Shown piece after piece: positions 1-64,000 of a DNA stretch of 64,000 nucleotides. The position numbers and the translations under genes are program-made. Numbering within the stretch: the stretch's first letter is position 1; each line of letters opens with the position of its first letter. The notes under the pieces were generated by a model, which worked only from the letters and a program-made list of their open reading frames with translations, did no database searches and had not been told where the DNA came from. The stretch lies in the NCBI GenBank assembly GCA_002840765.1, contig PHCE01000010.1:124001-188000 (forward strand). Direction: 5' to 3'. Source of the stretch: Betaproteobacteria bacterium HGW-Betaproteobacteria-7 (GTDB taxonomy: Bacteria; Pseudomonadota; Gammaproteobacteria; Burkholderiales; Rhodocyclaceae).

Positions 1-200
1 CCTACACCGACCCGCTGCCGCAGGCCCTGGTGCTGACGGCCATCGTCATCTCCTTCGGCATGACGGCGGTGATTGTCGTCCTCGGCTTGCGCAGCTATCT
101 GGAAAGCGACACCGACCAGGTCGATGGCAAGCCGGAAGATATCGAAAACGAGAATCTCGAATCGGTACCAACGGCCGCCGAGCGGAAGGCCGATCAATGA
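1..200 (+). CDS. mnhC: MnhC/MrpC antiporter subunit, 3' end only
   Basis: Only the last 65 codons are in the window; the gene enters from the left edge. The visible part has the end of a hydrophobic helix rich in V, I and L, followed by an acidic, hydrophilic tail. This fits the C-terminus of the small NuoK-like MrpC subunit of multisubunit Na+/H+ antiporters. Its TGA overlaps the next ATG in an ATGA, so it is translationally coupled to mnhD. The assignment rests mainly on position, because C comes directly before D, E, F and G in Mrp operons. Confidence 0.8.
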
Positions 201-1735
201 GCCACTGGATCATCTTCCCCATCCTGCTGCCGGCGCTGATGGCGCCGATCCTGCTGATGGGCGCCCGCTTCGACCTGGTGCTGGCGCGCATCTTCTCGCT
301 CGCCACCTGCGTCGCCCTGCTCGGCGTCGCCATCCGCCTGTTCCTGGCGGCCAGCGACGGCGCCGTACTGACTTACGATCTCGGCAACTGGCCGGCCCCC
401 TTCGGCATCGTCCTCGTTCTCGACCGCCTGTCGGCGCTGATGCTCGTGCTCACCGCGGTGCTGGCGCTGCTCGTGCTGCTCTTCGCCATCGACGGTGACG
501 ATGCCCGCGGCCGCCACTTCCACGCCCTCTACCAGTTCCAGCTGATGGGCATCAACGGCGCTTTCCTGACCGGCGACTTCTTCAACCTCTTCGTTTTCTT
601 CGAGGTGCTGCTGATCGCCTCCTACGGCCTGATGGTGCATGGCGGCGGCCCGGCGCGGCTGAAAGCGGGCGTCCAGTACGTCTTCATCAACCTGGTCGGT
701 TCCTCGCTGTTCCTGATTGCCGTAGCCATGATCTATTCGGTGACCGGCACGCTGAACATGGCCGATCTGGCTCGCCAGGTGCCGCAGGTTACGGCGGCCG
801 ATCAGGCCCTGCTTCAGGCCGGCAGCCTGCTCCTGCTGCTGGTCTTCTGCATCAAGGCGGCGCTGGTGCCGGTGCATTTCTGGCTGCCCTCTACCTATGC
901 CAAGGCACCGGCCGCTGTCGCCGCCCTCTTCGCCATCATGACCAAGGTCGGCGCCTACTGCATCATCCGCCTCTACATCCTGGCCTTCGGTGCCGATGCC
1001 GGCGACGCTGCCTGGCTGGCCGCCCCCTGGCTGCTGCCGGCGGCGCTATTCACCCTGATACTCGGCGCCGTCGGCGTCCTCGCCGCCCGCTACCTCGGCC
1101 AGCTGGCCGCCTTTGCCGTGATCGGCTCGATGGGTGTGCTGCTGTCGACCGTCGCCCTGTTCACTCCGGCCAGCCTGTCGGCGGCGCTCTATTACCTGCT
1201 CCACTCGACCATCGCCGGCGCCACGCTGTTCCTCATCGCCGACCTCGTGGCCAACCGTCGCCCCGGCCATGGCGACGCCCTCTCCGTCGCCCCGCGTTTC
1301 TCGCAACTGGCACTGCTCGGCGGGCTTTTCTTCATCGCCGCCATCGCCATGAGCGGCATGCCGCCGCTCTCCGGCTTCATCGGCAAGCTGCTGATTCTCG
1401 ATGCCGCGCGCAGCCACCCGACCGCCATCGGCTTCTGGGCGATGATCCTCGGCACCTCACTGCTCGTCATCGTCGGCTTTGGCCGCGCCGGCAGCACGCT
1501 GTTCTGGAAGAGCACCGGCGAGCCAGGCAGCTTCGTCGATCACCCCCGCCGCAACACCCTCGGCTACGTTTCGATCGGCGCCCTGCTCACCTGTTCGGTG
1601 CTGCTGACCTTCTTCGCCGGGCCGCTGACCCGCTACCTCGACGCCACCGCCTTGCAGGTCTACGACACCAGCCGCTATGCCGACGCCGTGCTGCTGCCGC
1701 TGCCGCAGTTCATCGATGGAGCCGAACCGCCATGA
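197..1735 (+). CDS. mnhD: Na+/H+ antiporter subunit D (MrpD/MnhD)
   Basis: A 512-residue multi-spanning inner-membrane protein of the proton-translocating NuoL/M/N-like family. It is one of the two large subunits thought to carry ions in Mrp complexes. The conserved glutamate in FFEVLL (about residue 138) and the lysine in the [14 protein letters not shown] segment (about 224) are both present, as in complex I antiporter-like subunits. Length is normal for MrpD. The start is the ATG overlapping the stop of mnhC, and its 3' end overlaps mnhE by 4 nt. The complex would exchange cytoplasmic Na+ for H+ and help in pH and salt tolerance. Confidence 0.93.
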
Positions 1736-2259
1736 TGTCTCCCCACCCACCGAAGGATGAGCGCAGCCTGGTCCAGCGCTGGGTACCGCATCCGCTGCTG
1801 ACCGTCACCCTGACCCTGATCTGGCTGCTGCTGGCCAACGGGCTCAGCATCGGCGGCCTGCTCGTGGGCGTCGTCCTCGGCCTGAGCATTCCGCGCATTA
1901 CCGCCAGCTTCTGGCCTGACCGGCCGCACATCCAGAACTACGGCAAGGCCTTTGCCTATGTGCTGCTGGTCATCTACGACATCATCGTCGCCAACATCCA
2001 GGTCGCCATGATCATCCTCTTCCGCCCGCTGAAGAGCCTCAACACCTGCTGGGTCTGCGTGCCACTCGACCTGACCAATCCGGAAGCCATCACCGTCTTC
2101 GCCGGCACCATCACGATGACGCCCGGCACTGTCAGCTGCGACCTCTCGGCCGACGGCCGCGCCCTGCTCGTCCATTGCCTCGACGCCGCCGATCCGGAAG
2201 CCGCCGTTAGCGACATGAAAACGCGCTACGAGGCCCGCCTGAAGGAGATTTTCCCGTGA
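1732..2259 (+). CDS. mnhE: Na+/H+ antiporter subunit E (MrpE/MnhE)
   Basis: A 175-residue small membrane subunit. Two N-terminal hydrophobic segments are followed by a soluble C-terminal part containing the family-typical stretch around TPGTVSCDLSADG (about residues 126-138). It has no recognised catalytic residues; in the family it is needed for assembly or function of the Mrp antiporter. It is coupled by 4-nt ATGA/GTGA-type overlaps to mnhD upstream and mnhF downstream. Confidence 0.9.
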   Translation: MMSPHPPKDERSLVQRWVPHPLLTVTLTLIWLLLANGLSIGGLLVGVVLGLSIPRITASFWPDRPHIQNYGKAFAYVLLVIYDIIVANIQVAMIILFRPLKSLNTCWVCVPLDLTNPEAITVFAGTITMTPGTVSCDLSADGRALLVHCLDAADPEAAVSDMKTRYEARLKEIFP

Positions 2260-2525
2260 TCGAAGCCGCCATCTACTATGCCTACGGCGCGCTCTGCCTG
2301 GCCCTGATCTTCAACCTCTGGCGGCTGTTCGCCGGCCCCTCGATCATCGACCGCATCCTCGCCGTCGACACCATGGTGATCAACGTCATCGCCCTGATCA
2401 TCATCTACAGCATCCACCAATCGACCCCGCTCTACTTCGAAGCCGCCCTGCTCTTCGCCATGTTCGGCTTCGTCTCCACCGTCGCCTACTGCAAGTTCCT
2501 GCGCCGCGGCGACGTCATCGAATAA
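2256..2525 (+). CDS. mnhF: Na+/H+ antiporter subunit F (MrpF/MnhF)
   Basis: An 89-residue protein with three predicted membrane helices. It carries the FAGPSIIDRILAVD motif (about residues 24-37), which is typical of MrpF. Start is a GTG that overlaps the mnhE TGA. Length and order match the Mrp operon. Twelve bases separate it from mnhG, with a GGAG ribosome site in the gap. Confidence 0.92.
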   Translation: MIEAAIYYAYGALCLALIFNLWRLFAGPSIIDRILAVDTMVINVIALIIIYSIHQSTPLYFEAALLFAMFGFVSTVAYCKFLRRGDVIE

Positions 2526-2536
2526 GGAGAAACGGC

Positions 2537-2914
2537 ATGGACAATATCGGCGAAATCCTCGTCAGCGCCCTCATCGTCATCGGCGCCACCTTCGCCCTGG
2601 TTGGCTCCTACGGCCTGGTGCGCCTGCCCGAGATGATGACCCGCCTGCACGCTCCGACCAAGGCCACCACCCTCGGCGTCGGCGGTGCACTGCTCGCTTC
2701 CATGTGCCATTTCATTTTTTTTGAAGGCACGCTATCCATCCACGAGTTGCTGATTTCCTTCTTCTTGTTCCTGACCGCCCCGATCACCGCTCACTTCATG
2801 ACCAAGGCGTACCTGCACATCAGGCCGGATATCGGCGAACATCTGCCGAAACCGGAAGGTGGTGACTGGAGCACCTACGAGACGCCAAACGGGGACATCC
2901 GCCCGCGCACCTGA
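2537..2914 (+). CDS. mnhG: Na+/H+ antiporter subunit G (MrpG/MnhG)
   Basis: A 125-residue protein with three hydrophobic helices. The motif YGLVRLPEMMTRLHAPTKATT (about residues 25-45) is characteristic of MrpG. It starts at ATG preceded by AAGGAG. It is the last gene of the operon, and genes on the opposite strand follow. No clear intrinsic terminator was found directly after the stop. Confidence 0.92.
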   Translation: MDNIGEILVSALIVIGATFALVGSYGLVRLPEMMTRLHAPTKATTLGVGGALLASMCHFIFFEGTLSIHELLISFFLFLTAPITAHFMTKAYLHIRPDIGEHLPKPEGGDWSTYETPNGDIRPRT

Positions 2915-2934
2915 AAATACAGGTAGCGCAAGAA

Positions 2935-3613
2935 AAAAAGCACCGCGGCAACGAGTAGTGCCGGGGGCGGATAACAGCAGCGTTCGCGTTATCGCTAAGT
3001 TGTAGCGCTTAATCTCGCGCACGAGAATCGGCAAGAAATCCGCGGGAACGGGCTGCGGTGCGAACATCGGCGGGGCGGCAAGCGCCGCATCCAGCCGGGC
3101 CGTCGGAAAATAGTAGCCTGAGACAAGAATCAACTTTTGCACCGCGGCGTTTGCGCGAAGGGCAAGTTCGAGCGCGACCAGGGTGCCCCAGGAGTGACCG
3201 ATGACAATGGGTCGCTCAAGACCGAGTTGCCCAATCGCCTTGTTGAGAAGCTCGGCTTGGGCAGCGGCGGTCCACAGGCGATCGCGAGGACGCTCACTGT
3301 AACCAAAGCCTGGCCGATCAAATGCTACGACGCGATGGTGCTGGGCCAACCGATCGATCAAGCCGCTGGCCACGAAGTCCTGGAGGCGGACCGCATTGCC
3401 TTGCAGAAGTACGATGGGAACGCCACGGCCACGATCGAGATAGTGTACGCGCACACCATCAACATCAAGGAATGCGCCCAGAGGAGGCTCGTCCTCCTCC
3501 GCGCGTCGCGCCTTGTTCGCAACCCAAACGGCGGTCGCGGCAGGGGCACCAGCGGCCTATCCGGCGACAATGACGCGATTGCCGCGCGGGGAGAATCGTT
3601 TTGTCGATGGCAT
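2935..3613 (-). pseudogene. Alpha/beta hydrolase, broken by an amber stop and internal loss
   Basis: Reading from an ATG at 3613, which has an AAGGTG ribosome site, the frame gives a short basic start, then a TAG at 3559-3557 (codon 19), inside what looks like an N-terminal membrane anchor. The same frame then continues without interruption into a recognisable hydrolase. It has an HYLDRGRG strand, an oxyanion-type loop and the nucleophile elbow GHSWG. After the strand ending GYYFPTARLDAAL, about 30-40 residues expected in the family are missing. The frame then decays before the catalytic Asp and His and runs antisense into mnhG. A later GTG start at 3454 could still give a truncated protein, but it would lack the catalytic triad. 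The left end is approximate. Confidence 0.7.
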
Positions 3614-3626
3614 GTTGGTCACCTTC

Positions 3627-3788
3627 TTATTTGGCCTTGCGGGTGTTGTCGGTGGCCTGAGCTTTGCCGCCGGATTTTTGCGTCTGGCCTTTTCGTTCCA
3701 GATTGGCGTTGCCGACAGCCCTACCGGCCACTTCCTTGGTTTTGCCTTTGGCTTCTTCGATACGACCCTTAGCTTGATCCTTGTTCAT
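3627..3788 (-). CDS. CsbD-like stress protein
   Basis: A 53-residue hydrophilic, Lys/Glu/Gly-rich protein starting MNKDQAKGRIEEAKGKTKE. This matches the CsbD family of small general-stress proteins, whose biochemical role is not established. Start chosen at the ATG at 3788, directly downstream of CAGGAG; the longer frame upstream has no CsbD-like residues. It lies alone between the pgl operon and the hydrolase pseudogene. A second, degraded copy is seen near 36.5 kb. Confidence 0.88.
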   Translation of the reverse strand: MNKDQAKGRIEEAKGKTKEVAGRAVGNANLERKGQTQKSGGKAQATDNTRKAK

Positions 3789-3923
3789 GGTGTGCTCCTG
3801 AAAATGAAATGATTGCGGGCGGCAGTGCCGAAATTCGATCCGGCACCAGAGTTGGGCGACTAGGTGGGAGGTTTCCACTGATCGGTGCGCGGGCGCCCAT
3901 AGGGATGAGAGCCACAATTCAAT

Positions 3924-4622
3924 TCAGAGCTGCGACGCCATGAAATTCGTCGATTGGCCTGCTTCGGCATCGACCAGGAGAAAAGCGTCGTTGCGGGCGG
4001 CACAGGCAATGGGAAGATTGGCACCTTGCTGCCAGGCAAACATTGCCGGGGACTTTTCTGCCCCGGTCACCAGTACCAGTTGGTGGCGGCAGGTGCGTAA
4101 TGTCTGAAAGTTCAGACTGACTCGCTCGGCAGGTGGTTTTGGCGCGTTGTGCACAGCCAGCACCGGCGCAATGTGGTCGCCGCTGGTGGCAAAAAGACTG
4201 GCGGTATGGCCATCTATTCCCATACCGAGAAGGACCAGATCAAAAGGCAGTTTGTCGCGAATGTTCGCCGCGTACTCCGCTGCCGCAAGTTTTGCACCGC
4301 GCTCGGCCGGAATGGGGTGAATCAGCCTGGCCGGTATCGCCACCCGGGAGAGCCAGACGTCGTGTGCCATGCGTGAGTTTCGTCCGGCGTGGTCGGCCGG
4401 CAGGCAGCGCTCGTCACTCCAGAATATTTCCCAGGCGCTCCAGTCAGTAGCCATCCTGGCGAGCATTTCATAGGTCCGATGGGGCGTGCTGCCACCGGCC
4501 AGGACAATCCGGAATAGCTTGCGCTCACGGATCGCTGCCGCGGCCTCGGCGATGATGATCAGGCAGGCCTGAGCAGCGACGTCCTGCGGATTCGGCAAGA
4601 TCTTGCTGTTGACCGGCAGCAT
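3924..4622 (-). CDS. pgl: 6-phosphogluconolactonase
   Basis: Hydrolyses 6-phosphoglucono-lactone to 6-phosphogluconate in the oxidative pentose phosphate pathway; cytosolic. The 232-residue protein has the sugar-phosphate binding motifs LAGGSTPHRTYEML (about 41-54), WSDERCLP (about 67-74) and LLGMGIDGHTASLF (about 132-145), which are diagnostic of the DevB/Pgl family. The ATG at 4622 overlaps the zwf TGA by one base (TGATG), so translation is coupled. It is the last gene of gnd-zwf-pgl. Confidence 0.93.
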   Translation of the reverse strand: MLPVNSKILPNPQDVAAQACLIIIAEAAAAIRERKLFRIVLAGGSTPHRTYEMLARMATDWSAWEIFWSDERCLPADHAGRNSRMAHDVWLSRVAIPARLIHPIPAERGAKLAAAEYAANIRDKLPFDLVLLGMGIDGHTASLFATSGDHIAPVLAVHNAPKPPAERVSLNFQTLRTCRHQLVLVTGAEKSPAMFAWQQGANLPIACAARNDAFLLVDAEAGQSTNFMASQL

Positions 4623-6085
4623 CAGTCCGCCCCCTCGGGTTTGCCATTGCAGCTCAGGTCTTGTCGCCACTGCCGAGCCGTCTGGCCAAAGATCCGGTCC
4701 GCCGCTTTCGGCCCCCAACTACCTACCGGATATTGCAGTGGCGGGTGCTCGTCGTCAGACCAGCCGCGCATGAAGGGATCGACCACATTCCACGCCGCCT
4801 TGACTTCGTCATAGCGCAAAAACAGGGATCGATCCCCTTGAATGACGTCCATCAGCAGGTCCTCGTAAGCGTCAGCCTTACGTTCGCCGGGATTGCCCAC
4901 CGATGCATCCATCGATATCTGCCGGGTGCGTGTTTCCTGGCCGGGTACCTTGGCGGATATCTCCATTTGCACCACGTCATCCGGCTGAATGCCGATCAGC
5001 AACCAGTTGGGGTGCACCGCGGAGGCTCCAGTACCCTGAAAAAGCTGCATCGGTGGTTCGCGGAATCGCACGGCAACCATCGAACGCCGCTCCTTCAGGC
5101 ACTTGCCGGTGCGCAGATAGAACGGCACGTCACGCCAGCGCCAGTTATCGACATAGAGCTTCAGCGCCGCATAAGTCTCCGTATGGCTACCGGCCGTGAC
5201 GCCGGCTTCCTGCTGGTAGCCGGCATACTGGGCGCGTACCGCATGGCTGGCCAGATCCGCCGCCGCCAGCGGGCGAATCGAGCGCAGCACCTTGACCTTT
5301 TCATCCCGTAGTGACTCGGCCTCCAGCGATACCGGTGGCTCCATCGCCAGCAAGGCGAGAACCTGTAACAGGTGGCTCTGGATCATGTCGCGTGTTGCCC
5401 CACCGTGCCGATCGTAATAGCTGGCTCGCCCGTCAAGACCGATGGTTTCGGCGTGCGTTATTTGCACCTGCTCGATGTAATGCCGGTTCCACAGCGGTTC
5501 CAGAATCATGTTGGCAAAACGTAATACCAGCAGGTTCTGCACCGATTCCTTGCCGACGTAATGATCGATTCGGTAAATCTGCTCTTCGCCTAATCGTGAA
5601 TTGAGTTCGTGCTGCAAATCGCGGGCCGATTGCAGGTCATGACCGAAGGGCTTTTCGATCACCATTCGCCGCCAGCCTGTGCCTTCCGCCAACAAGCCGG
5701 CTTGCGCCAGCCTGACGGTTACCGGCACGTAGAACTCGGGGCTGACCGAGAGGTAGAAAATCACGTTGTTGCCGCACTCGCTGGCGCCGATCCAGGCATC
5801 CAGCGCCTGATAGAAGGCGGCGTCTTCCAGATTGCCGGCGACATAGTCCAGGCGCTGGAGAAAGCTGTCGAGCAGTGCCGCATCGCTGGCCTCCAGACGC
5901 TGGCGCACCTCGCCGCGCCAGCCATCTGGCGTATGCGGCGTGCGCCCGCAGCCGAGGATGCGGACATCTGGTGCCAGATGCCCGAAGCGGTGCAACTGGT
6001 ACAGGGCCGGCAGGAGCTTGGCCATCGCCAGACTGCCCGTCGCGCCAAAGATCACGTAGGCATGCGCCTCGCTGGCGCAGCTCAT
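4622..6085 (-). CDS. zwf: Glucose-6-phosphate 1-dehydrogenase
   Basis: Oxidises glucose 6-phosphate to the 6-phosphogluconolactone and reduces NADP+; cytosolic. The product is 487 residues, normal for the family. The N-terminal nucleotide-binding motif is GATGSLAMAKLLPAL, where most family members have GxxGDLAxRKLxPAL, a mild departure. The active-site motif RIDHYVGKE is intact at about 197-205. The start at 6085 was chosen because it places this Rossmann motif at the N-terminus and overlaps the gnd stop by 4 nt (ATGA). Confidence 0.95.
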   Translation of the reverse strand: MSCASEAHAYVIFGATGSLAMAKLLPALYQLHRFGHLAPDVRILGCGRTPHTPDGWRGEVRQRLEASDAALLDSFLQRLDYVAGNLEDAAFYQALDAWIGASECGNNVIFYLSVSPEFYVPVTVRLAQAGLLAEGTGWRRMVIEKPFGHDLQSARDLQHELNSRLGEEQIYRIDHYVGKESVQNLLVLRFANMILEPLWNRHYIEQVQITHAETIGLDGRASYYDRHGGATRDMIQSHLLQVLALLAMEPPVSLEAESLRDEKVKVLRSIRPLAAADLASHAVRAQYAGYQQEAGVTAGSHTETYAALKLYVDNWRWRDVPFYLRTGKCLKERRSMVAVRFREPPMQLFQGTGASAVHPNWLLIGIQPDDVVQMEISAKVPGQETRTRQISMDASVGNPGERKADAYEDLLMDVIQGDRSLFLRYDEVKAAWNVVDPFMRGWSDDEHPPLQYPVGSWGPKAADRIFGQTARQWRQDLSCNGKPEGAD

Positions 6086-7521
6086 GGCAGTTGCTCCTCG
6101 ACCCCGTCGCCCAGCCAGCGGGTGTGGAAGTTTTCCGACCCATCGCGATCGATGCGCTGGTAAGAATGGGCGCCGAAGAAATCGCGCTGCGCCTGCAGAA
6201 TATTGGCCGAACCGCTGGCACAGCGGTAACCATCGTAAAAGGCCAGGGCCGAAGACAGTGCGGGGGTGGCGACGCCGCTGCCGACGGCCAGTATCACCGC
6301 CCTGCGCCAACCGGCTTCGGCGGCCTTGACCTCGCCGACGAAGAACGGGTCTTGCAACAGACTCGGGGGTACGGGTGCCCGTGAAAAGCTGTTCTTGATG
6401 TCGCCCAGGAAGCGGCTGCGGATAATGCAGCCGGCACGCCAGAGCAAGGCGATGTCGCCGTAGGGCAGTATCCAGCCTTCGGCTTCGGCGGCTGCCTGCA
6501 TCAGCATGAAACCTTGCGTGTAGGAAACCAGCTTGGCGGCATAGAGCGCGTCATGCAGCGCTGCCAGACAATCGGCGCGAGTTGATTCCGCGACAGCGAC
6601 CGGAGCGCTACCCAGCAAGGCCGCCGCCATCACCCGCTCAGCCTTGCGCGCCGAGAGCATGCGGGCATGGACTGCCTCGCCGATCAAGGTCAGCGGTACG
6701 GCACGCTCGAGAGCGTCCTGGGCAGTCCAGATGCCCGTACCTTTCTGCGCGGCGCGGTCGAGGATCTTGTCGACCAGAGGGCTGCCATCGCTATCGCGTT
6801 GGCGCAGGACGCGGCTGGTGATGTCGATCAGATAGGATTCAAGACGGCCCGCGTTCCATGCGGCAAAGGTGTCGGCAATTTCGTCGCGGCTCATGCCGAG
6901 GGCGTGTTGCATCAGTTGGCAGACTTCGGCGATCAGCTGCATGTCGCCGTATTCGATGCCGTTATGCACCATCTTGACGTAATGACCGGCCCCGCTGTCG
7001 CCCAACCACTGGCAACAGGGCACATCATCGACCCGGGCGGCAATCGCCTGGAACATGTCACGAATGGTGGGCCAGGCTGCTGCTGCGCCGCCCGGCATCA
7101 ACGATGGGCCGTAGCGCGCCCCTTCTTCGCCGCCGGAGATGCCCATGCCGACGAAATGGATGCCCTGAGTGGCCAGTTCACGATAGCGGCGTTTGCTGTC
7201 CTGGTAATTGGAGTTGCCGCCGTCAATCAGAATATCGCCGGGTTCGAGCCAGGGCAGCAATTGCCCGATCACGGTATCGACAGCAAGGCCGGCAGTGATC
7301 ATCAGCAGAATGACGCGCGGCCGCTCAAGGTGCTTGACCAGTTGTTCGGGCGTGTCGGCGGCCGTGATCAGGCGTTCCTGGCCGTGCGCGGCGACGAATT
7401 CACTGGTTACTGCGGGTGTGCGGTTATAAACGCTGAGGCGAAAGCCCTTGTCACTGAGGTTGAGAGCCAGGTTGACGCCCATTACGCCGAGGCCAATGAC
7501 GCCGATATCAGCTGTGCTCAT
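6082..7521 (-). CDS. gnd: 6-phosphogluconate dehydrogenase (decarboxylating)
   Basis: Converts 6-phosphogluconate to ribulose 5-phosphate with release of CO2 and NADPH. The 479-residue protein opens with the dinucleotide-binding motif IGLGVMGVNLALN and has MVHNGIEYGDMQ (about 186-197) with the catalytic Lys region HYVKMVHNG. It ends with the family-typical AQRDFFGAHSYQR (about 448-460). This is the long, tetradecameric-type-tail class common in proteobacteria. The start at 7521 follows a GGAGAT site; an upstream extension was rejected. First gene of the gnd-zwf-pgl operon. Confidence 0.95.
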   Translation of the reverse strand: MSTADIGVIGLGVMGVNLALNLSDKGFRLSVYNRTPAVTSEFVAAHGQERLITAADTPEQLVKHLERPRVILLMITAGLAVDTVIGQLLPWLEPGDILIDGGNSNYQDSKRRYRELATQGIHFVGMGISGGEEGARYGPSLMPGGAAAAWPTIRDMFQAIAARVDDVPCCQWLGDSGAGHYVKMVHNGIEYGDMQLIAEVCQLMQHALGMSRDEIADTFAAWNAGRLESYLIDITSRVLRQRDSDGSPLVDKILDRAAQKGTGIWTAQDALERAVPLTLIGEAVHARMLSARKAERVMAAALLGSAPVAVAESTRADCLAALHDALYAAKLVSYTQGFMLMQAAAEAEGWILPYGDIALLWRAGCIIRSRFLGDIKNSFSRAPVPPSLLQDPFFVGEVKAAEAGWRRAVILAVGSGVATPALSSALAFYDGYRCASGSANILQAQRDFFGAHSYQRIDRDGSENFHTRWLGDGVEEQLP

Positions 7522-7721
7522 ATTGATCTCCGCCGGTGAGGCTATACGCGATCTGCCCAGAATACAGATGGTGCGCTGGTCGTGGCCAGCGTTCAGTGTG
7601 CTAACGCACACTGTTCAGAGCCTCCCCCGCAATTTCGTTTTCCCGTCCGATACCTCGGCATTGAGGTGGACGACGCGCTCGATATTTCCGAACGAATCGA
7701 GAGCTAGCTAGCCGACATCCT

Positions 7722-7750
7722 GCGGCCGCACCGAAAAAAAATGCGGCCGC
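7722..7750. other. Hairpin with NotI-type arms in the gnd/cueR gap
   Basis: The 9-base arms GCGGCCGCA (7722-7730) and TGCGGCCGC (7742-7750) are perfect inverted repeats around a loop of CCG and eight A. On the minus strand the loop is U-rich, but no clear U tract follows the stem, so it is only a possible terminator for cueR. The rest of 7522-7820 shows no convincing gene. Confidence 0.4.
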
Positions 7751-7820
7751 TTTCCGGCATCTTGTTGCAGGAGTACTGCTGGTCACGGCCGCCTGTCGAG
7801 TTTTTGGGGTATGACCGATC

Positions 7821-8228
7821 TCAGCTGCGAGAAGGCATTTCCTTTCCTGCAAGGCTCTCCAAGATAGGGCAATCCGGACGTTCGTCGCCATGACAGCAGC
7901 TGACAAGGTGGACCAAGGAATGCTTCATAGACTGCAGTTCCGCCAGCTTCCTATCCAGGAAATCCAAATGCTGTTTGGCTAGCGCCTTAACCTCACGACT
8001 TGGCCGGGCACGGTCTTGCCAAAGGCTGACCAGGCCGCGGATTTCCTCGATCGAAAACCCAAGGTCCCTTGAACGCCGGATGAACTGCAAGGTGATGAGG
8101 TCTTTCTCGCCATACTGACGATAGCCTGCATCCGTGCGGCTTGCTGGAGGCAGCAACCCGACACTTTCGTAATGCCGAATCATCTTGGCAGACACGCCAG
8201 ATGCCTTTGCTGCAGCTCCGATATTCAT
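7821..8228 (-). CDS. cueR: CueR-type copper-responsive MerR regulator
   Basis: A 135-residue MerR-family activator. The N-terminal winged helix contains KASGVSAKMIRHYESVGLL (about 9-27). A dimerisation helix follows (about 75-110), and near the C-terminus is the metal loop CCHGDERPDCPIL. The two cysteines separated by seven residues match the Cu(I)/Ag(I) site of CueR and CadR-like relatives do not have this pattern. The ATG at 8228 follows GAGGAG. It lies 19 nt after copA on the same strand, so it is probably co-transcribed and autoregulated through the promoters at 10687-10785. Confidence 0.9.
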   Translation of the reverse strand: MNIGAAAKASGVSAKMIRHYESVGLLPPASRTDAGYRQYGEKDLITLQFIRRSRDLGFSIEEIRGLVSLWQDRARPSREVKALAKQHLDFLDRKLAELQSMKHSLVHLVSCCHGDERPDCPILESLAGKEMPSRS

Positions 8229-8247
8229 CTCGCACTCCTCTCGATAC

Positions 8248-10656
8248 TCATTCGCTCGCAGCCCCTCGCCAGCGGCGAAGGAGCAAGGCGTTGGTGACCA
8301 CACTAACGCTGCTGAAGGCCATCGCCGCACCGGCCACAACCGGATTTAGCATACCCAGGGCCGCAAGAGGGATGCCCAGCACGTTATAGGCGAAGGCCCA
8401 GAATAACCCCTGCTTGATTTTGCTGTAGGTCCGGCGCGAAACATCAAACGAGTCGGCTACCAAACGCGGGTCGCCCCTCATCAGGGTGATACCTGCGGCC
8501 TCCATGGCCACGTCAGTACCCGTCGACATGCTCAATCCGACATCAGCCGCCACCAAACTGGGCGCGTCATTCAAGCCATCGCCAACCATGGCAACCACGT
8601 GTCCCTGGTCGCGAAGCGCTTTGATGATGCTTGCCTTATCGCCAGGCAGCAACTCAGCGCGTACATCATCAATGCCAAGCGCCTTTGCGACGGCATGGGC
8701 GCTTCCAAGATTGTCTCCGGTCAGCATGACCGTCTTGATTCCCAATTCACGAAGTCGGCTGATGGCCTGATAAGAGGATTGCTTGATGGTGTCACCGAAA
8801 GCCAGAAGCCCGACTAATTCAAAGGAGGAATCACGCTGGCGCAGTAGCCACGATATGGTCTTGCCCTCACTTTCAAGTGCCGCGGCAAGGACGCTCAGTT
8901 GCCCCGGACTAACAAGGTGCTCCTGCATCAGTCTGGTACTCCCCAGGAGCATCAACTGCCCATCCACCAGCGCTTGAATGCCTCGTCCGGGCAAGGCTTT
9001 GGCGTCACTGACCGGCGATACGGCAATTTTGAGTTCGCGGACTTTCTCCATGACGGCATCGGCCAATGGATGCTCGCTGGTTTGCTGAAGCGCGCCGGCA
9101 ATCCGCAGCACCTCTTCGGTCGAGCTGCCCTCAACGGGCTCGATGCTGACCAGGGATGGCTTCCCTTCCGTGAGTGTGCCGGTCTTGTCGAAGGCCACCA
9201 CTGTCACCGAGTGCGCAATTTCAAGTGCCTCGGCATCCTTGATGAGGATACCCTGGCGCGCGGCAACCCCGGTTCCGGCCATGATGGCCGTTGGCGTAGC
9301 CAAGCCCAAGGCGCACGGACAGGCGATGACCAGGACTGCGACCGCGTTGATCAAAGCCACTTCCCAGTTTCCCGAGTAGGCCATCCAGCCTGCAAAAGTG
9401 AGCAGTGCAACAACCAATACTACGGGGACAAATACAGCACTTACTTGATCCACAATACGCTGGATAGGCGCCTTGGCAGCTTGGGCAGATTCGACCATGC
9501 GAATGATGCGAGCGAGCGTTGTCTCAGCACCAACCGCACCCGTTCGTACATGCAACATGCCTTCGCCGTTGACCGACCCGCCAGTCACCTTGTCGCCAAC
9601 GCTCTTGGACACGGGCAGGTTCTCGCCGGTGATGAGCGCTTCATCGGCATGGCTTTGCCCTCTGACGACTTCGCCATCCACCGCTATGCGTTCGCCTGGA
9701 CGGACGACCACGAGGTCACCCAGCGCAATCTGCTCAACCGGAGTCGAAACTTCATTGCCGTCGACCAGCACGCGCGCAACGGTAGGGCGGAGGGCATTCA
9801 GCGCCTTGATGGCGTCCGTTGTCTGTCGTTTTGCCCGAGCCTCCAACCACTTGCCGAGCAGGACAAGCGTGATGACGGCAGCCGAGGCCTCGAAGTAAAG
9901 ATGGTGAGGGTGTCCTCCGCCATTTCCAATGAGAATATAAACAGAGAGGCCATAGGCGGCACTCGTCCCAAGGGACACCAGCAAATCCATGTTACCGGCA
10001 CGTGCCTTGACCGCTTTCCACCCGGCCCGGTAGAAGCGCCAGCCCAGCCAGAATTGGACAGGTGTCGCAAGCGCCAACTGCGTCCAGCCCCCGAGCATCC
10101 AATTGACGCCCACGAGTTGAACGAGCATCGGGGTGATCAAAGGGAATGTCAATAACGCGCTGACAGCGACTGGCCACCATTCCGGTATAAACCTTGAGGT
10201 AGCTTTCGCTTGTTGTGAGCTTATCGGTTTTGCTGTGTAACCTGCCTTTTCGACGGCGGCCGCCAACGCGGCAACCGTTGCTCCGGCTAGCACCTCAACC
10301 GTCGCCTTTTCCGTTGCCAGGTTCACTGAAGCTTTCAGCACCCCCGGCACCGCTGCCAATGCCTTTTCAAGCCGGCCAACACATGATGCGCAACTCATGC
10401 CTTCAATCAGAAGCTCAACCGATTTTGTTGCGACTTCATATCCCGCATTTCGAACTGCCTCCGACAGTACGCCTACTGAAACCTCGGGTATCACCTTCAA
10501 GGTTGCCTCCTCGGTCGCAAGATTCACGCTGACCTCAGTCACGCCGGCGAGGTGCTTGAGCGCCTTCTCGACACGAGAAACGCAGGATGCACAACTCATT
10601 CCGCCAATACCAAGTCTTAACTCAACTAGAGGATTAGAAACAATCGAGGGGGCCAT
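8248..10656 (-). CDS. copA: Cu(I)-exporting P1B-type ATPase
   Basis: An 802-residue inner-membrane pump that exports cytoplasmic Cu(I). It has two N-terminal heavy-metal-associated domains, each with MSCASC (about residues 20-25 and 87-92). The membrane region contains the CPC metal site in [11 protein letters not shown] (about 440). The phosphorylation motif DKTGT is at about 483, and the hinge [10 protein letters not shown] at about 684. Length is normal for a two-HMA CopA. The start at 10656 gives a complete first HMA domain. The promoter at 10687-10717 has CueR architecture. Confidence 0.95.
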
Positions 10657-10686
10657 TTGAATCTCCTGTGGGTTTGCCAGGAACCC

Positions 10687-10717
10687 ATGCTGAACCTTCC
10701 AATCGTGGGAATGTAAA
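10687..10717 (-). promoter_or_regulatory. CueR-type promoter/operator for copA-cueR
   Basis: On the minus strand, TTTACA (10717-10712) and CAGCAT (10692-10687) are separated by 19 bp, the overlong spacer typical of MerR-family promoters. The spacer holds the imperfect dyad ACATTCC-N7-GGAAGGT, matching known CueR operators. It lies about 31 bp upstream of the copA start. CueR would bind and untwist it when Cu(I) is present. Confidence 0.75.
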
Positions 10718-10754
10718 GGGCCTTAACGCGATTTTTTTCGTTTATTTTTTTCGC

Positions 10755-10785
10755 TTGACCCTGCCCTACGGGGAAGGTTCAGAGT
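10755..10785 (+). promoter_or_regulatory. CueR-type promoter/operator for copZ
   Basis: TTGACC (10755-10760) and CAGAGT (10780-10785) are separated by exactly 19 bp. The spacer carries the dyad ACCCTGCCC-TAC-GGGGAAGGT, close to the E. coli copA operator. It reads toward copZ at 10827, back to back with the copA promoter about 40 bp away. Confidence 0.75.
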
Positions 10786-10826
10786 GGTCTCTGCCGACGC
10801 GCAAACTCACCCTTCAGGAGCACACC

Positions 10827-11033
10827 ATGATTACTTTCCAAATTGACGACATGACATGTGGCCACTGCGCCAGCATCATCAACAAAGCTTTGAGAGCTAT
10901 TGACGACCAAGCCAAGGTCAGAGTCGACCTCGAGCGCCGCTTGGTCTCGGTTGTTTCAACTCAAGCGACCATCGAAGACATCCGCGATGCAATCTTGGAG
11001 GCGGGATATAAGCCGACACCCGTCGAGGCATAG
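10827..11033 (+). CDS. copZ: CopZ-like copper chaperone (HMA domain)
   Basis: A 68-residue single heavy-metal-associated domain with the ferredoxin-like fold pattern. The metal loop MTCGHC is at about residues 7-12. CGHC instead of CxAC suggests a histidine near the Cu(I) thiolates. It would carry cytoplasmic Cu(I) to CopA. Start at ATG 10827, which follows CAGGAG; the upstream frame extension covers the promoter and was rejected. It is divergent from copA-cueR and ends at a strong terminator. Confidence 0.88.
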   Translation: MITFQIDDMTCGHCASIINKALRAIDDQAKVRVDLERRLVSVVSTQATIEDIRDAILEAGYKPTPVEA

Positions 11034-11110
11034 TCACTAACCAATCAGACTGGCACGACGCTGTTGTCGGTGGCGCCTGCCATGGGCCGCTGCTGCCGTT
11101 CATGACCGAA

Positions 11111-11140
11111 AAAAATGGCGGCCACCTGGCCGCCATTTTT
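11111..11140. terminator. Bidirectional intrinsic terminator between copZ and pcuC
   Basis: Perfect 14-base arms AAAAATGGCGGCCA (11111-11124) and TGGCCGCCATTTTT (11127-11140) form a stable GC stem flanked by A and T tracts. It can stop copZ transcripts on the plus strand and pcuC transcripts on the minus strand. Confidence 0.9.
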
Positions 11141-11157
11141 GCCTGAGCAAGCCTCGC

Positions 11158-11631
11158 TCAGTGCTTGCTGTGATCCATCGGCATCGCCATCGGCGCCGCT
11201 ACCGGGCGCACCACCTTGGCGTCGACCTGCTTGCTGCTGCCGTCCTCGAAAGTCAGGGTGATCGGCACCACGTCGCCTTCCTTCATCGGTGCCTTGAGGT
11301 CGATCATCATGACGTGCAGGCTGCCCGGCTTGAGCACGGCTTCGCCGCCGGCCTTGATCGGGATATCGGGAACCGGGCGCATTTTCATCACGCCGCCCTC
11401 GTTGAGATGGGTATGCAGTTCCGTGACCTTCGACGCCGGGTTGGCCGCCTTGACGATCTTGACATCGGCGTTTCCGCCGTTGCGGATGACCATGAAGGCG
11501 CCGGTGGCCGGGGCATTCGGCGGCGCCAGGCGGACGTAGGGTTCATGGACGGTGATCTGGTCGGCCGAACCGGCCAGGGCACCAGCGGACAGCATCAGGG
11601 CAGAAGCGAGCAGCGACAGCTTTTTCATCAT
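11158..11631 (-). CDS. pcuC: Periplasmic copper chaperone PCu(A)C
   Basis: A 157-residue exported protein with a signal peptide (about residues 1-20, ending ALA). The family Cu(I) site is present: a histidine in ELHTH (about 72-76), MKMRPV (about 83-88) and later HVMMIDL (about 105-111), giving the H(M)X10MX21HXM pattern. It ends in a Met/His-rich tail, MAMPMDHSKH. PCu(A)C proteins deliver Cu to CuA sites with Sco. The start at 11631 follows GAGAGA and is 11 nt after sco. Placed next to nosZ, it is a plausible copper donor for NosZ CuA; that is an inference. Confidence 0.92.
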   Translation of the reverse strand: MMKKLSLLASALMLSAGALAGSADQITVHEPYVRLAPPNAPATGAFMVIRNGGNADVKIVKAANPASKVTELHTHLNEGGVMKMRPVPDIPIKAGGEAVLKPGSLHVMMIDLKAPMKEGDVVPITLTFEDGSSKQVDAKVVRPVAAPMAMPMDHSKH

Positions 11632-11642
11632 GGTTCTCTCTT

Positions 11643-12245
11643 TCATGGCTGGTTCAAAACTTTGCGGATCTCGGCCACCACCTGCTCCGCTGGCGCCCCG
11701 TGCGGCAGCTTGCCGAGCAGGCGGCCGTCACGGGCGATGACATAGGTTTCCGAGCTGTGGTCGACGACGTAGCCGTCACCGGCCGTATCCACCTTTTGCT
11801 CGGCATAGAAAACGCCATAGCGGCGGCTGACGTCGGCCACCTCTGCCGCCGTCCCGGTGATGCCGATGATGGCCGGATGGAAGAATTCGGCGTACTCCTT
11901 GAGCCGTGCCGGCGTATCGCGTTTCGGATCGACCGAAATGAAGATCACCACCACCTGCGCCAGTTCCTCGGCGCTCAGTTGATTGAGGCCGCTGGCGGTG
12001 GCGGCCAGCGAGGTCGGGCAGATATCGGGGCAGTAGGTGTAGCCGAAATAGACCAGCACCGCCTTGCCGCGGTAGTCGGCGAGGGCCACCGGGCCGCTCG
12101 CCGAAGTCAGGGTGAAATCGCCGCCGGCCGGCAGGATGGCGGCTGGTAACGGGCGCTCAGGCAGTTCGGGATTCCAGAACAATCCCAGCCCGGTGACCAG
12201 GGCGACGAGCAAGACGACGACGGCGAGCAGCAGGCGTTCGGACAT
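11643..12245 (-). CDS. sco: SCO1/SenC copper-delivery protein
   Basis: A 200-residue protein with an N-terminal membrane anchor (about 4-24) and a thioredoxin-like domain facing the periplasm. The copper-binding CxxxC is in TYCPDICPTS (about 71-80), and the distal histidine is in VVDHSSETYV (about 158-167). It inserts copper into, or reduces, the CuA site of oxidases and related enzymes. The start at 12245 sits one base after the upstream gene's TGA. Middle gene of the unknown-sco-pcuC operon. Confidence 0.93.
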   Translation of the reverse strand: MSERLLLAVVVLLVALVTGLGLFWNPELPERPLPAAILPAGGDFTLTSASGPVALADYRGKAVLVYFGYTYCPDICPTSLAATASGLNQLSAEELAQVVVIFISVDPKRDTPARLKEYAEFFHPAIIGITGTAAEVADVSRRYGVFYAEQKVDTAGDGYVVDHSSETYVIARDGRLLGKLPHGAPAEQVVAEIRKVLNQP

Positions 12246-12246
12246 T

Positions 12247-12720
12247 TCAGGAATGGCTCCCGGAAGCAAAGCGGAAGGGGATGGCGATGCGCTGGATGCC
12301 GGCTTCGATCAGCACCGTCGCCTGCCAGTCCATCTGGCCGGTGATGCAAACCGGCAAAGTCACTTCCGCGGCATGCAGGCCATTGCCGCGATGTTCGAAG
12401 AGCGGGCGGTTGTAGCCCATGTTCATGTCGACGCCAGCGAAATCGACTTCGACCCGTGACGGGGCAAAGCCCTGGGTCGTCACCCGCACTTCGAAGGGCT
12501 TGACCAGCGGAATCGGCAAGGTGCCCATCAGCAGTTCGACGCTACCGCCGGCGGGCAATGCGACGCGGCACGGACCGCGCTGCAGATTGCACATCGGGTC
12601 CGGCTGGATCACTACATCGGCCTTCGGCAACAGCATGGGCGACAGCTTGTAGCCGACGACAACGACCAGGGCGATCAGCAGGACACCGATCGCGTCAATC
12701 AGGATTTTCTTGTTCAACAA
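12247..12720 (-). CDS. Membrane-anchored protein of unknown function in the sco-pcuC operon
   Basis: A 157-residue protein with one N-terminal membrane helix (about 8-26) and a periplasmic domain. The domain contains a pair of cysteines (CNLQRGPC, about 44-51), a VDMNMGYNRPLF segment (about 97-108), a histidine-containing GNGLHAAEVTLP segment (about 112-123) and a further cysteine in PVCITGQMDW (about 123-132). The Met, His and Cys pattern suggests metal or redox work, possibly with Sco. It somewhat resembles FixH-like proteins, but I do not recognise the family firmly. First gene of the operon. Confidence 0.75.
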   Translation of the reverse strand: MLNKKILIDAIGVLLIALVVVVGYKLSPMLLPKADVVIQPDPMCNLQRGPCRVALPAGGSVELLMGTLPIPLVKPFEVRVTTQGFAPSRVEVDFAGVDMNMGYNRPLFEHRGNGLHAAEVTLPVCITGQMDWQATVLIEAGIQRIAIPFRFASGSHS

Positions 12721-12907
12721 GGGCTTTCGGACGGCTCGGCAACGGAAACGACATTCTCGTCGAGGAATGCTGTTTGGAATTAGCAGACATCAATTTTTTC
12801 ACAGTCCGGGCCGAATACAGTGTGCGACAAATTGCCGCAGGGGCTGGAAAGCCTGCGGCGATGGGGGGGTAGAACGTATGAGTTCTTGTTTTTTCGGGAG
12901 ATATCAA

Positions 12908-15205
12908 ATGAGTAGATTTGCAGTCAAATCCACCGTGTTGCTCGTCGCAGCCGGCATCGGATTCGGCGCCGCGACCACCGCCTGGTCAGCCGAGTCCCTG
13001 CAGGACGTGCTGAAACGACGCGGCCTCAGCCAGCAGGATGTACTGGCCGCCGCCAAGACCTATGTACCGACCGGCAAGCGCGATGAATTCGTGGTTTTCA
13101 GTTCCGGCGGCCAGTCCGGCCAAGTCATCGTCTATGGCATTCCGTCGATGCGTATCTTGAAGTACATCGGCGTGTTCACGCCGGAACCGTGGCAGGGCTA
13201 CGGTTACGACGAGAACTCCAGGGCGGTGCTCAAGCAAGGCATGATCGACGGCAAGGAAATCACCTGGGGTGACACGCACCACCCGGCCATTTCCGAAACC
13301 AATGGCCAGTATGACGGGCAGTTCCTGTTCATCAACGACAAGGCCAATCCGCGCCTGGCGGTGATCGACCTGCGCGACTTCGAAACCAAGCAGATCGTCG
13401 TCAACCCGATCTACAAGTCCGAGCACGGCGGAGCCTTCGTCACCACCAACAGCGAGTACGTGATTGAGGCAGCGCAGTACCCCGCTCCGCTCGAGAACAA
13501 GAAGTTCTATCCGCTCGAGGAGATGAACGAGAAATACCGCGGCGGCGTCACCTACTGGAAGTTCGACCGCAAGGAAGGCCGCATCAACGCCAAGGAATCC
13601 TTCTCCGTCGAACTGCCGCCGTACTTCCAGGATCTGTCCGACGCCGGCAAGGGCCCGTCGGAAGGCTGGTCGTTCACCAACTCGTTCTGCTCCGAGCGTT
13701 ACGTCGGCGGCATCGAGAAGGGTCGCCCACCATATGAAGCCGGCTGTTCCGCCAAGGACACCGACTACCTGCACATGATCAACTGGAAGAAGGCCGCCGA
13801 ACTGGTCGCCGCCGGCAAGGCCAAGACCATCAACGGTCACAAGGTGCTGCCGATCGACGTCGCCGTCAAGGAAGGTATCCTCTTCCTGGTGCCGGAACCG
13901 AAGTCGCCGCACGGCGTGGACGTGACCCCGGATGGCAAGTTCATCATCGTCTCCGGCAAGCTCGACACCCACACCTCGGTATACAGCTTCGAGAAGATGC
14001 AGGCGGCAATCAAGGCCGGCAAGTTCGAATCGAAGGATCCGTACGGCATCCCGGTGATCGGCCTGAAGGACGCGCTGGAAAAGCAGGTGCAACTCGGCCT
14101 CGGCCCCCTGCACACCCAGTACGACTCCAAGCCCTGTATCGCCTACACCTCGCTTTATGTGGATTCGCAGGTTGCCAAGTGGAACTACTGTGAAGGCAAG
14201 GTGGTGGACAAGATCTCCGTCCATTACAACATCGGCCACCTGATGACCATGGAAGGTGACTCGACCAGTCCGAAGGGCCGCTATCTGGTCGCCCTGAACA
14301 AGCTGGCGATCGACCGCTTCGTGCCGGTCGGCCCGCTGCACCCGCAGAACCACCAGCTGATCGACATTTCGAACGACAAGATGCAATTGTTGTACGACAT
14401 GCCGCTGCCGCTGGGCGAGCCGCACTATGCCGTGGCCATCGACGCCACCAAGCTGAAGCCGGGCGTCCGCTACAAGGTCGGTACCGATTCGCGCACCGAC
14501 AAGCCGCATCCGGGCATGGTCCGCGCCGGCGAGGAAACGACGACCAAGAAGGGCAACAAGATCGAGGTCAAGGGCACGCTGATCCGTTCGCACATCACCC
14601 CGGAAACCATCGAGGCGGAAGTGGGCGACGAAATCACCATCCACCTGACCAACCTCGAACGGGCCCAGGACGAGACCCACGGCTTCACCGTCTCGACCTA
14701 CAACGTGCATGCCTCCGTCGAACCGGGCAAGACCGTCACCGTCAAGTTCAAGGCTGACAAGGAAGGCGTCTATCCGTACTACTGCACGGAATTCTGCTCC
14801 GCCCTGCACCTGGAAATGATGGGTTACCTGCTGGTCAAGCCGAAGGGCTGGAAGCCGACCAAGACGGCTGCCACCGCCAAGGCCGCCTACACCGAAGCTG
14901 ACTACAAGGCGACGGTGAAGAAGGTTGCCGACACCCAGGCCGTCATCGACTCCGTCGTCGGTTACATCACCAGCGTCAACTACAAGGACTTCCCGGATGT
15001 CGTCGCCATGGTCGAGGATGCAACCGACCAGCTCGGCAAGATCAAGGACGCCAAGGCCAAGGCTGACGAAGCAGCGGCCAAGAAGGACTGGGATCAGGCT
15101 AACCTGTGGTCTGAGCAGATCTGGCAATACCAGGTCAAGGCGGCCGACCTCGGCCTGCGTGCCAAGACCTACCTGGAGCAGAACGGCGCCAAGAAGGTGA
15201 AATAA
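12908..15205 (+). CDS. nosZ: Nitrous-oxide reductase, Sec-dependent (clade II) type
   Basis: Reduces N2O to N2 in the periplasm. The 765-residue precursor has a Sec-type signal peptide (about 1-28, ending TAWSA) without a twin-arginine motif, which marks clade II. The seven-bladed propeller carries the CuZ ligand histidines, for example in DTHHP, HGGAF and GPLHTQY. The C-terminal cupredoxin domain has the CuA motif CTEFCSALHLEMMG (about 625-638). A helical, Lys/Ala-rich tail of about 115 residues follows and contains no CxxCH. The start at 12908 follows CGGGAG. A divergent gap of about 190 bp separates it from the copper operon. Confidence 0.97.
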   Translation: MSRFAVKSTVLLVAAGIGFGAATTAWSAESLQDVLKRRGLSQQDVLAAAKTYVPTGKRDEFVVFSSGGQSGQVIVYGIPSMRILKYIGVFTPEPWQGYGYDENSRAVLKQGMIDGKEITWGDTHHPAISETNGQYDGQFLFINDKANPRLAVIDLRDFETKQIVVNPIYKSEHGGAFVTTNSEYVIEAAQYPAPLENKKFYPLEEMNEKYRGGVTYWKFDRKEGRINAKESFSVELPPYFQDLSDAGKGPSEGWSFTNSFCSERYVGGIEKGRPPYEAGCSAKDTDYLHMINWKKAAELVAAGKAKTINGHKVLPIDVAVKEGILFLVPEPKSPHGVDVTPDGKFIIVSGKLDTHTSVYSFEKMQAAIKAGKFESKDPYGIPVIGLKDALEKQVQLGLGPLHTQYDSKPCIAYTSLYVDSQVAKWNYCEGKVVDKISVHYNIGHLMTMEGDSTSPKGRYLVALNKLAIDRFVPVGPLHPQNHQLIDISNDKMQLLYDMPLPLGEPHYAVAIDATKLKPGVRYKVGTDSRTDKPHPGMVRAGEETTTKKGNKIEVKGTLIRSHITPETIEAEVGDEITIHLTNLERAQDETHGFTVSTYNVHASVEPGKTVTVKFKADKEGVYPYYCTEFCSALHLEMMGYLLVKPKGWKPTKTAATAKAAYTEADYKATVKKVADTQAVIDSVVGYITSVNYKDFPDVVAMVEDATDQLGKIKDAKAKADEAAAKKDWDQANLWSEQIWQYQVKAADLGLRAKTYLEQNGAKKVK

Positions 15206-15244
15206 GCCAGCGCCGGAAGTCTTGATCTGACTTAAGGCAATTAT

Positions 15245-15271
15245 CGAGGGGCAGAGTGATTCTGCCCCTCG
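15245..15271 (+). terminator. Hairpin after nosZ
   Basis: CGAGGGGCAGA and TCTGCCCCTCG are perfect 11-base arms around GTGAT, followed by TTTCATTT. It lies 39 bp past the nosZ stop and just before the ribosome site of the next gene. It probably reduces readthrough or protects the nosZ message, which would make nosZ transcript more abundant than downstream genes. Confidence 0.7.
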
Positions 15272-15294
15272 TTTCATTTGAGGAGGGAATACCC

Positions 15295-15603
15295 ATGAAA
15301 ATCGTAATGACATTGCTCGCCGCGGCGTTCGTCGCCGCCCCCGCCATCGCCGCCCCGGATGGTGCCAAGCTGTATGCCGAGAAGACCTGCAACGCTTGCC
15401 ACGGCCCGAAGGCCGACAAGCCGCTGATGCCCAACTATCCGAAGCTGGCCGGGCAAAACGCCGCCTATGCCGAACAACAGATGAAGGACATCAAGAGCGG
15501 CGCCCGCAACAACGGCCAGACCGCCGCCATGAAGGGCGTCATGCACCTGGTCAGCGATGAGGAAATCAAGGCCATCGCCGAATACCTGGCAAAGCTCAAA
15601 TAA
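15295..15603 (+). CDS. Periplasmic monohaem cytochrome c (NosC1-like)
   Basis: A 102-residue precursor with a signal peptide (about 1-19, cleaved after AIAA) and one haem site, CNACH, at about 32-36. The axial methionine candidates are in LMPNYP or AAMKGVM. The c553-like size and its position directly after nosZ fit NosC1 of clade II clusters, proposed to pass electrons toward NosZ. Start at ATG 15295, preceded by GAGGAGG. Confidence 0.9.
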   Translation: MKIVMTLLAAAFVAAPAIAAPDGAKLYAEKTCNACHGPKADKPLMPNYPKLAGQNAAYAEQQMKDIKSGARNNGQTAAMKGVMHLVSDEEIKAIAEYLAKLK

Positions 15604-15630
15604 GCCCGGAAAGCCCGGCGTTCCGGGCTT
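15602..15630 (+). other. Intergenic hairpin between the two cytochrome genes
   Basis: AAGCCCGGAA (15602-15611) and TTCCGGGCTT (15621-15630) are perfect 10-base arms around a 9-base loop. The first arm overlaps the TAA of the upstream gene. No T tract follows, so an mRNA-stability element is as likely as a terminator. Confidence 0.6.
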
Positions 15631-15712
15631 ATGACTCACATCAAGGAATGCTGATATTCATCGGCCGACAATGCCGCCAGCGTTTCGATCAATCTGCAAA
15701 AGGACATCACAT

Positions 15713-16438
15713 ATGAAACTACCATTCCTGCTGATCGGCCTGCTCAGCGCAGGCGTCGCCCTTGCTGGCCCCCCTGCGCCCAAGCAGGAAGGCATCGAAG
15801 GCAAGAACTACAAGTGGAACGCCCAGGAAGGCGAAAAGATCGAAGCGCTCAAGCTGAAGGGTGACAAGACCCGCGGCGAAGAAGCCTACGAGATCTGCGG
15901 CGCCTGCCACCTGCCCTCCGGCGCCGGTCGTCCCGACGGCACCTTCCCGCAACTGGCTGGCCAGCACACCACCGTGCTGATCAAGCAGATGGCCGACATC
16001 CGTGCCGGCCTGCGCGACAACCCGACCATGTACCCGTTTGCCGCAACGCTGGTTGATCCGCAGGAACTGGCCGATGTCTCCGCTTATATCGAAGCAATGT
16101 GCATCCCCGTGGAACACGGCAAGTACGATGGTGCCGACGCGGCGATCAAGGTTTCCCAGGGCAAGGAGCTGTACGAGAAGCAATGCCTGGAATGCCACGG
16201 CAAAAATGGCGAAGGCGACAAGGAGAAGTTCTACCCGGTGATCGCCGGTCAGCACTACAAGTACCTGCTGCGCCAGATGACCGAAATCCGCGACGGTCAC
16301 CGCCGCAACGCCAACCCGGACATGGTCAAGGTCATCAAGCCCTACACCAATGACCAGTTGGTCGCCATCTCCGCCTATCAGGCCAGCCTGAAGATGCCGG
16401 GCTCGATGTGCAAGCCGAAGGCTGCCAAGAAGAAGTAA
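15713..16438 (+). CDS. Periplasmic dihaem cytochrome c (NosC2-like)
   Basis: A 241-residue precursor with a signal peptide (about 1-17). It has two class I cytochrome domains with haem sites CGACH (about 62-66) and CLECH (about 159-163). Each is followed by a PQLAGQH or PVIAGQH segment typical of the cytochrome c4/c553 family. It is likely the second electron-transfer cytochrome of the nos cluster. The start at 15713 follows AAAGGA. Neighbour spacing suggests co-transcription with nosZ, modulated by hairpins. Confidence 0.9.
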   Translation: MKLPFLLIGLLSAGVALAGPPAPKQEGIEGKNYKWNAQEGEKIEALKLKGDKTRGEEAYEICGACHLPSGAGRPDGTFPQLAGQHTTVLIKQMADIRAGLRDNPTMYPFAATLVDPQELADVSAYIEAMCIPVEHGKYDGADAAIKVSQGKELYEKQCLECHGKNGEGDKEKFYPVIAGQHYKYLLRQMTEIRDGHRRNANPDMVKVIKPYTNDQLVAISAYQASLKMPGSMCKPKAAKKK

Positions 16439-16439
16439 G

Positions 16440-16479
16440 CCGTTCCGTCAGGCCCCGGCTGCGCCGGGTGCCTGAACGG
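16440..16479 (+). other. Long imperfect hairpin between cytochrome and nosB genes
   Basis: CCGTTC...CAGGCCCCGGC pairs with GCCGGGTGCCTGAACGG around a 3-base loop, giving a long, nearly continuous stem directly after the cytochrome stop. A second small inverted repeat, ATCCCCGCC/GGCGGGGAT, follows at about 16486-16505. Neither has a T tract; RNA stability or attenuation is the likely role. Confidence 0.55.
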
Positions 16480-16538
16480 GTATGGATCCCCGCCCCGGCG
16501 GGGATGTAGCAAACCGCACTACGTCAGAGAACAGCACC

Positions 16539-17513
16539 ATGAACAAACAAAACAATATCGTCGCCGGCCTGACCCTGGTTTCCTTGATCTGCCTGATCGC
16601 CGCCTACTTTGCTCCGATCTGGTGGGTTTCCCTGACCGCCCCGAATTACCCGGAAGATGCCTTCCCTGATGGCATCCGCATCCACTTCCATTTCGACGGT
16701 GTCTATAACGGCTGCAAGGCAGCCGGCAAGGGCACGCGCATGGCCAACGAGATCATCCAGAAGGATCTCTCTCACGACGACGAGCGCTACAACCCGATCA
16801 CCGATGGCAAGAAGGACGTCAACAAAGGGGCCGAAGGCCTCGACTGCGTCCATGAAATGAACACCATCAACCACTACGTCGGCATGTTCCCGATCGCCTC
16901 CGGCGCCCCGGTGGAAAAACCGCTGGCCAAGTTCTTCTTCGGCTTCTTCGCGGTGATGATGCTGGCCTTCGCGGTTCCGCGGAAAAAGCCCCGCCTGCTG
17001 GTGCTGGCCGCCGGTTTCGCCGGCGTCGCTGCCTGGATGCTGGTCGACCAGTTCGTCATGGGCAAACTGGCCAGTCATGTCGCCTTCTACAGTGCGGAAA
17101 CGGCCAGCTTTTTCAACGAACCGGAGAAGATCAAGGTCTGGGCAGACAACGTCGATCTGATCTCGCGCCTGGTCATCTTCGGCCTGATCGCGGTGATGGC
17201 CGTGGTCGTCGCCGGCGTCGCCAAGCTGCGCGGCTTCCAGTTGCTGCTCGCCCTGGTGCCAGGCCTGTTGCCGCTCTATTTTGTCGTCACCTACTCCGCC
17301 TGGCTCTGGTTCTTTGGCCACAATCTGCATCCGTGGGGTGCCTTCACGGTCAAGCCGTTCATGCCCACCGTCTTCGGTGAAGGCAAGGTTGCGCAGTTCT
17401 CGACCTACTCCTACCCGTACTGGGGCTATGGCCTGCTGGTGGTCATCTTCGTCTGCCTGATGCTGGCCCTGCTGATCCGCCGCAAGCAGTTGCGCGAAGG
17501 CGGCGCCGAGTAA
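16539..17513 (+). CDS. nosB: NosB-like integral membrane protein
   Basis: A 324-residue inner-membrane protein. One helix near the N-terminus (about 8-28) is followed by a periplasmic loop of about 110 residues with two cysteines (about 63 and 105). Four or five more helices follow. Clade II nos clusters carry such a protein, NosB, right after nosZ and its cytochromes; its function is unknown. No catalytic motif is seen. Start at ATG 16539. Identification rests on topology and position. Confidence 0.75.
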   Translation: MNKQNNIVAGLTLVSLICLIAAYFAPIWWVSLTAPNYPEDAFPDGIRIHFHFDGVYNGCKAAGKGTRMANEIIQKDLSHDDERYNPITDGKKDVNKGAEGLDCVHEMNTINHYVGMFPIASGAPVEKPLAKFFFGFFAVMMLAFAVPRKKPRLLVLAAGFAGVAAWMLVDQFVMGKLASHVAFYSAETASFFNEPEKIKVWADNVDLISRLVIFGLIAVMAVVVAGVAKLRGFQLLLALVPGLLPLYFVVTYSAWLWFFGHNLHPWGAFTVKPFMPTVFGEGKVAQFSTYSYPYWGYGLLVVIFVCLMLALLIRRKQLREGGAE

Positions 17514-17518
17514 GCATC

Positions 17519-18865
17519 ATGCTCCGCCATCTGCGTCGTTCCCTGCTCTGGCTCGGCATCACCGCCGGGCTGGGAATTGCCGGCCTGGCTGCCTCGCAAT
17601 CGCTGGAGGGCATGGGCAAGCCCAACCTCGCCGCCAACTGGGGTTCCTCGGCTGAAAAGGCTGTCCGCCCGGCGGCGCCCAATCGCACCGACATTCCCTG
17701 GTTTCAACTACTTGTCGATCAGGCCACACCGGGTTCGGTGCTGAAACCTCCTCCCGGCGTCTATGCCGGCCCGGTGCTGGTCGACAAGCCGCTGACCATC
17801 GACGGCGGCGGCCAGGTCACCATCGACGGCGGCGGCAAGGGTACGGTCTTTGTCGTCGATACCGAGGGCGCCACCATCCGCGGCCTCAACCTTCAGGGTT
17901 CTGGCGAAGCGCACGACAGCGACGACACCTGCCTGAATATCCGCGGCAACCACCACCTGATCGAGGATAACCGCATCACCGACTGCCTGTTCGGCATCGA
18001 CCTCAAGCAGGCCGACCACAACACCCTGCGCGGCAACCACATCAGCTCAAAGCCCTTCGATCTCGGCCTGCGCGGCGACGGCCTGCGCCTCTGGTACAGC
18101 AATCACAATCTGGTCGAGAACAACGAGATCATCGATTCGCGCGACATGGTCGCCTGGTACTCGCACCACAACACCTGGCGCGGCAACATCGGCAAGCGCA
18201 GCCGCTACTCGATCCACTTCATGTTCGCCAAGGACAGCCTGGTCGAGGGCAACCAGTTCTACGACAACGCCGTCGGCGTATACCTGATGTACACCGAGCG
18301 CATCCACATCCGCAACAACCTCATCTCGCATGCCACCGGCGCCGCCGGCATGGCGATCGGCTTCAAGGAATCGAGCGATTCCGACATCGACAACAACGAG
18401 ATCATCTACTGCGCCGTCGGTATCGGCTCCGACCTCTCGCCCTTCGAGCCGGACACCACGCTGCGCTTCACCAACAACCGCTTCGCCTTCAACGGCATCG
18501 CCGTGCGCTTCACCAGCGAACTCGGCGGCAATATCCTGACCGGCAACAGTTTCGAGGGCAACCTCACCGACGTCGTGCAGATGGGCCGCGACGTGGCCAG
18601 CAAGAACGAGTGGCGCAACAACTACTTCTCCGCCTACCAGGGCTTCGACCGCGACGGCGACGGCATCGGCGACACGCCGCATGAGTTGTACGCCTACGCC
18701 GACCAGATCTGGATCGAGACGCCGCCAGCGCAGTTCTTCAAGACCTCGCCGGTGCTCGAACTGCTCGATTTCCTCGAACGGCTGGCGCCCTTCTCCTCGC
18801 CCGAACTGCAATTGAAGGACGCCGCCCCGCGCTTCGCCAAACCGGAAAGGGCGGCCCGCACATGA
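17519..18865 (+). CDS. nosD: NosD copper-maturation protein
   Basis: A 448-residue periplasmic protein with an N-terminal signal or anchor (about 8-27) and a right-handed parallel beta-helix of CASH/NosD repeats (about 55-390). The repeats show as recurrent N-x-I/L-x-x-N motifs such as IRGNHHLIEDNRIT and LVENNEIID. NosD works with the NosFY transporter in building the CuZ cluster. It starts 5 nt after nosB and overlaps nosG by 4 nt. The partners nosF and nosY are not in this window. Confidence 0.93.
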   Translation: MLRHLRRSLLWLGITAGLGIAGLAASQSLEGMGKPNLAANWGSSAEKAVRPAAPNRTDIPWFQLLVDQATPGSVLKPPPGVYAGPVLVDKPLTIDGGGQVTIDGGGKGTVFVVDTEGATIRGLNLQGSGEAHDSDDTCLNIRGNHHLIEDNRITDCLFGIDLKQADHNTLRGNHISSKPFDLGLRGDGLRLWYSNHNLVENNEIIDSRDMVAWYSHHNTWRGNIGKRSRYSIHFMFAKDSLVEGNQFYDNAVGVYLMYTERIHIRNNLISHATGAAGMAIGFKESSDSDIDNNEIIYCAVGIGSDLSPFEPDTTLRFTNNRFAFNGIAVRFTSELGGNILTGNSFEGNLTDVVQMGRDVASKNEWRNNYFSAYQGFDRDGDGIGDTPHELYAYADQIWIETPPAQFFKTSPVLELLDFLERLAPFSSPELQLKDAAPRFAKPERAART

Positions 18866-19698
18866 GCGACAGCAAGGCCAAGCCGGCCACTTCCATCGAA
18901 AAGGCACAGAAAGCCCGGCGCAAATTCCTGCAATCGGTCGGCCTGACCGCCGGCGTCGTCGGCCTGTCACTGCTCGGCTACATCCCGGTGGTCGACGCCC
19001 GGCCGCCGCGTCTGCGGCCGCCCGGGGCGCTCAACGAACAGGATTTCCTCTCCTCATGCATCAAATGCGGCCAGTGCGTGCAGGTTTGCCCGGTGCAGGC
19101 GATCAAGCTGGCCGACATCGGCGACGGCTTCGGCCTCGGCGTGCCCTACATCGATGCTCGCGCCCAGGCTTGCGACTTCTCCTGCGACGCCGTGCAGTGC
19201 ATCCTCGCCTGCCCGACCGGTTCACTGACCTACGAAAAGCCGGATTTCCTCAACATCCGCGACGGCGCCCCGCTGGCCGCCGCCCCCATCCTCAAGGCCA
19301 AGGAAAAGGATGCCGAACCGACGCTTAACCTGAAAGAACGCATCGGCGTCGCCCGCCTGGCCCGACCGGAATCCTGTCTGGCCATCCAGGGCAGGGGCTT
19401 CAAAGGCCAGGCGCGCGGCGCCAATTTCACCGGCGAACTGCGCTACATGGCCGTCGACCGCTGGAAACCGGTGCCGGTGCGCGAGCATCCCTACGATCTC
19501 GAACTGTGCGACCTCTGCGTGCGCGAATGCCCGGTCAAGGACGCCATCGAACTGCGCCCAGTCAAGGGCGCCGACGGCGTCGAGCGCATGACCCCGACCG
19601 TCCTCGAACCCTGCGTCGGCTGCGGCGTCTGCGAAATGATCTGCCCGGCCGAGCCGGCGGCCATCGTCATCGACCCGCAAGCCGTCTGGAAAGCCTGA
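18862..19698 (+). CDS. nosG: NosG, NapG/MauM-type ferredoxin
   Basis: A 278-residue protein with an N-terminal hydrophobic segment (about 22-42) and four cysteine clusters for [4Fe-4S] centres. These are CIKCGQCVQVCP (about 65-76), CDFSCDAVQCILACP (about 103-117), CDLCVRECP (about 216-224) and CVGCGVCEMICP (about 252-263). With NosH it is thought to form a quinol-oxidising module feeding electrons to the nos cytochromes, by analogy to NapGH. It starts in the ATGA overlap with nosD and ends 1 nt before nosH. Confidence 0.92.
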   Translation: MSDSKAKPATSIEKAQKARRKFLQSVGLTAGVVGLSLLGYIPVVDARPPRLRPPGALNEQDFLSSCIKCGQCVQVCPVQAIKLADIGDGFGLGVPYIDARAQACDFSCDAVQCILACPTGSLTYEKPDFLNIRDGAPLAAAPILKAKEKDAEPTLNLKERIGVARLARPESCLAIQGRGFKGQARGANFTGELRYMAVDRWKPVPVREHPYDLELCDLCVRECPVKDAIELRPVKGADGVERMTPTVLEPCVGCGVCEMICPAEPAAIVIDPQAVWKA

Positions 19699-19699
19699 G

Positions 19700-20665
19700 A
19701 TGAGCCGCTTCGTTGACCTGTTCATGGGCATGCTCGGCGCCGCCCCGAAGAAACCGGAAAAGGTTTCGGAAAAGGTGCAGCAGATCATGTTCCTAAAGTA
19801 CGAGGACAAGGATCGCTACATCAAGGAAAAGCTGCACGCCCGCGACCACCACATCGTCAGCCACAAATGGCGCAACCGCCGCTGGGCGGTGCTGATCGCC
19901 ACCAACCTGCTGTTCGTCTTCTCCTTCTGGCTCGACATCCAGATCCTGGAAGGCGCGCTGACCGCCTCGCGCTTCGTCGGCTTCCATCTGATCGACCTGA
20001 ACTCGGCCCTGCAGGTGATGCTCGCCCACAAGCACGTGATCGTGAACCTGTTCATCGGCACCTTCACCGTCTTCCTGCTCTGGGTCCTGCTCGGCGGCCG
20101 CAGCTTCTGTTCCTGGATCTGCCCCTACCACCTGCTCGCCGAATGGACCGAGGAACTGCATCTGAAGCTGGTCGACAAGAAGATCGTCACCGATCACCAG
20201 TTCCACCGCGGCACGCGCACCGTTTTCTGGATCCTCTTCGCCGTGCTCGCCGTGGTCACCGGCTATACCGTGTTCGAAACGCTGTCGCCGACCGGTATCC
20301 TGTCACGCGCGCTGATCTATGGCCCTGGTCTGGCGCTCGCCTGGGTCTTCCTGCTGCTGCTCTTCGAAATCTTCTGGTCGCGCCGCGCCTGGTGCCGCTA
20401 CGTCTGCCCGATCGGCCTCACCTACGGCGCCGTCGGCGCCATCTCGCCGCTGCAGATCAGCTACAACGTCGAGCAATGCTTCCACGAAGGCGACTGCCGC
20501 AAGGTCTGCCTGGTGCCGCATGTCCTCGACGTCACCGTCAAGGGCCGCGCCGGCGAGGAAAGCCTGGGCCTCGGCCCGGATTGCACGCGCTGCGGCCTGT
20601 GCGTGGACGTCTGCCCGACCGGTGCCCTGCGCTTTGAAGTCAAGGGATTGTCCAAGCTGCTCTGA
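19700..20665 (+). CDS. nosH: NosH, NapH/MauN-type membrane ferredoxin
   Basis: A 321-residue inner-membrane protein with four predicted helices. Two cytoplasmic-side CxxxCP motifs are present (CSWICPYH, about 136-143; CRYVCPIG, about 233-240), as in NapH. Two [4Fe-4S] ferredoxin motifs follow near the C-terminus (CFHEGDCRKVC and CTRCGLCVDVCP, about 295-306). It pairs with NosG as quinol dehydrogenase. Last nos gene in this cluster; nosF, nosY, nosL and nosR do not follow. Confidence 0.92.
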   Translation: MSRFVDLFMGMLGAAPKKPEKVSEKVQQIMFLKYEDKDRYIKEKLHARDHHIVSHKWRNRRWAVLIATNLLFVFSFWLDIQILEGALTASRFVGFHLIDLNSALQVMLAHKHVIVNLFIGTFTVFLLWVLLGGRSFCSWICPYHLLAEWTEELHLKLVDKKIVTDHQFHRGTRTVFWILFAVLAVVTGYTVFETLSPTGILSRALIYGPGLALAWVFLLLLFEIFWSRRAWCRYVCPIGLTYGAVGAISPLQISYNVEQCFHEGDCRKVCLVPHVLDVTVKGRAGEESLGLGPDCTRCGLCVDVCPTGALRFEVKGLSKLL

Positions 20666-20713
20666 GCGACCCGGCTGCTAGAATCGCCGGCATCCATTCC
20701 CCCGGAGCAGACC

Positions 20714-21487
20714 ATGATCATCACCCGGATCGACGGTGCCGTCGGCACCATCACGCTCGACCACGAAGCCAAGCGCAACGCCCTCTCCGAACGCCTGGTC
20801 GACGGCGTGGTCGGCGCGCTCGCCGAATTTACCCGTCAAGACGTGCGCTGCGCTGTGCTCCGCGCCGCCCCCGGCGTCAAAGTCTGGTCGGCCGGCCACG
20901 ATGTCTCGGAACTACCATCCGGCGGCCTCGACCCGCTCGGTTGGCGCGACCCGCTGCGCCACCTGATCCGCGAACTGGAGAATTTCCAAGCCCCGATCAT
21001 CGCCCTGATCGAAGGCAGTGTCTGGGGCGGTGCCTGCGAAACCGTGCTCGCCTGCGACCTGATCGTCGCCACGCCGGACGCCTGCTTCGCCGCCACGCCG
21101 GCCAAGCACAGCGTGCCCTACAACGTCTCTGGCCTGCTCACCTTCCTCAACGCCGCGCACATCCACATCGCCAAGGAAATGCTGTTCACCGCCCAGCCGA
21201 TCCCGGCCAGCCGGCTCGAACGCATGGGCATCATCAACCACCTCGCCGCGGCCGACGAAATCGACGCCTTCACCTACGACATGGCGCGCACCATCGCCAC
21301 CAACGCGCCGCTGTCGATCTCGGTGATGAAGGAACAACTGCGCATCCTCGCCGGCGCCCACACCATGTCGCCACAGGATTTCGAACGCATTCAGGGCCTG
21401 CGCCGGGTGGTCTACAACAGCCACGACTACGCCGAGGGCATCGGCGCCTTCAAGGAAAAGCGCAAACCCAGGTTTGCTGGGCGCTGA
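20714..21487 (+). CDS. scpB: Methylmalonyl-CoA decarboxylase (crotonase family)
   Basis: A 257-residue enoyl-CoA hydratase/isomerase-fold enzyme. It shares the ScpB-specific segments SAGHDVSELPSGGLDPL (about 59-75), EGSVWGGACE (about 101-110) and the EKRKP C-terminus with E. coli methylmalonyl-CoA decarboxylase. It would convert methylmalonyl-CoA to propionyl-CoA; stereochemistry and true substrate are unproven. Start at ATG 20714 after GGAGCAG. A general enoyl-CoA hydratase is the alternative. It follows nosH by 48 bp but is functionally unrelated. Confidence 0.8.
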   Translation: MIITRIDGAVGTITLDHEAKRNALSERLVDGVVGALAEFTRQDVRCAVLRAAPGVKVWSAGHDVSELPSGGLDPLGWRDPLRHLIRELENFQAPIIALIEGSVWGGACETVLACDLIVATPDACFAATPAKHSVPYNVSGLLTFLNAAHIHIAKEMLFTAQPIPASRLERMGIINHLAAADEIDAFTYDMARTIATNAPLSISVMKEQLRILAGAHTMSPQDFERIQGLRRVVYNSHDYAEGIGAFKEKRKPRFAGR

Positions 21488-21509
21488 GCCTGCTACTGGC
21501 TGTCGGTAA

Positions 21510-21716
21510 CTACCGGCCGAGGTGCTGCAGGACGGTATGCAGGCGTTCGGCGGCACGGGCCGCCTCGGGATCGTTTTCCGCCAGCTTCAGTACGTCGACC
21601 CAGTTGATGTAGCGATCGAGGCGGACCAGTGCCTTGGCGCTGACCGAATCCAGATCGATTTCCAGGTCAATGTCATCGCCGTTTGCTTCGAGCCGGTATT
21701 CAAACGATCCTTGCAT
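21510..21716 (-). CDS. Small acidic protein of unknown function
   Basis: A 68-residue protein, acidic in its first half and helical in its second (about 45-66). It has no signal peptide, membrane segment or known motif. The ATG is preceded by GGAGAAGGAAGC, a strong ribosome site, and codon use resembles the neighbours, so it is probably expressed. It is convergent with scpB with a 22-bp gap. I do not recognise the family. Confidence 0.6.
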   Translation of the reverse strand: MQGSFEYRLEANGDDIDLEIDLDSVSAKALVRLDRYINWVDVLKLAENDPEAARAAERLHTVLQHLGR

Positions 21717-21933
21717 GCTTCCTTCTCCAATGTGTCGCGTAATGAACGGAGGCCAGTGTATAGATCGGCGGGCCTAAATGAAATGCCGGCGAGGCTGGCG
21801 GGGGAACATGACCCGGCGCTGTAACAAGGCGATCACGGTCCTGCAACCTGGCTCTTCTAATCTCCGTTGCGTACCGCCATCAACCCGCCACCGCTCGCGG
21901 CCGCACGCCGAACCGGGCAGACAGGAGATCACC

Positions 21934-22074
21934 ATGAATCTGTTCAACGCCGAATTCGACCTGATCGACAAGTCGACCGAAACCCATCTGAAGGCCGGCC
22001 TCGCTGCCACGGCCAGCCTGTTGATCCTCACCGGCACCCTGCTCTACCTGCACGCCAACTCACTGCTCGGCTGA
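21934..22074 (+). CDS. Small single-helix membrane protein
   Basis: A 46-residue protein with a charged N-terminus (MNLFNAEFDLIDKSTE) and one hydrophobic helix (about 22-42). The ATG follows CAGGAG at good spacing. Its last 31 bases overlap, tail to tail, with the end of the hydrolase gene on the opposite strand. Function unknown. Confidence 0.55.
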   Translation: MNLFNAEFDLIDKSTETHLKAGLAATASLLILTGTLLYLHANSLLG

Positions 22075-22823
22075 GCGTCCGCCAGCTCGGCCAACCAGCA
22101 GGCGACCTGGCGGGCGAGCCACGCCCCGTCGTCCAGCGGCAGATCGTGGCCGGCCGTCGGATGCTCGGCGTAGGCCGTCTGCCAGCGCCAGGCCAGCTGC
22201 CGGGAGCAACGCACATCGACCAGCCGGTCGCCGGCGCTGCCCAGCACCAGCAAGGGCACCGCCGGCGGCTTGGCCGGGACGACAAAACGTGCGGCCGCCA
22301 GCAACTGGCGCAGGGCATTACCCGACGTCACCGGATATTGCCGGGCCCAGGCGGTCCACTCGGCCAGCGTCTGCGGATCTGTCGGCCGGTTACTGGTCAG
22401 GCGCAGGATGGTCTGTTCGCGCCGGCCGGCATCCGGCTCCAGCAGCAGGCCAACCAACGCCGGGTAATTGGCCGGGCGCAGCCGGTGATGAAAGGGATTG
22501 AACGGGCGCAGGCTGGTGTTGATCAGCACCGCACCGGCCACCTCCTCCGGCTGCTCAAGCGCCCAGTCCACGGCGACCATGCCGCCGAGCGACAGGGCCA
22601 CCAAGTGATAGGGCGGCGCCAGGCCACGCTCATGCAATTGCTGGCGGCAGGCCGCCACCATACCGGCGACGGTGGATGGACTCGCTTCGCCGTTGCGGCT
22701 ACCGTTGCCCGGCAGGTCGATGGCCAGCACCGCCGCCCCGACTGCCTGCTGCAGGATCTCCGGAAAGCGCCCCCAGTGCCGGCTTTCCCGGCTCAGGCCG
22801 CGGAGCAGGACCCAACTCGTCAT
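22044..22823 (-). CDS. Alpha/beta-fold hydrolase
   Basis: A 259-residue cytosolic alpha/beta hydrolase. It starts MTSWVLLRGLSRESRHW and has a DLPGNG loop (about 40-45). The nucleophile elbow is ALSLGGM (about 98-104, Ser in SLGG). The late motif LVLGSAGDRLVD (about 210-221) carries the acid, and AGHDLPLDDG the histidine (about 238). All three catalytic residues are present. Substrate unknown; size is close to BioH-like or proline-iminopeptidase-like enzymes. Translation overlaps the upstream M14 gene by 4 nt, so the two are coupled. Confidence 0.85.
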   Translation of the reverse strand: MTSWVLLRGLSRESRHWGRFPEILQQAVGAAVLAIDLPGNGSRNGEASPSTVAGMVAACRQQLHERGLAPPYHLVALSLGGMVAVDWALEQPEEVAGAVLINTSLRPFNPFHHRLRPANYPALVGLLLEPDAGRREQTILRLTSNRPTDPQTLAEWTAWARQYPVTSGNALRQLLAAARFVVPAKPPAVPLLVLGSAGDRLVDVRCSRQLAWRWQTAYAEHPTAGHDLPLDDGAWLARQVACWLAELADAQPSSELACR

Positions 22824-23917
22824 GGCGTCGCCATCCCGTACCAGTGGTGCAGCGCCCGCGCCCGCAGCTGCTCGCGCTGCTCGCCGGTGGGCAGCCAGAG
22901 GTCGCAGCCGCAGGCCGCCCGGGCGAGGAAATCCAGCCAGCCGACGTGCCGGCGCAAAACCCGGTGCTGGCGATGGGCGATTTGCGGGTTGAAGATGCCG
23001 TGACGCGAAAACACCTGCCGCGGGTTCTTCCTCACCCACAGCCAGGAACCCATCTCCAGCGTCAGCGGCAGGAAGATGCGCTCCGGTGCGGCGCTGGCCC
23101 GCAGGTAGAGGTAGTCCCAAAGGTCGCCGTGGGCCAGATACTGGCGACTCTGCGGTTCGAAGACGTAGCGGTGGTTGGGGTGGGCCTGCTCGTAGATGTC
23201 GGTCAAGGCCAGCACTTCGGGCAGATGGGCGATGGGCGCCACGGTATGGGCATAGGGAAACCAGATGCGGTCGCTGCTGCCGAAGCCGGAATGGCAGTCG
23301 ATGGCCATGCCGAAACGGCGACTGAAGAACTCGCGCTCGACGAGCGCGCAGACGGCGCGATTCTCGGCTTCCATCGCTTCGCCCTGGCGCCCGCGGTACC
23401 AAGGCAGGCGGGCGCTCAAGCGCTGCCCGCCGAGCAGGAAGGGAGTCTTTTCCAGCGCCTCGACCGGGGCGTTGCGCATCAGGTCGACGCCCGCCGGATT
23501 GGCCCGCGTGCCGCGCCACATGCCGCCCGGATTGACGATCGGCATGAAGACCAGGCGTACCGCTTCCAGCTGGCGGTGCAGGATGCTGTCCCAGTTCAGG
23601 CGGCGGACCAGGGTGCGCAAATAGGCGAGCACCACTTCCGTGCCGATCCGTTCCAGACCGTGAAAACCGCCGAAGAAGCCGACCACCGGCGCCGTCGGGT
23701 CGGGATTGCCGAGGGCGATGGCGTACACCGGAAAGTGCCGCTCGCCGACGGCGACCGTACACGCCACCTCCGTCTCGAGCCAGTGCCCGCCATCGGCGAT
23801 GATGGCTTCCAGCTCGCCGAGCTCCTTCAGTTCGGGATGCGCCACACCCTGCACAATAAAATCGCCCCGGCCAAGGTGATGACAGGCACCGGAACCCGGC
23901 GGCTGCAACACGCACAT
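22820..23917 (-). CDS. M14-family zinc carboxypeptidase-like protein
   Basis: A 365-residue protein with the M14 zinc motif HGLE (in FFGGFHGLERIG, about 74-85), a VNPGG segment (about 128-132) and the third ligand in DCHSGFG (about 206-212). The glutamate in LTLEMGS (about 289-295) is a candidate catalytic base. No signal peptide is evident, so it is probably cytosolic. It may trim peptides or amide-linked compounds. The start at 23917 is the first ATG; it is coupled to the downstream hydrolase. Confidence 0.85.
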   Translation of the reverse strand: MCVLQPPGSGACHHLGRGDFIVQGVAHPELKELGELEAIIADGGHWLETEVACTVAVGERHFPVYAIALGNPDPTAPVVGFFGGFHGLERIGTEVVLAYLRTLVRRLNWDSILHRQLEAVRLVFMPIVNPGGMWRGTRANPAGVDLMRNAPVEALEKTPFLLGGQRLSARLPWYRGRQGEAMEAENRAVCALVEREFFSRRFGMAIDCHSGFGSSDRIWFPYAHTVAPIAHLPEVLALTDIYEQAHPNHRYVFEPQSRQYLAHGDLWDYLYLRASAAPERIFLPLTLEMGSWLWVRKNPRQVFSRHGIFNPQIAHRQHRVLRRHVGWLDFLARAACGCDLWLPTGEQREQLRARALHHWYGMATP

Positions 23918-24008
23918 AACAATTGGCCGCTATGTTAGGAGCCAACGGCCCTGCCGGCAGATGAATTTTTCATGACAGCCGGGGCCGCCCGCCCGCCACT
24001 ATCAACGG

Positions 24009-24128
24009 ATGCCGACGATGCCGACCCTGTCACACAAAGCCCCCAGCCGCCCGCTGCTCACCGTGGGCCGCGCCATCCTGTGGGGCCTGATCGAACTGGT
24101 GGCGCTCAACCGCTATCGCCGCCGCTGA
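24009..24128 (+). CDS. Possible small membrane protein
   Basis: A 39-codon frame with a central hydrophobic stretch (about residues 20-32, VGRAILWGLIELVAL) and a basic end, RYRRR. It fills the gap between the M14 gene and the phnD-like gene and ends 10 bp from the end of the latter. The ribosome site is weak. It could be a chance frame. Confidence 0.35.
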   Translation: MPTMPTLSHKAPSRPLLTVGRAILWGLIELVALNRYRRR

Positions 24129-24137
24129 GCCGCCGGC

Positions 24138-25010
24138 TCACTGCCGGCTGCCGAACAGTTCGCGGATCTCGCGGTAGTCCTCGTCGCCGGCGGCGACGAA
24201 GCCGGTCATGTTGAGTTCCCGGAACATGCCCTGCAAGGCCGTGGTATCGCCCAGGAAGACCTGGCGGATTCTGGCTGCCAACGCCGGACAGAGGCGCTCG
24301 CGCAAGACGAAGGGATCATAGGGAATCGGTGTCGACTGCCAGAGGATGGCGATTTCGCCGGGCGCCACCGTGCCGCGGCGCAGCGCCTCGTCGAGCCGAC
24401 TGCTGGAGACGAAGGCGGCATCGACCAGGCGGCGCTGGACGGCGGTGATGGCCCGGTCATGCGAACCGGCGAAGGTGACGCGCTGGAAAAATTGCTCGAG
24501 CGGCGTGCGGGTCAGTTCGTCGATCGCCAGGCGCGGCAGCACGCTGCCCGAGGTGCTGGCTGGATCAGTCAGGCTCACCGTCCGCCCACGCAGTTGTTCG
24601 AGACGGCCGAAACCGGCGTCGCGGCGGACGATCAACAGCGAGCGGTAGCGCGTCGAAGCCTCGGTCAACGGACTGGTGCGCTGGGCGAAACTGGCGAAGG
24701 CGACGATGCCGGCGCCGCGACTCATGGCCATGGCGTAGGAGGCCGGCCCCAGTTCGGCGAGGTCGACGCCACCCGCCAGCAGCCCTTCGACGACCGAACC
24801 GTAGGAGGCCGCGGGAATCAGCTCGACCCGCCGCCCCAGGTGCTGCTCGAGCCGCTCGACCAAGGGCCGGTACTGCGCCATCTGGGCTTCCGCCTTGACC
24901 ACCGGCGACAGGGCGAAACGCAACGGGCGCGGGTCTTCGCAGGACGCGGCAGAGGCCGGCGAGGTGGTAAGCAGCAGCAGGCCGCTCAGGCAGGCGATGA
25001 TTTTTTTCAT
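24138..25010 (-). CDS. PhnD-like periplasmic solute-binding protein
   Basis: A 290-residue protein with a signal peptide (about 1-21). The fold is that of phosphate/phosphonate/phosphite-type binding proteins, shown by RFALSPVVKAEAQMAQY near the N-terminus, GGVDLAELGPASYA (about 79-92) and LTDPASTSGSVLP (about 149-161). No ABC permease or ATPase gene is nearby. It overlaps the GGDEF-EAL gene by 4 nt (ATGA). A sensory rather than transport role is therefore likely, delivering ligand state to the periplasmic domain of that partner. The ligand is unknown. Confidence 0.82.
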   Translation of the reverse strand: MKKIIACLSGLLLLTTSPASAASCEDPRPLRFALSPVVKAEAQMAQYRPLVERLEQHLGRRVELIPAASYGSVVEGLLAGGVDLAELGPASYAMAMSRGAGIVAFASFAQRTSPLTEASTRYRSLLIVRRDAGFGRLEQLRGRTVSLTDPASTSGSVLPRLAIDELTRTPLEQFFQRVTFAGSHDRAITAVQRRLVDAAFVSSSRLDEALRRGTVAPGEIAILWQSTPIPYDPFVLRERLCPALAARIRQVFLGDTTALQGMFRELNMTGFVAAGDEDYREIRELFGSRQ

Positions 25011-27352
25011 GCGGGATTGAGGATGGGATGAATGAGGAAATGACGGGCCGCCGCGGCTTCCACCGGGCGGCTCAGGTAGTAGCCCTGCACTGTGTCGCAG
25101 CCGGCGGTCTTCAGATGCACCAGCTGGTCGAGCATTTCGACGCCCTCGGCGACGACCTGCATCTCCAGGTTGTGGGCCAGGGTGATGATCGAGGCGACGA
25201 TCACCGCATCGTCCGGCCGGTTGCGGATGTCGCTGATGAAGGCGCGGTCGATCTTCAGATAATGGATCGGCAGGTGGCGGATATTGGCCAGATGGGAAAA
25301 GCCGTTGCCGAAGTCGTCCAGCGCGATGCCAATGCCGAGCGCTTCAAGGCAACGCAGCACCCGCCCGGCAACCACTGGTGAGGCCAGCAGGCTGCTTTCG
25401 GTGATCTCGATCGCCAGATGGCGGCCGTCCACGCCATGTTCGGCGAGTCGCTCGGCGACCCGCCGCGGCAGGTCCTCGTCGTGCAACTGGCTGGCCGAGA
25501 TGTTGCAGGCCAGCGGCACGAGCTCCAGCCCCGCCGCCTGCCATTCGGCCTGTTGGCGGCAACAGGCCGCGATCACCCAGTCGCCGATTGCGGCGATGAA
25601 GCCGGCGTTCTCGGCGAGCGGCACGAAATCGGCCGGATAGATAAGACCGAAGTCCGGATGCTGCCAGCGCAGCAGGGCCTCGAAACCGACGACGCGAAAA
25701 TCGGTGAGACGGACCAGCGGCTGAAAATGCAGGAGCAACTCGTTACCGGCCAGCGCCCGCGGCAGCCGCTGCTCGAGGTTGAACAGCCGCTCGCCGATCT
25801 GGTTCAGGGTCGGATCGAAGTAGCAGAAGCGGCCGCGGCCGGCATGCTTGGCCCGGTACATCGCCGCATCGGCATGCCGGCACAGGGTCTCGAAATCGTC
25901 ACCGTCGCGCGGATAAATGGCGATGCCGATGCTCGGGCTGATCTGGATGTCGTTGCCGTCGAGATCGATGCACGGCAGGCTTACCTGCTCGACCAGCTTG
26001 GCGGCGACGGTGGCCGAATCGTCGATGTTCTCCAGCCCGGTCAGCAGCAGGCCGAACTCGTCGCCGCCGAGGCGGGCAATGACGTCTGATTCGCGCAGAC
26101 AGCCGCGCAGGCGTTCGGCGACAGCCTGCAGCAGCAGATCGCCGACATGATGGCCGAGGGTGTCATTGATACCCTTGAAGCGGTCGAGATCGAGATACAT
26201 CAACACGTAGTACTTGCGGCTGCGCTTGGCCCGGGACAGATGGCTGACCACCAGTTCGTGGAACATCCGCCGGTTGGGCAGGCCGGTCAGGTGATCATGC
26301 GCCGCCAGCGCGAAGGCGCGGCGCTTTTCCTCCTCAAGCTGGACAATCAGTTCGCGCTTCTCGACATCGGCCGCGGCCAGCGCCGAAAGCAGCCGCCCCT
26401 GCCGCCCCAGGCTGCGGATGAACCAGAAGGCCGCCACCGCCAGCAGCCCGCTCAACGCCGCCAGCACACCGAGAAAGCGCGCCCGGCTCGCCAGGTGCGC
26501 GGCTAGCGTCTCATCGACCGCCCGACTGACGGTGACCGTGAATGGATGCCGATCGAGCTGGCGGAAACTGCTCAGATAGAGGCGCCCCGGCTCGAAGAAG
26601 CGACCGTGCAGCGAGCCTTGGCGCGCGCCGCCGGGAACAATGCGTTCACCAGTTGGCGCGTCGAGGACCAGGCCAGCCTGCCGCGCCTCGGCCAACGGCT
26701 CGCCATCGGCCTTGAGCAAGCGGATGATGCCGGAACGTCCGATATCGATATCCTGATAGAGCGCCAGAAAATAGCCGAGATCGAGGACGACCAGCAACAC
26801 ACCGTGCAAGCGGCCGTCGGCCGCGGTCACCGGGAAGAACAGGGGCAACTGCCAGGCGTGCTCGGGCGATGCCGGGCGCTCGCCAACCATCACTTCGGCC
26901 GGTAGTGCCGCCGCCAGCCGCGGGCGCAGCAGACTCACCGCCGGACCCGGCGTATCGATCGACGGCGACGAGCTGTAGACCCGCTGCGCCACCCGGTCGT
27001 AGAGTGCGATGCGCAAAAAGGCGCGGTCGGCGGCGCGCATCGCCGACAGGCGTTGGGTAGCGTTGATCCGGTTGCCCTCGAACCACTCGTTGGCAGCGAT
27101 CGACATCAGCCGGCCGCGGTCGAACACCTGGGAGAGATTCTCGGCAATGATCGCCGCCAGGTTCTCCTGCTGTACCCGGGCATTCTGGTCGAGCAGCTGG
27201 CGCTCCGCCTCCAGGCGCTGCCAGCTGACCCACCAGACGAGCACCAGCAGGCCGAGCGTCAATGCCACACTGCCAACCAGCAAGCCAGGCCAGCTCAGCC
27301 GACGCAGGCGATCGGTCCAGGCGGTGAGGCGCGAAGGAATAAGCGAAGGCAA
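25007..27352 (-). CDS. Membrane-bound GGDEF-EAL c-di-GMP enzyme
   Basis: A 781-residue inner-membrane signalling protein. A first helix (about 20-42) and a second (about 293-315) bound a periplasmic dCache-like domain of about 250 residues. The GGDEF domain (about 350-510) has an intact RLGGDEF. The EAL domain (about 525-775) has an intact GFEALLRW, CNISASQL and LDDFGNGFSH. Both cyclase and phosphodiesterase activity are possible; which dominates cannot be read from sequence. The downstream coupled gene is a PhnD-like binding protein, and a PilZ gene lies divergently upstream. Confidence 0.93.
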   Translation of the reverse strand: MPSLIPSRLTAWTDRLRRLSWPGLLVGSVALTLGLLVLVWWVSWQRLEAERQLLDQNARVQQENLAAIIAENLSQVFDRGRLMSIAANEWFEGNRINATQRLSAMRAADRAFLRIALYDRVAQRVYSSSPSIDTPGPAVSLLRPRLAAALPAEVMVGERPASPEHAWQLPLFFPVTAADGRLHGVLLVVLDLGYFLALYQDIDIGRSGIIRLLKADGEPLAEARQAGLVLDAPTGERIVPGGARQGSLHGRFFEPGRLYLSSFRQLDRHPFTVTVSRAVDETLAAHLASRARFLGVLAALSGLLAVAAFWFIRSLGRQGRLLSALAAADVEKRELIVQLEEEKRRAFALAAHDHLTGLPNRRMFHELVVSHLSRAKRSRKYYVLMYLDLDRFKGINDTLGHHVGDLLLQAVAERLRGCLRESDVIARLGGDEFGLLLTGLENIDDSATVAAKLVEQVSLPCIDLDGNDIQISPSIGIAIYPRDGDDFETLCRHADAAMYRAKHAGRGRFCYFDPTLNQIGERLFNLEQRLPRALAGNELLLHFQPLVRLTDFRVVGFEALLRWQHPDFGLIYPADFVPLAENAGFIAAIGDWVIAACCRQQAEWQAAGLELVPLACNISASQLHDEDLPRRVAERLAEHGVDGRHLAIEITESSLLASPVVAGRVLRCLEALGIGIALDDFGNGFSHLANIRHLPIHYLKIDRAFISDIRNRPDDAVIVASIITLAHNLEMQVVAEGVEMLDQLVHLKTAGCDTVQGYYLSRPVEAAAARHFLIHPILNPA

Positions 27353-27513
27353 CGTCAGCGCAACCCGGATAGATGAGCCGGCAATTGTGTTGCCCGCAGA
27401 TTACCGGCTTGTTACCAGGCAGCCGGACAGCTTCCGAGCGCCGTCATCGTGCCTGAAAGACGGCGGTAACATGCCGCATCTATGATCTGCGGATCCTACC
27501 CAGCCCTTCTGCC

Positions 27514-27888
27514 ATGCCCCGCACCGAACGCCGCCGCCACCCCCGCTTTCCGTTCCACTCCTCGGGCCTCCTGGAAATCGCCGGGATGTCTCACCGTGGC
27601 GTCGTCCTCGACCTCTCCCTGAACGGCGCCCTGTTCCGCCTGCCGGTACAGATCGCCGCGCCGATCGGTCAGTTTTGCTGCCTGGAACTGCTACAGGCCA
27701 GTGGCCCGGGCTGCCTGTTCCCGGCTACCCGCATCGCCTGCCGGCACGATGATCTGCTGGGCCTGGAGTTCGTCGAACTGGACAACAGTGCCCGCCTTTT
27801 CCTGGCCAGCGTCATCGACATGAATCTTGCCGTCAGCTCCCTGCTCGAACGCAAACTCCCCAGCCTGCTCGGACAGTCGGCCGCCTGA
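27514..27888 (+). CDS. PilZ-domain c-di-GMP effector
   Basis: A 124-residue single PilZ domain. The c-di-GMP motif RxxxR is seen as RRRHPR near residue 6 and D/NxSxxG as DLSLNGA at about 33-39. It would bind c-di-GMP and act on an unknown target. It is divergent from the GGDEF-EAL gene with a shared 161-bp promoter region, so the two may be co-regulated. The start follows a weak site. Confidence 0.88.
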   Translation: MPRTERRRHPRFPFHSSGLLEIAGMSHRGVVLDLSLNGALFRLPVQIAAPIGQFCCLELLQASGPGCLFPATRIACRHDDLLGLEFVELDNSARLFLASVIDMNLAVSSLLERKLPSLLGQSAA

Positions 27889-27972
27889 AGGCTGGCCCAA
27901 AAAAAAGGAGCCACCTGCGGGAGCCGTGCAGTTTTGTTGCCGCGCCGCGTTAACCCAGCGGCGCAGGGTGGC

Positions 27973-28377
27973 TTACCAGCGGTAAACAGCCTGCTTTTTC
28001 CCCTTGGCGCCTACCGACAGCTTGCCCTGCTGCACCTTTCCATTTGCCGAAAGCTTGACGGTATAGCGGCCGGCCGGCACCCGGGCGAGCAGGAAGGGCC
28101 CGGCGCCTTTGGCTTCGAGTACCGTTTCGCCCCTGGTATTGAGCAACAGCACATCGACACCCGTCAGATAGGAACCGTCGCGCTCGGAGAAAAGCAGCTT
28201 GAGATTGAAATCAGCTTCGCGCATCCGGATTTCGTTGCGTTCCTCGTCGCCGATGCCGCCGCTGATATAGCTGACATCTCCGGAGCGGCTTTCCGGCAGT
28301 GTGAAGGTGGTTGTTTGAGCCAGTGCCGGGGTGACGAGCAGGCCGGCCAGGAGCAGAGCGGGGATCAGGGTTTTCAT
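27973..28377 (-). CDS. Secreted protein with carboxypeptidase-regulatory-like fold
   Basis: A 134-residue precursor with a clear signal peptide (about 1-20, ending ALA). The mature part is a beta-rich domain with the LLNTRGETVLEAKGAGPFLL and VPAGRYTVKLSANG pattern of carboxypeptidase regulatory-like (peptidase-associated) domains. Conserved hypothetical; periplasmic. The start at 28377 was chosen for the signal peptide. No neighbour suggests a pathway. Confidence 0.72.
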   Translation of the reverse strand: MKTLIPALLLAGLLVTPALAQTTTFTLPESRSGDVSYISGGIGDEERNEIRMREADFNLKLLFSERDGSYLTGVDVLLLNTRGETVLEAKGAGPFLLARVPAGRYTVKLSANGKVQQGKLSVGAKGKKQAVYRW

Positions 28378-28523
28378 TGGAGTTGCCTTTCTTCTGGGGT
28401 GGATGACGTGCCGGCAGGCGCGGCTCAATAGGGAAATATTGGGGCTACAGCGCTGAAAGCGCTTGGTTCAATCGATCTGAAAGGCGGGAGTTCGGCCATA
28501 GGATCGCTCAGCAATTCGAACAA

Positions 28524-28826
28524 CTACACGCCCCAGACTACGGGTACCTCTTGCTTCAGCGACGATTCGAAAAGTTCGACCAACGGCAGGGCTCGCTGGG
28601 CGATGCCAACGAATTTCCCGTCATCACCATTCGGCTCTGATTCGTTTTCGGCCTGAGTATCGGTGTTGATTGCGGCTTTCAATTTTGCGATTGCTGCCGG
28701 CAGATACTCAACAGTGACGATACCTTTGGCGGCAATGTCCTTGCCGATGATTGTCATCATCCGTTCAGCAACGTCGCCAAACATCATGACGTCCGAAGAA
28801 GCTGGCGATTTAAAGGTGATCAGCAT
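28524..28826 (-). CDS. DUF1840-family protein
   Basis: A 100-residue cytosolic protein with the DUF1840 pattern: MLITFKSPASSDVMMFGDVAERM at the start and AQRALPLVELFESS near the end (about 76-89). The family is common in betaproteobacteria and has no known function. The ATG at 28826 follows GGAGGACAGG. It stands alone. Confidence 0.82.
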   Translation of the reverse strand: MLITFKSPASSDVMMFGDVAERMMTIIGKDIAAKGIVTVEYLPAAIAKLKAAINTDTQAENESEPNGDDGKFVGIAQRALPLVELFESSLKQEVPVVWGV

Positions 28827-29136
28827 TACCTGTCCTCCGGTTAAAAGATAGAAGGCGCTACAAAATGTCAGCCCTGCAGGCGCTAATGATCACCTTACGT
28901 CAAACGGACTGTGCCCTATGTACGGCAGGGAACATACGCAGAGTCGCGGTCATCCTATGTTGGTAAGCGCGCAGTGGCTGTAAGCGATGAATCATTGAAA
29001 AATTGACAGCGACTGCTCCCGAAGCCAACACGATGGCTTTTACTCAAGTGATAGGGGCACACTGCATGAACACAAATCCTGTCGCGAATGTTCGATGTCT
29101 TCGGCACGGCCCTTCATGTCGGCCGGCACGGCGCGA
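28827..29136. other. Gene-free boundary of the stress-gene mosaic
   Basis: No convincing gene, RNA or terminator was seen here. Base composition is lower in GC than on either side up to about 29090 and then rises sharply, which suggests a junction where the following block was joined. Confidence 0.4.
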
Positions 29137-29269
29137 TCGTCGCGATGCGCAGCTGCGGAAGTTGGCAGCGGGCAACGTGGCGCAAGTGCAATTCGGCTTC
29201 GACGTGACCCACGTGCTTGCCGCAGCCCGCCAACAACTGGCCAGGAGTCACCGGGCGATGGAACCGTGA
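29137..29269 (+). pseudogene. 3' remnant of an unidentified gene before pgm
   Basis: The frame ending at the TGA 29267-29269 reads about 40 residues with strongly GC-ending codons ([20 protein letters not shown] and onward). It overlaps the GTG of pgm as GTGA, the coupling normally seen between intact operon genes. No start or conserved 5' part is present upstream, so it looks like the tail of a gene cut by a rearrangement. Family not recognised. Confidence 0.35.
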
Positions 29270-30981
29270 GCGCGTACGCCAGCCCTTGGGCCGGCAAGCC
29301 GGCGCCACCCTCGATGCCGCTGATCGACGTCGACAAGCTCGTCGCGGCCTACTACGCGCTGCGTCCCGATCCGACCGTGCCCGCGCAGCGTGTCGCCTTC
29401 GGCACCTCGGGGCACCGCGGCTCGGCCTTCGACGTGTCATTCAACGAATGGCACGTGCTGGCCATCACCCAGGCCCTGTGCGACCACCGCCGGGCCCTGG
29501 GCATCGGCGGGCCGCTGTTCATGGGCGTCGACACGCATGCGCTGTCCGCGCCGGCCTGTGCGAGCGCCCTCGAAGTGCTGGCTGCCAATGGCGTCGAGGT
29601 GATGCTGGCGACAAACGACGCGCCGACGCCGACGCCAGCGATCTCGCACGCCATCCTGAACTACAACCTTCGGCACCACGGCGGCACCGTTGAAGCCAGC
29701 CAACGCGCCGATGGCATCGTCGTCACACCATCGCACAACCCGCCTGGCGATGGCGGCTTCAAATACAACCCGCCGCACGGCGGGCCCGCGGGGGCCGACG
29801 TCACCGACGCCATCCAGGCGGCGGCGAACCGCTTCCTCGAAAACGGGATGGTCGGCGTCCGCCGCGTGTCGCACGCCAAGGCCCTGGCCGCGACCACCAC
29901 GCGCCGCCACGACTACCTCAATAACTACGTCGCCGCGCTCGAGCAGGTGATCGATCTCGACGCAATCCGCCGAGCGGAGGTGCGCATGGGCGTCGATCCG
30001 CTTGGCGGCGCCGGCGTGCACTACTGGGCCGCCATCGCCGAACGCTGGAAGCTCGACCTGACAGTGGTCAGTGAAGCGATCGATCCGACCTTCGCCTTCA
30101 TGACCCTGGACTGGGATGGCCAGATCCGCATGGACCCGTCGTCGGCCTACGCGATGCAGCGCCTGATCGCCATCAAGGACCGCTTCGACATCGCCTTCGC
30201 CTGCGACACCGACCATGACCGCCACGGCATCGTCACCACCGCCGGGCTGCTGCCGCCGAACCACTACCTCGCGGTGGCCATCGATTACCTGTTCCGCCAC
30301 CGCCCCGGCTGGAGCGCATCGGCAGCAGTCGGCAAGACCGTGGTCAGCACGCAGCTGATCGACCGCGTCGCCGATCGCCTGGGCCGCAGGCTCTACGAGG
30401 CACCGGTCGGCTTCAAGTGGTTCTCCCAAGGCTTGCTCGACGGCAGTCTGGGCCTCGGCGGCGAAGAGAGCGCCGGCGCTGCCTTCCTGCGCCGCGACGG
30501 CACGGTCTGGACCACCGACAAGGACGGCATCATCGCGGCCTTGCTTTCGGCCGAGATCACGGCCCGTTGTGGCCGCAATCCGGGTGTTCTTTACAGCGAG
30601 CTCGCCGCGCAGCTCGGCAACCCCGTGGCCGATCGCCTCGAGGCACCGGCGACGGCGCAGCAGAAGCGCCGTCTGGCGGCCTTGTCGCCGACGATGATCG
30701 ACGCGAACGAACTGGCTGGCGAAGAAATCGTCAGCGTGCTGAGCCGGGCACCGGGCAACGACGCGCCCATCGGTGGCATCAAGGTCACCTCGAAAAGCGG
30801 CTGGTACGCGGCGCGGCCCTCCGGCACCGAAGACATCTACAAGATCTACGCCGAAAGCTTCCAGGGCGCCGAACATCTGCAACGCATCCTGATCGAGGCG
30901 CAGGCCACCGTCGATGCCGCCCTGGCATCGCCACCGGCAGGCGCAGACACGATGGCCCGGGCCTCGCTGGCGCCGCCGTGA
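29266..30981 (+). CDS. pgm: Alpha-D-glucose-phosphate phosphoglucomutase
   Basis: Interconverts glucose 1-phosphate and glucose 6-phosphate; cytosolic. The product is 571 residues with the family motifs in order: FGTSGHRGS (about 43-51), the phosphoserine loop [17 protein letters not shown] (about 151-167), the metal loop DTDHDRHG (about 308-315) and the sugar loop GGEESAG (about 392-398). The GTG start at 29266 was chosen for its GTGA overlap with the preceding remnant and for family-typical N-terminal length. It overlaps the next gene by another GTGA. Confidence 0.92.
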
Positions 30982-32336
30982 GCCCGTCGGCGGCGCTGCC
31001 GGCTACGGCCGTGGTCGCCCCCCTTGCTCCGGCCGACGAAGCGATGCTGGACAGCCTGCAGCGCGACGCCTTCGACTACTTCGTCCACCACACCAACCGC
31101 CACAACGGCCTCGTGGCCGACACCTCGCGGCCGGGTTCGCACGCGAGCATCGCGGTCGTTGGCTTTGCCCTGTCGGCCTACCCGGTGGGGGTGGAGCGCG
31201 GCTGGATGACGCGTGCCGACGCCTTGCGGCGCAGCCTGTCCGCACTGCGCTTCTTCCGCGACAGCGACCAGAGCGGCACACCCGAGTCGACCGGGTACAA
31301 GGGCTTCTATTTCCACTTCCTGCACATGGACAGCGGCGCCCGCGCCTGGCGATGCGAGGTCTCGCTGATCGACACGGCGCTGCTGCTGGCCGGCATGCTC
31401 ACAGCGGCAGCCTACTTCTCGGCAGCCACAGCGGACGAGGCCGAACTGCGCAGCCTGGCCGACACGCTCTACCACCGAGCTGACTGGGGCTGGGCGCAGC
31501 CCGACGGCGCTGCCGTGGTGCACGGCTGGAAACCCGGGAGCGGCTTCCTGAAGCACGGCTGGGAGGGCTACAGCGAGGCCCTGCTGCTTTACGCGCTCGG
31601 CCTGGGGTCGCCGACCCATCCATTGACCGCGGCGAGCTTCCCGGCGTGGACCTCCACCTACCAGTGGGAGAACCTGTACGGCATCGACCATCTCTTCGCC
31701 GGGCCGCTGTTCATCCACCAGTTATCGCACGCCTGGATCGACTTTCGCGGTATCCGCGACCGCTTCATGCGCGAGAAGCGCTGCGACTACTTCGAGAACA
31801 GCCGTCGCGCCACCTACGTACAGCGCGAGTACGCCATCCACAACCCGCGCCGCTTCGCCGGCTACGACGAATCGTGCTGGGGACTGTCGGCCGGCGACGG
31901 GCCGCGCACGCCCCGGCAACGGGTCGCCGGACGACGCCAGTCGTTCTACGGCTACGCCGCGCGTGGTGTGCCCTGGGGCCCCGACGACGGTACGATCAGC
32001 GGCCCTTCGGTCCTGTCGTCACTGGTTTTTGCACCCGAGATCGTGCTGCCGGCCGTCCGCCGCATGCTCGCCCGAGAGCCTGGGCGCGCTGGCCGTACCG
32101 CACGCGCCAGCGGTTTCAACGACACGGTCAGGCTGACCGCACCCGCGGCAGGTGCCGGCCCCGCGCGCTGGATCTCCGAAGGCAGCTTCGGACTTGACCA
32201 AGGAATGATCGTTCTGATGCTCGAGAACTTCCGCTCCGGCTTGCTGTGGCGCTTGCTTCGAGCTTCTGTGCCCATCCGCAAGGGCCTGCACCGCGCCGGC
32301 TTTCGGGGCGGCTGGCTGGCGGACGACAAGCAATGA
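30978..32336 (+). CDS. Glucoamylase-like (glycoamylase-domain) protein
   Basis: A 452-residue protein matching the glucoamylase-like domain of bacterial glycan enzymes. An alpha/alpha barrel starts [12 protein letters not shown] (about 17-28). Later come [15 protein letters not shown] (about 98-112), [16 protein letters not shown] (about 195-210) and [10 protein letters not shown] (about 301-310). The acidic residues in WEGYSE and the late [11 protein letters not shown] region (about 397-407) are candidates for catalysis. No signal peptide is evident. GTG start, coupled to pgm, so a role in alpha- or beta-glucan breakdown feeding glucose 1-phosphate is likely; substrate unproven. Confidence 0.8.
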
Positions 32337-32470
32337 TGACGACCACGAGGCACGCAACTGTCGCCGCGGTAGGCGCCCGCGTCGCGCTGATCGAGTCGCA
32401 TCACATCGGCGGCAATGTCCTGCCACGGCGGGCCGCAAACCCTGACACGCAGCGAAGAAGGCAGCCTGTC
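32333..32470 (+). pseudogene. N-terminal remnant of an FAD disulfide oxidoreductase
   Basis: Just after the glucoamylase-like gene, one frame reads VAAVGARVALIESHHIGGN. This resembles the second beta strand and FAD loop of mercuric-reductase or lipoamide-dehydrogenase proteins (AAxxGAKVALIExxxxGGxCL). The redox-active CxxxxC that should follow is absent and homology stops. The rest of 32470-32703 holds nothing I can identify. Confidence 0.35.
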
Positions 32471-32703
32471 GGTGATCGCGACCGGATGGGTGCTGGTTCT
32501 GCCGGGCCTTCGATGCCGCGCGCAAACGCGGTTACCGCTTGCGCGTGCCACTTTGTGCGCCAGCACACAGACCCAAGCACGCATCGCGCACATCCTGCCT
32601 GAACGCATGACTTCTTCCATTGCGCGCCGCAGCGTGCCGTCGCGCCGAATGAGCGTGCCAATAGAAAGCGCCCTTCGGTAAACACTTCCGAAAGCCAAAC
32701 ACC

Positions 32704-33285
32704 ATGCTTCGCCCAACCAACGACCTGCTGAACCTCGCTAGCAGCGCCAAAGACGGCGCCATCGGTGACGTGAAGGACCTCTACTTTGATGACGAGGCCT
32801 GGGCGCTCCTGCCCGGATACGCCGGTTACGGCTCCCCCACGGCCATCCGCGCAGAAGCGGCGATGGCCCAGACACCAACGGAGGCCCGCCAGGGGGAGAA
32901 GCACCCTCGCCTGCGCAGTTGCAAGGCCGTGGTCGGCTATTACATGGAAGCCATCGACGGCGAACTCGGGCACGTGCAGGGCCTGCTCGTCGACGAAGAC
33001 AGCTGGGCCATCCGCTACTTGGTGGTGAGAACGAGCAACTGGTGGCTCGGTCACGACGTGCTGGTGGCACCGCAATGGATCAAGCGCGGGAGCTGGGCGG
33101 ATCGAACCGTGGCTGTCGACCTGACGCGTGACACCCTGAAACAGGCGCCCCGGTATGACCCGACAGTGCCGCTTTCGCGCGAGATGGAAATCGCCGTGTT
33201 CAAACACTACGGGCGTGCAGGTTATTGGTCTGGTGCAGATCCCGCCTCGGACCGGGTCATTCTCAGCCAAGCCAACGAGGCCTGA
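32704..33285 (+). CDS. PRC-barrel domain protein, first repeat truncated
   Basis: A 193-residue protein. An opening PRC-barrel motif, GAIGDVKDLYFDDEAWAL (about 18-35), breaks off and is followed by an unrelated Pro/Ala-rich linker (about 38-70). A second, complete PRC barrel follows: IDGELGHVQGLLVDEDSWAI (about 81-100) through the VDLTRD segment (about 139). Family members normally have two full barrels, so an internal deletion in the first is likely. PRC-barrel proteins of this type are stress-associated and of unknown biochemical role. Confidence 0.8.
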   Translation: MLRPTNDLLNLASSAKDGAIGDVKDLYFDDEAWALLPGYAGYGSPTAIRAEAAMAQTPTEARQGEKHPRLRSCKAVVGYYMEAIDGELGHVQGLLVDEDSWAIRYLVVRTSNWWLGHDVLVAPQWIKRGSWADRTVAVDLTRDTLKQAPRYDPTVPLSREMEIAVFKHYGRAGYWSGADPASDRVILSQANEA

Positions 33286-33381
33286 TCGCATGCACATGCA
33301 CGCTGTGCGCGACCCATCCAGGTGCACGCGGAGGGGTAATACCGGCCACCGCATGCATGTTGCGATGCCGCCGGTCGCATA

Positions 33382-36303
33382 GTGCCTCTGGAAGAAACTG
33401 GCGAAGCAGGACGTGCCGCGCCAGCGGACGACCCGTCGCTGATCGACATCGCCGCTCTGGCTCAGGCGCTCGACACCGATCTCGAACGCGGCCTCGGCGC
33501 CGAAGAGGCGGCCAAACGGCTGCGCGCTGACGGCCCCAACGAATTGCGCGCGGTGCCCCCGGTGCCGATCTGGCGTCGTGTGCTGGCGCAGTTGCAGGAT
33601 CCCCTAGTCTATCTGCTGGGCGCCGCAGCGGCAGTAGCGCTGGCTGCCTGGTGGTTTGAAGGCCGAGGCCGTCCCGGCGTGGAAGGCTGGCCGCTGGATG
33701 CCATGGTCATCATCTGTGTGGTGCTGCTGAACGCCGTATTGGGCTGGCTGCAGGAGGCCAAGGCAGCGCAGGCGGTGGCGGCGCTGGCGAAGATGACCAC
33801 GGCGACATCGGCCGTGCTGCGCGACGGCGCCGTGGCGCGGGTGCCCAGCGCTGAGCTCGTCAAGGGCGACTTGTTGGTGCTGGCCGAGGGCGACGCCGTG
33901 GGCGCCGATGCCCGCCTGGTGCAAGCCGCCGCGTTGAAGCTGCTGGAGGCGCCGCTGACCGGCGAGAGCGAGCCGGTACTGAAGGATGCGGCGCCGCTGT
34001 CTGCGATTGCGGCACTGGGCGACCGGCTGAACATGGTGTTCAAGGGCACGGCGGTCGCCCAGGGCAGCGGGCAGGCCATCGTCACCGCCACCGGCATGCA
34101 GACCGAAATGGGCGACATCGCCACGCTGCTGGACACCACACCCGACGCACCGACACCGCTGCAGATCGAGATCGCGCATCTGGGCAAGGTGCTGGGCATC
34201 GCCGCACTGGTCATCGCCGCCGTCGTGGTGGTCACGATCCTGCTCATCTCGGATATCGCAGAGGTGGCCGATGTCGTCACGGTGCTGCTGCTGGGCGTAT
34301 CGCTGGCCGTGGCCGCCGTGCCCGAGGGCTTGCTGGCGATCCTCTCGGTGGTGCTGGCGATGGGCGTGCGCCGTATGGCGCGTCATCACGCCATCGTCAA
34401 GAAGCTGGCCTCGGTCGAGACACTCGGGTCGGCTTCCGTCATCGCGTCGGACAAGACCGGCACGCTGACACGCGGTGAAATGACGGTGCAGCGGGTGATG
34501 ACGGCCTCGGGGCGCAGCGACATCACCGGCGTGGGTTACGTGCCCGAGGGGCGCGCCGAGCAGGCCGGTGCCGAACTGGCCGAAGGCCCCCTGCGCTCAG
34601 AGCTGCAGGCCGTGCTGCGGGGCGGCAGCCTGGCCGGCAATGCCCATCTGCAGCAGAGCGAGGTCGGCACCTGGGGCATCCAGGGTGATCCGACCGAAGC
34701 CGCATTTCTTGTCGCCGAGCGCAAGCTGGACATGGGAGCAGATGGCGAGCCGGCGCCGGAAGGGAAGGAACGCTACGAGCGCATCGGCGAGATCCCCTTC
34801 ACCTCGCAGCGCAAGATGATGTCGGTGCTCGTGGTGGACCATGGCGCTAGCGACGTACATGTGCTCTTCGTCAAGGGCGCGCCCGACGTGCTGCTGGCGC
34901 ATTGCACCCACGCCCGCCGGGGCGAGGCCACGGTGGCGCTTGATGCCGCCTTGCAAGCCCAGGTGCTGGCCGACGTGGCGGCGATGACCGGTGATGCGCT
35001 GCGCACGCTGGCCGTGGCGCGCCGCACGCTGGCAGCCGATGCGCAAATTCCGGCCGATGCGGCGGAGGCGGCCGCGCTCGAACAGGATCTGGAATATCTC
35101 GGCACTGTCGGCATCATCGACCCGCCGCGCGAAGAGGCGGCCGTGGCCATTGCCGAGGCACGCCAGGCCGGCATCCGCGTGATCATGATCACCGGCGACC
35201 ACCCGCGCACGGCGGTGCGTATTGCGGCCGATCTCGGCATCGTCGACGCCGGCGCGCCGGTGCTCACCGGCATTGAGCTCGACCAGCTGGACGCCGCCGC
35301 CTTCGCCGCCGCCGCGCTGCGGACCTCGGTGTTCGCCCGTGTGGCGCCCAGGCACAAGCTGCACATCGTGCGTGCGCTGCAGGACGGCGGCAACGTGGTG
35401 GCGATGACCGGCGACGGTGTCAATGACGCTCCGGCGCTGAAGGCCGCCGACATCGGCGTGGCAATGGGCGTGGCCGGCACCGAGGTGAGCAAGGAGGCGG
35501 CCCGCATGATCCTGGCCGACGACAATTTCGCCACCATCGTGCTGGCGGTGCGCGAGGGGCGTGGCGTGCTCGACAACATCCGCAAGTTCCTGCGCTACCT
35601 GCTGTCGTCGAACCTGGGCGAGGTGTTGACGGTGTTCGTCGGCGTGGTAGGGGCGAGTGTCATCGGCCTGACGGCCACAGCCACCGGATCGGGCGGCGCG
35701 GTGGTGCTGCCGCTGCTGGCCACGCAGATCCTGTGGATCAACCTGATCACCGACACCGGGCCGGCGCTGGCCATGGGCGTGGACCCGATCGCCGAAGATG
35801 TCATGACACGCAAGCCGCGCCCGCGCAGCCAGCGCATCATCGATGCCGGCATGGGGCTGCTCGTGGCCGAAGCCGGCATTGTGATGGCGGTACTGACCCT
35901 GCTGACGCTGGACCTGTTCCTGCCCGGCGGGCTGATCGAGCCGGTGGACGCTTGGCTGGGCGCCGGCCCGCACAGCCTGGAGCTGGCGCGCACCGCCGGC
36001 TTCACGGTACTGGTCCTGACGCAATTGTTCAACTGCTTCAACGCGCGCTCGGCATCCGCATCGGCGTTCCACGCAGCATTCTCGAATCACTGGCTGTGGG
36101 CTGCGGTGGCGCTGTCGGCAGCACTGCAAGTGGCTGTCGTGCACCTGCCTTTCCTCAACCTCGCCTTCGGCACGGTGCCGCTCTCGGCCGGCCAGTGGGG
36201 CGTGTGTGTGGCGATGGCCAGCGGAGTGCTGTGGTTCAGCGAAGGGCGAAAGCTGCTTCGACGAAGCTGGACACGGCAGACGCTTGTACCGACCGGACCA
36301 TGA
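33382..36303 (+). CDS. Cation-transporting P-type ATPase (P2-type)
   Basis: A 973-residue inner-membrane cation pump. It has an N-terminal cation-ATPase domain (about 20-90) and the actuator motif TGESEPV (about 194-200). The TM4 ion-binding motif is AVPEGL (about 312-317), as in Ca2+-type pumps, and the phosphorylation site is DKTGTLTRG (about 358-366). The hinge is TGDGVNDAPALKAAD (about 674-688), and the TM6 motif NLITDTGPALAMG (about 788-800) is SERCA-like. Ca2+ is the best guess; Na+, K+ or Mg2+ cannot be excluded. GTG start at 33382; no other start gives a full N-domain. Confidence 0.9.
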   Translation: MPLEETGEAGRAAPADDPSLIDIAALAQALDTDLERGLGAEEAAKRLRADGPNELRAVPPVPIWRRVLAQLQDPLVYLLGAAAAVALAAWWFEGRGRPGVEGWPLDAMVIICVVLLNAVLGWLQEAKAAQAVAALAKMTTATSAVLRDGAVARVPSAELVKGDLLVLAEGDAVGADARLVQAAALKLLEAPLTGESEPVLKDAAPLSAIAALGDRLNMVFKGTAVAQGSGQAIVTATGMQTEMGDIATLLDTTPDAPTPLQIEIAHLGKVLGIAALVIAAVVVVTILLISDIAEVADVVTVLLLGVSLAVAAVPEGLLAILSVVLAMGVRRMARHHAIVKKLASVETLGSASVIASDKTGTLTRGEMTVQRVMTASGRSDITGVGYVPEGRAEQAGAELAEGPLRSELQAVLRGGSLAGNAHLQQSEVGTWGIQGDPTEAAFLVAERKLDMGADGEPAPEGKERYERIGEIPFTSQRKMMSVLVVDHGASDVHVLFVKGAPDVLLAHCTHARRGEATVALDAALQAQVLADVAAMTGDALRTLAVARRTLAADAQIPADAAEAAALEQDLEYLGTVGIIDPPREEAAVAIAEARQAGIRVIMITGDHPRTAVRIAADLGIVDAGAPVLTGIELDQLDAAAFAAAALRTSVFARVAPRHKLHIVRALQDGGNVVAMTGDGVNDAPALKAADIGVAMGVAGTEVSKEAARMILADDNFATIVLAVREGRGVLDNIRKFLRYLLSSNLGEVLTVFVGVVGASVIGLTATATGSGGAVVLPLLATQILWINLITDTGPALAMGVDPIAEDVMTRKPRPRSQRIIDAGMGLLVAEAGIVMAVLTLLTLDLFLPGGLIEPVDAWLGAGPHSLELARTAGFTVLVLTQLFNCFNARSASASAFHAAFSNHWLWAAVALSAALQVAVVHLPFLNLAFGTVPLSAGQWGVCVAMASGVLWFSEGRKLLRRSWTRQTLVPTGP

Positions 36304-36488
36304 GCGTCTGAAAATTCTGGCGCTCGGGTCTTGCCGCCGATTCATTCCTTGTTGCAACCCGGGAGCGATGGTGAGGTGGCCGTTGAAGTCATGGCTCAGC
36401 CGATATATGAGCGGCAGCGTACCGATTCCATTGCCCGGGATGCCTATCGTGATTCGCATGGATGCCGGTTAAAGCGTGCTGGTTCATC

Positions 36489-36600
36489 GTGAGCCAATAC
36501 GACAAGCACATCGCGACGGGTGATCGGCAAGCGAAAGGCCACGTCGAAGAAGCAAGAGGCAAAGTCAAAAGAACCGGCCGGCGAGCTGCTTGCGAGCAGG
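36489..36600 (+). pseudogene. CsbD-like remnant
   Basis: One frame starting at GTG 36489 reads GDRQAKGHVEEARGKVKRTG, the core of a CsbD protein (compare the intact copy at 3627-3788). The frame then shifts into unrelated residues and no CsbD C-terminus follows. The remainder of 36304-36644 has no other recognisable gene. Confidence 0.5.
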
Positions 36601-36644
36601 GAGCCAACTGTCGGGAATGGACCACAATGCATCAGGAGAATCTA

Positions 36645-36845
36645 ATGTTTAAGACGATTACTGCGACCTATGACAGCGAGACTACCCTCACGAACGTCGT
36701 TGACGATCTGATCAATGACGGACTTCCGCGCGAAAAGGTGTTCAGGGACGACAAGTTGCTGCAGATCAAAGTCATGATTCCGGAAGCGAGCGAGTCGGGA
36801 ATCAACGAAATTCTGAAACAGCACGGTCCAATCAAAATTAGTTGA
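36645..36845 (+). CDS. Small protein of unknown function (MFKTITATYD type)
   Basis: A 66-residue protein with an alpha/beta pattern. A first strand MFKTITATYDS is followed by a helix (about 15-27), a strand LLQIKVMIP (about 41-49) and a second helix ending GPIKIS. The ATG at 36645 follows AGGAGAAT at ideal spacing. It looks like a small ferredoxin-fold protein related to bacterial stress-associated small proteins. The family is not recognised firmly. Confidence 0.65.
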   Translation: MFKTITATYDSETTLTNVVDDLINDGLPREKVFRDDKLLQIKVMIPEASESGINEILKQHGPIKIS

Positions 36846-37083
36846 TGGCGGTGGTGCTGCGGTCGCCCTCCTTGGTTCGGCCGCCAAGGAGGGCAACTCG
36901 CCGGGATACTCCAGCCTCGTGGCATGGATCGTCGCGCAAAAAAGGAAATGAGACTGTTCGAGCCTGAAGGCTTGATGCCGGGGCCGAGCGAGCGTACGGC
37001 GAATCCGCGCCACGTTCATTCCCTGGCACGTGATTTCGCCCCGTGTTTTATCTGCAGTTCCAATACTTGAAAGGAATCTAGTC

Positions 37084-37473
37084 ATGTACGGATTCAGCAC
37101 CCAACTAAAAATGCCATTCGATGCCGCGGTCGCAAAAGTCACGGAGGCTTTGAAAGATGAAGGCTTCGGTGTGCTCACCGATATCGATGTCATGGCGACG
37201 CTGAAAGCCAAGCTCAACATCGAGCAGCGGCCGTATCGCATCCTCGGCGCATGCAACCCGCCGCTCGCCCACCGCGCAATCGAGGCCGAGCCGGATATCG
37301 GCTTGTTGCTGCCGTGTAACGTGGTGGTGCGCGAAGAAGCCGACGGAGCCATTACGGTGGCGTTCATGGATCCCGAGGCAGTACTGAAGTTGGTCGACAA
37401 AGCGGAAGTGACTGAGATTGCCAAGGAGGTTCGTGCGCAGCTGCTGAACGTATGTACCAGCCTCAAGTCGTAA
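37084..37473 (+). CDS. DUF302-family protein
   Basis: A 129-residue cytosolic protein. The DUF302 signature is clear: [24 protein letters not shown] (about 20-43), [20 protein letters not shown] (about 50-69) and [12 protein letters not shown] (about 74-85). The cysteines in GACNP and LPCNV are conserved in the family. Function unknown. The start at 37084 follows AAGGAATC. Confidence 0.9.
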
Positions 37474-37536
37474 CGTCAGCCTGCTCGCGCAGTTTTTTCG
37501 GCCAGGCGCCGGCTACGATCGCCACAGGAGAACAGC

Positions 37537-37878
37537 ATGCAGATCCAGATCAACATTGACCACAATTTCGAAATCCATGAAACATCGATGGCACAGTTCC
37601 GGAGTACCGTGCAAAGCGCCCTGAGTCGCTTCAGCGAACACATCACCCGCGTAGAGATCCACCTGAGTGACGAAAATGCCGACAAGAGCGGGCAAAACGA
37701 CAAGCGCTGCCTGCTCGAGGCACGTCTCGAACGCCGGCAGCCCATGGCCGTTACCCATACGGCAGCGAATCTGAGCCAGGCGCTTGACGGCGCGCTAGAC
37801 AAAATGACGCGAATGATCGACAGCACACTGGGACGCGGGCAGCAATCCGGAAAGTCGCACGATGAAGATCAAACCTGA
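37537..37878 (+). CDS. HPF/RaiA-like ribosome-associated protein
   Basis: A 113-residue protein with the sigma-54-modulation/HPF fold pattern: [15 protein letters not shown], then [20 protein letters not shown] (about 27-46) and [18 protein letters not shown] (about 62-79). HPF/RaiA proteins bind the 30S subunit and silence ribosomes in stationary phase. It overlaps ppk2 by 17 nt, so the two are translated together. Start at ATG 37537 after AGGAGAACAGC. Confidence 0.85.
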
Positions 37879-38752
37879 GGATTACCGGGTCCAGGAAGGC
37901 ACCAAAGTCCGCCTCGAAAAGTGGCCGACCCAGGTCGCACCGGCTTACAAATCCGAGAAAAATTATCACAAGCTTCTCGACGAACGGGTTGAGGAATTGA
38001 GCGACCTGCAACGCCTGCTCTACGCCTCCAACCGCTACTCGGTGCTGCTGATTTTTCAGGCGATGGATGCCGCCGGGAAGGACGGCGCCATCCGCCATGT
38101 GATGTCCGGGATCAATCCTCAGGGCTGCCAGGTATTCAGTTTTATACAACCAACGGCGAGCGAACTGGATCACGATTTTCTCTGGCGCACCACCCAAAAC
38201 CTGCCGGAACGTGGCCGGATCGGCATCTTCAATCGTTCCTACTACGAGGAGGTGCTGATCGTCCGCGTTCATCCGGAAATTCTGCACGGCCAGGGGCTCC
38301 CCGAAGAGTTGGTCGACGAAAAGACGATCTGGCAGGAGCGCTATCGATCCATTGTTGACCTGGAGGATCATCTGCACCGCAACGGGACACGGATCATCAA
38401 GTTCTTCCTGCACCTTTCGCCGGAGGAGCAGCGCCAGCGCTTTCTCGATCGCATCGACGAGCCCGAAAAGAACTGGAAGTTCAGTCTTGCCGATATTGAA
38501 GAAAGGCAATACTGGCAGCAGTACATGAACGCCTATGCGTCATGCCTGGGCGCAACCAGCACCAAAGTTTCGCCGTGGTATGTGGTTCCGGCAGACAGCA
38601 AGAAGAACGCCCGGCTGATCATTTCCACCATCATTCTCGACACCTTGAAAGAGCTCAAGATGCGCTATCCAGCGACGAGCGCAAAACGCCGTGCCGAACT
38701 GATGACGATACGCGAGCGCCTGGTAAAGGAAAGCGCGGCCGATGCCCGTTGA
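37862..38752 (+). CDS. ppk2: Polyphosphate kinase 2 family protein
   Basis: A 296-residue cytosolic nucleotide phosphotransferase that uses polyphosphate as donor or product. It has Walker [10 protein letters not shown] (about 66-74), [17 protein letters not shown] (about 122-138) with the PPK2 Walker B/lid residues, and lid arginines in [14 protein letters not shown] (about 203-216). The single-domain length fits the short PPK2 class; class I, II or III cannot be told apart by eye. It starts inside the HPF-like gene. Confidence 0.92.
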
Positions 38753-38795
38753 CCGTTCTGGAGAATGCATTCGGCGAATGGCCTGCCGTACCACA

Positions 38796-40133
38796 CTAGC
38801 CGTGAAGCGTGCGCAGCACCTGTGTCGCCGCCATGAAGCGCGCCTCGACGACGAGCAGATCTTCCACCTCCGGCACGCCTTCTCGCGCCCCTCTGACGAT
38901 CATGTCGGCATGGCGCTGGAGGCAGGCCGCGTCCTGCGCATGTTGCACGTGGCCGGCAATCTGAGCGATAGCATCGAGCATGCGGATTGCCACGGCCGGG
39001 TTCGACCGGGCGCTTTGCCTTATCTGGTTGAAGGCCGTGTCGACGATCCCGGCAAACGTAGCCCCCGGCGCCACCAGCCGCAGCCGCCCGTGACTATCGA
39101 ACCTCAGCGGTGATGGCGTGTCGCGGCAGGCGAGGCGGCACAGGGCCGAACCCAATCGATCCACGCAGGAGATCGCCGTGAACGGGTCGTTGATACCCGG
39201 GGACAGCGCCCGCACCGCAATCTCGACTAACTGGAGGAACGAGAACTCGACATCCTGCGTGGCCGTGCGCTGATTTCCGAACACGAATGCGTCGTTCAGC
39301 TTCTCCACCAGAGCTTCAGTCACCCGTTCCGCCGGCCAGACCATCACCATCGACTGGCCTTGGACGAGGTAGTGCCCGGGCCGGCACTCCAGTCGCAGCA
39401 ACAGGTCTTCCTCACGAGCCAGCGCCATCAGGGCGTCAGCATCGATCAACTGAAGATAGCCGTCTTCATTGGCACCCACTGGCCGGGCCTCGCTCGCGAA
39501 CGCCGCCGGCAGGTCAGCTTCGCCTGGCGCTTTCGTAGCCTCCGATCCAGGCTCGCCCAGGTGGCCGGGAAACAGCTTGCCGATCCCCTCCTCCAGTTCC
39601 CTGCCGACCTTTGCCACGACCTCATTCGCCTGAATCGAGACCGAGACGTGGTGGATGAAGTAGATCAGCACGCCGATGCTGAAGATGGCCAGCAGCACGC
39701 CCAGGCTGACGGCGAGATTGGGCACGAAGGCCACCTCGTCGGCGCGCCGGATGGTGCGCAGCACGAGCAGGCAGTACACGAAGGTGGCCACGAAGGTGCC
39801 GAGCACCACCTGGTTGGCGGTGTCGCGCATGAAATTGCGCAGCAGGCGGGGGCCCAATTGTGACGAGGCGAGCGACATCGCCACCAGCGTCATCGAGAAC
39901 ACGGTCCCGGCAATAGCGATCATCGACCCGGCCACGGTACCCAGCAGCAGGCTGGCGCCCTCGGCACCACCGGAATAGCTCCAGCCCAGGCGCTCCAGCC
40001 AGTCGTCACCGACGGCCTTGTCGAGCTCAACGGCACCGATTGCCAGTGCCACGGCCAAGCAGGCCATGGCTGCAGGCACGAACCAGAAACTGGATCGGAG
40101 GCGATCCCAGAGCTTCAGCAGCAGTGCCTTCAA
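38796..40133 (-). CDS. DUF2254-family membrane protein
   Basis: A 445-residue inner-membrane protein. Four predicted helices lie in the first 170 residues and a large soluble domain follows. The DUF2254 hallmarks are IAGTVFSMTLVAMSLASSQLGPRLL (split over about 73-97) and ALSPGINDPFTAISCVDRLG (about 313-332). Function unknown. It is divergent from the MscS-like gene with a 168-bp gap and may share its regulation. Confidence 0.9.
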   Translation of the reverse strand: MKALLLKLWDRLRSSFWFVPAAMACLAVALAIGAVELDKAVGDDWLERLGWSYSGGAEGASLLLGTVAGSMIAIAGTVFSMTLVAMSLASSQLGPRLLRNFMRDTANQVVLGTFVATFVYCLLVLRTIRRADEVAFVPNLAVSLGVLLAIFSIGVLIYFIHHVSVSIQANEVVAKVGRELEEGIGKLFPGHLGEPGSEATKAPGEADLPAAFASEARPVGANEDGYLQLIDADALMALAREEDLLLRLECRPGHYLVQGQSMVMVWPAERVTEALVEKLNDAFVFGNQRTATQDVEFSFLQLVEIAVRALSPGINDPFTAISCVDRLGSALCRLACRDTPSPLRFDSHGRLRLVAPGATFAGIVDTAFNQIRQSARSNPAVAIRMLDAIAQIAGHVQHAQDAACLQRHADMIVRGAREGVPEVEDLLVVEARFMAATQVLRTLHG

Positions 40134-40301
40134 GTGACCTCACTTCAATCCTTGAGCCTGAGGGCAGGCCCCAAGCTGGCGCCGAACGCGCTCACGGCAA
40201 AGCCTGCACTTGTGCCGCGAAACGCACTGTTCGCTAGCGCACTCAACAATCTTGTGCGGCAGCGCACGGACGCCTCGCCGCCGGACGCGCATCCTGAAGG
40301 C

Positions 40302-41825
40302 ATGATCAAGATATCCCGATCGGTCGCCGGCGGCCCGCTTGTAGCCACGATGCTCGGGGCGGCAAGGCACCTCCTCGCGACGGCCGTGCGGGGCGTTACC
40401 TTGTGTGGCGTACTGACCTTTGTGGTGATTGCGCAGGAGGCACAGGACTCGGCTGCTTCGGCCCCGCAGATGCATAGGCCGGCCAGTGGTGGTAGCGAAG
40501 AGCGCTCGGCGGCGCCTGCCACCGTCGATGTCACGCCCGTTGCGCGCGACGAAGAGATCGGCCGGCGCCTGCAAAGCGTCCTCGACGCCACCGGCTGGTT
40601 CACCGGCGCCCAGGTGCGGGTCGATGCTGGCGTCGTCTTCCTCAGCGGCCAGGCGGAGACCGAGGAGCTGCGGAAGTGGGCTGGTGACCTGGCCCGCAAC
40701 ACCCAGGCCGTCGTCGCGGTGGCCAACCGGATCGAAGTGCCAAAGCCTTCCATGTGGGATATGCGGCCGGTGTGGGCGGGGCTGCTCGCCTTGTGGCGTG
40801 ACTTCCTCCACTCGTTGCCCCTCTTCGTCTTCGGCTTGATCATCCTGGCGCTGTCCGTCGCCGCCGGGATCATCGCGACGCGCACTGTGGCGGCCATCCT
40901 GGCCCCGCGCATCGAGGCCAGGCTGCTGCGCAGCGTGTTCGCCCGCAGCGCCGGCGTGCTCGTCGTGCTCGCCGGCACCTACGTCGTCCTGCGGGTCGCC
41001 GGCCTGACCCAGCTGGCACTGACAGTAGTCGGCGGTACCGGGCTGGTCGGGTTGGCGCTGGGCATCGCGTTTCGCGACATCACGGAGAATTTCCTGGCCA
41101 GCGTCTTCCTCAGCATGCAGCGCCCGTTCGCGACGGGTGATCTCGTCGAGGTCGCCGGCGTCACCGGCTACGTACAGCAGCTCAATGTGCGCACAACGAT
41201 CCTGATGACGCTGGACGGCAACGTCGTCCAGATCCCGAATGCCACGGTCTACAAGAGCAACCTGCGCAACTTCACGAGCAGTGAAAACCGGCGCGAGGAC
41301 TTCATCGTCGGCATCGACTACGCGGCCCTGATCACCGACGCGCAGGAGATCGCGCGCCAGGTGCTGGACAAGCACCCGGCGGTCCTGCAGGACCCGGAAC
41401 CCTCGGTGCTGGTCGACAGCCTCGGGCCGTCGGCCGTCAACCTGCGGGTCTACTTCTGGCTGAACGGCCGCGAACACAGCTGGATGAAGGTTCGCTCATC
41501 GGTCATCCGACTGGTCAAGCGGGCTTTCCAGGAGCACGGCATCTCGATGCCCGACGACGCGCGCGAGGTCATCTTCCCGCAGGGCGTGCCCGTCACCCTG
41601 ATCGACCGCACAGCAGCCACAGCGGCGACGGCCGACGCCGGGCCACAGCGTCGGCGCCCTGCTGCGGCGGGAGCGGAGGACACCGATGCCGTATCCACCG
41701 AAGCTGAAGCCGGTCTTTACAGCGAAGCCGTCGTGATCGAGGCGCAGGCGCGGCATGCACAGCCCTCGAAGGGCGGGGAAAACCTGCTGGCATCGGCACC
41801 GGGCCATTCGACCAAGGCGCTGTGA
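40302..41825 (+). CDS. MscS-like channel with an N-terminal BON domain
   Basis: A 507-residue protein. A hydrophobic segment (about 24-40) is followed by a BON-type periplasmic domain (about 75-145, with VDAGVVFLSGQAETEE). Three membrane helices follow, with the MscS pore and beta domain: GLVGLALGIAFRDITENFLASVF (split over about 250-272), PFATGDLVEVAGVTG (about 279-293) and VQIPNATVYKSNLRNF (about 311-326). It would open on membrane tension. The start at ATG 40302 was chosen because upstream codons lack features. BON fusion to MscS is uncommon. Confidence 0.85.
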   Translation: MIKISRSVAGGPLVATMLGAARHLLATAVRGVTLCGVLTFVVIAQEAQDSAASAPQMHRPASGGSEERSAAPATVDVTPVARDEEIGRRLQSVLDATGWFTGAQVRVDAGVVFLSGQAETEELRKWAGDLARNTQAVVAVANRIEVPKPSMWDMRPVWAGLLALWRDFLHSLPLFVFGLIILALSVAAGIIATRTVAAILAPRIEARLLRSVFARSAGVLVVLAGTYVVLRVAGLTQLALTVVGGTGLVGLALGIAFRDITENFLASVFLSMQRPFATGDLVEVAGVTGYVQQLNVRTTILMTLDGNVVQIPNATVYKSNLRNFTSSENRREDFIVGIDYAALITDAQEIARQVLDKHPAVLQDPEPSVLVDSLGPSAVNLRVYFWLNGREHSWMKVRSSVIRLVKRAFQEHGISMPDDAREVIFPQGVPVTLIDRTAATAATADAGPQRRRPAAAGAEDTDAVSTEAEAGLYSEAVVIEAQARHAQPSKGGENLLASAPGHSTKAL

Positions 41826-41853
41826 GCGCAGGGTCGCCTACATCGGGCGGGAG

Positions 41854-42036
41854 TCAACGCTCTGCTGACGGTGCCATGGCCAATGCGCGATCGAGCTTGT
41901 CTTCGATTTCGCCGAGATAGGCCGACAACGTCCCCGTCGCTTCCGCCAGCTTGTCCTGCATGCCCCGTTCCGATTGATCGATTCGGTTTCCGAACTCGTC
42001 GGCGTAAGACGGATCGGCCGATAAGCGGATCTCGAA
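41854..42036 (-). pseudogene. C-terminal remnant of an unidentified gene
   Basis: One minus-strand frame, open from a TGA at 42039 to the TGA at 41854, reads about 60 well-formed residues (DPSYADEFGNRIDQSERGMQ, then a helix EIEDKLDRALAMA). It has natural codon use but no usable start except an internal ATG. It looks like the 3' end of a lost gene. The rest of 41826-42187 holds nothing convincing. Confidence 0.4.
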
Positions 42037-42187
42037 TCAGCTCCCCTGCCCGCCTCCGTTTGACATTTTCCATCCGTTCGTCGGCAGTTCGGCCATTGCC
42101 GCCGCTCGTCAAGCGCGGCGAATCTGGCAGCAATGTCTTTCTGAGCTGCCGTTGGGAGGTAATGCCCCCCAAATGGCGGCACCCCAA

Positions 42188-42496
42188 CTATTCCCCACGG
42201 CGGTGGGGATCGTTTTCTCGTACGCGCCTGCGGTTATCTTCAACGTAGCGTTGCGCTCGGTTCTGGTCTTCCTCGTAGCGGCGGCGATTCGCCTCTTCGA
42301 CTTGGCTATTGTTGAAGTTGATCTGGGCACAGTCGGCCGCGGTGCCGGAACAGGAATAGCGACCAAGTCCGACGTAGGTGACCTTCGGTTCGGCCGAAGC
42401 CGCCACGCTTACCAAACCCAGTAGGACGACAAGCAGGAAAGCCTTTGTCGTCGAACACGCTCCGATCCTCTCCGGAAAAACGCCTGCGCGGATCAC
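42188..42496 (-). CDS. Small secreted protein, Arg-rich tail
   Basis: A 102-residue protein whose hydrophobic segment (AFLLVVLLGLVSVAASA, about 18-34) fits a signal peptide. The mature part has two cysteines (YSCSGTAADC, about 45-54) and a long charged helix rich in R, E, N and D. GTG start at 42496 overlaps the DUF2130 stop (GTGA), so it is coupled to that gene. Function unknown; it is the last gene of the minus-strand defence-like run. Confidence 0.6.
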   Translation of the reverse strand: MIRAGVFPERIGACSTTKAFLLVVLLGLVSVAASAEPKVTYVGLGRYSCSGTAADCAQINFNNSQVEEANRRRYEEDQNRAQRYVEDNRRRVRENDPHRRGE

Positions 42497-43791
42497 AGGT
42501 CGCTCCCGTCGGCGATGGCTTCCAACTCCAGAACATCGTCCAATTGCGTCAGCTGGTCCTGGGCGATGGCTTGCAGCTCGCCGACAACGCTTGTCATGTT
42601 TCCCGTCAGGCGGTCGACCTGCGACTGACGTTTGGCCCAAATGCGTTGCATCGCCCGCCTTTCCGCATCAAGATCGGCACGCATGGTCTCGTAGCTTTCG
42701 AGCATCGAACGGATGCGCTGTGCGAACTGAGGACTGGCCAAGTAGTTGTACAGCTGCTCCATTTTCTCGTTACGGCCCGTATTGACCTGCTTCAGACGCT
42801 GCGACTCCAGGAGAATGACCCGCAGCGTCTCCCCGACCGGCCGCATTACTTGAGGACTGACGACCCACACGTCGCCCATCCGGCAAAAAGCTCCCGAACT
42901 CCCTTTGGGCATTGCCGTGGTAACGAGAACCGCGATGTCGGCATTCGCTTCCTGCTGGTCGTCCTTCAGCTTCTGGAGCCATTTTTCCGACCAGTTTTCC
43001 GCCCGCTTCGCCTCCCAGATGATCTTTCCACATATCTGGCCGGTCACCGTACGTACTGTCTGGATGATGTCTGCCCCGCGCTGGCCTTTTTTGACCTCAT
43101 CGATCTGGTCGTGGAAGAAAGCCGATTGCAGCATGTGCTCCAGCTCAAGCTCCAATACTTCGCCCTGGAGCTGTTGGGATCCCTGGTCGAGTTTGCGCCG
43201 CAGGTCTTCGTTCGCCTTCTGCGCATCGTCGATCTTCTTCTTGTACTCGGCCTCGATCAGCGCGAAGCGCTCGGCTTCGCGGCTGCCAATCTGCGTGGCG
43301 AGACGCGTCCGCTCCGCGTCGAGCTTGCGCTCGAACTCGACCTGGAAATTGACCTGCTTCTCCTCGAGCGCCTGCTTCTGGCGGCGGAGCGCCAATTCCT
43401 GCTCGCGGAAGGTGTCGAGCTGCTTGTTCTTCGCGGCGAGTTCCTCGGTCAGGGCCAGCTTTTCTTGGGCGAACGACTCGACCGCCTTGGCCTTCGCGCC
43501 GGCTTCGGCCTTCACGACCAGGGCGCGGGCATCCAGCTCGGCCTTGCGAACGTCGGCCAGGTCTTCCTTCAGCTTGTTGATCTGTTCCATGAACAGCTTC
43601 GTGGCCTTCCGCTCGGCTTCCCTGGTCAGGCTTTCTTCGAGTTCCTTCTTCTTGCTCGCCAGGGCGTCCGAGAACTCCTGCTCGTAACGCTCGATCGTAT
43701 GGCGCGCAATGCCTTGGTCGAGCGAAAACTGGTGGTTGCAATTCGGGCAGACGGCGCTTTCGTCAGACGAGACGATTATCTTTTTTCCCAT
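42493..43791 (-). CDS. DUF2130-family nuclease-like protein
   Basis: A 432-residue protein. The N-terminus has a zinc-ribbon-like CPNCNHQF (about 15-22). A long coiled coil follows (about 35-230). The C-terminal DUF2130 domain contains GADIIQTVR (about 257-265) and IIWEAKRAENWSEKW (about 277-291). The D...ExK arrangement resembles a PD-(D/E)XK nuclease core, which is my inference. DUF2130 proteins occur near restriction and phage genes. Start at ATG 43791 after AAAGGAG. It is 45 bp after the HNH gene. Confidence 0.85.
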   Translation of the reverse strand: MGKKIIVSSDESAVCPNCNHQFSLDQGIARHTIERYEQEFSDALASKKKELEESLTREAERKATKLFMEQINKLKEDLADVRKAELDARALVVKAEAGAKAKAVESFAQEKLALTEELAAKNKQLDTFREQELALRRQKQALEEKQVNFQVEFERKLDAERTRLATQIGSREAERFALIEAEYKKKIDDAQKANEDLRRKLDQGSQQLQGEVLELELEHMLQSAFFHDQIDEVKKGQRGADIIQTVRTVTGQICGKIIWEAKRAENWSEKWLQKLKDDQQEANADIAVLVTTAMPKGSSGAFCRMGDVWVVSPQVMRPVGETLRVILLESQRLKQVNTGRNEKMEQLYNYLASPQFAQRIRSMLESYETMRADLDAERRAMQRIWAKRQSQVDRLTGNMTSVVGELQAIAQDQLTQLDDVLELEAIADGSDL

Positions 43792-43836
43792 ATACGGCAG
43801 CTCCTTTGCTCAATCCGTTGAATGTCTTGGCAAGCG

Positions 43837-44760
43837 TTATCGCTTGAAAACTACCGCACGGTGATATGCCAGATATTGGGAACGCGGCAAATTTCTGAAT
43901 CGCTCAGGAAGATACTTTTCTTCCTGAAGCCCAAGGTGTTTTTTCGCGGACTCGCTAAGCGCGGGGGAAGAAATTACTCGCCACTCCTCATCGAATGTCA
44001 CCAGGCCGGAGTCGAAAGCGGCATCCCAAAGTGATGAGAGCAGGAGACCGTTGTCCTGGCACCCCCTGGCACCCGGGTTCTTCTCGCAGTGCGCCCATGG
44101 CTGGATATGCGACGCGATCAGCAGTTCCTTGCCCTCGATGCCGGACATCCAGCAAACATCTCCAACGATTTCCAGGAGCGAAGAACGGAAAGCACCTTGG
44201 CCAAAGCGAACCTTGACGACTGCCTCGCGTTCGCTCGTGCTGAGGCTCGCCGTGTCGCTTTCCAGATCTTTCTGGTTGTTTTCGGTTACCGTCGGATCGC
44301 TAGCTGGCTGTGGCTTAACTTCTTGGACATCGGGTTCAATGTCATCGGATTTACCTTTAGCGGGTATTTCATTGATAGAGAAATACCAATCTAAAACTTG
44401 CTGAAATCCGTCCTGAGTGGATACAGAAATCCGCATCGAGGCGTTGTATTCTGGATTGATCGACGGCAACCTGGCCGCTGATCCAGCCATACTGTCTCCG
44501 AGCTTATACCATTCGGTAACTGTGACACCCTGGAAACCGAATTCTGGATACCTATCACCAGATGCGGAGGTTTGATTTAAATATGCTGTGACACCAGCGT
44601 CGGTGGCTTTCCTAACAATGGCAATATGCCTTCCGGAGCATCCAAAGCGATATGCTTTTCCCGAATGATCCACTCCTTTATTAATTCCGATTTCAGCAAA
44701 ACAAGGAGTCATGCCTTTGATTTTTTCGACAATATTTTTTGCAATTTCCGGTGTAATCAT
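43837..44760 (-). CDS. HNH endonuclease with unknown N-terminal domain
   Basis: A 307-residue protein. Residues 1-130 form an unrecognised domain, followed by an acidic linker (about 135-180). The C-terminal HNH_2-type nuclease runs from KVRFGQGAFRSSLLE (about 183-197) through CWMSG, LIASHIQPWA (about 214-223) and DNGLLLSSLWDAAFD (about 236-250). The His, Asn and Asp residues of the metal site are in place. Codon use is clearly more AT-rich than its neighbours, a sign of transfer. The second ATG (44760) is better spaced from GGAGG than the first (44763). Confidence 0.85.
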   Translation of the reverse strand: MITPEIAKNIVEKIKGMTPCFAEIGINKGVDHSGKAYRFGCSGRHIAIVRKATDAGVTAYLNQTSASGDRYPEFGFQGVTVTEWYKLGDSMAGSAARLPSINPEYNASMRISVSTQDGFQQVLDWYFSINEIPAKGKSDDIEPDVQEVKPQPASDPTVTENNQKDLESDTASLSTSEREAVVKVRFGQGAFRSSLLEIVGDVCWMSGIEGKELLIASHIQPWAHCEKNPGARGCQDNGLLLSSLWDAAFDSGLVTFDEEWRVISSPALSESAKKHLGLQEEKYLPERFRNLPRSQYLAYHRAVVFKR

Positions 44761-44866
44761 CATTTCCTCCCCCGATCTATAACCAATTCACTTGCCGTAA
44801 CCTAAGCAAGTGTTTTCAATACCGCGATTGTGCAATCACTTGTGGATCGCCGAGTGAGCCACTTAT

Positions 44867-45853
44867 TTATTCATACTGCGACAAGGCCCGGCGAAGCCGA
44901 GACTGCACTTCCTTCCGGAGTTCCGGGGGCTCGAGCACCTCCACCTCTGGGCCAAATTTCAATATATCGAGCAGCAATTCGCGCTGGTCGCTGAAAGGCA
45001 CCTCGAGCACCAGGGAACCGTCGTCCAGATGCGATGCCTTCTGTTCCGGGTGCCAAACCTCGGCCTCGACCCACCGCGCCTGGAGTGCGGAGAAGCGCAA
45101 TTTGGCCCATTTCCGCTCCCCACCAGAATAGATTCCGAAATCCTTCCCGACCATGGTGTCAATCACCGCCTTGTCCGCCTCGAACGCCGGCTCCTTGAGT
45201 ATTTTTGCGTCCTCGATGCTATCCAGCGCGAAGAGCCTCGTGCCCTCCGCGCGATGGCACCAGGCGACGAGGTACCAGTTTTCCTTGTAATGGATGAGGC
45301 GCTGCGGCGAGACGACCCGGGTACTGCGCTCGTTCCGGCTCTTGGTGAAGTACAGGATCTCCAGTCGATTCCGGCGTACCGTCGCCTGGGCCACGTTCTC
45401 GAAGTGGGCCGCGTCCCGCCGCCGGGCCGCCGAGGCCAGGATCTGGACCCGCGAGCGGATATCCTCCGGCGTGTCGTCCGCCGCGCTCAGCGCCAGCGTG
45501 ATCCGCGTGATGAGTGGCTGCAGGTGCTCCGTCAGCAGGCCGGGCGCGATGTGGCTGGCCAGCGTGTCGATCATCAAAAGCGCGTAGATCTCGCTGGACG
45601 TGAACCAGGCCCGCGGCAATCCCAGCTTCCCGGATGACCAGCCCTTGTCTTCCAGGACATAGCCGCGTTCGCGTCTCGCCTCGCCGGGCAGCCAGCGGAT
45701 CGGTGCCTGGAACTGGTCCCGCAGGACCTCGAGGTCGCGTTTAAAGGTCGCGTAGGAAACGCCCAGTTCGTTCAGCAGGACTTCGCGGGGCACGGGATGT
45801 TTCCGCGTTTCCAGGATGGCGACGATGTCGCGCAAGCGTGCCGCTTGAGCCAT
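44867..45853 (-). CDS. WYL-domain transcription regulator
   Basis: A 328-residue regulator. It has an N-terminal winged helix (about 5-60, with LLNELGVSYATFKRDLEVLRD), a WYL domain (about 155-225, with RLIHYKENWYLVAWCHRAEGTR) and a C-terminal WCX-type segment (about 235-325). WYL regulators often control phage-defence operons and sense nucleic acid or nucleotide ligands. It starts 1 nt after the helicase stop, so it belongs to the same operon. Likely operators are the palindromes at 49276 and 49320. Confidence 0.9.
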   Translation of the reverse strand: MAQAARLRDIVAILETRKHPVPREVLLNELGVSYATFKRDLEVLRDQFQAPIRWLPGEARRERGYVLEDKGWSSGKLGLPRAWFTSSEIYALLMIDTLASHIAPGLLTEHLQPLITRITLALSAADDTPEDIRSRVQILASAARRRDAAHFENVAQATVRRNRLEILYFTKSRNERSTRVVSPQRLIHYKENWYLVAWCHRAEGTRLFALDSIEDAKILKEPAFEADKAVIDTMVGKDFGIYSGGERKWAKLRFSALQARWVEAEVWHPEQKASHLDDGSLVLEVPFSDQRELLLDILKFGPEVEVLEPPELRKEVQSRLRRALSQYE

Positions 45854-45854
45854 G

Positions 45855-48800
45855 TCAGTTCTCCCCTCTCAGGTATGCGAAAGTATTCACGAGCGCCATC
45901 TCGCCGGGCGATTTGCAGCGCAGGTTGAGCAGTTTCGGACTGAAAAGCACGATGGACAGGCATTTCGCCCGCGAAACCGCGACGTTGATCCGGTTCTTGC
46001 TGAACAGGAAATCCAGATTTCTGGGCAGATATTCCGCGCTCGAGGTCGCCATCGAGACGATGACCACTTCGGCCTCCTGCCCTTGGAACTTGTCCACGGT
46101 GCCGACTCTGGCGCCCTTGGGCAGGACGCGTCTCAGCAAGTTGACCTGCATGTTGTAGGGCGCCACGACCAGGATGTTGTCCAGAGAGAAAGCGTGTTCT
46201 CTCCCCTCACCGTCCCGGTAGCGCTGGGCGAGGAGGCTCTCGACGATCTCCCGTACCGCAGAGGCTTCCTCTTCGCTCCGCTGCGAGCACGCGTCGTGCG
46301 AAATGGGGAAATAGCGGATCCCGGTCGGACGCAAGGCTGGGTGGGCCGAACCATCCAGGACGAGTCTCCGCTCGAGCGTCGAATCGGCCGAGCGGAGACG
46401 CGAGTCGTAGATGGCATCGGAAATGAACCGGCACACGTCTGGATGCATGCGATAGGTCACCCCGAGGAATACTCCCTTCTCCGGGGCGATCGTCGGCTCG
46501 CCGTCCAGGAGGTACTCCAAAGCGGATTCCCCGCTCCTGCCAGGATGGCTGCCCTGGATTGGCTGCCCGAGCTGCATCTGGTCACCGAGCAGGATCAGGT
46601 TCTTCGCACACATGCCCATCGCGATGGTGTTGGCCAGGGAAACCTGTCCGGCCTCGTCAATAAACAGGTAATCGAACGATTCCCTGAAACCGGGCTTGGC
46701 GAGCGTCCAGGCAGTGCCTCCGACAAGCTGCGGTACCGGACGCGCCTCAAGGATCGCCTTGTCGGAAGCGATATTCACGATGAACAGGCTCTCGATCGCC
46801 TGTTCCGGTTTGGATATTTTCTTGATGCCGAAGTAGGAAGACCCAGACTCTTCCATCCGTTTGTCGACCGCCTCGAGGAGGTTGTTGATGGCCTTGTGGC
46901 TATTCGATGAGACGGCCACACGCTTCCCGGCCTTCAACAGCGAAGCGATCAGGTGCGATCCGGTATAGGTCTTGCCCGTTCCCGGTGGCCCCTGGATGAA
47001 CAGGTAGGACGAATCGAGACGCTCGACCGCGGCAATGGCGGCGTCGAGCGGCGTTGCATCCGTGCCGACGATGGGCTGCCCTGGCTCAAGCCCGCAGATG
47101 TCGGGCGTCCGCCGTTGCAGGTAGTCTTGAACGGCCTTGTAACCGCTTCCTCCTCGGAGGAGGGACTCGGCAAAGGCGAACACGGCGCCCTGCATCGCGG
47201 AGGAATCGACCGGCGCCCCGATCGAAACCGACATCGTCGCGGGTGGCTCGAGTTCCCCTTTTCCCAAGCTGATCTCGAGTTCGACAGCATTCCTGTCCTC
47301 GTCGATCTTCCAAACCAGGGCTTCCCTGAGGTTGTCGAGACGGACGGCACGGTCGCCGGAACGCACCTTGAAGTCCTGCTCGGGATAGCGGTACCGATAA
47401 ATTTCGTACCGCTCACCCTCACGTACATACTCGGGATCGTGAAGACCGGCGATGACCTCCGGCTCCTCGATCAGTTCCTCCAGTTCCGCCTCGCGGCGGT
47501 CGAACAGCGCCCACCATTGCGGCTTGGCGGCCCGCCGGTAGAAATCGAGGAGGGAGTCGACCAGTCCAGCCAGTTCCGGATCGAGATCCGGGTTTTCCGG
47601 ACACGTGACCAGGCGCTTGTGGAAGTCCTCCAGGCATTTCTCGTGTTCCAGCGTTTTGTCCGACTTACCCCGTGCCGGCTGCTTTGATTCCGTCACGGTC
47701 GCCGTCGCGAACCACGGCAGATCAACGGGGCGCAGCGACAACAGCCAATCACGCAATTGCCACGTCGAACGGCAGTCCTCCTCGTTGTACTGGCGGATAG
47801 ACTCGAGCAATTCGGGATCCTTGGATTCCCGCCACTGCTCGTAGACGACGATGCTGTCGGTCGCCTTCTTCACGTCGGAGGCGCGCTTCTCGGAATAGAA
47901 CGCCTCGACTGCCTTGATCGAGTAACTGTCTTTTGAGATGCGGATACCTTCCCTGACGACCTTGTACAGATCCACCAACCGGCTCTCACGCAGCAACTGG
48001 TCCACGGCTGACTCGCGAACGCCGTGCGACGTCATCAGGCGCTTGATCGCCGTGTTTTCGTAATGGGCGTAGTGATAGACGTGCATACCGGGATATGCCG
48101 CCCGACGAGCCATCACGAAGTCGATGAACTCGGTGAACGCCCGCCGCTCTTCCTCACGGGTATGGGCCCAAAACGCCTTGAACACGGGCTTCCCGGCATC
48201 GACGTAATACAGGCCGAACAGGTATTCGAGCCCCCCTTCCTCCATAGGGTCGCCTTCCATGTCGAAGAACAGGTCTCCCTCGTCCGGCCGGGGAAGGCGG
48301 GCGAATCCCCGAAGCACTCCTGCTTCCACGGGGAGCAATTCGACAACCTGTCGGCCCGACGCCCGTTCAATCACCTGCAAACGCGCTTGTTCCCGTAACT
48401 TCGCCAAGGTCTCGGGCGCTACCTTGGGCACGGACTGTGATACCGGGAGCGAACCGAGCGCGGCCACGGTTCGGACGTCGGCCGCTTCCAGCCGGGCGAT
48501 CTGCTGGCGGGTGATTCCCGCGACGGCGGACAAGTGGTCATCATCGATCCGCTTGGCAGCGCAGCGTTCCCGCCAGGGGCACAGACCGCAGTGGTCGCAC
48601 GGCGACGGATAAGGCACTTCGGCTTCGTCGGGATAGGCCGCGAGGTAGTCGAGCAGCCGTCCCAACAGCGAGCGGTAGTAGTGGACATAGTCGCTGACCT
48701 TGAAGCTTTCCCGTTTCCCGTTCCCCAGTTCCACGTGCATGTGGTGGGGCAGTTCGCCGGTAATGTCGGAGAGCAGGTCGGAATAGAAGCAGAGCTGGAG

Positions 48801-49229
48801 GAGGAACTTCGCCTTGGTCGAGCGGGCCAGCTTGGTATCTGCGACCTCGTACAGCCTTTGTCCCCGGCTTCCATGGCCGGATCGCACCAGGAAGTCCGCG
48901 TGCCCCATCAGGTTGCCCCGCTTGAGCGTCGCCTGGTAGACCACTTCCGCACCGTCGAGGATGGCCGCCCGCGTCGCTTCGAGCTTTTTCTCCAGCGGCC
49001 AGTCGGTAGCGATTTCAACGCATGAACCGGCCCCTTCCTTCAGGAGGGCAAAGTACCTCTCCTCGTGCTCGAATCCTTTTCGCTGAACGAGCAGGTTTTG
49101 CTCGTCATCCTTGGCCTTCTCCATTGGATGATCCAAGTGCAGACGATCAAGCCAGGTTCGATGGGCGCATTCCGCAAAAAAGGAAAGGTCGCTTGCCGAT
49201 AGGACAATCTCTCCAGCTGCCTCTTGCAT
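45855..49229 (-). CDS. RecB-like nuclease / DEDD exonuclease / SF1 helicase fusion (TM0106 type)
   Basis: An 1124-residue three-part protein. Residues 8-215 are a RecB/Cas4-like PD-(D/E)XK nuclease (GHADFL and YEVADTKLA, about 109-135) with a four-cysteine cluster CDHCGLCPWRERC (about 211-223) that may hold Fe-S. Residues about 315-500 form an RNase H-like exonuclease (FFDMEGD; YNEEDCRSTW, about 481-490). Residues about 680-1110 are a Dna2/UPF1-like SF1 helicase (GPPGTGKT, about 747-754; DEAGQ; LGDQMQLGQP; DKFQGQEAEV; NVAVSRAK). Start at 49229 chosen where homology begins; the frame further upstream covers promoter sequence. Confidence 0.88.
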   Translation of the reverse strand: MQEAAGEIVLSASDLSFFAECAHRTWLDRLHLDHPMEKAKDDEQNLLVQRKGFEHEERYFALLKEGAGSCVEIATDWPLEKKLEATRAAILDGAEVVYQATLKRGNLMGHADFLVRSGHGSRGQRLYEVADTKLARSTKAKFLLQLCFYSDLLSDITGELPHHMHVELGNGKRESFKVSDYVHYYRSLLGRLLDYLAAYPDEAEVPYPSPCDHCGLCPWRERCAAKRIDDDHLSAVAGITRQQIARLEAADVRTVAALGSLPVSQSVPKVAPETLAKLREQARLQVIERASGRQVVELLPVEAGVLRGFARLPRPDEGDLFFDMEGDPMEEGGLEYLFGLYYVDAGKPVFKAFWAHTREEERRAFTEFIDFVMARRAAYPGMHVYHYAHYENTAIKRLMTSHGVRESAVDQLLRESRLVDLYKVVREGIRISKDSYSIKAVEAFYSEKRASDVKKATDSIVVYEQWRESKDPELLESIRQYNEEDCRSTWQLRDWLLSLRPVDLPWFATATVTESKQPARGKSDKTLEHEKCLEDFHKRLVTCPENPDLDPELAGLVDSLLDFYRRAAKPQWWALFDRREAELEELIEEPEVIAGLHDPEYVREGERYEIYRYRYPEQDFKVRSGDRAVRLDNLREALVWKIDEDRNAVELEISLGKGELEPPATMSVSIGAPVDSSAMQGAVFAFAESLLRGGSGYKAVQDYLQRRTPDICGLEPGQPIVGTDATPLDAAIAAVERLDSSYLFIQGPPGTGKTYTGSHLIASLLKAGKRVAVSSNSHKAINNLLEAVDKRMEESGSSYFGIKKISKPEQAIESLFIVNIASDKAILEARPVPQLVGGTAWTLAKPGFRESFDYLFIDEAGQVSLANTIAMGMCAKNLILLGDQMQLGQPIQGSHPGRSGESALEYLLDGEPTIAPEKGVFLGVTYRMHPDVCRFISDAIYDSRLRSADSTLERRLVLDGSAHPALRPTGIRYFPISHDACSQRSEEEASAVREIVESLLAQRYRDGEGREHAFSLDNILVVAPYNMQVNLLRRVLPKGARVGTVDKFQGQEAEVVIVSMATSSAEYLPRNLDFLFSKNRINVAVSRAKCLSIVLFSPKLLNLRCKSPGEMALVNTFAYLRGEN

Positions 49230-49275
49230 CCGGGTTCCCCTGTGCCGAAAAGATGGCGACGTTATCACGTTATGT

Positions 49276-49292
49276 AGCTCATAAAATGAGCC
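49276..49292. promoter_or_regulatory. Palindromic operator candidate 1
   Basis: GCTCAT-AAA-ATGAGC is a perfect 6-base inverted repeat with a 3-base centre. It lies 48 bp upstream of the helicase start and shares its design with site 2, 45 bp away. Likely bound by the WYL regulator of the same operon. Confidence 0.55.
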
Positions 49293-49319
49293 ACTGAGTA
49301 TTTTGGGTTTCGGAGCAAA

Positions 49320-49338
49320 TGGCTCACCTCGTGAGCCA
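49320..49338. promoter_or_regulatory. Palindromic operator candidate 2
   Basis: TGGCTCAC-CTC-GTGAGCCA is a perfect 8-base inverted repeat with a 3-base centre, 51 bp upstream of the DUF4258-like gene. The half-site GTGAGCCACTT also occurs at 44854-44864, next to the WYL gene stop. Its place between divergent genes suggests shared control. Confidence 0.6.
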
Positions 49339-49388
49339 CTTCCGGCATCAAACTGCTCCCATCGCCACATCACATCGGGAGAGTTGGT

Positions 49389-49664
49389 ATGCAGCTCAGC
49401 AATCACGCGGTCGCCCAGATGCAGCAAAGGGCCATTTTCGACTCGACGATCGACTATCTGATCGAATGGGGGCGCAAGGCGTACGACCACAAAGGCGCCA
49501 TCATCCGCTACTTCGACAAAACGTCGCGCGCCCAATTGCTCAGGCATGTCGGCGAACAGCGCGCCAAACAGCTCGAACACCAGTTGGACGCCTATGTCGT
49601 CGTCTCGAGGACCGGATATGTCATTACGGTCGGCCACCGCTACAAGCGTATCAACCGACAATAG
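49389..49664 (+). CDS. DUF4258-like small protein
   Basis: A 91-residue protein starting MQLSNHAVAQMQQRAI, then a helix (about 19-31) and a final strand pair ending GYVITVGHRYKRINR. The H-x-x-x-R-x-x-x-R opening and GHRYKRI ending match DUF4258 and related small proteins, which resemble RelE/BrnT-type toxins in fold; toxin activity is not shown here. The start follows GGGAG at 49377-49381. It is divergent from the helicase and 10 nt before the next gene. Confidence 0.7.
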   Translation: MQLSNHAVAQMQQRAIFDSTIDYLIEWGRKAYDHKGAIIRYFDKTSRAQLLRHVGEQRAKQLEHQLDAYVVVSRTGYVITVGHRYKRINRQ

Positions 49665-49674
49665 GAGATAACGT

Positions 49675-50190
49675 ATGGCCATCCTGCTCGAGGGCTACAG
49701 CCTCGTATTCCGGATCGATGCGATCGAACAGAAATACCCCGGCGGCACGCACGGGCTCGTTTATGACTGGAACAACGGATCCTGGTGTTCCGACGGCAGT
49801 CTCGGGCGCATTTCCTACTACGCGAAGGACGATGCCTTCTGCTGTTTGCTCGCCTTGGCAGACCGAGGGCTGAACATTGCATCGACGCATGCCGAAGACG
49901 TGGCGCTCATCCTGCACGGCGGACATCCGTGGGCGCCGTGTCTATGGGCGGAAGTCGAAACGACGCCATCCGGTTTCGTGTATTGCGCCCACATCTCCGA
50001 CAAACCGGAGAGGATATTTTTCCCGGGATACTTCAGGCGCGATTGGTCGTTGGCCCATTACGCTATCCAGGACGAGGCCGTACTGGCGCGGGACGTCGCT
50101 CCTGTCATCCGATCAGCGAGGGGTGCCACGTACCGTGATGCCCGGCTCGACAAAACGTTCAGAGGACCAGGTTTTCTGTCTAGGCACTAA
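49675..50190 (+). CDS. Unknown protein paired with the DUF4258-like gene
   Basis: A 171-residue, mainly beta-stranded acidic protein with several Trp and aromatic residues (YDWNNGSWCSDGSLGRISYY, about 29-48) and a helix with two cysteines (FCCLLALADRG, about 53-63). There is no signal peptide or known motif. The ATG at 49675 follows AGGAG. Its 10-nt spacing to the preceding gene suggests one operon. Family not recognised; it could be an antitoxin, immunity or sensing partner. Confidence 0.6.
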   Translation: MAILLEGYSLVFRIDAIEQKYPGGTHGLVYDWNNGSWCSDGSLGRISYYAKDDAFCCLLALADRGLNIASTHAEDVALILHGGHPWAPCLWAEVETTPSGFVYCAHISDKPERIFFPGYFRRDWSLAHYAIQDEAVLARDVAPVIRSARGATYRDARLDKTFRGPGFLSRH

Positions 50191-50524
50191 CTTACGCCTC
50201 CCACCATTGATCCGATGACAGTAGGCGCCTGCTATCCGTCACGTAGCGGGCGCTAGTAGCAAATGCGCTGAACTTCCGCTCTGGCCGACGAACTGCAGGA
50301 TTTGAAATTTCTGAGACAGTCTGGAGGTCGGCCATTGCTGACCGTGGCCCTCTAACCAACACCTGGCGGCAACTTGCCCATTACCTGCCGTCAAATGGCG
50401 TTACCACCGACAGCATGGGCTTGGATTTGCAGTTCTCTGCAAACCTATATCCAAAGGCACAGGCTCGCGATAGGAGCCCCGACAGTTGTGAATGACAGTA
50501 CCGAGCGACTGAGCCCTGGTTTCT
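50191..50524. other. Gene-free stretch left of the SIR2 gene
   Basis: No credible open frame was found here. A segment at 50329-50390 resembles one at 52241-52290 on the other side of the SIR2 gene (CGGCCATTGC near one end and TACCTGCC near the other, with a different spacing). Confidence 0.35.
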
Positions 50525-52114
50525 TCAAAAGCCGAAAGCTAACCGATCATAACGGCATACTAGCTTCCGATAGGCCGTTCTGTAGGGTTCCTTTTCGGCC
50601 ACCTGCGAGTTTTCCCGGAGGAAGCTTGCCAACGTGCCAAGGTCAACTTCGGGAGCTGGTTGGTGGGCCAGCATCAGCACCGCTTCTATCGGGCTTGCCG
50701 CTTTCTCGATGATTTCGTTGGTCGTGAGACCGACAAATTCCTTTTTATAGCGAGTGGCGTAGCTGGGCAATGTGTAATCCGCGCCTGATAACTTCCTGAC
50801 GACCTTCTTCGCTCCTTCATATTTGGACTCGTCTAGCTGCTGCTGCGACGTGATGCCAGCAGATCGGAGGTATCTGAATACAGGGATAAATGTTCTATTG
50901 GACCTGCCGTAGCCTGGGAAGGCGGTTTCCAGCAAATCGGTCGCCTGGAACTTTGATTTCTCGAGAAGACAGTCGGTAAAAACCTCTTCTGCGCTAATCC
51001 CTTCGTACCCCTTCTTGGCTAGCGCATCCTGAACATGCTGGGTAACCTTTTCTCCCAGCGCCGCCTGGAATCGAGCCACTCCGACACCCACGACGAACTC
51101 TACCTCGTCGGCTGAATCGATGTCCTCGTAGTCGACAACTGCGATCTTCTTGTCCGTATCGGCAGATGCATGTACAAGTTCATACATTTGCTCCTTGAAG
51201 AAGCGCAGGACGCGCGCCGGTATCTTTCGCTTCGTTCCCCCAAGCGCCGCGTAAACCTGTGAGAAGTCAGAGATCTTCGCAACCGTCATCGTTACACTGA
51301 ATTCAGATGACTGGATCGTTGTCTTCTCAATTGCCGGTTCCTGACCCTCCGCCGCTCTTTGCACGAAGATCAGGTTCTCCTGAAATGCGGCTATCTTGTC
51401 CTGCGTCAAGCACTTTGCGATGGACATGATAATCGCCTTGATGTGAGGATCCGTGATTGAATAACCGATGAATACGATCGGATGCTCTACAAAGATGGTT
51501 ACCAGCTTCGCCGCAAGATACGGGTTCTTATCGGCAAATTCCAGGTAGTCCTCATCTGTAAGAACCAGGGAGCGCGGATCGTCGGCCGAGCCATGTATTT
51601 TGTATATTTCACCGATTGCCTGCGGGTTTGCGAATAGCAACTCCTCCTGGCCCACAAATACCCGATAGTCTGGAAAAAGCTCCTCGAGCAAGAAGTCCCA
51701 GTTCGTGGTGATGATCCCGTCGACTGATATCTCCGACAACGCGGCGATCTCATGTCCGTACTCGGACTTGCGGGCGTCTTCCAGGGAGAAATTGCGAATG
51801 TATCGACATATCTCCACTTTCAGTGCGTCAGACCGCCCTCTCACGACGCCGGCAAATTCGCTCCGACTTACTTCGGTCTCTGGCGCCGACCACCACCATT
51901 CGTTGAAGTCATCTGCCATAAATGATGCAGCAAGCGGCATGGCGCCATTTGCCTTCGCACTGTAATAGCCGAACTCCCTGATGGGACCACAAAAGCGTTG
52001 TAGCAGGCCCGCCCAATCTTCAAGTTTGAGATACCGGCGGGAGAATCCAGAACCTATGAATAGGAAAGGCGCCGCGGGATGCTTGTCCAGCATTTCTTTG
52101 AGTATTTCGTTCAC
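50525..52114 (-). CDS. SIR2-like domain protein, candidate anti-phage NADase
   Basis: A 529-residue protein. The N-terminal SIR2-like Rossmann domain (about 1-300) has FIGSGFSRR (about 19-27), IITTNWDF (about 134-141), the catalytic-type histidine in YKIHGS (about 171-176) and FIGYSITDPH (about 215-224). The C-terminal 230 residues match nothing I know. SIR2-like proteins of this size act in several abortive-infection systems by destroying NAD+. GTG start at 52114 after GGGAGA. Codon use is less GC-rich than the core genome. It stands alone. Confidence 0.82.
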   Translation of the reverse strand: MNEILKEMLDKHPAAPFLFIGSGFSRRYLKLEDWAGLLQRFCGPIREFGYYSAKANGAMPLAASFMADDFNEWWWSAPETEVSRSEFAGVVRGRSDALKVEICRYIRNFSLEDARKSEYGHEIAALSEISVDGIITTNWDFLLEELFPDYRVFVGQEELLFANPQAIGEIYKIHGSADDPRSLVLTDEDYLEFADKNPYLAAKLVTIFVEHPIVFIGYSITDPHIKAIIMSIAKCLTQDKIAAFQENLIFVQRAAEGQEPAIEKTTIQSSEFSVTMTVAKISDFSQVYAALGGTKRKIPARVLRFFKEQMYELVHASADTDKKIAVVDYEDIDSADEVEFVVGVGVARFQAALGEKVTQHVQDALAKKGYEGISAEEVFTDCLLEKSKFQATDLLETAFPGYGRSNRTFIPVFRYLRSAGITSQQQLDESKYEGAKKVVRKLSGADYTLPSYATRYKKEFVGLTTNEIIEKAASPIEAVLMLAHQPAPEVDLGTLASFLRENSQVAEKEPYRTAYRKLVCRYDRLAFGF

Positions 52115-52323
52115 ACATGTCTCCCGTGGTTTATCTAAACGGGTATGTTATTGTAATTTGTGAAGAATTGAATCGGATATGCACGGCGTAGCAGCATCTC
52201 TCGTTTTTGCATTGGTGCCGTTCTACGCCAATGGCGAAAGCGGCCATTGCCATCAGTGGCTGAGCAGCGGGTAACTGGCTAATACCTGCCCGACTCCCAC
52301 CTTAGGTCCAAGGTCAGCTTTGG

Positions 52324-52736
52324 CCGATTATGTAGATGCCCCGATTATGTTGAGCCATGGCCAGTGTCGCGCGCCAACCGCCCGCCTGGAGCGGCAGGCG
52401 CCGATTTTGAGCTCCACATAATTTGAGCGTTGGTGAGGAAGTCGATCAACCAGACATGTGCCGTGAGGCCGCGCATGTCACGCAGGTTGTCGTTGTAACG
52501 ACACAGTTCGTCGGCAACGTGGTCGGGGATTCTGGCAGGTTCGTGCGCAAGCTGGGTACTCCGGGAAGGTGAGGCTGACGGCACGACCGTCTCTTGCCGA
52601 GCAAATTCCACCTCAGGAGAACGCTCAAATTATGTCGACCTCAGCGAGACCAGCACCGCTCGAAAGTCGCATCCGGCCTGAATTCCGCCAATCGGCGCCC
52701 AGACACTCTACATAATCGGGAGCTCTACATAATCGG
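52324..52736. repeat. Nested inverted-repeat element (about 413 bp)
   Basis: The left end has CCGATTATGT twice, at 52324 and 52341. The right end has the complement, CTACATAATCGG, at 52708 and 52725. Both pairs are offset by exactly 17 bp. Inside, ACATAATTTGAGCGT (52416-52430) is matched by the perfect complement ACGCTCAAATTATGT (52621-52635). The enclosed minus-strand frame (LCRYNDNLRDMRGL) faintly resembles the N-terminus of a tyrosine recombinase. It looks like a small non-autonomous or decayed mobile element. 52115-52323 shows no gene. Confidence 0.65.
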
Positions 52737-52764
52737 CCTTATGTTGAGCTCCACATAAGGCCGA
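52733..52764. repeat. Large palindrome at the right edge of the element
   Basis: TCGGCCTTATGT (52733-52744) and ACATAAGGCCGA (52753-52764) are perfect 12-base arms around TGAGCTCC, whose core GAGCTC is itself palindromic. It shares the ATTATGT/ACATAA words of the adjacent repeats. It may be a recombination or crossover site. Confidence 0.7.
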
Positions 52765-52784
52765 ACTGCGGAAGGTCCAAAAGC

Positions 52785-52812
52785 ACAAAGCCCGGCAAAT
52801 GCCGGGCTTTGT
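52785..52812. terminator. Intrinsic terminator of amt
   Basis: ACAAAGCCCGGCA (52785-52797) and TGCCGGGCTTTGT (52800-52812) are perfect 13-base arms around a 2-base centre, with short A/T runs inside the arms. It lies 62 bp past the amt stop and could work in both directions. Confidence 0.8.
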
Positions 52813-52874
52813 TCATCTACTGTCCGACAGACTTTATTCTCGCCCGACAGACTTAATTGTTTCCTATCACCGCC

Positions 52875-54077
52875 TCACCAGTTCGGATCGCCCTCCGGCG
52901 TGGCGGTGATCTTGTGGATACTGAGGTCGGCGCCCCGGTATTCCTCTTCCTGATCCAGGCGCAGGCCGAGGGTGGCTTTCAGCACGCCGTAGACGAGCAG
53001 GCTGCCGAGCAGTGCGACGACGATGGCGAGGCCGGTCATCACCAGTTGCGACATCAGCGAGACGCCGCCGGCGCCGCCCAGGGCCTGGCTGCCGAAGATG
53101 CCGGCAGCGATGCCGCCCCAGGCGCCGCACAGACCATGCAGCGGCCAGACGCCGAGCACATCGTCAATCTTCCAGCGATTCTGGGTCAGCGTGAACATGA
53201 AGACGAACAGGCCACCGGCAACGGCACCGACAACCAGCGCGCCCATCGGGTGCATCAAATCGGAACCGGCACAAACGGCGACCAGGCCGGCGAGCGGGCC
53301 GTTATGCACGAAGCCCGGGTCGTTCTTGCCGATGACCAGCGCCGCCAGCGTGCCGCCGACCATGGCCATCAGCGAGTTGATGGCGACCAGGCCGGAGATG
53401 TTTTCCAGGGTCTGGGCGCTCATCACGTTGAAGCCGAACCAGCCGACGGTCAGAATCCAGGCGCCGAGTGCCAGGAAAGGAATCGATGACGGCGGGTGGG
53501 CGGACATGCGGCCATCCTTGGTGTAGCGGCCGTAGCGGGCGCCGAGCAGGAGCACGGCGGGCAGCGCGATCCAGCCGCCCATGGCATGAACGACAACGGA
53601 GCCGGCGAAGTCATGGAATTCGGCACCGAAGGTCGCCAGCAGCCAGGCCTGGATGCCGAAGGCCTTGTTCCAGGCGATGCCTTCGAAGAAGGGATAGATG
53701 AAGCCGACGATCATGAAGGTGGCGATCAGTTGCGGATTGAAGCGGGCGCGCTCGGCGATGCCGCCGGAGACGATGGCCGGAATGGCGGCAGCGAAGGTGA
53801 GCAGGAAGAAGAACTTGGTCAGCTCGTAGCCGTTCTTGGCAACCAGCGTCTCGACACCGGAAAAGAAATTGACGCCGTAGGCGATGGTGTAGCCGATGAA
53901 GAAGTAGGCGACCGTGGACACGCCGAAGTCGGTCAGGATCTTGACCAGGGCGTTGACCTGGTTCTTCTTGCGGACGGTGCCAAGCTCAAGAAAAGCGAAG
54001 CCCGCATGCATGGCCAGCACCATGATGGCGCCAAGCAGGATGAAGAGCACGTTGCTACTGGATTGATACGTTTCCAT
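52875..54077 (-). CDS. amt: Ammonium transporter (Amt)
   Basis: A 400-residue inner-membrane channel for NH4+/NH3. It has 11 predicted helices and the Amt motifs DFAGSVVVHAMGGW (about 157-170, with the Asp of the S1 site and the first pore His) and PLHGLCGAWGG (about 312-322, with the second pore His). The start at 54077 gives the typical extracellular N-terminus METYQSSSN. No glnK lies beside it, which is unusual for nitrogen-regulated amt. Promoter elements upstream suggest NtrC control. Confidence 0.95.
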   Translation of the reverse strand: METYQSSSNVLFILLGAIMVLAMHAGFAFLELGTVRKKNQVNALVKILTDFGVSTVAYFFIGYTIAYGVNFFSGVETLVAKNGYELTKFFFLLTFAAAIPAIVSGGIAERARFNPQLIATFMIVGFIYPFFEGIAWNKAFGIQAWLLATFGAEFHDFAGSVVVHAMGGWIALPAVLLLGARYGRYTKDGRMSAHPPSSIPFLALGAWILTVGWFGFNVMSAQTLENISGLVAINSLMAMVGGTLAALVIGKNDPGFVHNGPLAGLVAVCAGSDLMHPMGALVVGAVAGGLFVFMFTLTQNRWKIDDVLGVWPLHGLCGAWGGIAAGIFGSQALGGAGGVSLMSQLVMTGLAIVVALLGSLLVYGVLKATLGLRLDQEEEYRGADLSIHKITATPEGDPNW

Positions 54078-54108
54078 GTTACCCCCGGACAAAGAATCCG
54101 GATTGGAA

Positions 54109-54124
54109 AGCAAGCACCATTCCA
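54109..54124 (-). promoter_or_regulatory. Sigma-54 promoter candidate for amt
   Basis: On the minus strand TGGAATGGTGCTTGCT has the GG and GC elements exactly 10 bases apart and the TTGC of the -12 box. The -24 box is weaker than the TGGCAC consensus. It lies 32 bp upstream of the amt start. Confidence 0.55.
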
Positions 54125-54178
54125 GTGCATATAACGTGTTACAAATCAGTGCATTAGATTTTTACGGGCGAGCCGTTA

Positions 54179-54195
54179 CGCACTGATCAAGTGCG
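54179..54195. promoter_or_regulatory. NtrC-type enhancer site candidate
   Basis: CGCACTGATCAAGTGCG is a perfect 17-bp palindrome fitting the NtrC pattern GCACY-N5-RGTGC. It is centred about 70 bp upstream of the -24/-12 element, a normal enhancer distance. Confidence 0.55.
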
Positions 54196-54233
54196 TTTCT
54201 GCAAAACGCGCCCGCTGGCGGTGCATCGATTCT

Positions 54234-55444
54234 TCATATCGGGGCAGCCTCCGCTGGCAGCAGCACCCACATGCGGCCGTTCTGCTTCATTCGCCCGGCC
54301 TGCTCGCCGGCCGCCTTGCCGAAGCCCCAGAAAAAGTCGGCGCGTACGGCGCCCTTGATCGCGCCGCCAGTGTCCTGAGCCATGACCAGGCGATTCAGCG
54401 GTTGCGCCGAATTGGGGCGCGTCGTCGCCAGGAATACCGGCGCCCCGAGCGGTACCGAGCGCGGGTCGACAGCGATGGTGCGTTCGGCAATCAGCGGCAC
54501 GCCGAGGGCGCCAATCGGGCCGTCATTGTTATCCGGCATTTCGCGGAAGAAGACATAGCTCGGGTTGGCGTTGAGCAGTTCGTCGAGGCGCGCCGGATTG
54601 GCCCGCGCCCAGGCCTGGATGCCCTGCATCGAGGCTTCTTCCAGTTTCAGTTCGCCGCGGGCGACGAGCAGGCGGCCGATCGACTGGTAGGAATGGCCGT
54701 TTTGGTCGGCGTAGTTGAGACGCACGGTGCTGCCGTCCTGCAGGCGCACGCGGCCGGAGCCCTGGACCTGCAGGAAGAAGAGTTCGACGGCATCGTCTAC
54801 ATAGAGCAGCGTGCGGGCAGGCAATGCCTCACCACGGCTGCCGATTTCAGCCCGAGTCCAGTAGGGAACGACGCGCTTGCCTTCGAGACGGCCGCGCACG
54901 CGCTTGTCCTTCAACTCGGGGAAGACGGCGGAGAGATCGATGGTCAGCAGGTCATCGGGGACGCCGAGAACGGCCTGCTCGAAGCCGCGGGTACGGTTGC
55001 GGCTGCCTTGCAGCAGCGGTTCGTAATAGCCGGTGACCATGCCACTGGTGCTGCCGTCGGCGGCGATGATGGCATGCGGCTGGAAGTTGTTCTCGAAGAA
55101 GGCGCGCGCATCATGCCCCGACTGGCCGTCAGCGGCACGCGCCAGGTCGCAGACGCGCTTCCATTCGCCGCCATAGACGCGACCCGGGAGCGCAGGAAGG
55201 CCGGCCAGGCGGCGGCCACGTCATCGTCGGTCCAGCCTGGCAGATCGCTCCAGGCGGCCGGCTGCAGGGTGCGCGAGAACGGCGGCGGCGTGGTTGGCGC
55301 CGGTGTTGCAGCCGGCGGCGGACAAGTTGGGCAGGCGGCGCACGGCGGGCAGGCCGGGGCCGGCTCAGCGGGGCCGAAACCGAGGTTGGCGCAGCCGGCG
55401 AGCAGCAGCGAGGAAAGGGCAAGGATGGCTTGTATTCTGGTCAT
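54234..55444 (-). pseudogene. mltA: Membrane-bound lytic transglycosylase A, frameshifted
   Basis: From ATG 55444 one frame gives a lipoprotein signal (LALSSLLLAGC), a Cys/Pro-rich linker and WTDDDVAAAWPAFLRS, the MltA N-terminus. Near 55160-55190 homology moves to the -1 frame, which continues as GEWKRVCDLARAADGQSG through VTGYYEPLL to the 3D-type catalytic end MAQDTGGAIKGAVRADFF. The part from 54234 therefore encodes nearly all of the catalytic fold but no signal. Either the gene is inactive, or one base was lost in sequencing. It would cleave peptidoglycan between MurNAc and GlcNAc. Confidence 0.8.
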
Positions 55445-55489
55445 GGCTTTCGATAGAGTGCGTAGCTTCGCCCGGAGTATACCTGCCTG

Positions 55490-56383
55490 ATGTCCGACAC
55501 CCTTCCGCTTGAACGCCTGCTCGCCCGCGCCGAAGCCGTCCTCGGCCGGCTTGAATCGATGCTGCCCGTCCCGCCCCCGCCGCCCGACTGGCAAGCCGCC
55601 ATCGCCTTCCGCTGGCGCAAGAACCAGGGCCGCGGCTGGTTGCAGGCGATACGTCACCCGCACCCGATCCGTCTGGCCGACCTGGAAAACATCGACGACC
55701 AGAAGGAACGCATCACCGTCAACACGCGCCAGTTCATCACCGGCAAGCCGGCCAACAACGTGCTGCTGACCGGCGCCCGTGGCTGTGGCAAGTCGTCGCT
55801 GGTCAAGGCCGTGCTCAACGAATACGCCGGCAAGGGCCTGCGCCTGATCGAGGTGGACAAGGAGGATCTGATCGATCTGGCCGACATCGTCGATCTGCTC
55901 GAATGCCGCCCGGAACGCTTCATCATCTTCTGCGACGACCTCTCCTTCGAGGCCGGCGAGACGGCGTACAAGGCGCTGAAGTCGGTGCTCGACGGCTCGG
56001 TCGCGGCGCCACCGGACAATGTGCTGATCTATGCCACCTCCAATCGCCGTCACCTGATGCCCGAGTATTTCTCGGAGAACCTGGAGACCAAGCGCGTCGA
56101 TGACGAGATCCATCCGGGCGAGACGACCGAGGAGAAGATCTCGCTGTCGGAACGCTTCGGCCTGTGGATTTCCTTCTACCCGTTCAGCCAGGACGATTAC
56201 CTCGACATCACCCGCCACTGGCTGCGCCACTTCGGCGTGGACGAGGCAAGCATCGCTACCAATGAGCGCGAGGCGCTGAACTGGGCGCTCAGCCGCGGCT
56301 CGCGTTCGGGCCGCGTGGCCTGGCAGTTCGCCCGCGATCTGGCCGGGCGGCAGAAGAAGCCATCAGCAAAGAAAAAGTCGTGA
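55490..56383 (+). CDS. DUF815-family ATPase
   Basis: A 297-residue AAA+-like cytosolic protein. It has Walker A GARGCGKSSLVKA (about 95-107), Walker B FIIFCDDLSF (about 144-153) and a sensor segment LIYATSNRRHLMPEYF (about 180-195). The canonical family Walker A is GARGTGKS, so Cys replaces Thr. Function unknown. It is divergent from mltA by 45 bp and overlaps mutT/thiE by 4 nt. Confidence 0.9.
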   Translation: MSDTLPLERLLARAEAVLGRLESMLPVPPPPPDWQAAIAFRWRKNQGRGWLQAIRHPHPIRLADLENIDDQKERITVNTRQFITGKPANNVLLTGARGCGKSSLVKAVLNEYAGKGLRLIEVDKEDLIDLADIVDLLECRPERFIIFCDDLSFEAGETAYKALKSVLDGSVAAPPDNVLIYATSNRRHLMPEYFSENLETKRVDDEIHPGETTEEKISLSERFGLWISFYPFSQDDYLDITRHWLRHFGVDEASIATNEREALNWALSRGSRSGRVAWQFARDLAGRQKKPSAKKKS

Positions 56384-57324
56384 GCGCCGTTGTCGAAGTT
56401 GCCGCCGCCGTCATGCTACGCGCCGACGGCCGCGAATTCCTGCTCGCCCAGCGGCCGGAGGGCAAGGTTTACGCCGGCTACTGGGAATTCCCCGGCGGCA
56501 AGGTCGAGCCGGGCGAAACGGTACGTGCAGCCCTGGTACGCGAGCTGCAGGAGGAACTCGGCATCACCGTCACCGCCTGCTCGCCGTGGCTGACCCGGCA
56601 ATTCACCTATCCGCATGCGACGGTACGCCTCAATTTCTGGCGCGTTACCGCCTGGGACGGCGAAATCGGCATCACCGCCCCGCTCGAGCATTCGGCTTTT
56701 GATTGGCTGACCGGCGGCGAAGCGCCGCACGTTGAACCGATCCTGCCGGCCAATGCGCCGATCCTGAAAGCGCTGAGCCTGCCGACGACGATGGCCATCA
56801 CCATGGCCGAAAGCGAAGGCGTCGAACGCCAGCTGGGGCGCCTGGAAGCAGCGTTGGCCGACGGTCTGCGCCTGGTCCAGCTGCGCGACAAGGGGCTGCC
56901 GCCGGCGCAGCGCCTGCGGTTCGCCGAAGTGGTGGTGCGACTGGCCCACGATGCCGGCGCTCTGGTCGTCATCAACGACGATGCCGAAATCGCCCGTCGT
57001 GTCGGTGCCGATGGCCTGCATCTGTCTTCGGGCGCGCTTGCCGCCTGTGCCGCCCGGCCGGATTTCGCCTGGGTCGGCGCCTCCTGCCACACGGCCGGCG
57101 AAATCGCCCGCGCTGGCGAGTTGCAGCTGGACTATGCGCTGCTCAGCCCGGTTCTACCGACGCCGACGCATCCGGAAAATCCTGGCTTGGGCTGGGCGGA
57201 ATTCAGCCAGCGTATTTCCGGCAACACGCTGCCGGTGCTCGCTCTCGGGGGGATGAAGAATGAAATGCTGGCCGGCGCCCAGGACGCTGGCGCCCACGGC
57301 ATCGCGCTGATGCGCGGCTGGTAA
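56380..57324 (+). CDS. Nudix hydrolase fused to a thiamine-phosphate-synthase-like domain
   Basis: A 314-residue fusion. The N-terminal MutT-type Nudix domain (about 1-130) has the full Nudix box GGKVEPGETVRAALVRELQEE (split at about 39-59) and should remove 8-oxo-dGTP. The C-terminal TIM-barrel domain (about 135-314) resembles ThiE: LRLVQLRDKGL (about 163-173), VVINDDAEIARRVGADGLHL (about 193-212) and VLALGGM (about 286-292). This fusion is known in beta- and gammaproteobacteria; whether the ThiE part makes thiamine phosphate is unproven. GTG start. Confidence 0.9.
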   Translation: MSAVVEVAAAVMLRADGREFLLAQRPEGKVYAGYWEFPGGKVEPGETVRAALVRELQEELGITVTACSPWLTRQFTYPHATVRLNFWRVTAWDGEIGITAPLEHSAFDWLTGGEAPHVEPILPANAPILKALSLPTTMAITMAESEGVERQLGRLEAALADGLRLVQLRDKGLPPAQRLRFAEVVVRLAHDAGALVVINDDAEIARRVGADGLHLSSGALAACAARPDFAWVGASCHTAGEIARAGELQLDYALLSPVLPTPTHPENPGLGWAEFSQRISGNTLPVLALGGMKNEMLAGAQDAGAHGIALMRGW

Positions 57325-57325
57325 C

Positions 57326-57526
57326 TCAGGAACTCGGCTGGTCGGGCAGTTCGCCGTCGAATTCGGACGGTGCAGCCTGCACCGGGATGCGATAGGAATC
57401 GCTGGCCCAGGCGCCTAGATCAATCTGCTTGCAGCGTTCGGAACAGAACGGGCGCCACGGATTTTCCGGAGACCAGATCGATTCTCCGCCGCATTGCGGG
57501 CAGCGCACCTTGCGCACTGGCTTCAT
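57326..57526 (-). CDS. yacG: DNA gyrase inhibitor YacG
   Basis: A 66-residue zinc-binding protein with CPQCGG (about 9-14) and [16 protein letters not shown] (about 26-41), the four-cysteine site and helix of YacG. YacG binds GyrB and lowers gyrase activity. Its ATG overlaps the zapD TGA by one base (TGATG). Convergent with mutT/thiE with a 1-bp gap. Confidence 0.93.
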
Positions 57527-58284
57527 CAGAGATTGCAGAAAGTCAGGTCGAAGGGAATGTCGCCTTCGCAGTTGCGCGCCTTGAGTTCACCGCGCGGCGG
57601 CTTGGTGAAGCGAATATTGAGGAAGTACTTGTTGGCGCTGACTTCCGGAATCGCCGGCTGCTCGTCATCGACGGAAATGCGCACCATCTGCGCGGCGGTG
57701 CCGCCGAGGTTGAGCTGGAACTGGGCGGCGGTCGCCGTGTAGGTCTTCGGCCGGCCGCTGGAACGCAGCAGGCGCAGGACGATGGCGGCGGCATCGCGCA
57801 TCGGGGTCATCGGTTGGGTCCAGCCACTGAGTGCTTCGCGCCGAACCTCGGGGTCACGGTGCAACCACCAGTGGTAGGACGGCAGGTCGAATTCACAGAC
57901 GCCGCCGGGAATCGCCGCCCGGCTCTTGATGCCCATCAGCCAGTCGTTGTCACGCAGGTACTGGCCAATCTTGCCAGTCATGCCGAGCAGCGCGGCAGAG
58001 GATTGTTCGATTTCGTACAAAGCGCCGGACAGCGCTTCTTCGGAAATGTCGGGATTGTTGCGGTAGGCCAGCAGCGTCTGGCGCTGGCGTTCCAGTTCCT
58101 GGATGAGGTCCATCTTGAGGTCGGCGCGACCGGCGACTTCCAGGATTTCAAAGAGGGTGACGAGCGCCGTATGGTGCTCGAGAGAACCTTCGCATTGCGC
58201 GAAGTACACCGTTTTTTCGAACAGGTCCTCCAGACGCAGTAGCGTGCGGATGCGTTCGTTAAACGGGTACTCGTAGGTAATCAC
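57526..58284 (-). CDS. zapD: Cell-division protein ZapD
   Basis: A 252-residue cytosolic protein that cross-links FtsZ filaments. It opens with [21 protein letters not shown] and contains [14 protein letters not shown] (about 147-160) and [14 protein letters not shown] near the end, all typical of ZapD (YacF). GTG start at 58284, chosen because the conserved N-terminus begins there. The position coaE-zapD-yacG is widely conserved in proteobacteria. Confidence 0.93.
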
Positions 58285-58343
58285 GCAGCGGTGTCCGGGA
58301 AAACGGAAAATTTTTCGAATTTTGAAGCATTTGCATGCAAATC

Positions 58344-58967
58344 TCAACAGCTTGCTTTAGGTATCTCGGCTAAAAGTGCTAGATATTTTTCGTGCAGGGC
58401 GTTAACCCGCTGTTCAAGAGTCGCCAGATCGCTGTCGTTGGCGATGATGTCATCGGCCGCCGCCAGTCGCTGCTGACGGGTTGCCTGGGCGGCCATGATG
58501 GCCCGCACCTCGGCGGCCGACAGGCCGTTGCGCGCCATGACCCGGGCGATCTGCAGTTCTTCCGGGCAATCGACGACGAGGATACGGTTGCAGCGCTGGC
58601 GAAAACTGCCCGACTCGATGAGCAGCGGCACGGCCAGGATGACGTAGGGCGCCGCGGCGGCCCGACAGCGGTCATCGGCCAGGTGGCGAATCAGCGGATG
58701 GAGGATGGCTTCCAGTTGCTGCCGCTCTTCCGGCGCGGCAAAAACCCGTTGGCGCATGGCTGACCGGTCGAGCGCGCCTTGTCCATCGGCAATGCCCGGC
58801 CCGAAGGCGGCGATCAGTTCCGCCATCGCGCCGCCACCCGGACCGGTCAGTTCGTGGGCGATGGCGTCGGTATCCACCAGCGCCGCCCCACATTCGACAA
58901 AGAGATCGGCCACGCGGCTTTTGCCACTGCCGATGCCGCCGGTCAGGCCGACGACAAAATCGCTCAC
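58344..58967 (-). CDS. coaE: Dephospho-CoA kinase
   Basis: The last step of CoA synthesis, phosphorylating dephospho-CoA. The 207-residue P-loop kinase has GLTGGIGSGKS (about 7-17), VDTDAIAHEL (about 32-41) and the lid/CoA segment HPLIR (about 87-91) and VPLLIESG (about 110-117). GTG start at 58967 overlaps the upstream TGA (GTGA). Confidence 0.95.
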   Translation of the reverse strand: MSDFVVGLTGGIGSGKSRVADLFVECGAALVDTDAIAHELTGPGGGAMAELIAAFGPGIADGQGALDRSAMRQRVFAAPEERQQLEAILHPLIRHLADDRCRAAAAPYVILAVPLLIESGSFRQRCNRILVVDCPEELQIARVMARNGLSAAEVRAIMAAQATRQQRLAAADDIIANDSDLATLEQRVNALHEKYLALLAEIPKASC

Positions 58968-59674
58968 GGGCAATCCCTGGCCGCCGGCTTGGCCAGATTG
59001 CCGTTCAACGCAGCGATCAGGGCTGCCTGGCCGGCGGCAGGCCCTTCGCCTTGCAGGCTGATCGTGCCGTCCTTGCCCGGACGCGGCATCAGGCGGGCGG
59101 ACCGCACGCCCTTGGCCCTCAGTTCGGCCAGTCGGTCCGCCCCGCCCTTCTCGGCCGAGAAAACGCCAAGCGAGATGGCGAAGCGGTTGGGACCGTCCTG
59201 GATGATGAAATAGTCGGTGACGCCTAGCTGGCGCAGCTCGGCGGCCTTCTTCTCGGCTTCCGCCTTGGTCGCCTGCGGTGTGATGTAAATCCACCAGCCG
59301 CCGCTCTCGCCAGCCTCCAGCCGACGGTTGATGCGAAAATCCGGAAAGCGGCTGGTAACCAGGCTGGTCAGGCGGTCGGCATCGCTTGCCGACAGGTTGT
59401 TCCAGGCCAGGCAGACCTTGCCCTCGCCATTGCCGGCAAGTTCGCCAGCGGGCTGCAGCACCACCGGCTCGCTGGCTGCTGGTGCGCTTTCCTGCTCACC
59501 AGCCGTCCCCGACAGGGGCGGCTCGCGGTCACGCGAGACGATGCGGATGCGCTCGGGCTGGATCTGGTTGGTGACGCGGGCGGCATCCGGATTTTCCGGT
59601 TGACCGAGATAGCCCTCAGCGTAGGCATAAAACAGCAGATTGCCGAGAATGAGCAGAAAGACGAAGGCTTTCAT
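58964..59674 (-). CDS. SPOR-domain membrane protein
   Basis: A 236-residue protein with one N-terminal helix (about 3-20), a disordered Pro/Glu/Ala-rich linker and a C-terminal SPOR-like domain (about 120-205, with WWIYITPQATKAEAEKKAAEL and FAISLGVFSAEKGGADRLAEL). SPOR domains bind denuded septal peptidoglycan, which fits a cell-division role beside zapD. It is coupled to coaE by a 4-nt overlap. Confidence 0.85.
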   Translation of the reverse strand: MKAFVFLLILGNLLFYAYAEGYLGQPENPDAARVTNQIQPERIRIVSRDREPPLSGTAGEQESAPAASEPVVLQPAGELAGNGEGKVCLAWNNLSASDADRLTSLVTSRFPDFRINRRLEAGESGGWWIYITPQATKAEAEKKAAELRQLGVTDYFIIQDGPNRFAISLGVFSAEKGGADRLAELRAKGVRSARLMPRPGKDGTISLQGEGPAAGQAALIAALNGNLAKPAARDCP

Positions 59675-59677
59675 GAA

Positions 59678-61042
59678 TTAGCCGACCTTGGGCAGATGCT
59701 TCAGCGATTCGACAATCGCCTCGGCTGGATATTCGTAGTCCTCCAGTTTGCCGCTGAAATACCTGTCGTAGGAAGCCATGTCGAAATGCCCGTGGCCGGT
59801 CAGGCAGAAGAGGATGGTCTTGGCCTCGCCGGTCTCCTTGCAGCGCAGCGCTTCGTCAATGGCGGCACGAATGGCGTGGCAGGATTCCGGCGCCGGGATG
59901 ATGCCTTCGGCACGGGCGAATTGGACGCCGGCTTGGAAGGTGCCGACCTGCGGCACGGCAATGGCTTCCAGCTGCTTCTCGTGGAACAGCTGCGAGAGCA
60001 GCGGCGAGGCGCCGTGATAACGCAGGCCGCCGGCGTGGATGCCCGGCGGCATGAAGTCGTGGCCGAGCGTGTACATCTTCATGATCGGCGTGTAGCCGGA
60101 GGCGTCGCCGTAATCGTAGGTGTAGGCGCCCTTGGTCAACGTCGGGCAAGAAGTCGGCTCGACGGCGACGCAGCGCAGGTTTTGGGCGCGCTTGTCACCG
60201 GCCGCCTTGTCGGCAAGGAAGGGGAAGGCGATGCCGCCGAAGCTGGAACCGCCGCCGCAGGGCCCGAAAATCACGTCCGGGTAGAGGCCGATCTTGTCGA
60301 ACTGCTTCTTGGCTTCCAGGCCGATCACCGTCTGGTGCAGCAGCACATGGTTGAGCACCGAACCGAGGGTGTAACAAGTGCCGGGATCAGCCGCCGCTTC
60401 CTCGACCGCTTCGGAAATCGCCAGACCGAGCGAGCCCTGGCAATCCGGATCGGCGGCCAGCGCGGCGCGGCCGGCATTGGTCAGATTGGTCGGCGAGGCA
60501 AAGACTTCGGCGCCCCAGGTCTGCATCATCGAGCGGCGGAAAGGTTTCTGCTGGTAGCTGACATTGACCATGAAGACGCGCACCGGCAGGCCGAACATCT
60601 GGCCGGCATAGGCGATCGACGAACCCCACTGGCCGGCGCCGGTTTCGGTGGTCAGCTTTTTGGTGCCGGCAAGCTTGTTGTAGAAAGCCTGCGGCACGGC
60701 GGAATTGGGCTTGTGCGAACCGGCCGGCGAGACGCCTTCGTACTTGAAGAAAATTTTCGCCGGCGTGCCCAGCATCTGTTCCAGGCGCAGCGCCCGACAG
60801 AGCGGCGCCGGGCGCCATTGGGCGTAGATCTGGCGGACTTCCTCGGGAATCGGAATCCAGCGCTCGGCGCTCATTTCCTGTTCGAGGATGGGATCGGGGA
60901 AGATCGCCCCCATCGCCTCCGGCGGCACCGGCTTGCCGTCCGGCCCGAGCGACGGCGCCGGCGGGTTGGGCATGTCGGCAACGACGTTGTACCAATGGGT
61001 GGGGATGTCTTCTTGTTCGAGGTTGATGCGCAGCGGCGTCAT
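59678..61042 (-). CDS. trpB: TrpB2-type tryptophan synthase beta chain
   Basis: A 454-residue PLP enzyme joining indole and serine. The longer length and the N-terminus IPTHWYNVVADMPNPPAP mark the TrpB2 group. The PLP lysine lies in GSHKPNSA (about 115-122), followed by TETGAGQWG (about 137-145) and the phosphate-binding loop GPCGGGSSFGG (about 256-266). TrpB2 is often not paired with TrpA, and none is adjacent. The start at 61042 follows GGGAGA. Confidence 0.92.
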   Translation of the reverse strand: MTPLRINLEQEDIPTHWYNVVADMPNPPAPSLGPDGKPVPPEAMGAIFPDPILEQEMSAERWIPIPEEVRQIYAQWRPAPLCRALRLEQMLGTPAKIFFKYEGVSPAGSHKPNSAVPQAFYNKLAGTKKLTTETGAGQWGSSIAYAGQMFGLPVRVFMVNVSYQQKPFRRSMMQTWGAEVFASPTNLTNAGRAALAADPDCQGSLGLAISEAVEEAAADPGTCYTLGSVLNHVLLHQTVIGLEAKKQFDKIGLYPDVIFGPCGGGSSFGGIAFPFLADKAAGDKRAQNLRCVAVEPTSCPTLTKGAYTYDYGDASGYTPIMKMYTLGHDFMPPGIHAGGLRYHGASPLLSQLFHEKQLEAIAVPQVGTFQAGVQFARAEGIIPAPESCHAIRAAIDEALRCKETGEAKTILFCLTGHGHFDMASYDRYFSGKLEDYEYPAEAIVESLKHLPKVG

Positions 61043-61286
61043 TATTTGTGTCTCCCTGAAGCACTTGCCGAAAAGGCCGTAAGTTAACCGAAAACGCTGT
61101 GCGGTGCCACGGCGCAACGCCGTCATCGACATCCGTCTACCGGAATGCAATAGCCAGATAAATCCGGCCAGCGCACTGCTAGAATTCACCCAAAATTCAT
61201 ATTCAATCTTCATCAGAGAAATTCGTTTTTCTTTAGTGCAACAAGCACTTATTCGTTACGAATTTGTCAATTTCGGGGGTTTTACC

Positions 61287-62303
61287 ATGTTAAACATCCT
61301 GCGCCGCAGCCGGCGCACCCTGCTGGCCCTCGGCCTGAGTTTTGGCGCCAGCTTTGCCGCGCAAGCGGCCTACACCAATGTCTATTTTTTCGGTGACAGC
61401 CTGTCGGACACCGGTAATGTCTACACAGCATCCTCAGGCACCCTCCCGTCGCAGCCTTACTTTGAAGGGCGCTTCTCGAACGGGCAGGTATGGGTCGAAC
61501 GTATCGCCGCCGGACTGGGGAATGCCGATGCCGCGAAGCCTTTCCAACTGGGCGGTAACAATTACGCCTGGGCCGGCGCCAAAACTGACACCAGTGGTCT
61601 GGCCGACGGGGCGCTCGGCATCCCCACAGGGCTGCAGGTACAAGTCATGAATTATTGGGGTGCCGGCCACTCGAATGCCAGCGCCAACGATCTGTTCGTC
61701 ATCGCCATCGGTAGCAACGACCTTTTCGGCATCGCCTCGGCCTATGCCGACGATGCAGCTGCGCGTGTGGCTGCCGCCCAGATGGCGATCGCCAATGTGA
61801 CGGCCTCGCTGAACTACCTGATCGGCAAGGGCGCAAGTAATTTCCTGATCGCCAATGCACCCAATCTCGGCATTACGCCGGAAGCCGCGGTCAACGGCAT
61901 CATCCCTGCGGCAACCGATGTGTGCGTGGAGTACAACGCCTTGCTCGCGGCTGCCATCGCCAGCCTGAACAGCAGCATCCACGTCACCAGTTTCGATTTT
62001 TTCAGCCTGGTTACCGAGCTGGTTGACGATGCGGCAAATGGCGGAGCGACCTACGGGCTGTCCAACGCCTTCGTCCCGTGCATCAGCGATGTCAATACCT
62101 GCGATACATCGGTCTTCTTCGACCTGATGCACCCAACCGCAGTCGTACATGCCATGGCCGGCGAGGCTGCACTTGCCCTGCTCGCAGCCAACCAGGTGCC
62201 TGAACCGGCCACCTGGCTGCTGCTGGTCACCGCCCTCCTGCTCATCGTCGTTAGCCGCCAGCACGCCACCCGTCGGCAATTGACCACGCCGGCCGTTTGC
62301 TGA
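61287..62303 (+). CDS. GDSL esterase with PEP-CTERM sorting signal
   Basis: A 338-residue exported protein. The signal peptide covers about 1-27 (ending AQAA). The SGNH/GDSL hydrolase blocks are VYFFGDSLSDTGN (about 31-43), NNYAWAGA (about 89-96), IGSNDLFG (about 140-147) and the Asp-His pair DLMHPT (about 285-290). The C-terminus has VPEPATW, a hydrophobic helix and basic residues, a PEP-CTERM tail for exosortase processing. The substrate is probably a surface ester. ATG 61287; the upstream 180 bp is AT-rich and likely promoter. Confidence 0.9.
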   Translation: MLNILRRSRRTLLALGLSFGASFAAQAAYTNVYFFGDSLSDTGNVYTASSGTLPSQPYFEGRFSNGQVWVERIAAGLGNADAAKPFQLGGNNYAWAGAKTDTSGLADGALGIPTGLQVQVMNYWGAGHSNASANDLFVIAIGSNDLFGIASAYADDAAARVAAAQMAIANVTASLNYLIGKGASNFLIANAPNLGITPEAAVNGIIPAATDVCVEYNALLAAAIASLNSSIHVTSFDFFSLVTELVDDAANGGATYGLSNAFVPCISDVNTCDTSVFFDLMHPTAVVHAMAGEAALALLAANQVPEPATWLLLVTALLLIVVSRQHATRRQLTTPAVC

Positions 62304-62403
62304 AAATCCGGCCCGCTCCGGCCAGCGCCGGACGGGCTGCGTTTTGCCGGGGGCCGAGCGGCAGATAAACTGTCGTCCTCAGCCCTTCCGGATACCCCTC
62401 GCC

Positions 62404-62949
62404 GTGCCAGGCCGCGCCCCGTCAGTCCTCCTTCGCCACCCCGCCGCGCCCGGCCGCACTGATTTCCGCCTCAGCGTTTCCCTGGCCGCTTCAGAACACG
62501 GGCTTGACCTCGTCTACCGCTTCCTGGGCGACCTTTCGGCGCTGCTTATTCCGCCGCCAGTCAGCCCTGCTTCGGCGGACGAACTCTGGCAACACACCTG
62601 CTGCGAAGCCTTTCTCGCCAAGGAAAGCGGCACCGCATACCGCGAGTACAATTTTTCACCCTCCGGCCAGTGGGCCTGCTATCGCTTCAGCGATTACCGG
62701 CAGCGTGACGACAGCTTCGTACCCGAGGCAGCGCCATCGACCGAGTTCCAGCCCTTGGACGACGGCTTTCAACTGCATGCCAACATCCCTGCCCCCTTGC
62801 TGCCGCCTGGCCCGCTGCTGCGCCTCGGCCTAAGCGCCGTCATCGAAGCGGCCGACGGCAGCAAGGACTATTGGGCGCTGGCGCATGCGGCCGAGCGCCC
62901 GGACTTCCATCTCCGTCAGACCTTCACCCTTTCCCTGAGTCGCCCATGA
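62404..62949 (+). CDS. DOMON-like domain protein
   Basis: A 181-residue beta-sandwich protein with the segments ELWQHTCCEAFLA (about 60-72), YREYNFSPSGQWACYRFSDYR (split at about 79-99) and KDYWALAHAAERPDFH (about 157-172), typical of bacterial DOMON-like proteins that may bind sugar or haem. No signal peptide is obvious. GTG start at 62404 is preferred to an upstream ATG on family length. It overlaps the next gene by 4 nt. Confidence 0.75.
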   Translation: MPGRAPSVLLRHPAAPGRTDFRLSVSLAASEHGLDLVYRFLGDLSALLIPPPVSPASADELWQHTCCEAFLAKESGTAYREYNFSPSGQWACYRFSDYRQRDDSFVPEAAPSTEFQPLDDGFQLHANIPAPLLPPGPLLRLGLSAVIEAADGSKDYWALAHAAERPDFHLRQTFTLSLSRP

Positions 62950-64000
62950 CCATCCGTTTTCAGACCGGCCTCGACCGCCTGCTCGCCGATCCCGCCCTGC
63001 GCGCCCCGCTGGCTGGCCGCCGCGTCGCCCTGCTCGCCCATCCGGCTTCGGTCACCGCTGACCTCGGCCATGCCCTCGACGCACTGGCCGCCCTGCCCGA
63101 CCTCAACCTGAGTGCCGCCTTCGGGCCGCAGCATGGGCTGCGCGGCGACAAGCAGGACAACATGATGGAGTCGCCCGACTTCCGCGATCCGCGCCACGGC
63201 ATTCCGGTGTTCAGCCTGTACGGTGAAGTGCGTCGGCCGACGGCGGCAATGATGGACAGCTTCGACGTGCTGCTGGTCGACCTGCAGGATCTCGGCTGCC
63301 GCATCTACACCTTCATCACCACACTGCGCTACGTGCTGGAAGCCGCCGCGGTGTACGGCAAGTCGGTGTGGGTGCTCGACCGCCCGAACCCGGCCGGCCG
63401 GCCGGTCGAGGGTCTGACCCTGCGCACTGGCTGGGAAAGTTTCGTCGGCGCCGGTGCCATGCCGATGCGCCACGGCCTGACGCTGGGCGAACTCGGCCAC
63501 TGGTTCGTCGCCACGCTGAATCTGGATGTGGACTACCGCGTCATCGCCATGGACGGCTGGCAGCCGGAAGCCGCACCCGGCCACGGCTGGCCGCTCGGCG
63601 AACGGGCCTGGATCAATCCCAGCCCGAACGCCCCCAACCTGGCGATGGCCCGCACCTACGCCGGCACCGTGATGCTCGAAGGCACGACGCTTTCGGAAGG
63701 CCGCGGCACCACCCGGCCGCTGGAACTATTCGGCGCGCCGGACATCGACGCCCGTGCCGTACTTGGCGAAATGCAGGCGCTGGCGCCGGACTGGCTGGCT
63801 GGCTGCGTGCTGCGCGACTGCTGGTTCGAGCCGACCTTCCACAAGCACGCCGGCCAACTGTGCCACGGCCTGCACATTCACGCCGAGGCGCCGCATTACG
63901 ACCACCCCGCCTTCCGCCCGTGGCGCCTGCAGAGCCTGTCCTTCAAGGCCATCCGTCGGCTCTATCCGGACTATCCTTTGTGGCGCGATTTCGCCTACGA
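62946..64000 (+). CDS. DUF1343 (NamZ-like exo-beta-N-acetylmuramidase), partial
   Basis: The first 351 codons are present; the gene runs off the right edge. The product has GRRVALLAHPASVTADLGHA (about 24-43), AAFGPQHGLRGDKQDN (about 58-73) and DVLLVDLQDLGCRIYTFITT (about 107-126), which identify DUF1343. Its characterised members (NamZ) remove MurNAc from peptidoglycan fragments. No signal peptide is seen, which suggests cytosolic muropeptide recycling. Coupled to the DOMON-like gene by ATGA. Confidence 0.88.
   Translation, partial: MTIRFQTGLDRLLADPALRAPLAGRRVALLAHPASVTADLGHALDALAALPDLNLSAAFGPQHGLRGDKQDNMMESPDFRDPRHGIPVFSLYGEVRRPTAAMMDSFDVLLVDLQDLGCRIYTFITTLRYVLEAAAVYGKSVWVLDRPNPAGRPVEGLTLRTGWESFVGAGAMPMRHGLTLGELGHWFVATLNLDVDYRVIAMDGWQPEAAPGHGWPLGERAWINPSPNAPNLAMARTYAGTVMLEGTTLSEGRGTTRPLELFGAPDIDARAVLGEMQALAPDWLAGCVLRDCWFEPTFHKHAGQLCHGLHIHAEAPHYDHPAFRPWRLQSLSFKAIRRLYPDYPLWRDFAY

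Follow-up and report, generated by a model that had tools for sequence, protein, structure and literature searches.

A likely bacterial defence cluster combining an exchangeable DNA-reading and DNA-cutting gene with a helicase-nuclease and a WYL regulator

Introduction

Five minus-strand genes and two small divergent genes, lying together in a 64,000-nucleotide stretch of DNA (here called the window; all positions are counted from its first letter), raise the question of whether they form one defence system and, if so, of what kind. A first-pass annotation had proposed an undescribed defence locus of nuclease, helicase, WYL, HNH and DUF2130 genes. From the gene families and their context we infer a defence role: the locus has the look of a bacterial defence cluster, with a helicase-nuclease and a regulator accompanying a gene of exchangeable parts that would read and cut DNA. 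A SIR2 defence candidate adjoins the locus.

Results

Composition of the locus. All five minus-strand genes were found on the strands first assigned to them, as were both small divergent genes (Table 1). The spacings of 1 nt between helicase and WYL genes and of 45 nt between the HNH gene (hereafter gene 3) and DUF2130 held, as did the overlap, a GTGA common to DUF2130 and P0001; the gap between the WYL gene and gene 3, given as about 106 bp, measured 103 nt. Gene 3 was AT-rich, as had been described, with a GC content of 49.7% (44.0% over its first 135 codons) against 62.6% for the window, 63.4% for the WYL gene and 59.5% for DUF2130. P0001 matched only L001 among 81 loci searched, so the fifth minus-strand gene is not core.

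Table 1. Positions of genes, domains and predicted sites at the locus
Feature	Position	Strand	Evidence and remarks
P0001, small coding gene, signal-peptide-like start (by eye)	42188..42496	-	reading frame kept in L001; neighbour, outside system
DUF2130 coiled-coil protein	42493..43791	-	PF09903 3.9e-62
Gene 3, sensor-nuclease cassette	43837..44763	-	HNH_2 7.4e-8
Gene 3 sensor	residues 1-130, nt 44374-44763	-	then linker helix
Gene 3 HNH nuclease	about residues 180-308	-	triad H219, N238, D247
Degenerate third operator-like site	44843..44861	.	score 14.8 of 29; 2 mismatches
WYL-WCX transcription regulator, BrxR/CapW-like architecture	44867..45853	-	WYL 2.1e-21, WCX 8.7e-20
TM0106/COG2251-type helicase-nuclease	45855..49229	-	TIGR03491 2.9e-94, RNase_H_2, AAA_11/AAA_12
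Predicted WYL operator 1, TAGCTCATAAAATGAGCCA	49275..49293	.	palindrome
Predicted WYL operator 2, TGGCTCACCTCGTGAGCCA	49320..49338	.	palindrome; 45 bp from operator 1
DUF4258-like small protein, optional	49389..49664	+	PF14076 E 1.2e-4, below Pfam cut-off
P0006, 171 aa, optional	49675..50190	+	10 nt after DUF4258-like gene; no family

Helicase-nuclease. The helicase gene was present as annotated; its 1,275-aa reading frame (P0005, used here for residue numbers) was too long, and the start was moved to 49229. The called start corresponded to window residue 152 in 52 of 69 homologues and to residue 1 in 13 (the ORF caller takes the longest ORF), and AGGGGA lies upstream of the ATG at 49229, while no ribosome site is apparent for the ATG at 49682. 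Residues 1-151, considered as a possible domain, run antisense to the DUF4258-like gene and were rejected. The protein combines a Cas4/RecB-like PD-(D/E)XK nuclease with conserved cysteines, a DEDD-type exonuclease (RNase_H_2) and an SF1 UPF1/DNA2-like helicase. Across 70 full-length copies, D263, K284, Q296, Y300, D474, E476, D571, D636, G901, G903, K904, D1009 and E1010 were 100% conserved and D282 98%; cysteines C172, C365, C368 and C374 were conserved at 87% each and C362 at 74%. Carriage of the locus by phages was considered and set aside: a search of 50,697 phage records with P0005 came back empty at E 1e-20, and the viral contigs that share its six peptide patterns included no relative. 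A separate comparison with the viral fold library gave no match at E ≤ 0.001. Open-licence papers yielded nothing tying the TM0106 helicase to defence or dealing with TIGR03491, nor anything on a RecB-like nuclease with McrBC and WYL, or on DUF3883 with an HNH endonuclease and helicase, in defence.

Gene 3. The HNH domain is homologous to that of the modification-dependent enzyme VcaM4I (1.3e-19), and its triad matches H224, N241 and D250 as described there (PMC7897488). Residues 1-135 matched no Pfam family up to E 5. Their nearest fold is YgaC/YjbR, a likeness that excludes no known reader family; EVE, SRA and YTH are absent from the VIA list, an absence that proves nothing. When gene 3 was searched against viral sequences (query A1), 61 of 63 viral loci matched only from residue 135 on, which is the HNH half.

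On sequence comparison, gene 3 is a swappable cassette, replaced elsewhere by McrBC or other modules, and its sensor and nuclease halves evidently swap independently. The window joins N-terminal type A to HNH, L001 joins N-A to NOV_C and L002 joins N-B to NOV_C; N-B with HNH occurs in P0168 (known without genomic context), P0173 and P0175. Neighbouring genes remain 80-86% identical while the halves change, and the slot between WYL and DUF2130 stays constant. Between the window and L001, nucleotide identity is 0.81 for the helicase, 0.86 for WYL and 0.85 for DUF2130, while the N-half protein of gene 3 is 57% identical and the C-half is a different nuclease. In L002 (WYL 0.85) the C-half is 85% identical to that of L001 and the N-half has no detectable similarity. 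More than one C-terminal type occurred in 5 of 29 N-terminal families, from a clustering that kept 171 of 181 proteins (10 were dropped because the N-region was short or missing) and in which blastp may over-split; an earlier linkage giving 15 families was discarded, as it chained readers through linkers.

At other loci this helicase has McrB GTPases as neighbours, and the window reader is also homologous to their N-termini (hhalign 95.2%, E 2.6e-8, against ≤1% for each of ten controls). An iterative reader profile gathered 63 of 1,362 entries and none of 1,362 reversed decoys; 13 of the 63 are McrB, 12 of them distinct (L083 repeats L008). In metagenomic P0171 the same kind of reader continues into the tail of DUF2130, the outcome to be expected of a deletion in a locus of this sort.

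WYL regulator and predicted operators. The regulator has the wHTH, WYL and C-terminal WCX layout of BrxR-type proteins, its HTH_11 match (22.2 bits) falling below the cut-off of 25. The divergent intergenic region holds two copies of the palindrome TGGCTCAT-N3-ATGAGCCA, and the only two exact copies of the core GCTCA-N5-TGAGC in the whole window lie there. The degenerate third site follows the WYL gene by 5 nt and precedes gene 3; better-scoring sites occupy the same place in L001 (8410), L002 (9104) and L003 (6331). The palindrome was found near the WYL gene in 21 of 28 loci picked by WYL similarity only, which suggests a regulon, and for 10 of 64 helicases such a site stood ≤250 bp upstream, where the remainder of the loci would predict 0.13. 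The palindromes are associated with this WYL subfamily, and we regard them as predicted operators.

DUF2130 and the divergent pair. The conserved part of DUF2130 holds a putative PD-(D/E)XK-like GAD...EAK motif, recognised by eye. The protein was considered as a relative of RmuC (RmuC/Shield), for which one small hhalign comparison with the RmuC profile gave no support (1.1%); the open-licence literature on DUF2130 in defence came down to a single paper, which deals with marine domains of unknown function. Relatives of the DUF4258-like gene occur near the helicase in L002, L003, L007, L010, L012 and L064, paired with P0006 relatives in L002, L012 and L064. Neither Pfam nor PADLOC assigns P0006 to a family, and none of its 22 other homologues carries a Pfam domain; a fold reading was abandoned, the model (pLDDT 52) making a fold search meaningless.

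Recurrence. Helicase, WYL and a gene-3-type nuclease occur together in L001, L002, L003, L004, L019 and L064, with DUF2130 (85% nucleotide identity in L001, 72-76% amino acid identity in L004 and L064) in three of these, with a truncated start of it in L002 and without it in L003 and L019; gene order differs in L004, L019 and L064. As the neighbourhood recurs in other genera, the association is more than chance. PADLOC returned isolated single-gene matches to different systems and no set, in keeping with the first-pass annotation, which had recognised no named system; since the genes also recur together, that proposal stands on both points at which it was open to failure. Treating the five-gene run as one set was right as to recurring association and wrong as to fixed composition, with gene 3 swappable, the divergent pair optional and the fifth gene outside.

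Of 62 full helicases flanked by 3 kb or more on one side, 37 had an McrBC, HNH/NOV_C or McrB2/DUF2357 gene no more than 4 kb away: McrBC at 23, HNH/NOV_C at 10 and McrB2/DUF2357 at 5, L003 having two. The locus-cluster names were first assigned by eye: McrC is backed by PF10117 (G202/L124), RmuC by the annotation of L136 and McrB by AAA_5 only; DUF2357 is a name presumed from recognition by eye. The frequency of such genes beside the helicase contrasts with that of McrC (PF10117) in the order as a whole, where just 28 of 399 genomes have it at any position; the TM0106 helicase is patchy, in 17 of the 399.

Discussion

We consider it somewhat probable that the locus encodes a modular restriction system, type IV-like and under WYL control. 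Its core is best read as the TM0106/COG2251 helicase, the BrxR-like WYL protein, gene 3 and DUF2130, with the DUF4258-like gene and P0006 as an optional pair. In uninfected cells the WYL protein would sit at the palindromic operators and hold the promoters of helicase-WYL, of DUF4258-P0006 and before gene 3; upon infection it would release them, repression being presumed over activation. The gene 3 HNH may be held inactive by the N-terminal reader and linker helix, as in VcaM4I, until the reader engages incoming DNA and the enzyme cuts; the feature bound would most likely be a modified base or a modified sequence context. The TM0106 protein would then process the ends in the manner of Dna2/AddAB, the SF1 helicase unwinding from the cut and the Cas4-like and DEDD nucleases degrading the strands. 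DUF2130 would assist, perhaps by forming a coiled-coil nuclease clamp. Exchange of the reader and, separately, of the nuclease would diversify recognition.

It is rather unlikely that these are two or more independent defence genes that happen to be neighbours. On this view a TM0106 helicase-nuclease acting alone under its WYL regulator would lie next to a modification-dependent HNH enzyme that works by itself, and the two would have nothing in common but a promoter region and an island. No profiled module accompanies the helicase at 25 of 62 loci, and plasmid copies have other, unrelated partners, which argues against a fixed system; HNH_2 genes occur in 97 of the 399 genomes, 91 of these without a TM0106 match. 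However, the same reader family appears in HNH, NOV_C and McrB proteins beside this helicase, the gene 3 slot is kept while its halves change, P0171 links such a reader to DUF2130, and the operators are shared.

An abortive-infection or toxin-antitoxin unit, with gene 3 as a toxic nuclease and the DUF4258-like gene and P0006 as an infection-triggered pair, seems clearly improbable. That pair is a small two-gene divergent unit with its own ribosome-like sites and a 10-nt gap, facing the same operators, and the VcaM4I HNH freed of its EVE domain and linker is described as a non-specific toxic nuclease (PMC7897488); yet the pair was not found in L001 and L004, and P0006 offers neither a family nor a readable model. 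Least probable is a DNA-damage regulon in which a PafBC/DriD-like WYL activator drives a break-repairing helicase-nuclease: PafBC/PafC are the closest PDB sequence relatives of the WYL protein and one plasmid helicase copy lies near dinB, SOS-peptidase and error-prone polymerase genes, but the helicase is patchily distributed, many of its partners are restriction nucleases and the SIR2 candidate is adjacent.

Taking the modular restriction reading further, we see about an even chance that this is an undescribed immune system in which a Cas4-exonuclease-helicase and a WYL switch are common to interchangeable reader and cutter cassettes, HNH, NOV_C and McrB effectors exchange a YjbR/YgaC-like reader that Pfam does not list, and half-gene recombination changes the foreign DNA that is seen. 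If true, type IV restriction would gain a reader-domain family, HNH-type and McrBC-type enzymes would be linked through that reader and a common helicase-nuclease, and the predicted regulon would offer directly testable operators. Swapping of half a gene, reader or cutter, would illustrate how bacteria readjust their recognition of phage DNA, and readers that bind modified bases could become reagents for detecting them.

Comparison with known systems

Neither PADLOC-DB 2.0.0 nor NCBIfam gave a full gene set of any named system at the locus. In the available parts of its description, VcaM4I (EVE-HNH, type IV; PMC7897488) shares with gene 3 a C-terminal HNH, the H-N-D triad and an N-terminal reader with linker helix; in contrast, the gene 3 reader is YgaC/YjbR-like with no EVE detected, and gene 3 stands in an operon with helicase, WYL and DUF2130. 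McrBC is alike in that a homologous reader is present on some of the McrB GTPases adjoining this helicase, and CoCoNuT (PMC11090510, as far as available) in being a type IV-type module that includes a UPF1-like SF1 helicase in types II and III; unlike both, the locus has no McrB-type GTPase among its scanned proteins and the genome no McrC (PF10117) match. RecB and HNH are absent from the accessible main text of the CoCoNuT paper, and WYL appears there solely in a reference title. The COG2251/TM0106 family treated in PMC3985635 is the same protein family (DUF83 and PF13482, often with tandem AAA), although the sections available mention neither an operon nor a defence role for it. BrxR regulators (PMC9122601, available portion) likewise have a wHTH-WYL-C-terminal layout beside defence genes and inverted-repeat operators; compared by dimensions, their reported boxes have 11-bp repeats and a 5-bp spacer, those predicted here 8-bp arms and a 3-bp spacer. 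MmcQ/YjbR-EVE fusions (PMC7641849, accessible text) also tie a YjbR-like fold to nucleases in defence settings, but YjbR is fused to EVE there, whereas here a similar fold, with EVE undetected, is fused to HNH, NOV_C or McrB. Finally, the proposed trading of readers resembles that of specificity subunits in type I restriction.

Gene order and sample

The genes of the locus are listed in the table below. The helicase open reading frame (ORF) as listed starts at 49682, and its residues 1-151 lie antisense to the DUF4258-like gene; the start falls at residue 152 in 52 of 69 homologues, and the ATG at 49229 is preceded by a ribosome-site-like AGGGGA. The DUF2254 membrane protein and PPK2 form the left flank, while on the right the SIR2 gene is followed by an ammonium transporter. 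The window genome and genome G009 belong to the same genus, and one G009 contig is identical to related locus L001, recorded as uncultured Dechloromonas. Among the 81 loci searched, the small gene at 42188-42496 was matched only in L001.

Features of the candidate defence locus and its right neighbour, and of a second reader-like family in related loci
Feature	Sequence	Coordinates	Strand	Remarks
Small coding gene	window	42188-42496	minus	signal-peptide-like start; after DUF2130; conserved
DUF2130 protein	window	42493-43791	minus	
Gene 3, HNH protein	window	43837-44763	minus	
WYL regulator	window	44867-45853	minus	
Helicase-nuclease	window	45855-49229	minus	
DUF4258-like gene	window	49389-49664	divergent to minus-strand run	
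P0006 (171-aa protein)	window	49675-50190	divergent to minus-strand run	
SIR2-domain protein	window	50525-52114	minus	PADLOC candidate system PDC-S25, near full length, 8.4e-168
Second small reader-like family, beside helicase	L011	13472-13828		stand-alone
Second small reader-like family, beside helicase	L016	13559-13921		stand-alone
Second small reader-like family, beside helicase	L027	3831-4697		fused to HNH (PF01844)

Readers and cutters of gene 3

Profile comparison shows the N-terminal reader of gene 3 to be common to McrB. A profile seeded with the N-regions of two HNH proteins and iterated to convergence gathered 63 of 1362 entries searched (reversed decoys: 0 of 1362), including gene 3 of the window and of L001, each duplicated (L081, L082), L009, and, from the 23-entry McrB cluster, 13 entries of which 12 are distinct. 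A profile seeded from the N-A family (the reader type of the window and L001) stayed confined to that family (44 entries, no McrB). Compared separately by hhalign with the 13 McrB N-termini, the N-A family gave 95.2% (E 2.6e-8), with at most 1% for ten unrelated control profiles. Pfam searches of eight McrB proteins (L008 plus seven) returned only AAA and other P-loop families. A second reader type (L011, L016, L027 and protein P0091) behaved similarly on a small scale.

The reader and C-terminal cutter halves of gene 3 also swap. L001 carries the same genes as the window at 81-86% nucleotide identity, its gene 3 sharing only the N-half (57% protein identity) and ending in NOV_C (PF13020). In L002 (WYL at 85% nucleotide identity), a NOV_C half with 85% protein identity to that of L001 stands behind a different N-half; HNH with this second, L002-type N-half is found in P0168, P0173 and P0175, known from proteins alone. 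Among 181 proteins (two sets of 120 and 50, plus 11 locus proteins), the 171 usable N-regions formed 29 blastp families, five with more than one C-terminal type. No Pfam family was found in the N-region of any of nine gene-3-type proteins scanned, up to E 5. In P0171 the second reader is fused directly to a DUF2130 tail, an arrangement consistent with this gene order recurring in a different metagenome. In L002 (11011-13226) an IS66 transposase gene separates gene 3 from DUF2130, of which only the first part is recognisable. A short DUF2130-start-like stretch directly 3′ of the HNH gene in L009 (8487-8603) is perhaps a DUF2130 remnant.

Genes accompanying the helicase

Companions were counted within 4 kb on either strand at those of L001-L080 that have a full-length helicase flanked on one side by 3 kb or more (n = 62); because the 80 loci were the best 80 of 105, chosen by similarity to the window protein, and include some helicases >90% identical to each other, this sample is neither even nor independent. 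McrB or McrC was present at 23 of the 62, HNH or NOV_C at 10 (including L043, with a weak NOV_C match 3.5 kb off) and the McrB2/DUF2357 type at five; none of these was found at 25. WYL accompanied 12 and RmuC or DUF2130 six. On plasmids, helicase relatives occurred in 74 of 72,556 records (E 1e-20), and in seven of 12 regions examined (L130, L135-L140; that of L140 called by profile in a record without annotation) a WYL gene directly adjoins the helicase, the remaining partners differing. Plasmid copies are therefore most often accompanied by WYL and those of the chromosomal set by McrBC; the effector is not constant. Ubiquitin-like genes (multiubiquitin, ThiF, DUF6527) adjoin the plasmid TM0106 helicase in L133 (3594-6019) and L136 (10396-12206).

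In an even sample of the order, TIGR03491 was found in 17 of 399 genomes, six of them helicase-fused by frame length (the window, G049, G202, G310, G339, G272). McrC lies ~3 kb from the helicase in G049 and G202 (which are the same as L008 and L077); the fused copies of G310 and G339 have no such partner, and neither McrC nor HNH_2 lies close to any of the 11 shorter copies. Groups of 2-4 HNH_2 matches within a few kb (G138:C87 42202-46986; G040:C1 370209-371288; G210:C50 28077-29152) are possible sensor-nuclease arrays.

Predicted WYL operators

The palindrome core GCTCA-N5-TGAGC has exactly two copies in the 64 kb, 45 bp apart, and both lie between the divergent units; with equal base frequencies, about 0.06 would be expected. 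A further 12 exact sites are spread over seven related loci, 11 of them intergenic and one, in L003, within the first part of a DUF4258-like ORF that may simply have been called too long. Sites, some imperfect, also lie a few bases 3′ of the WYL stop, before the next gene, in L001, L002, L003, L004, L007 and L064; the corresponding window site is degenerate. A further 29 WYL loci were chosen solely for protein similarity; in one of them no WYL ORF could be called, and 21 of the other 28, many from related genomes, carry an exact palindrome, nearly all within ~100 bp of the WYL gene (one at 406 bp). Exact palindromes precede 10 of 64 helicases, where their frequency in the remaining 1.07 Mb would predict 0.13; since searches allowing up to 3 mismatches gave no excess, only good palindromes count. 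No exact copy precedes the SIR2 gene in the window, which is therefore probably a separate defence gene. In L008, paired WYL-type palindromes 39 bp apart (9920 and 9959) lie upstream of a helicase-McrBC run; no WYL gene was detected in the vicinity, which suggests control in trans.

A candidate restriction module

The likeliest reading is that the locus is a candidate type IV-like restriction module under WYL control, in which readers and cutters can be exchanged. Its strongest rival treats the restriction cassettes as defences distinct from the helicase-WYL pair with which they travel. In the proposed restriction module, the helicase-nuclease would serve as a Dna2/AddAB-like end processor. 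TIGR03491 matches its residues 162-647, and the SF1 helicase forms the C-terminal third. Across 70 full-length copies (those of L008 and L083 identical), conservation reaches 98-100% at the residues of the Cas4-like and DEDD motifs and at Walker A (G901, G903, K904) and Walker B (D1009, E1010); position 902, by contrast, is variable (A in 51%), and four cysteines are conserved at 87% each. The helicase-nuclease architecture was already noted for COG2251 (PMC3985635), and the top PDB sequence matches of the helicase are SMUBP-2, DNA2 and UPF1.
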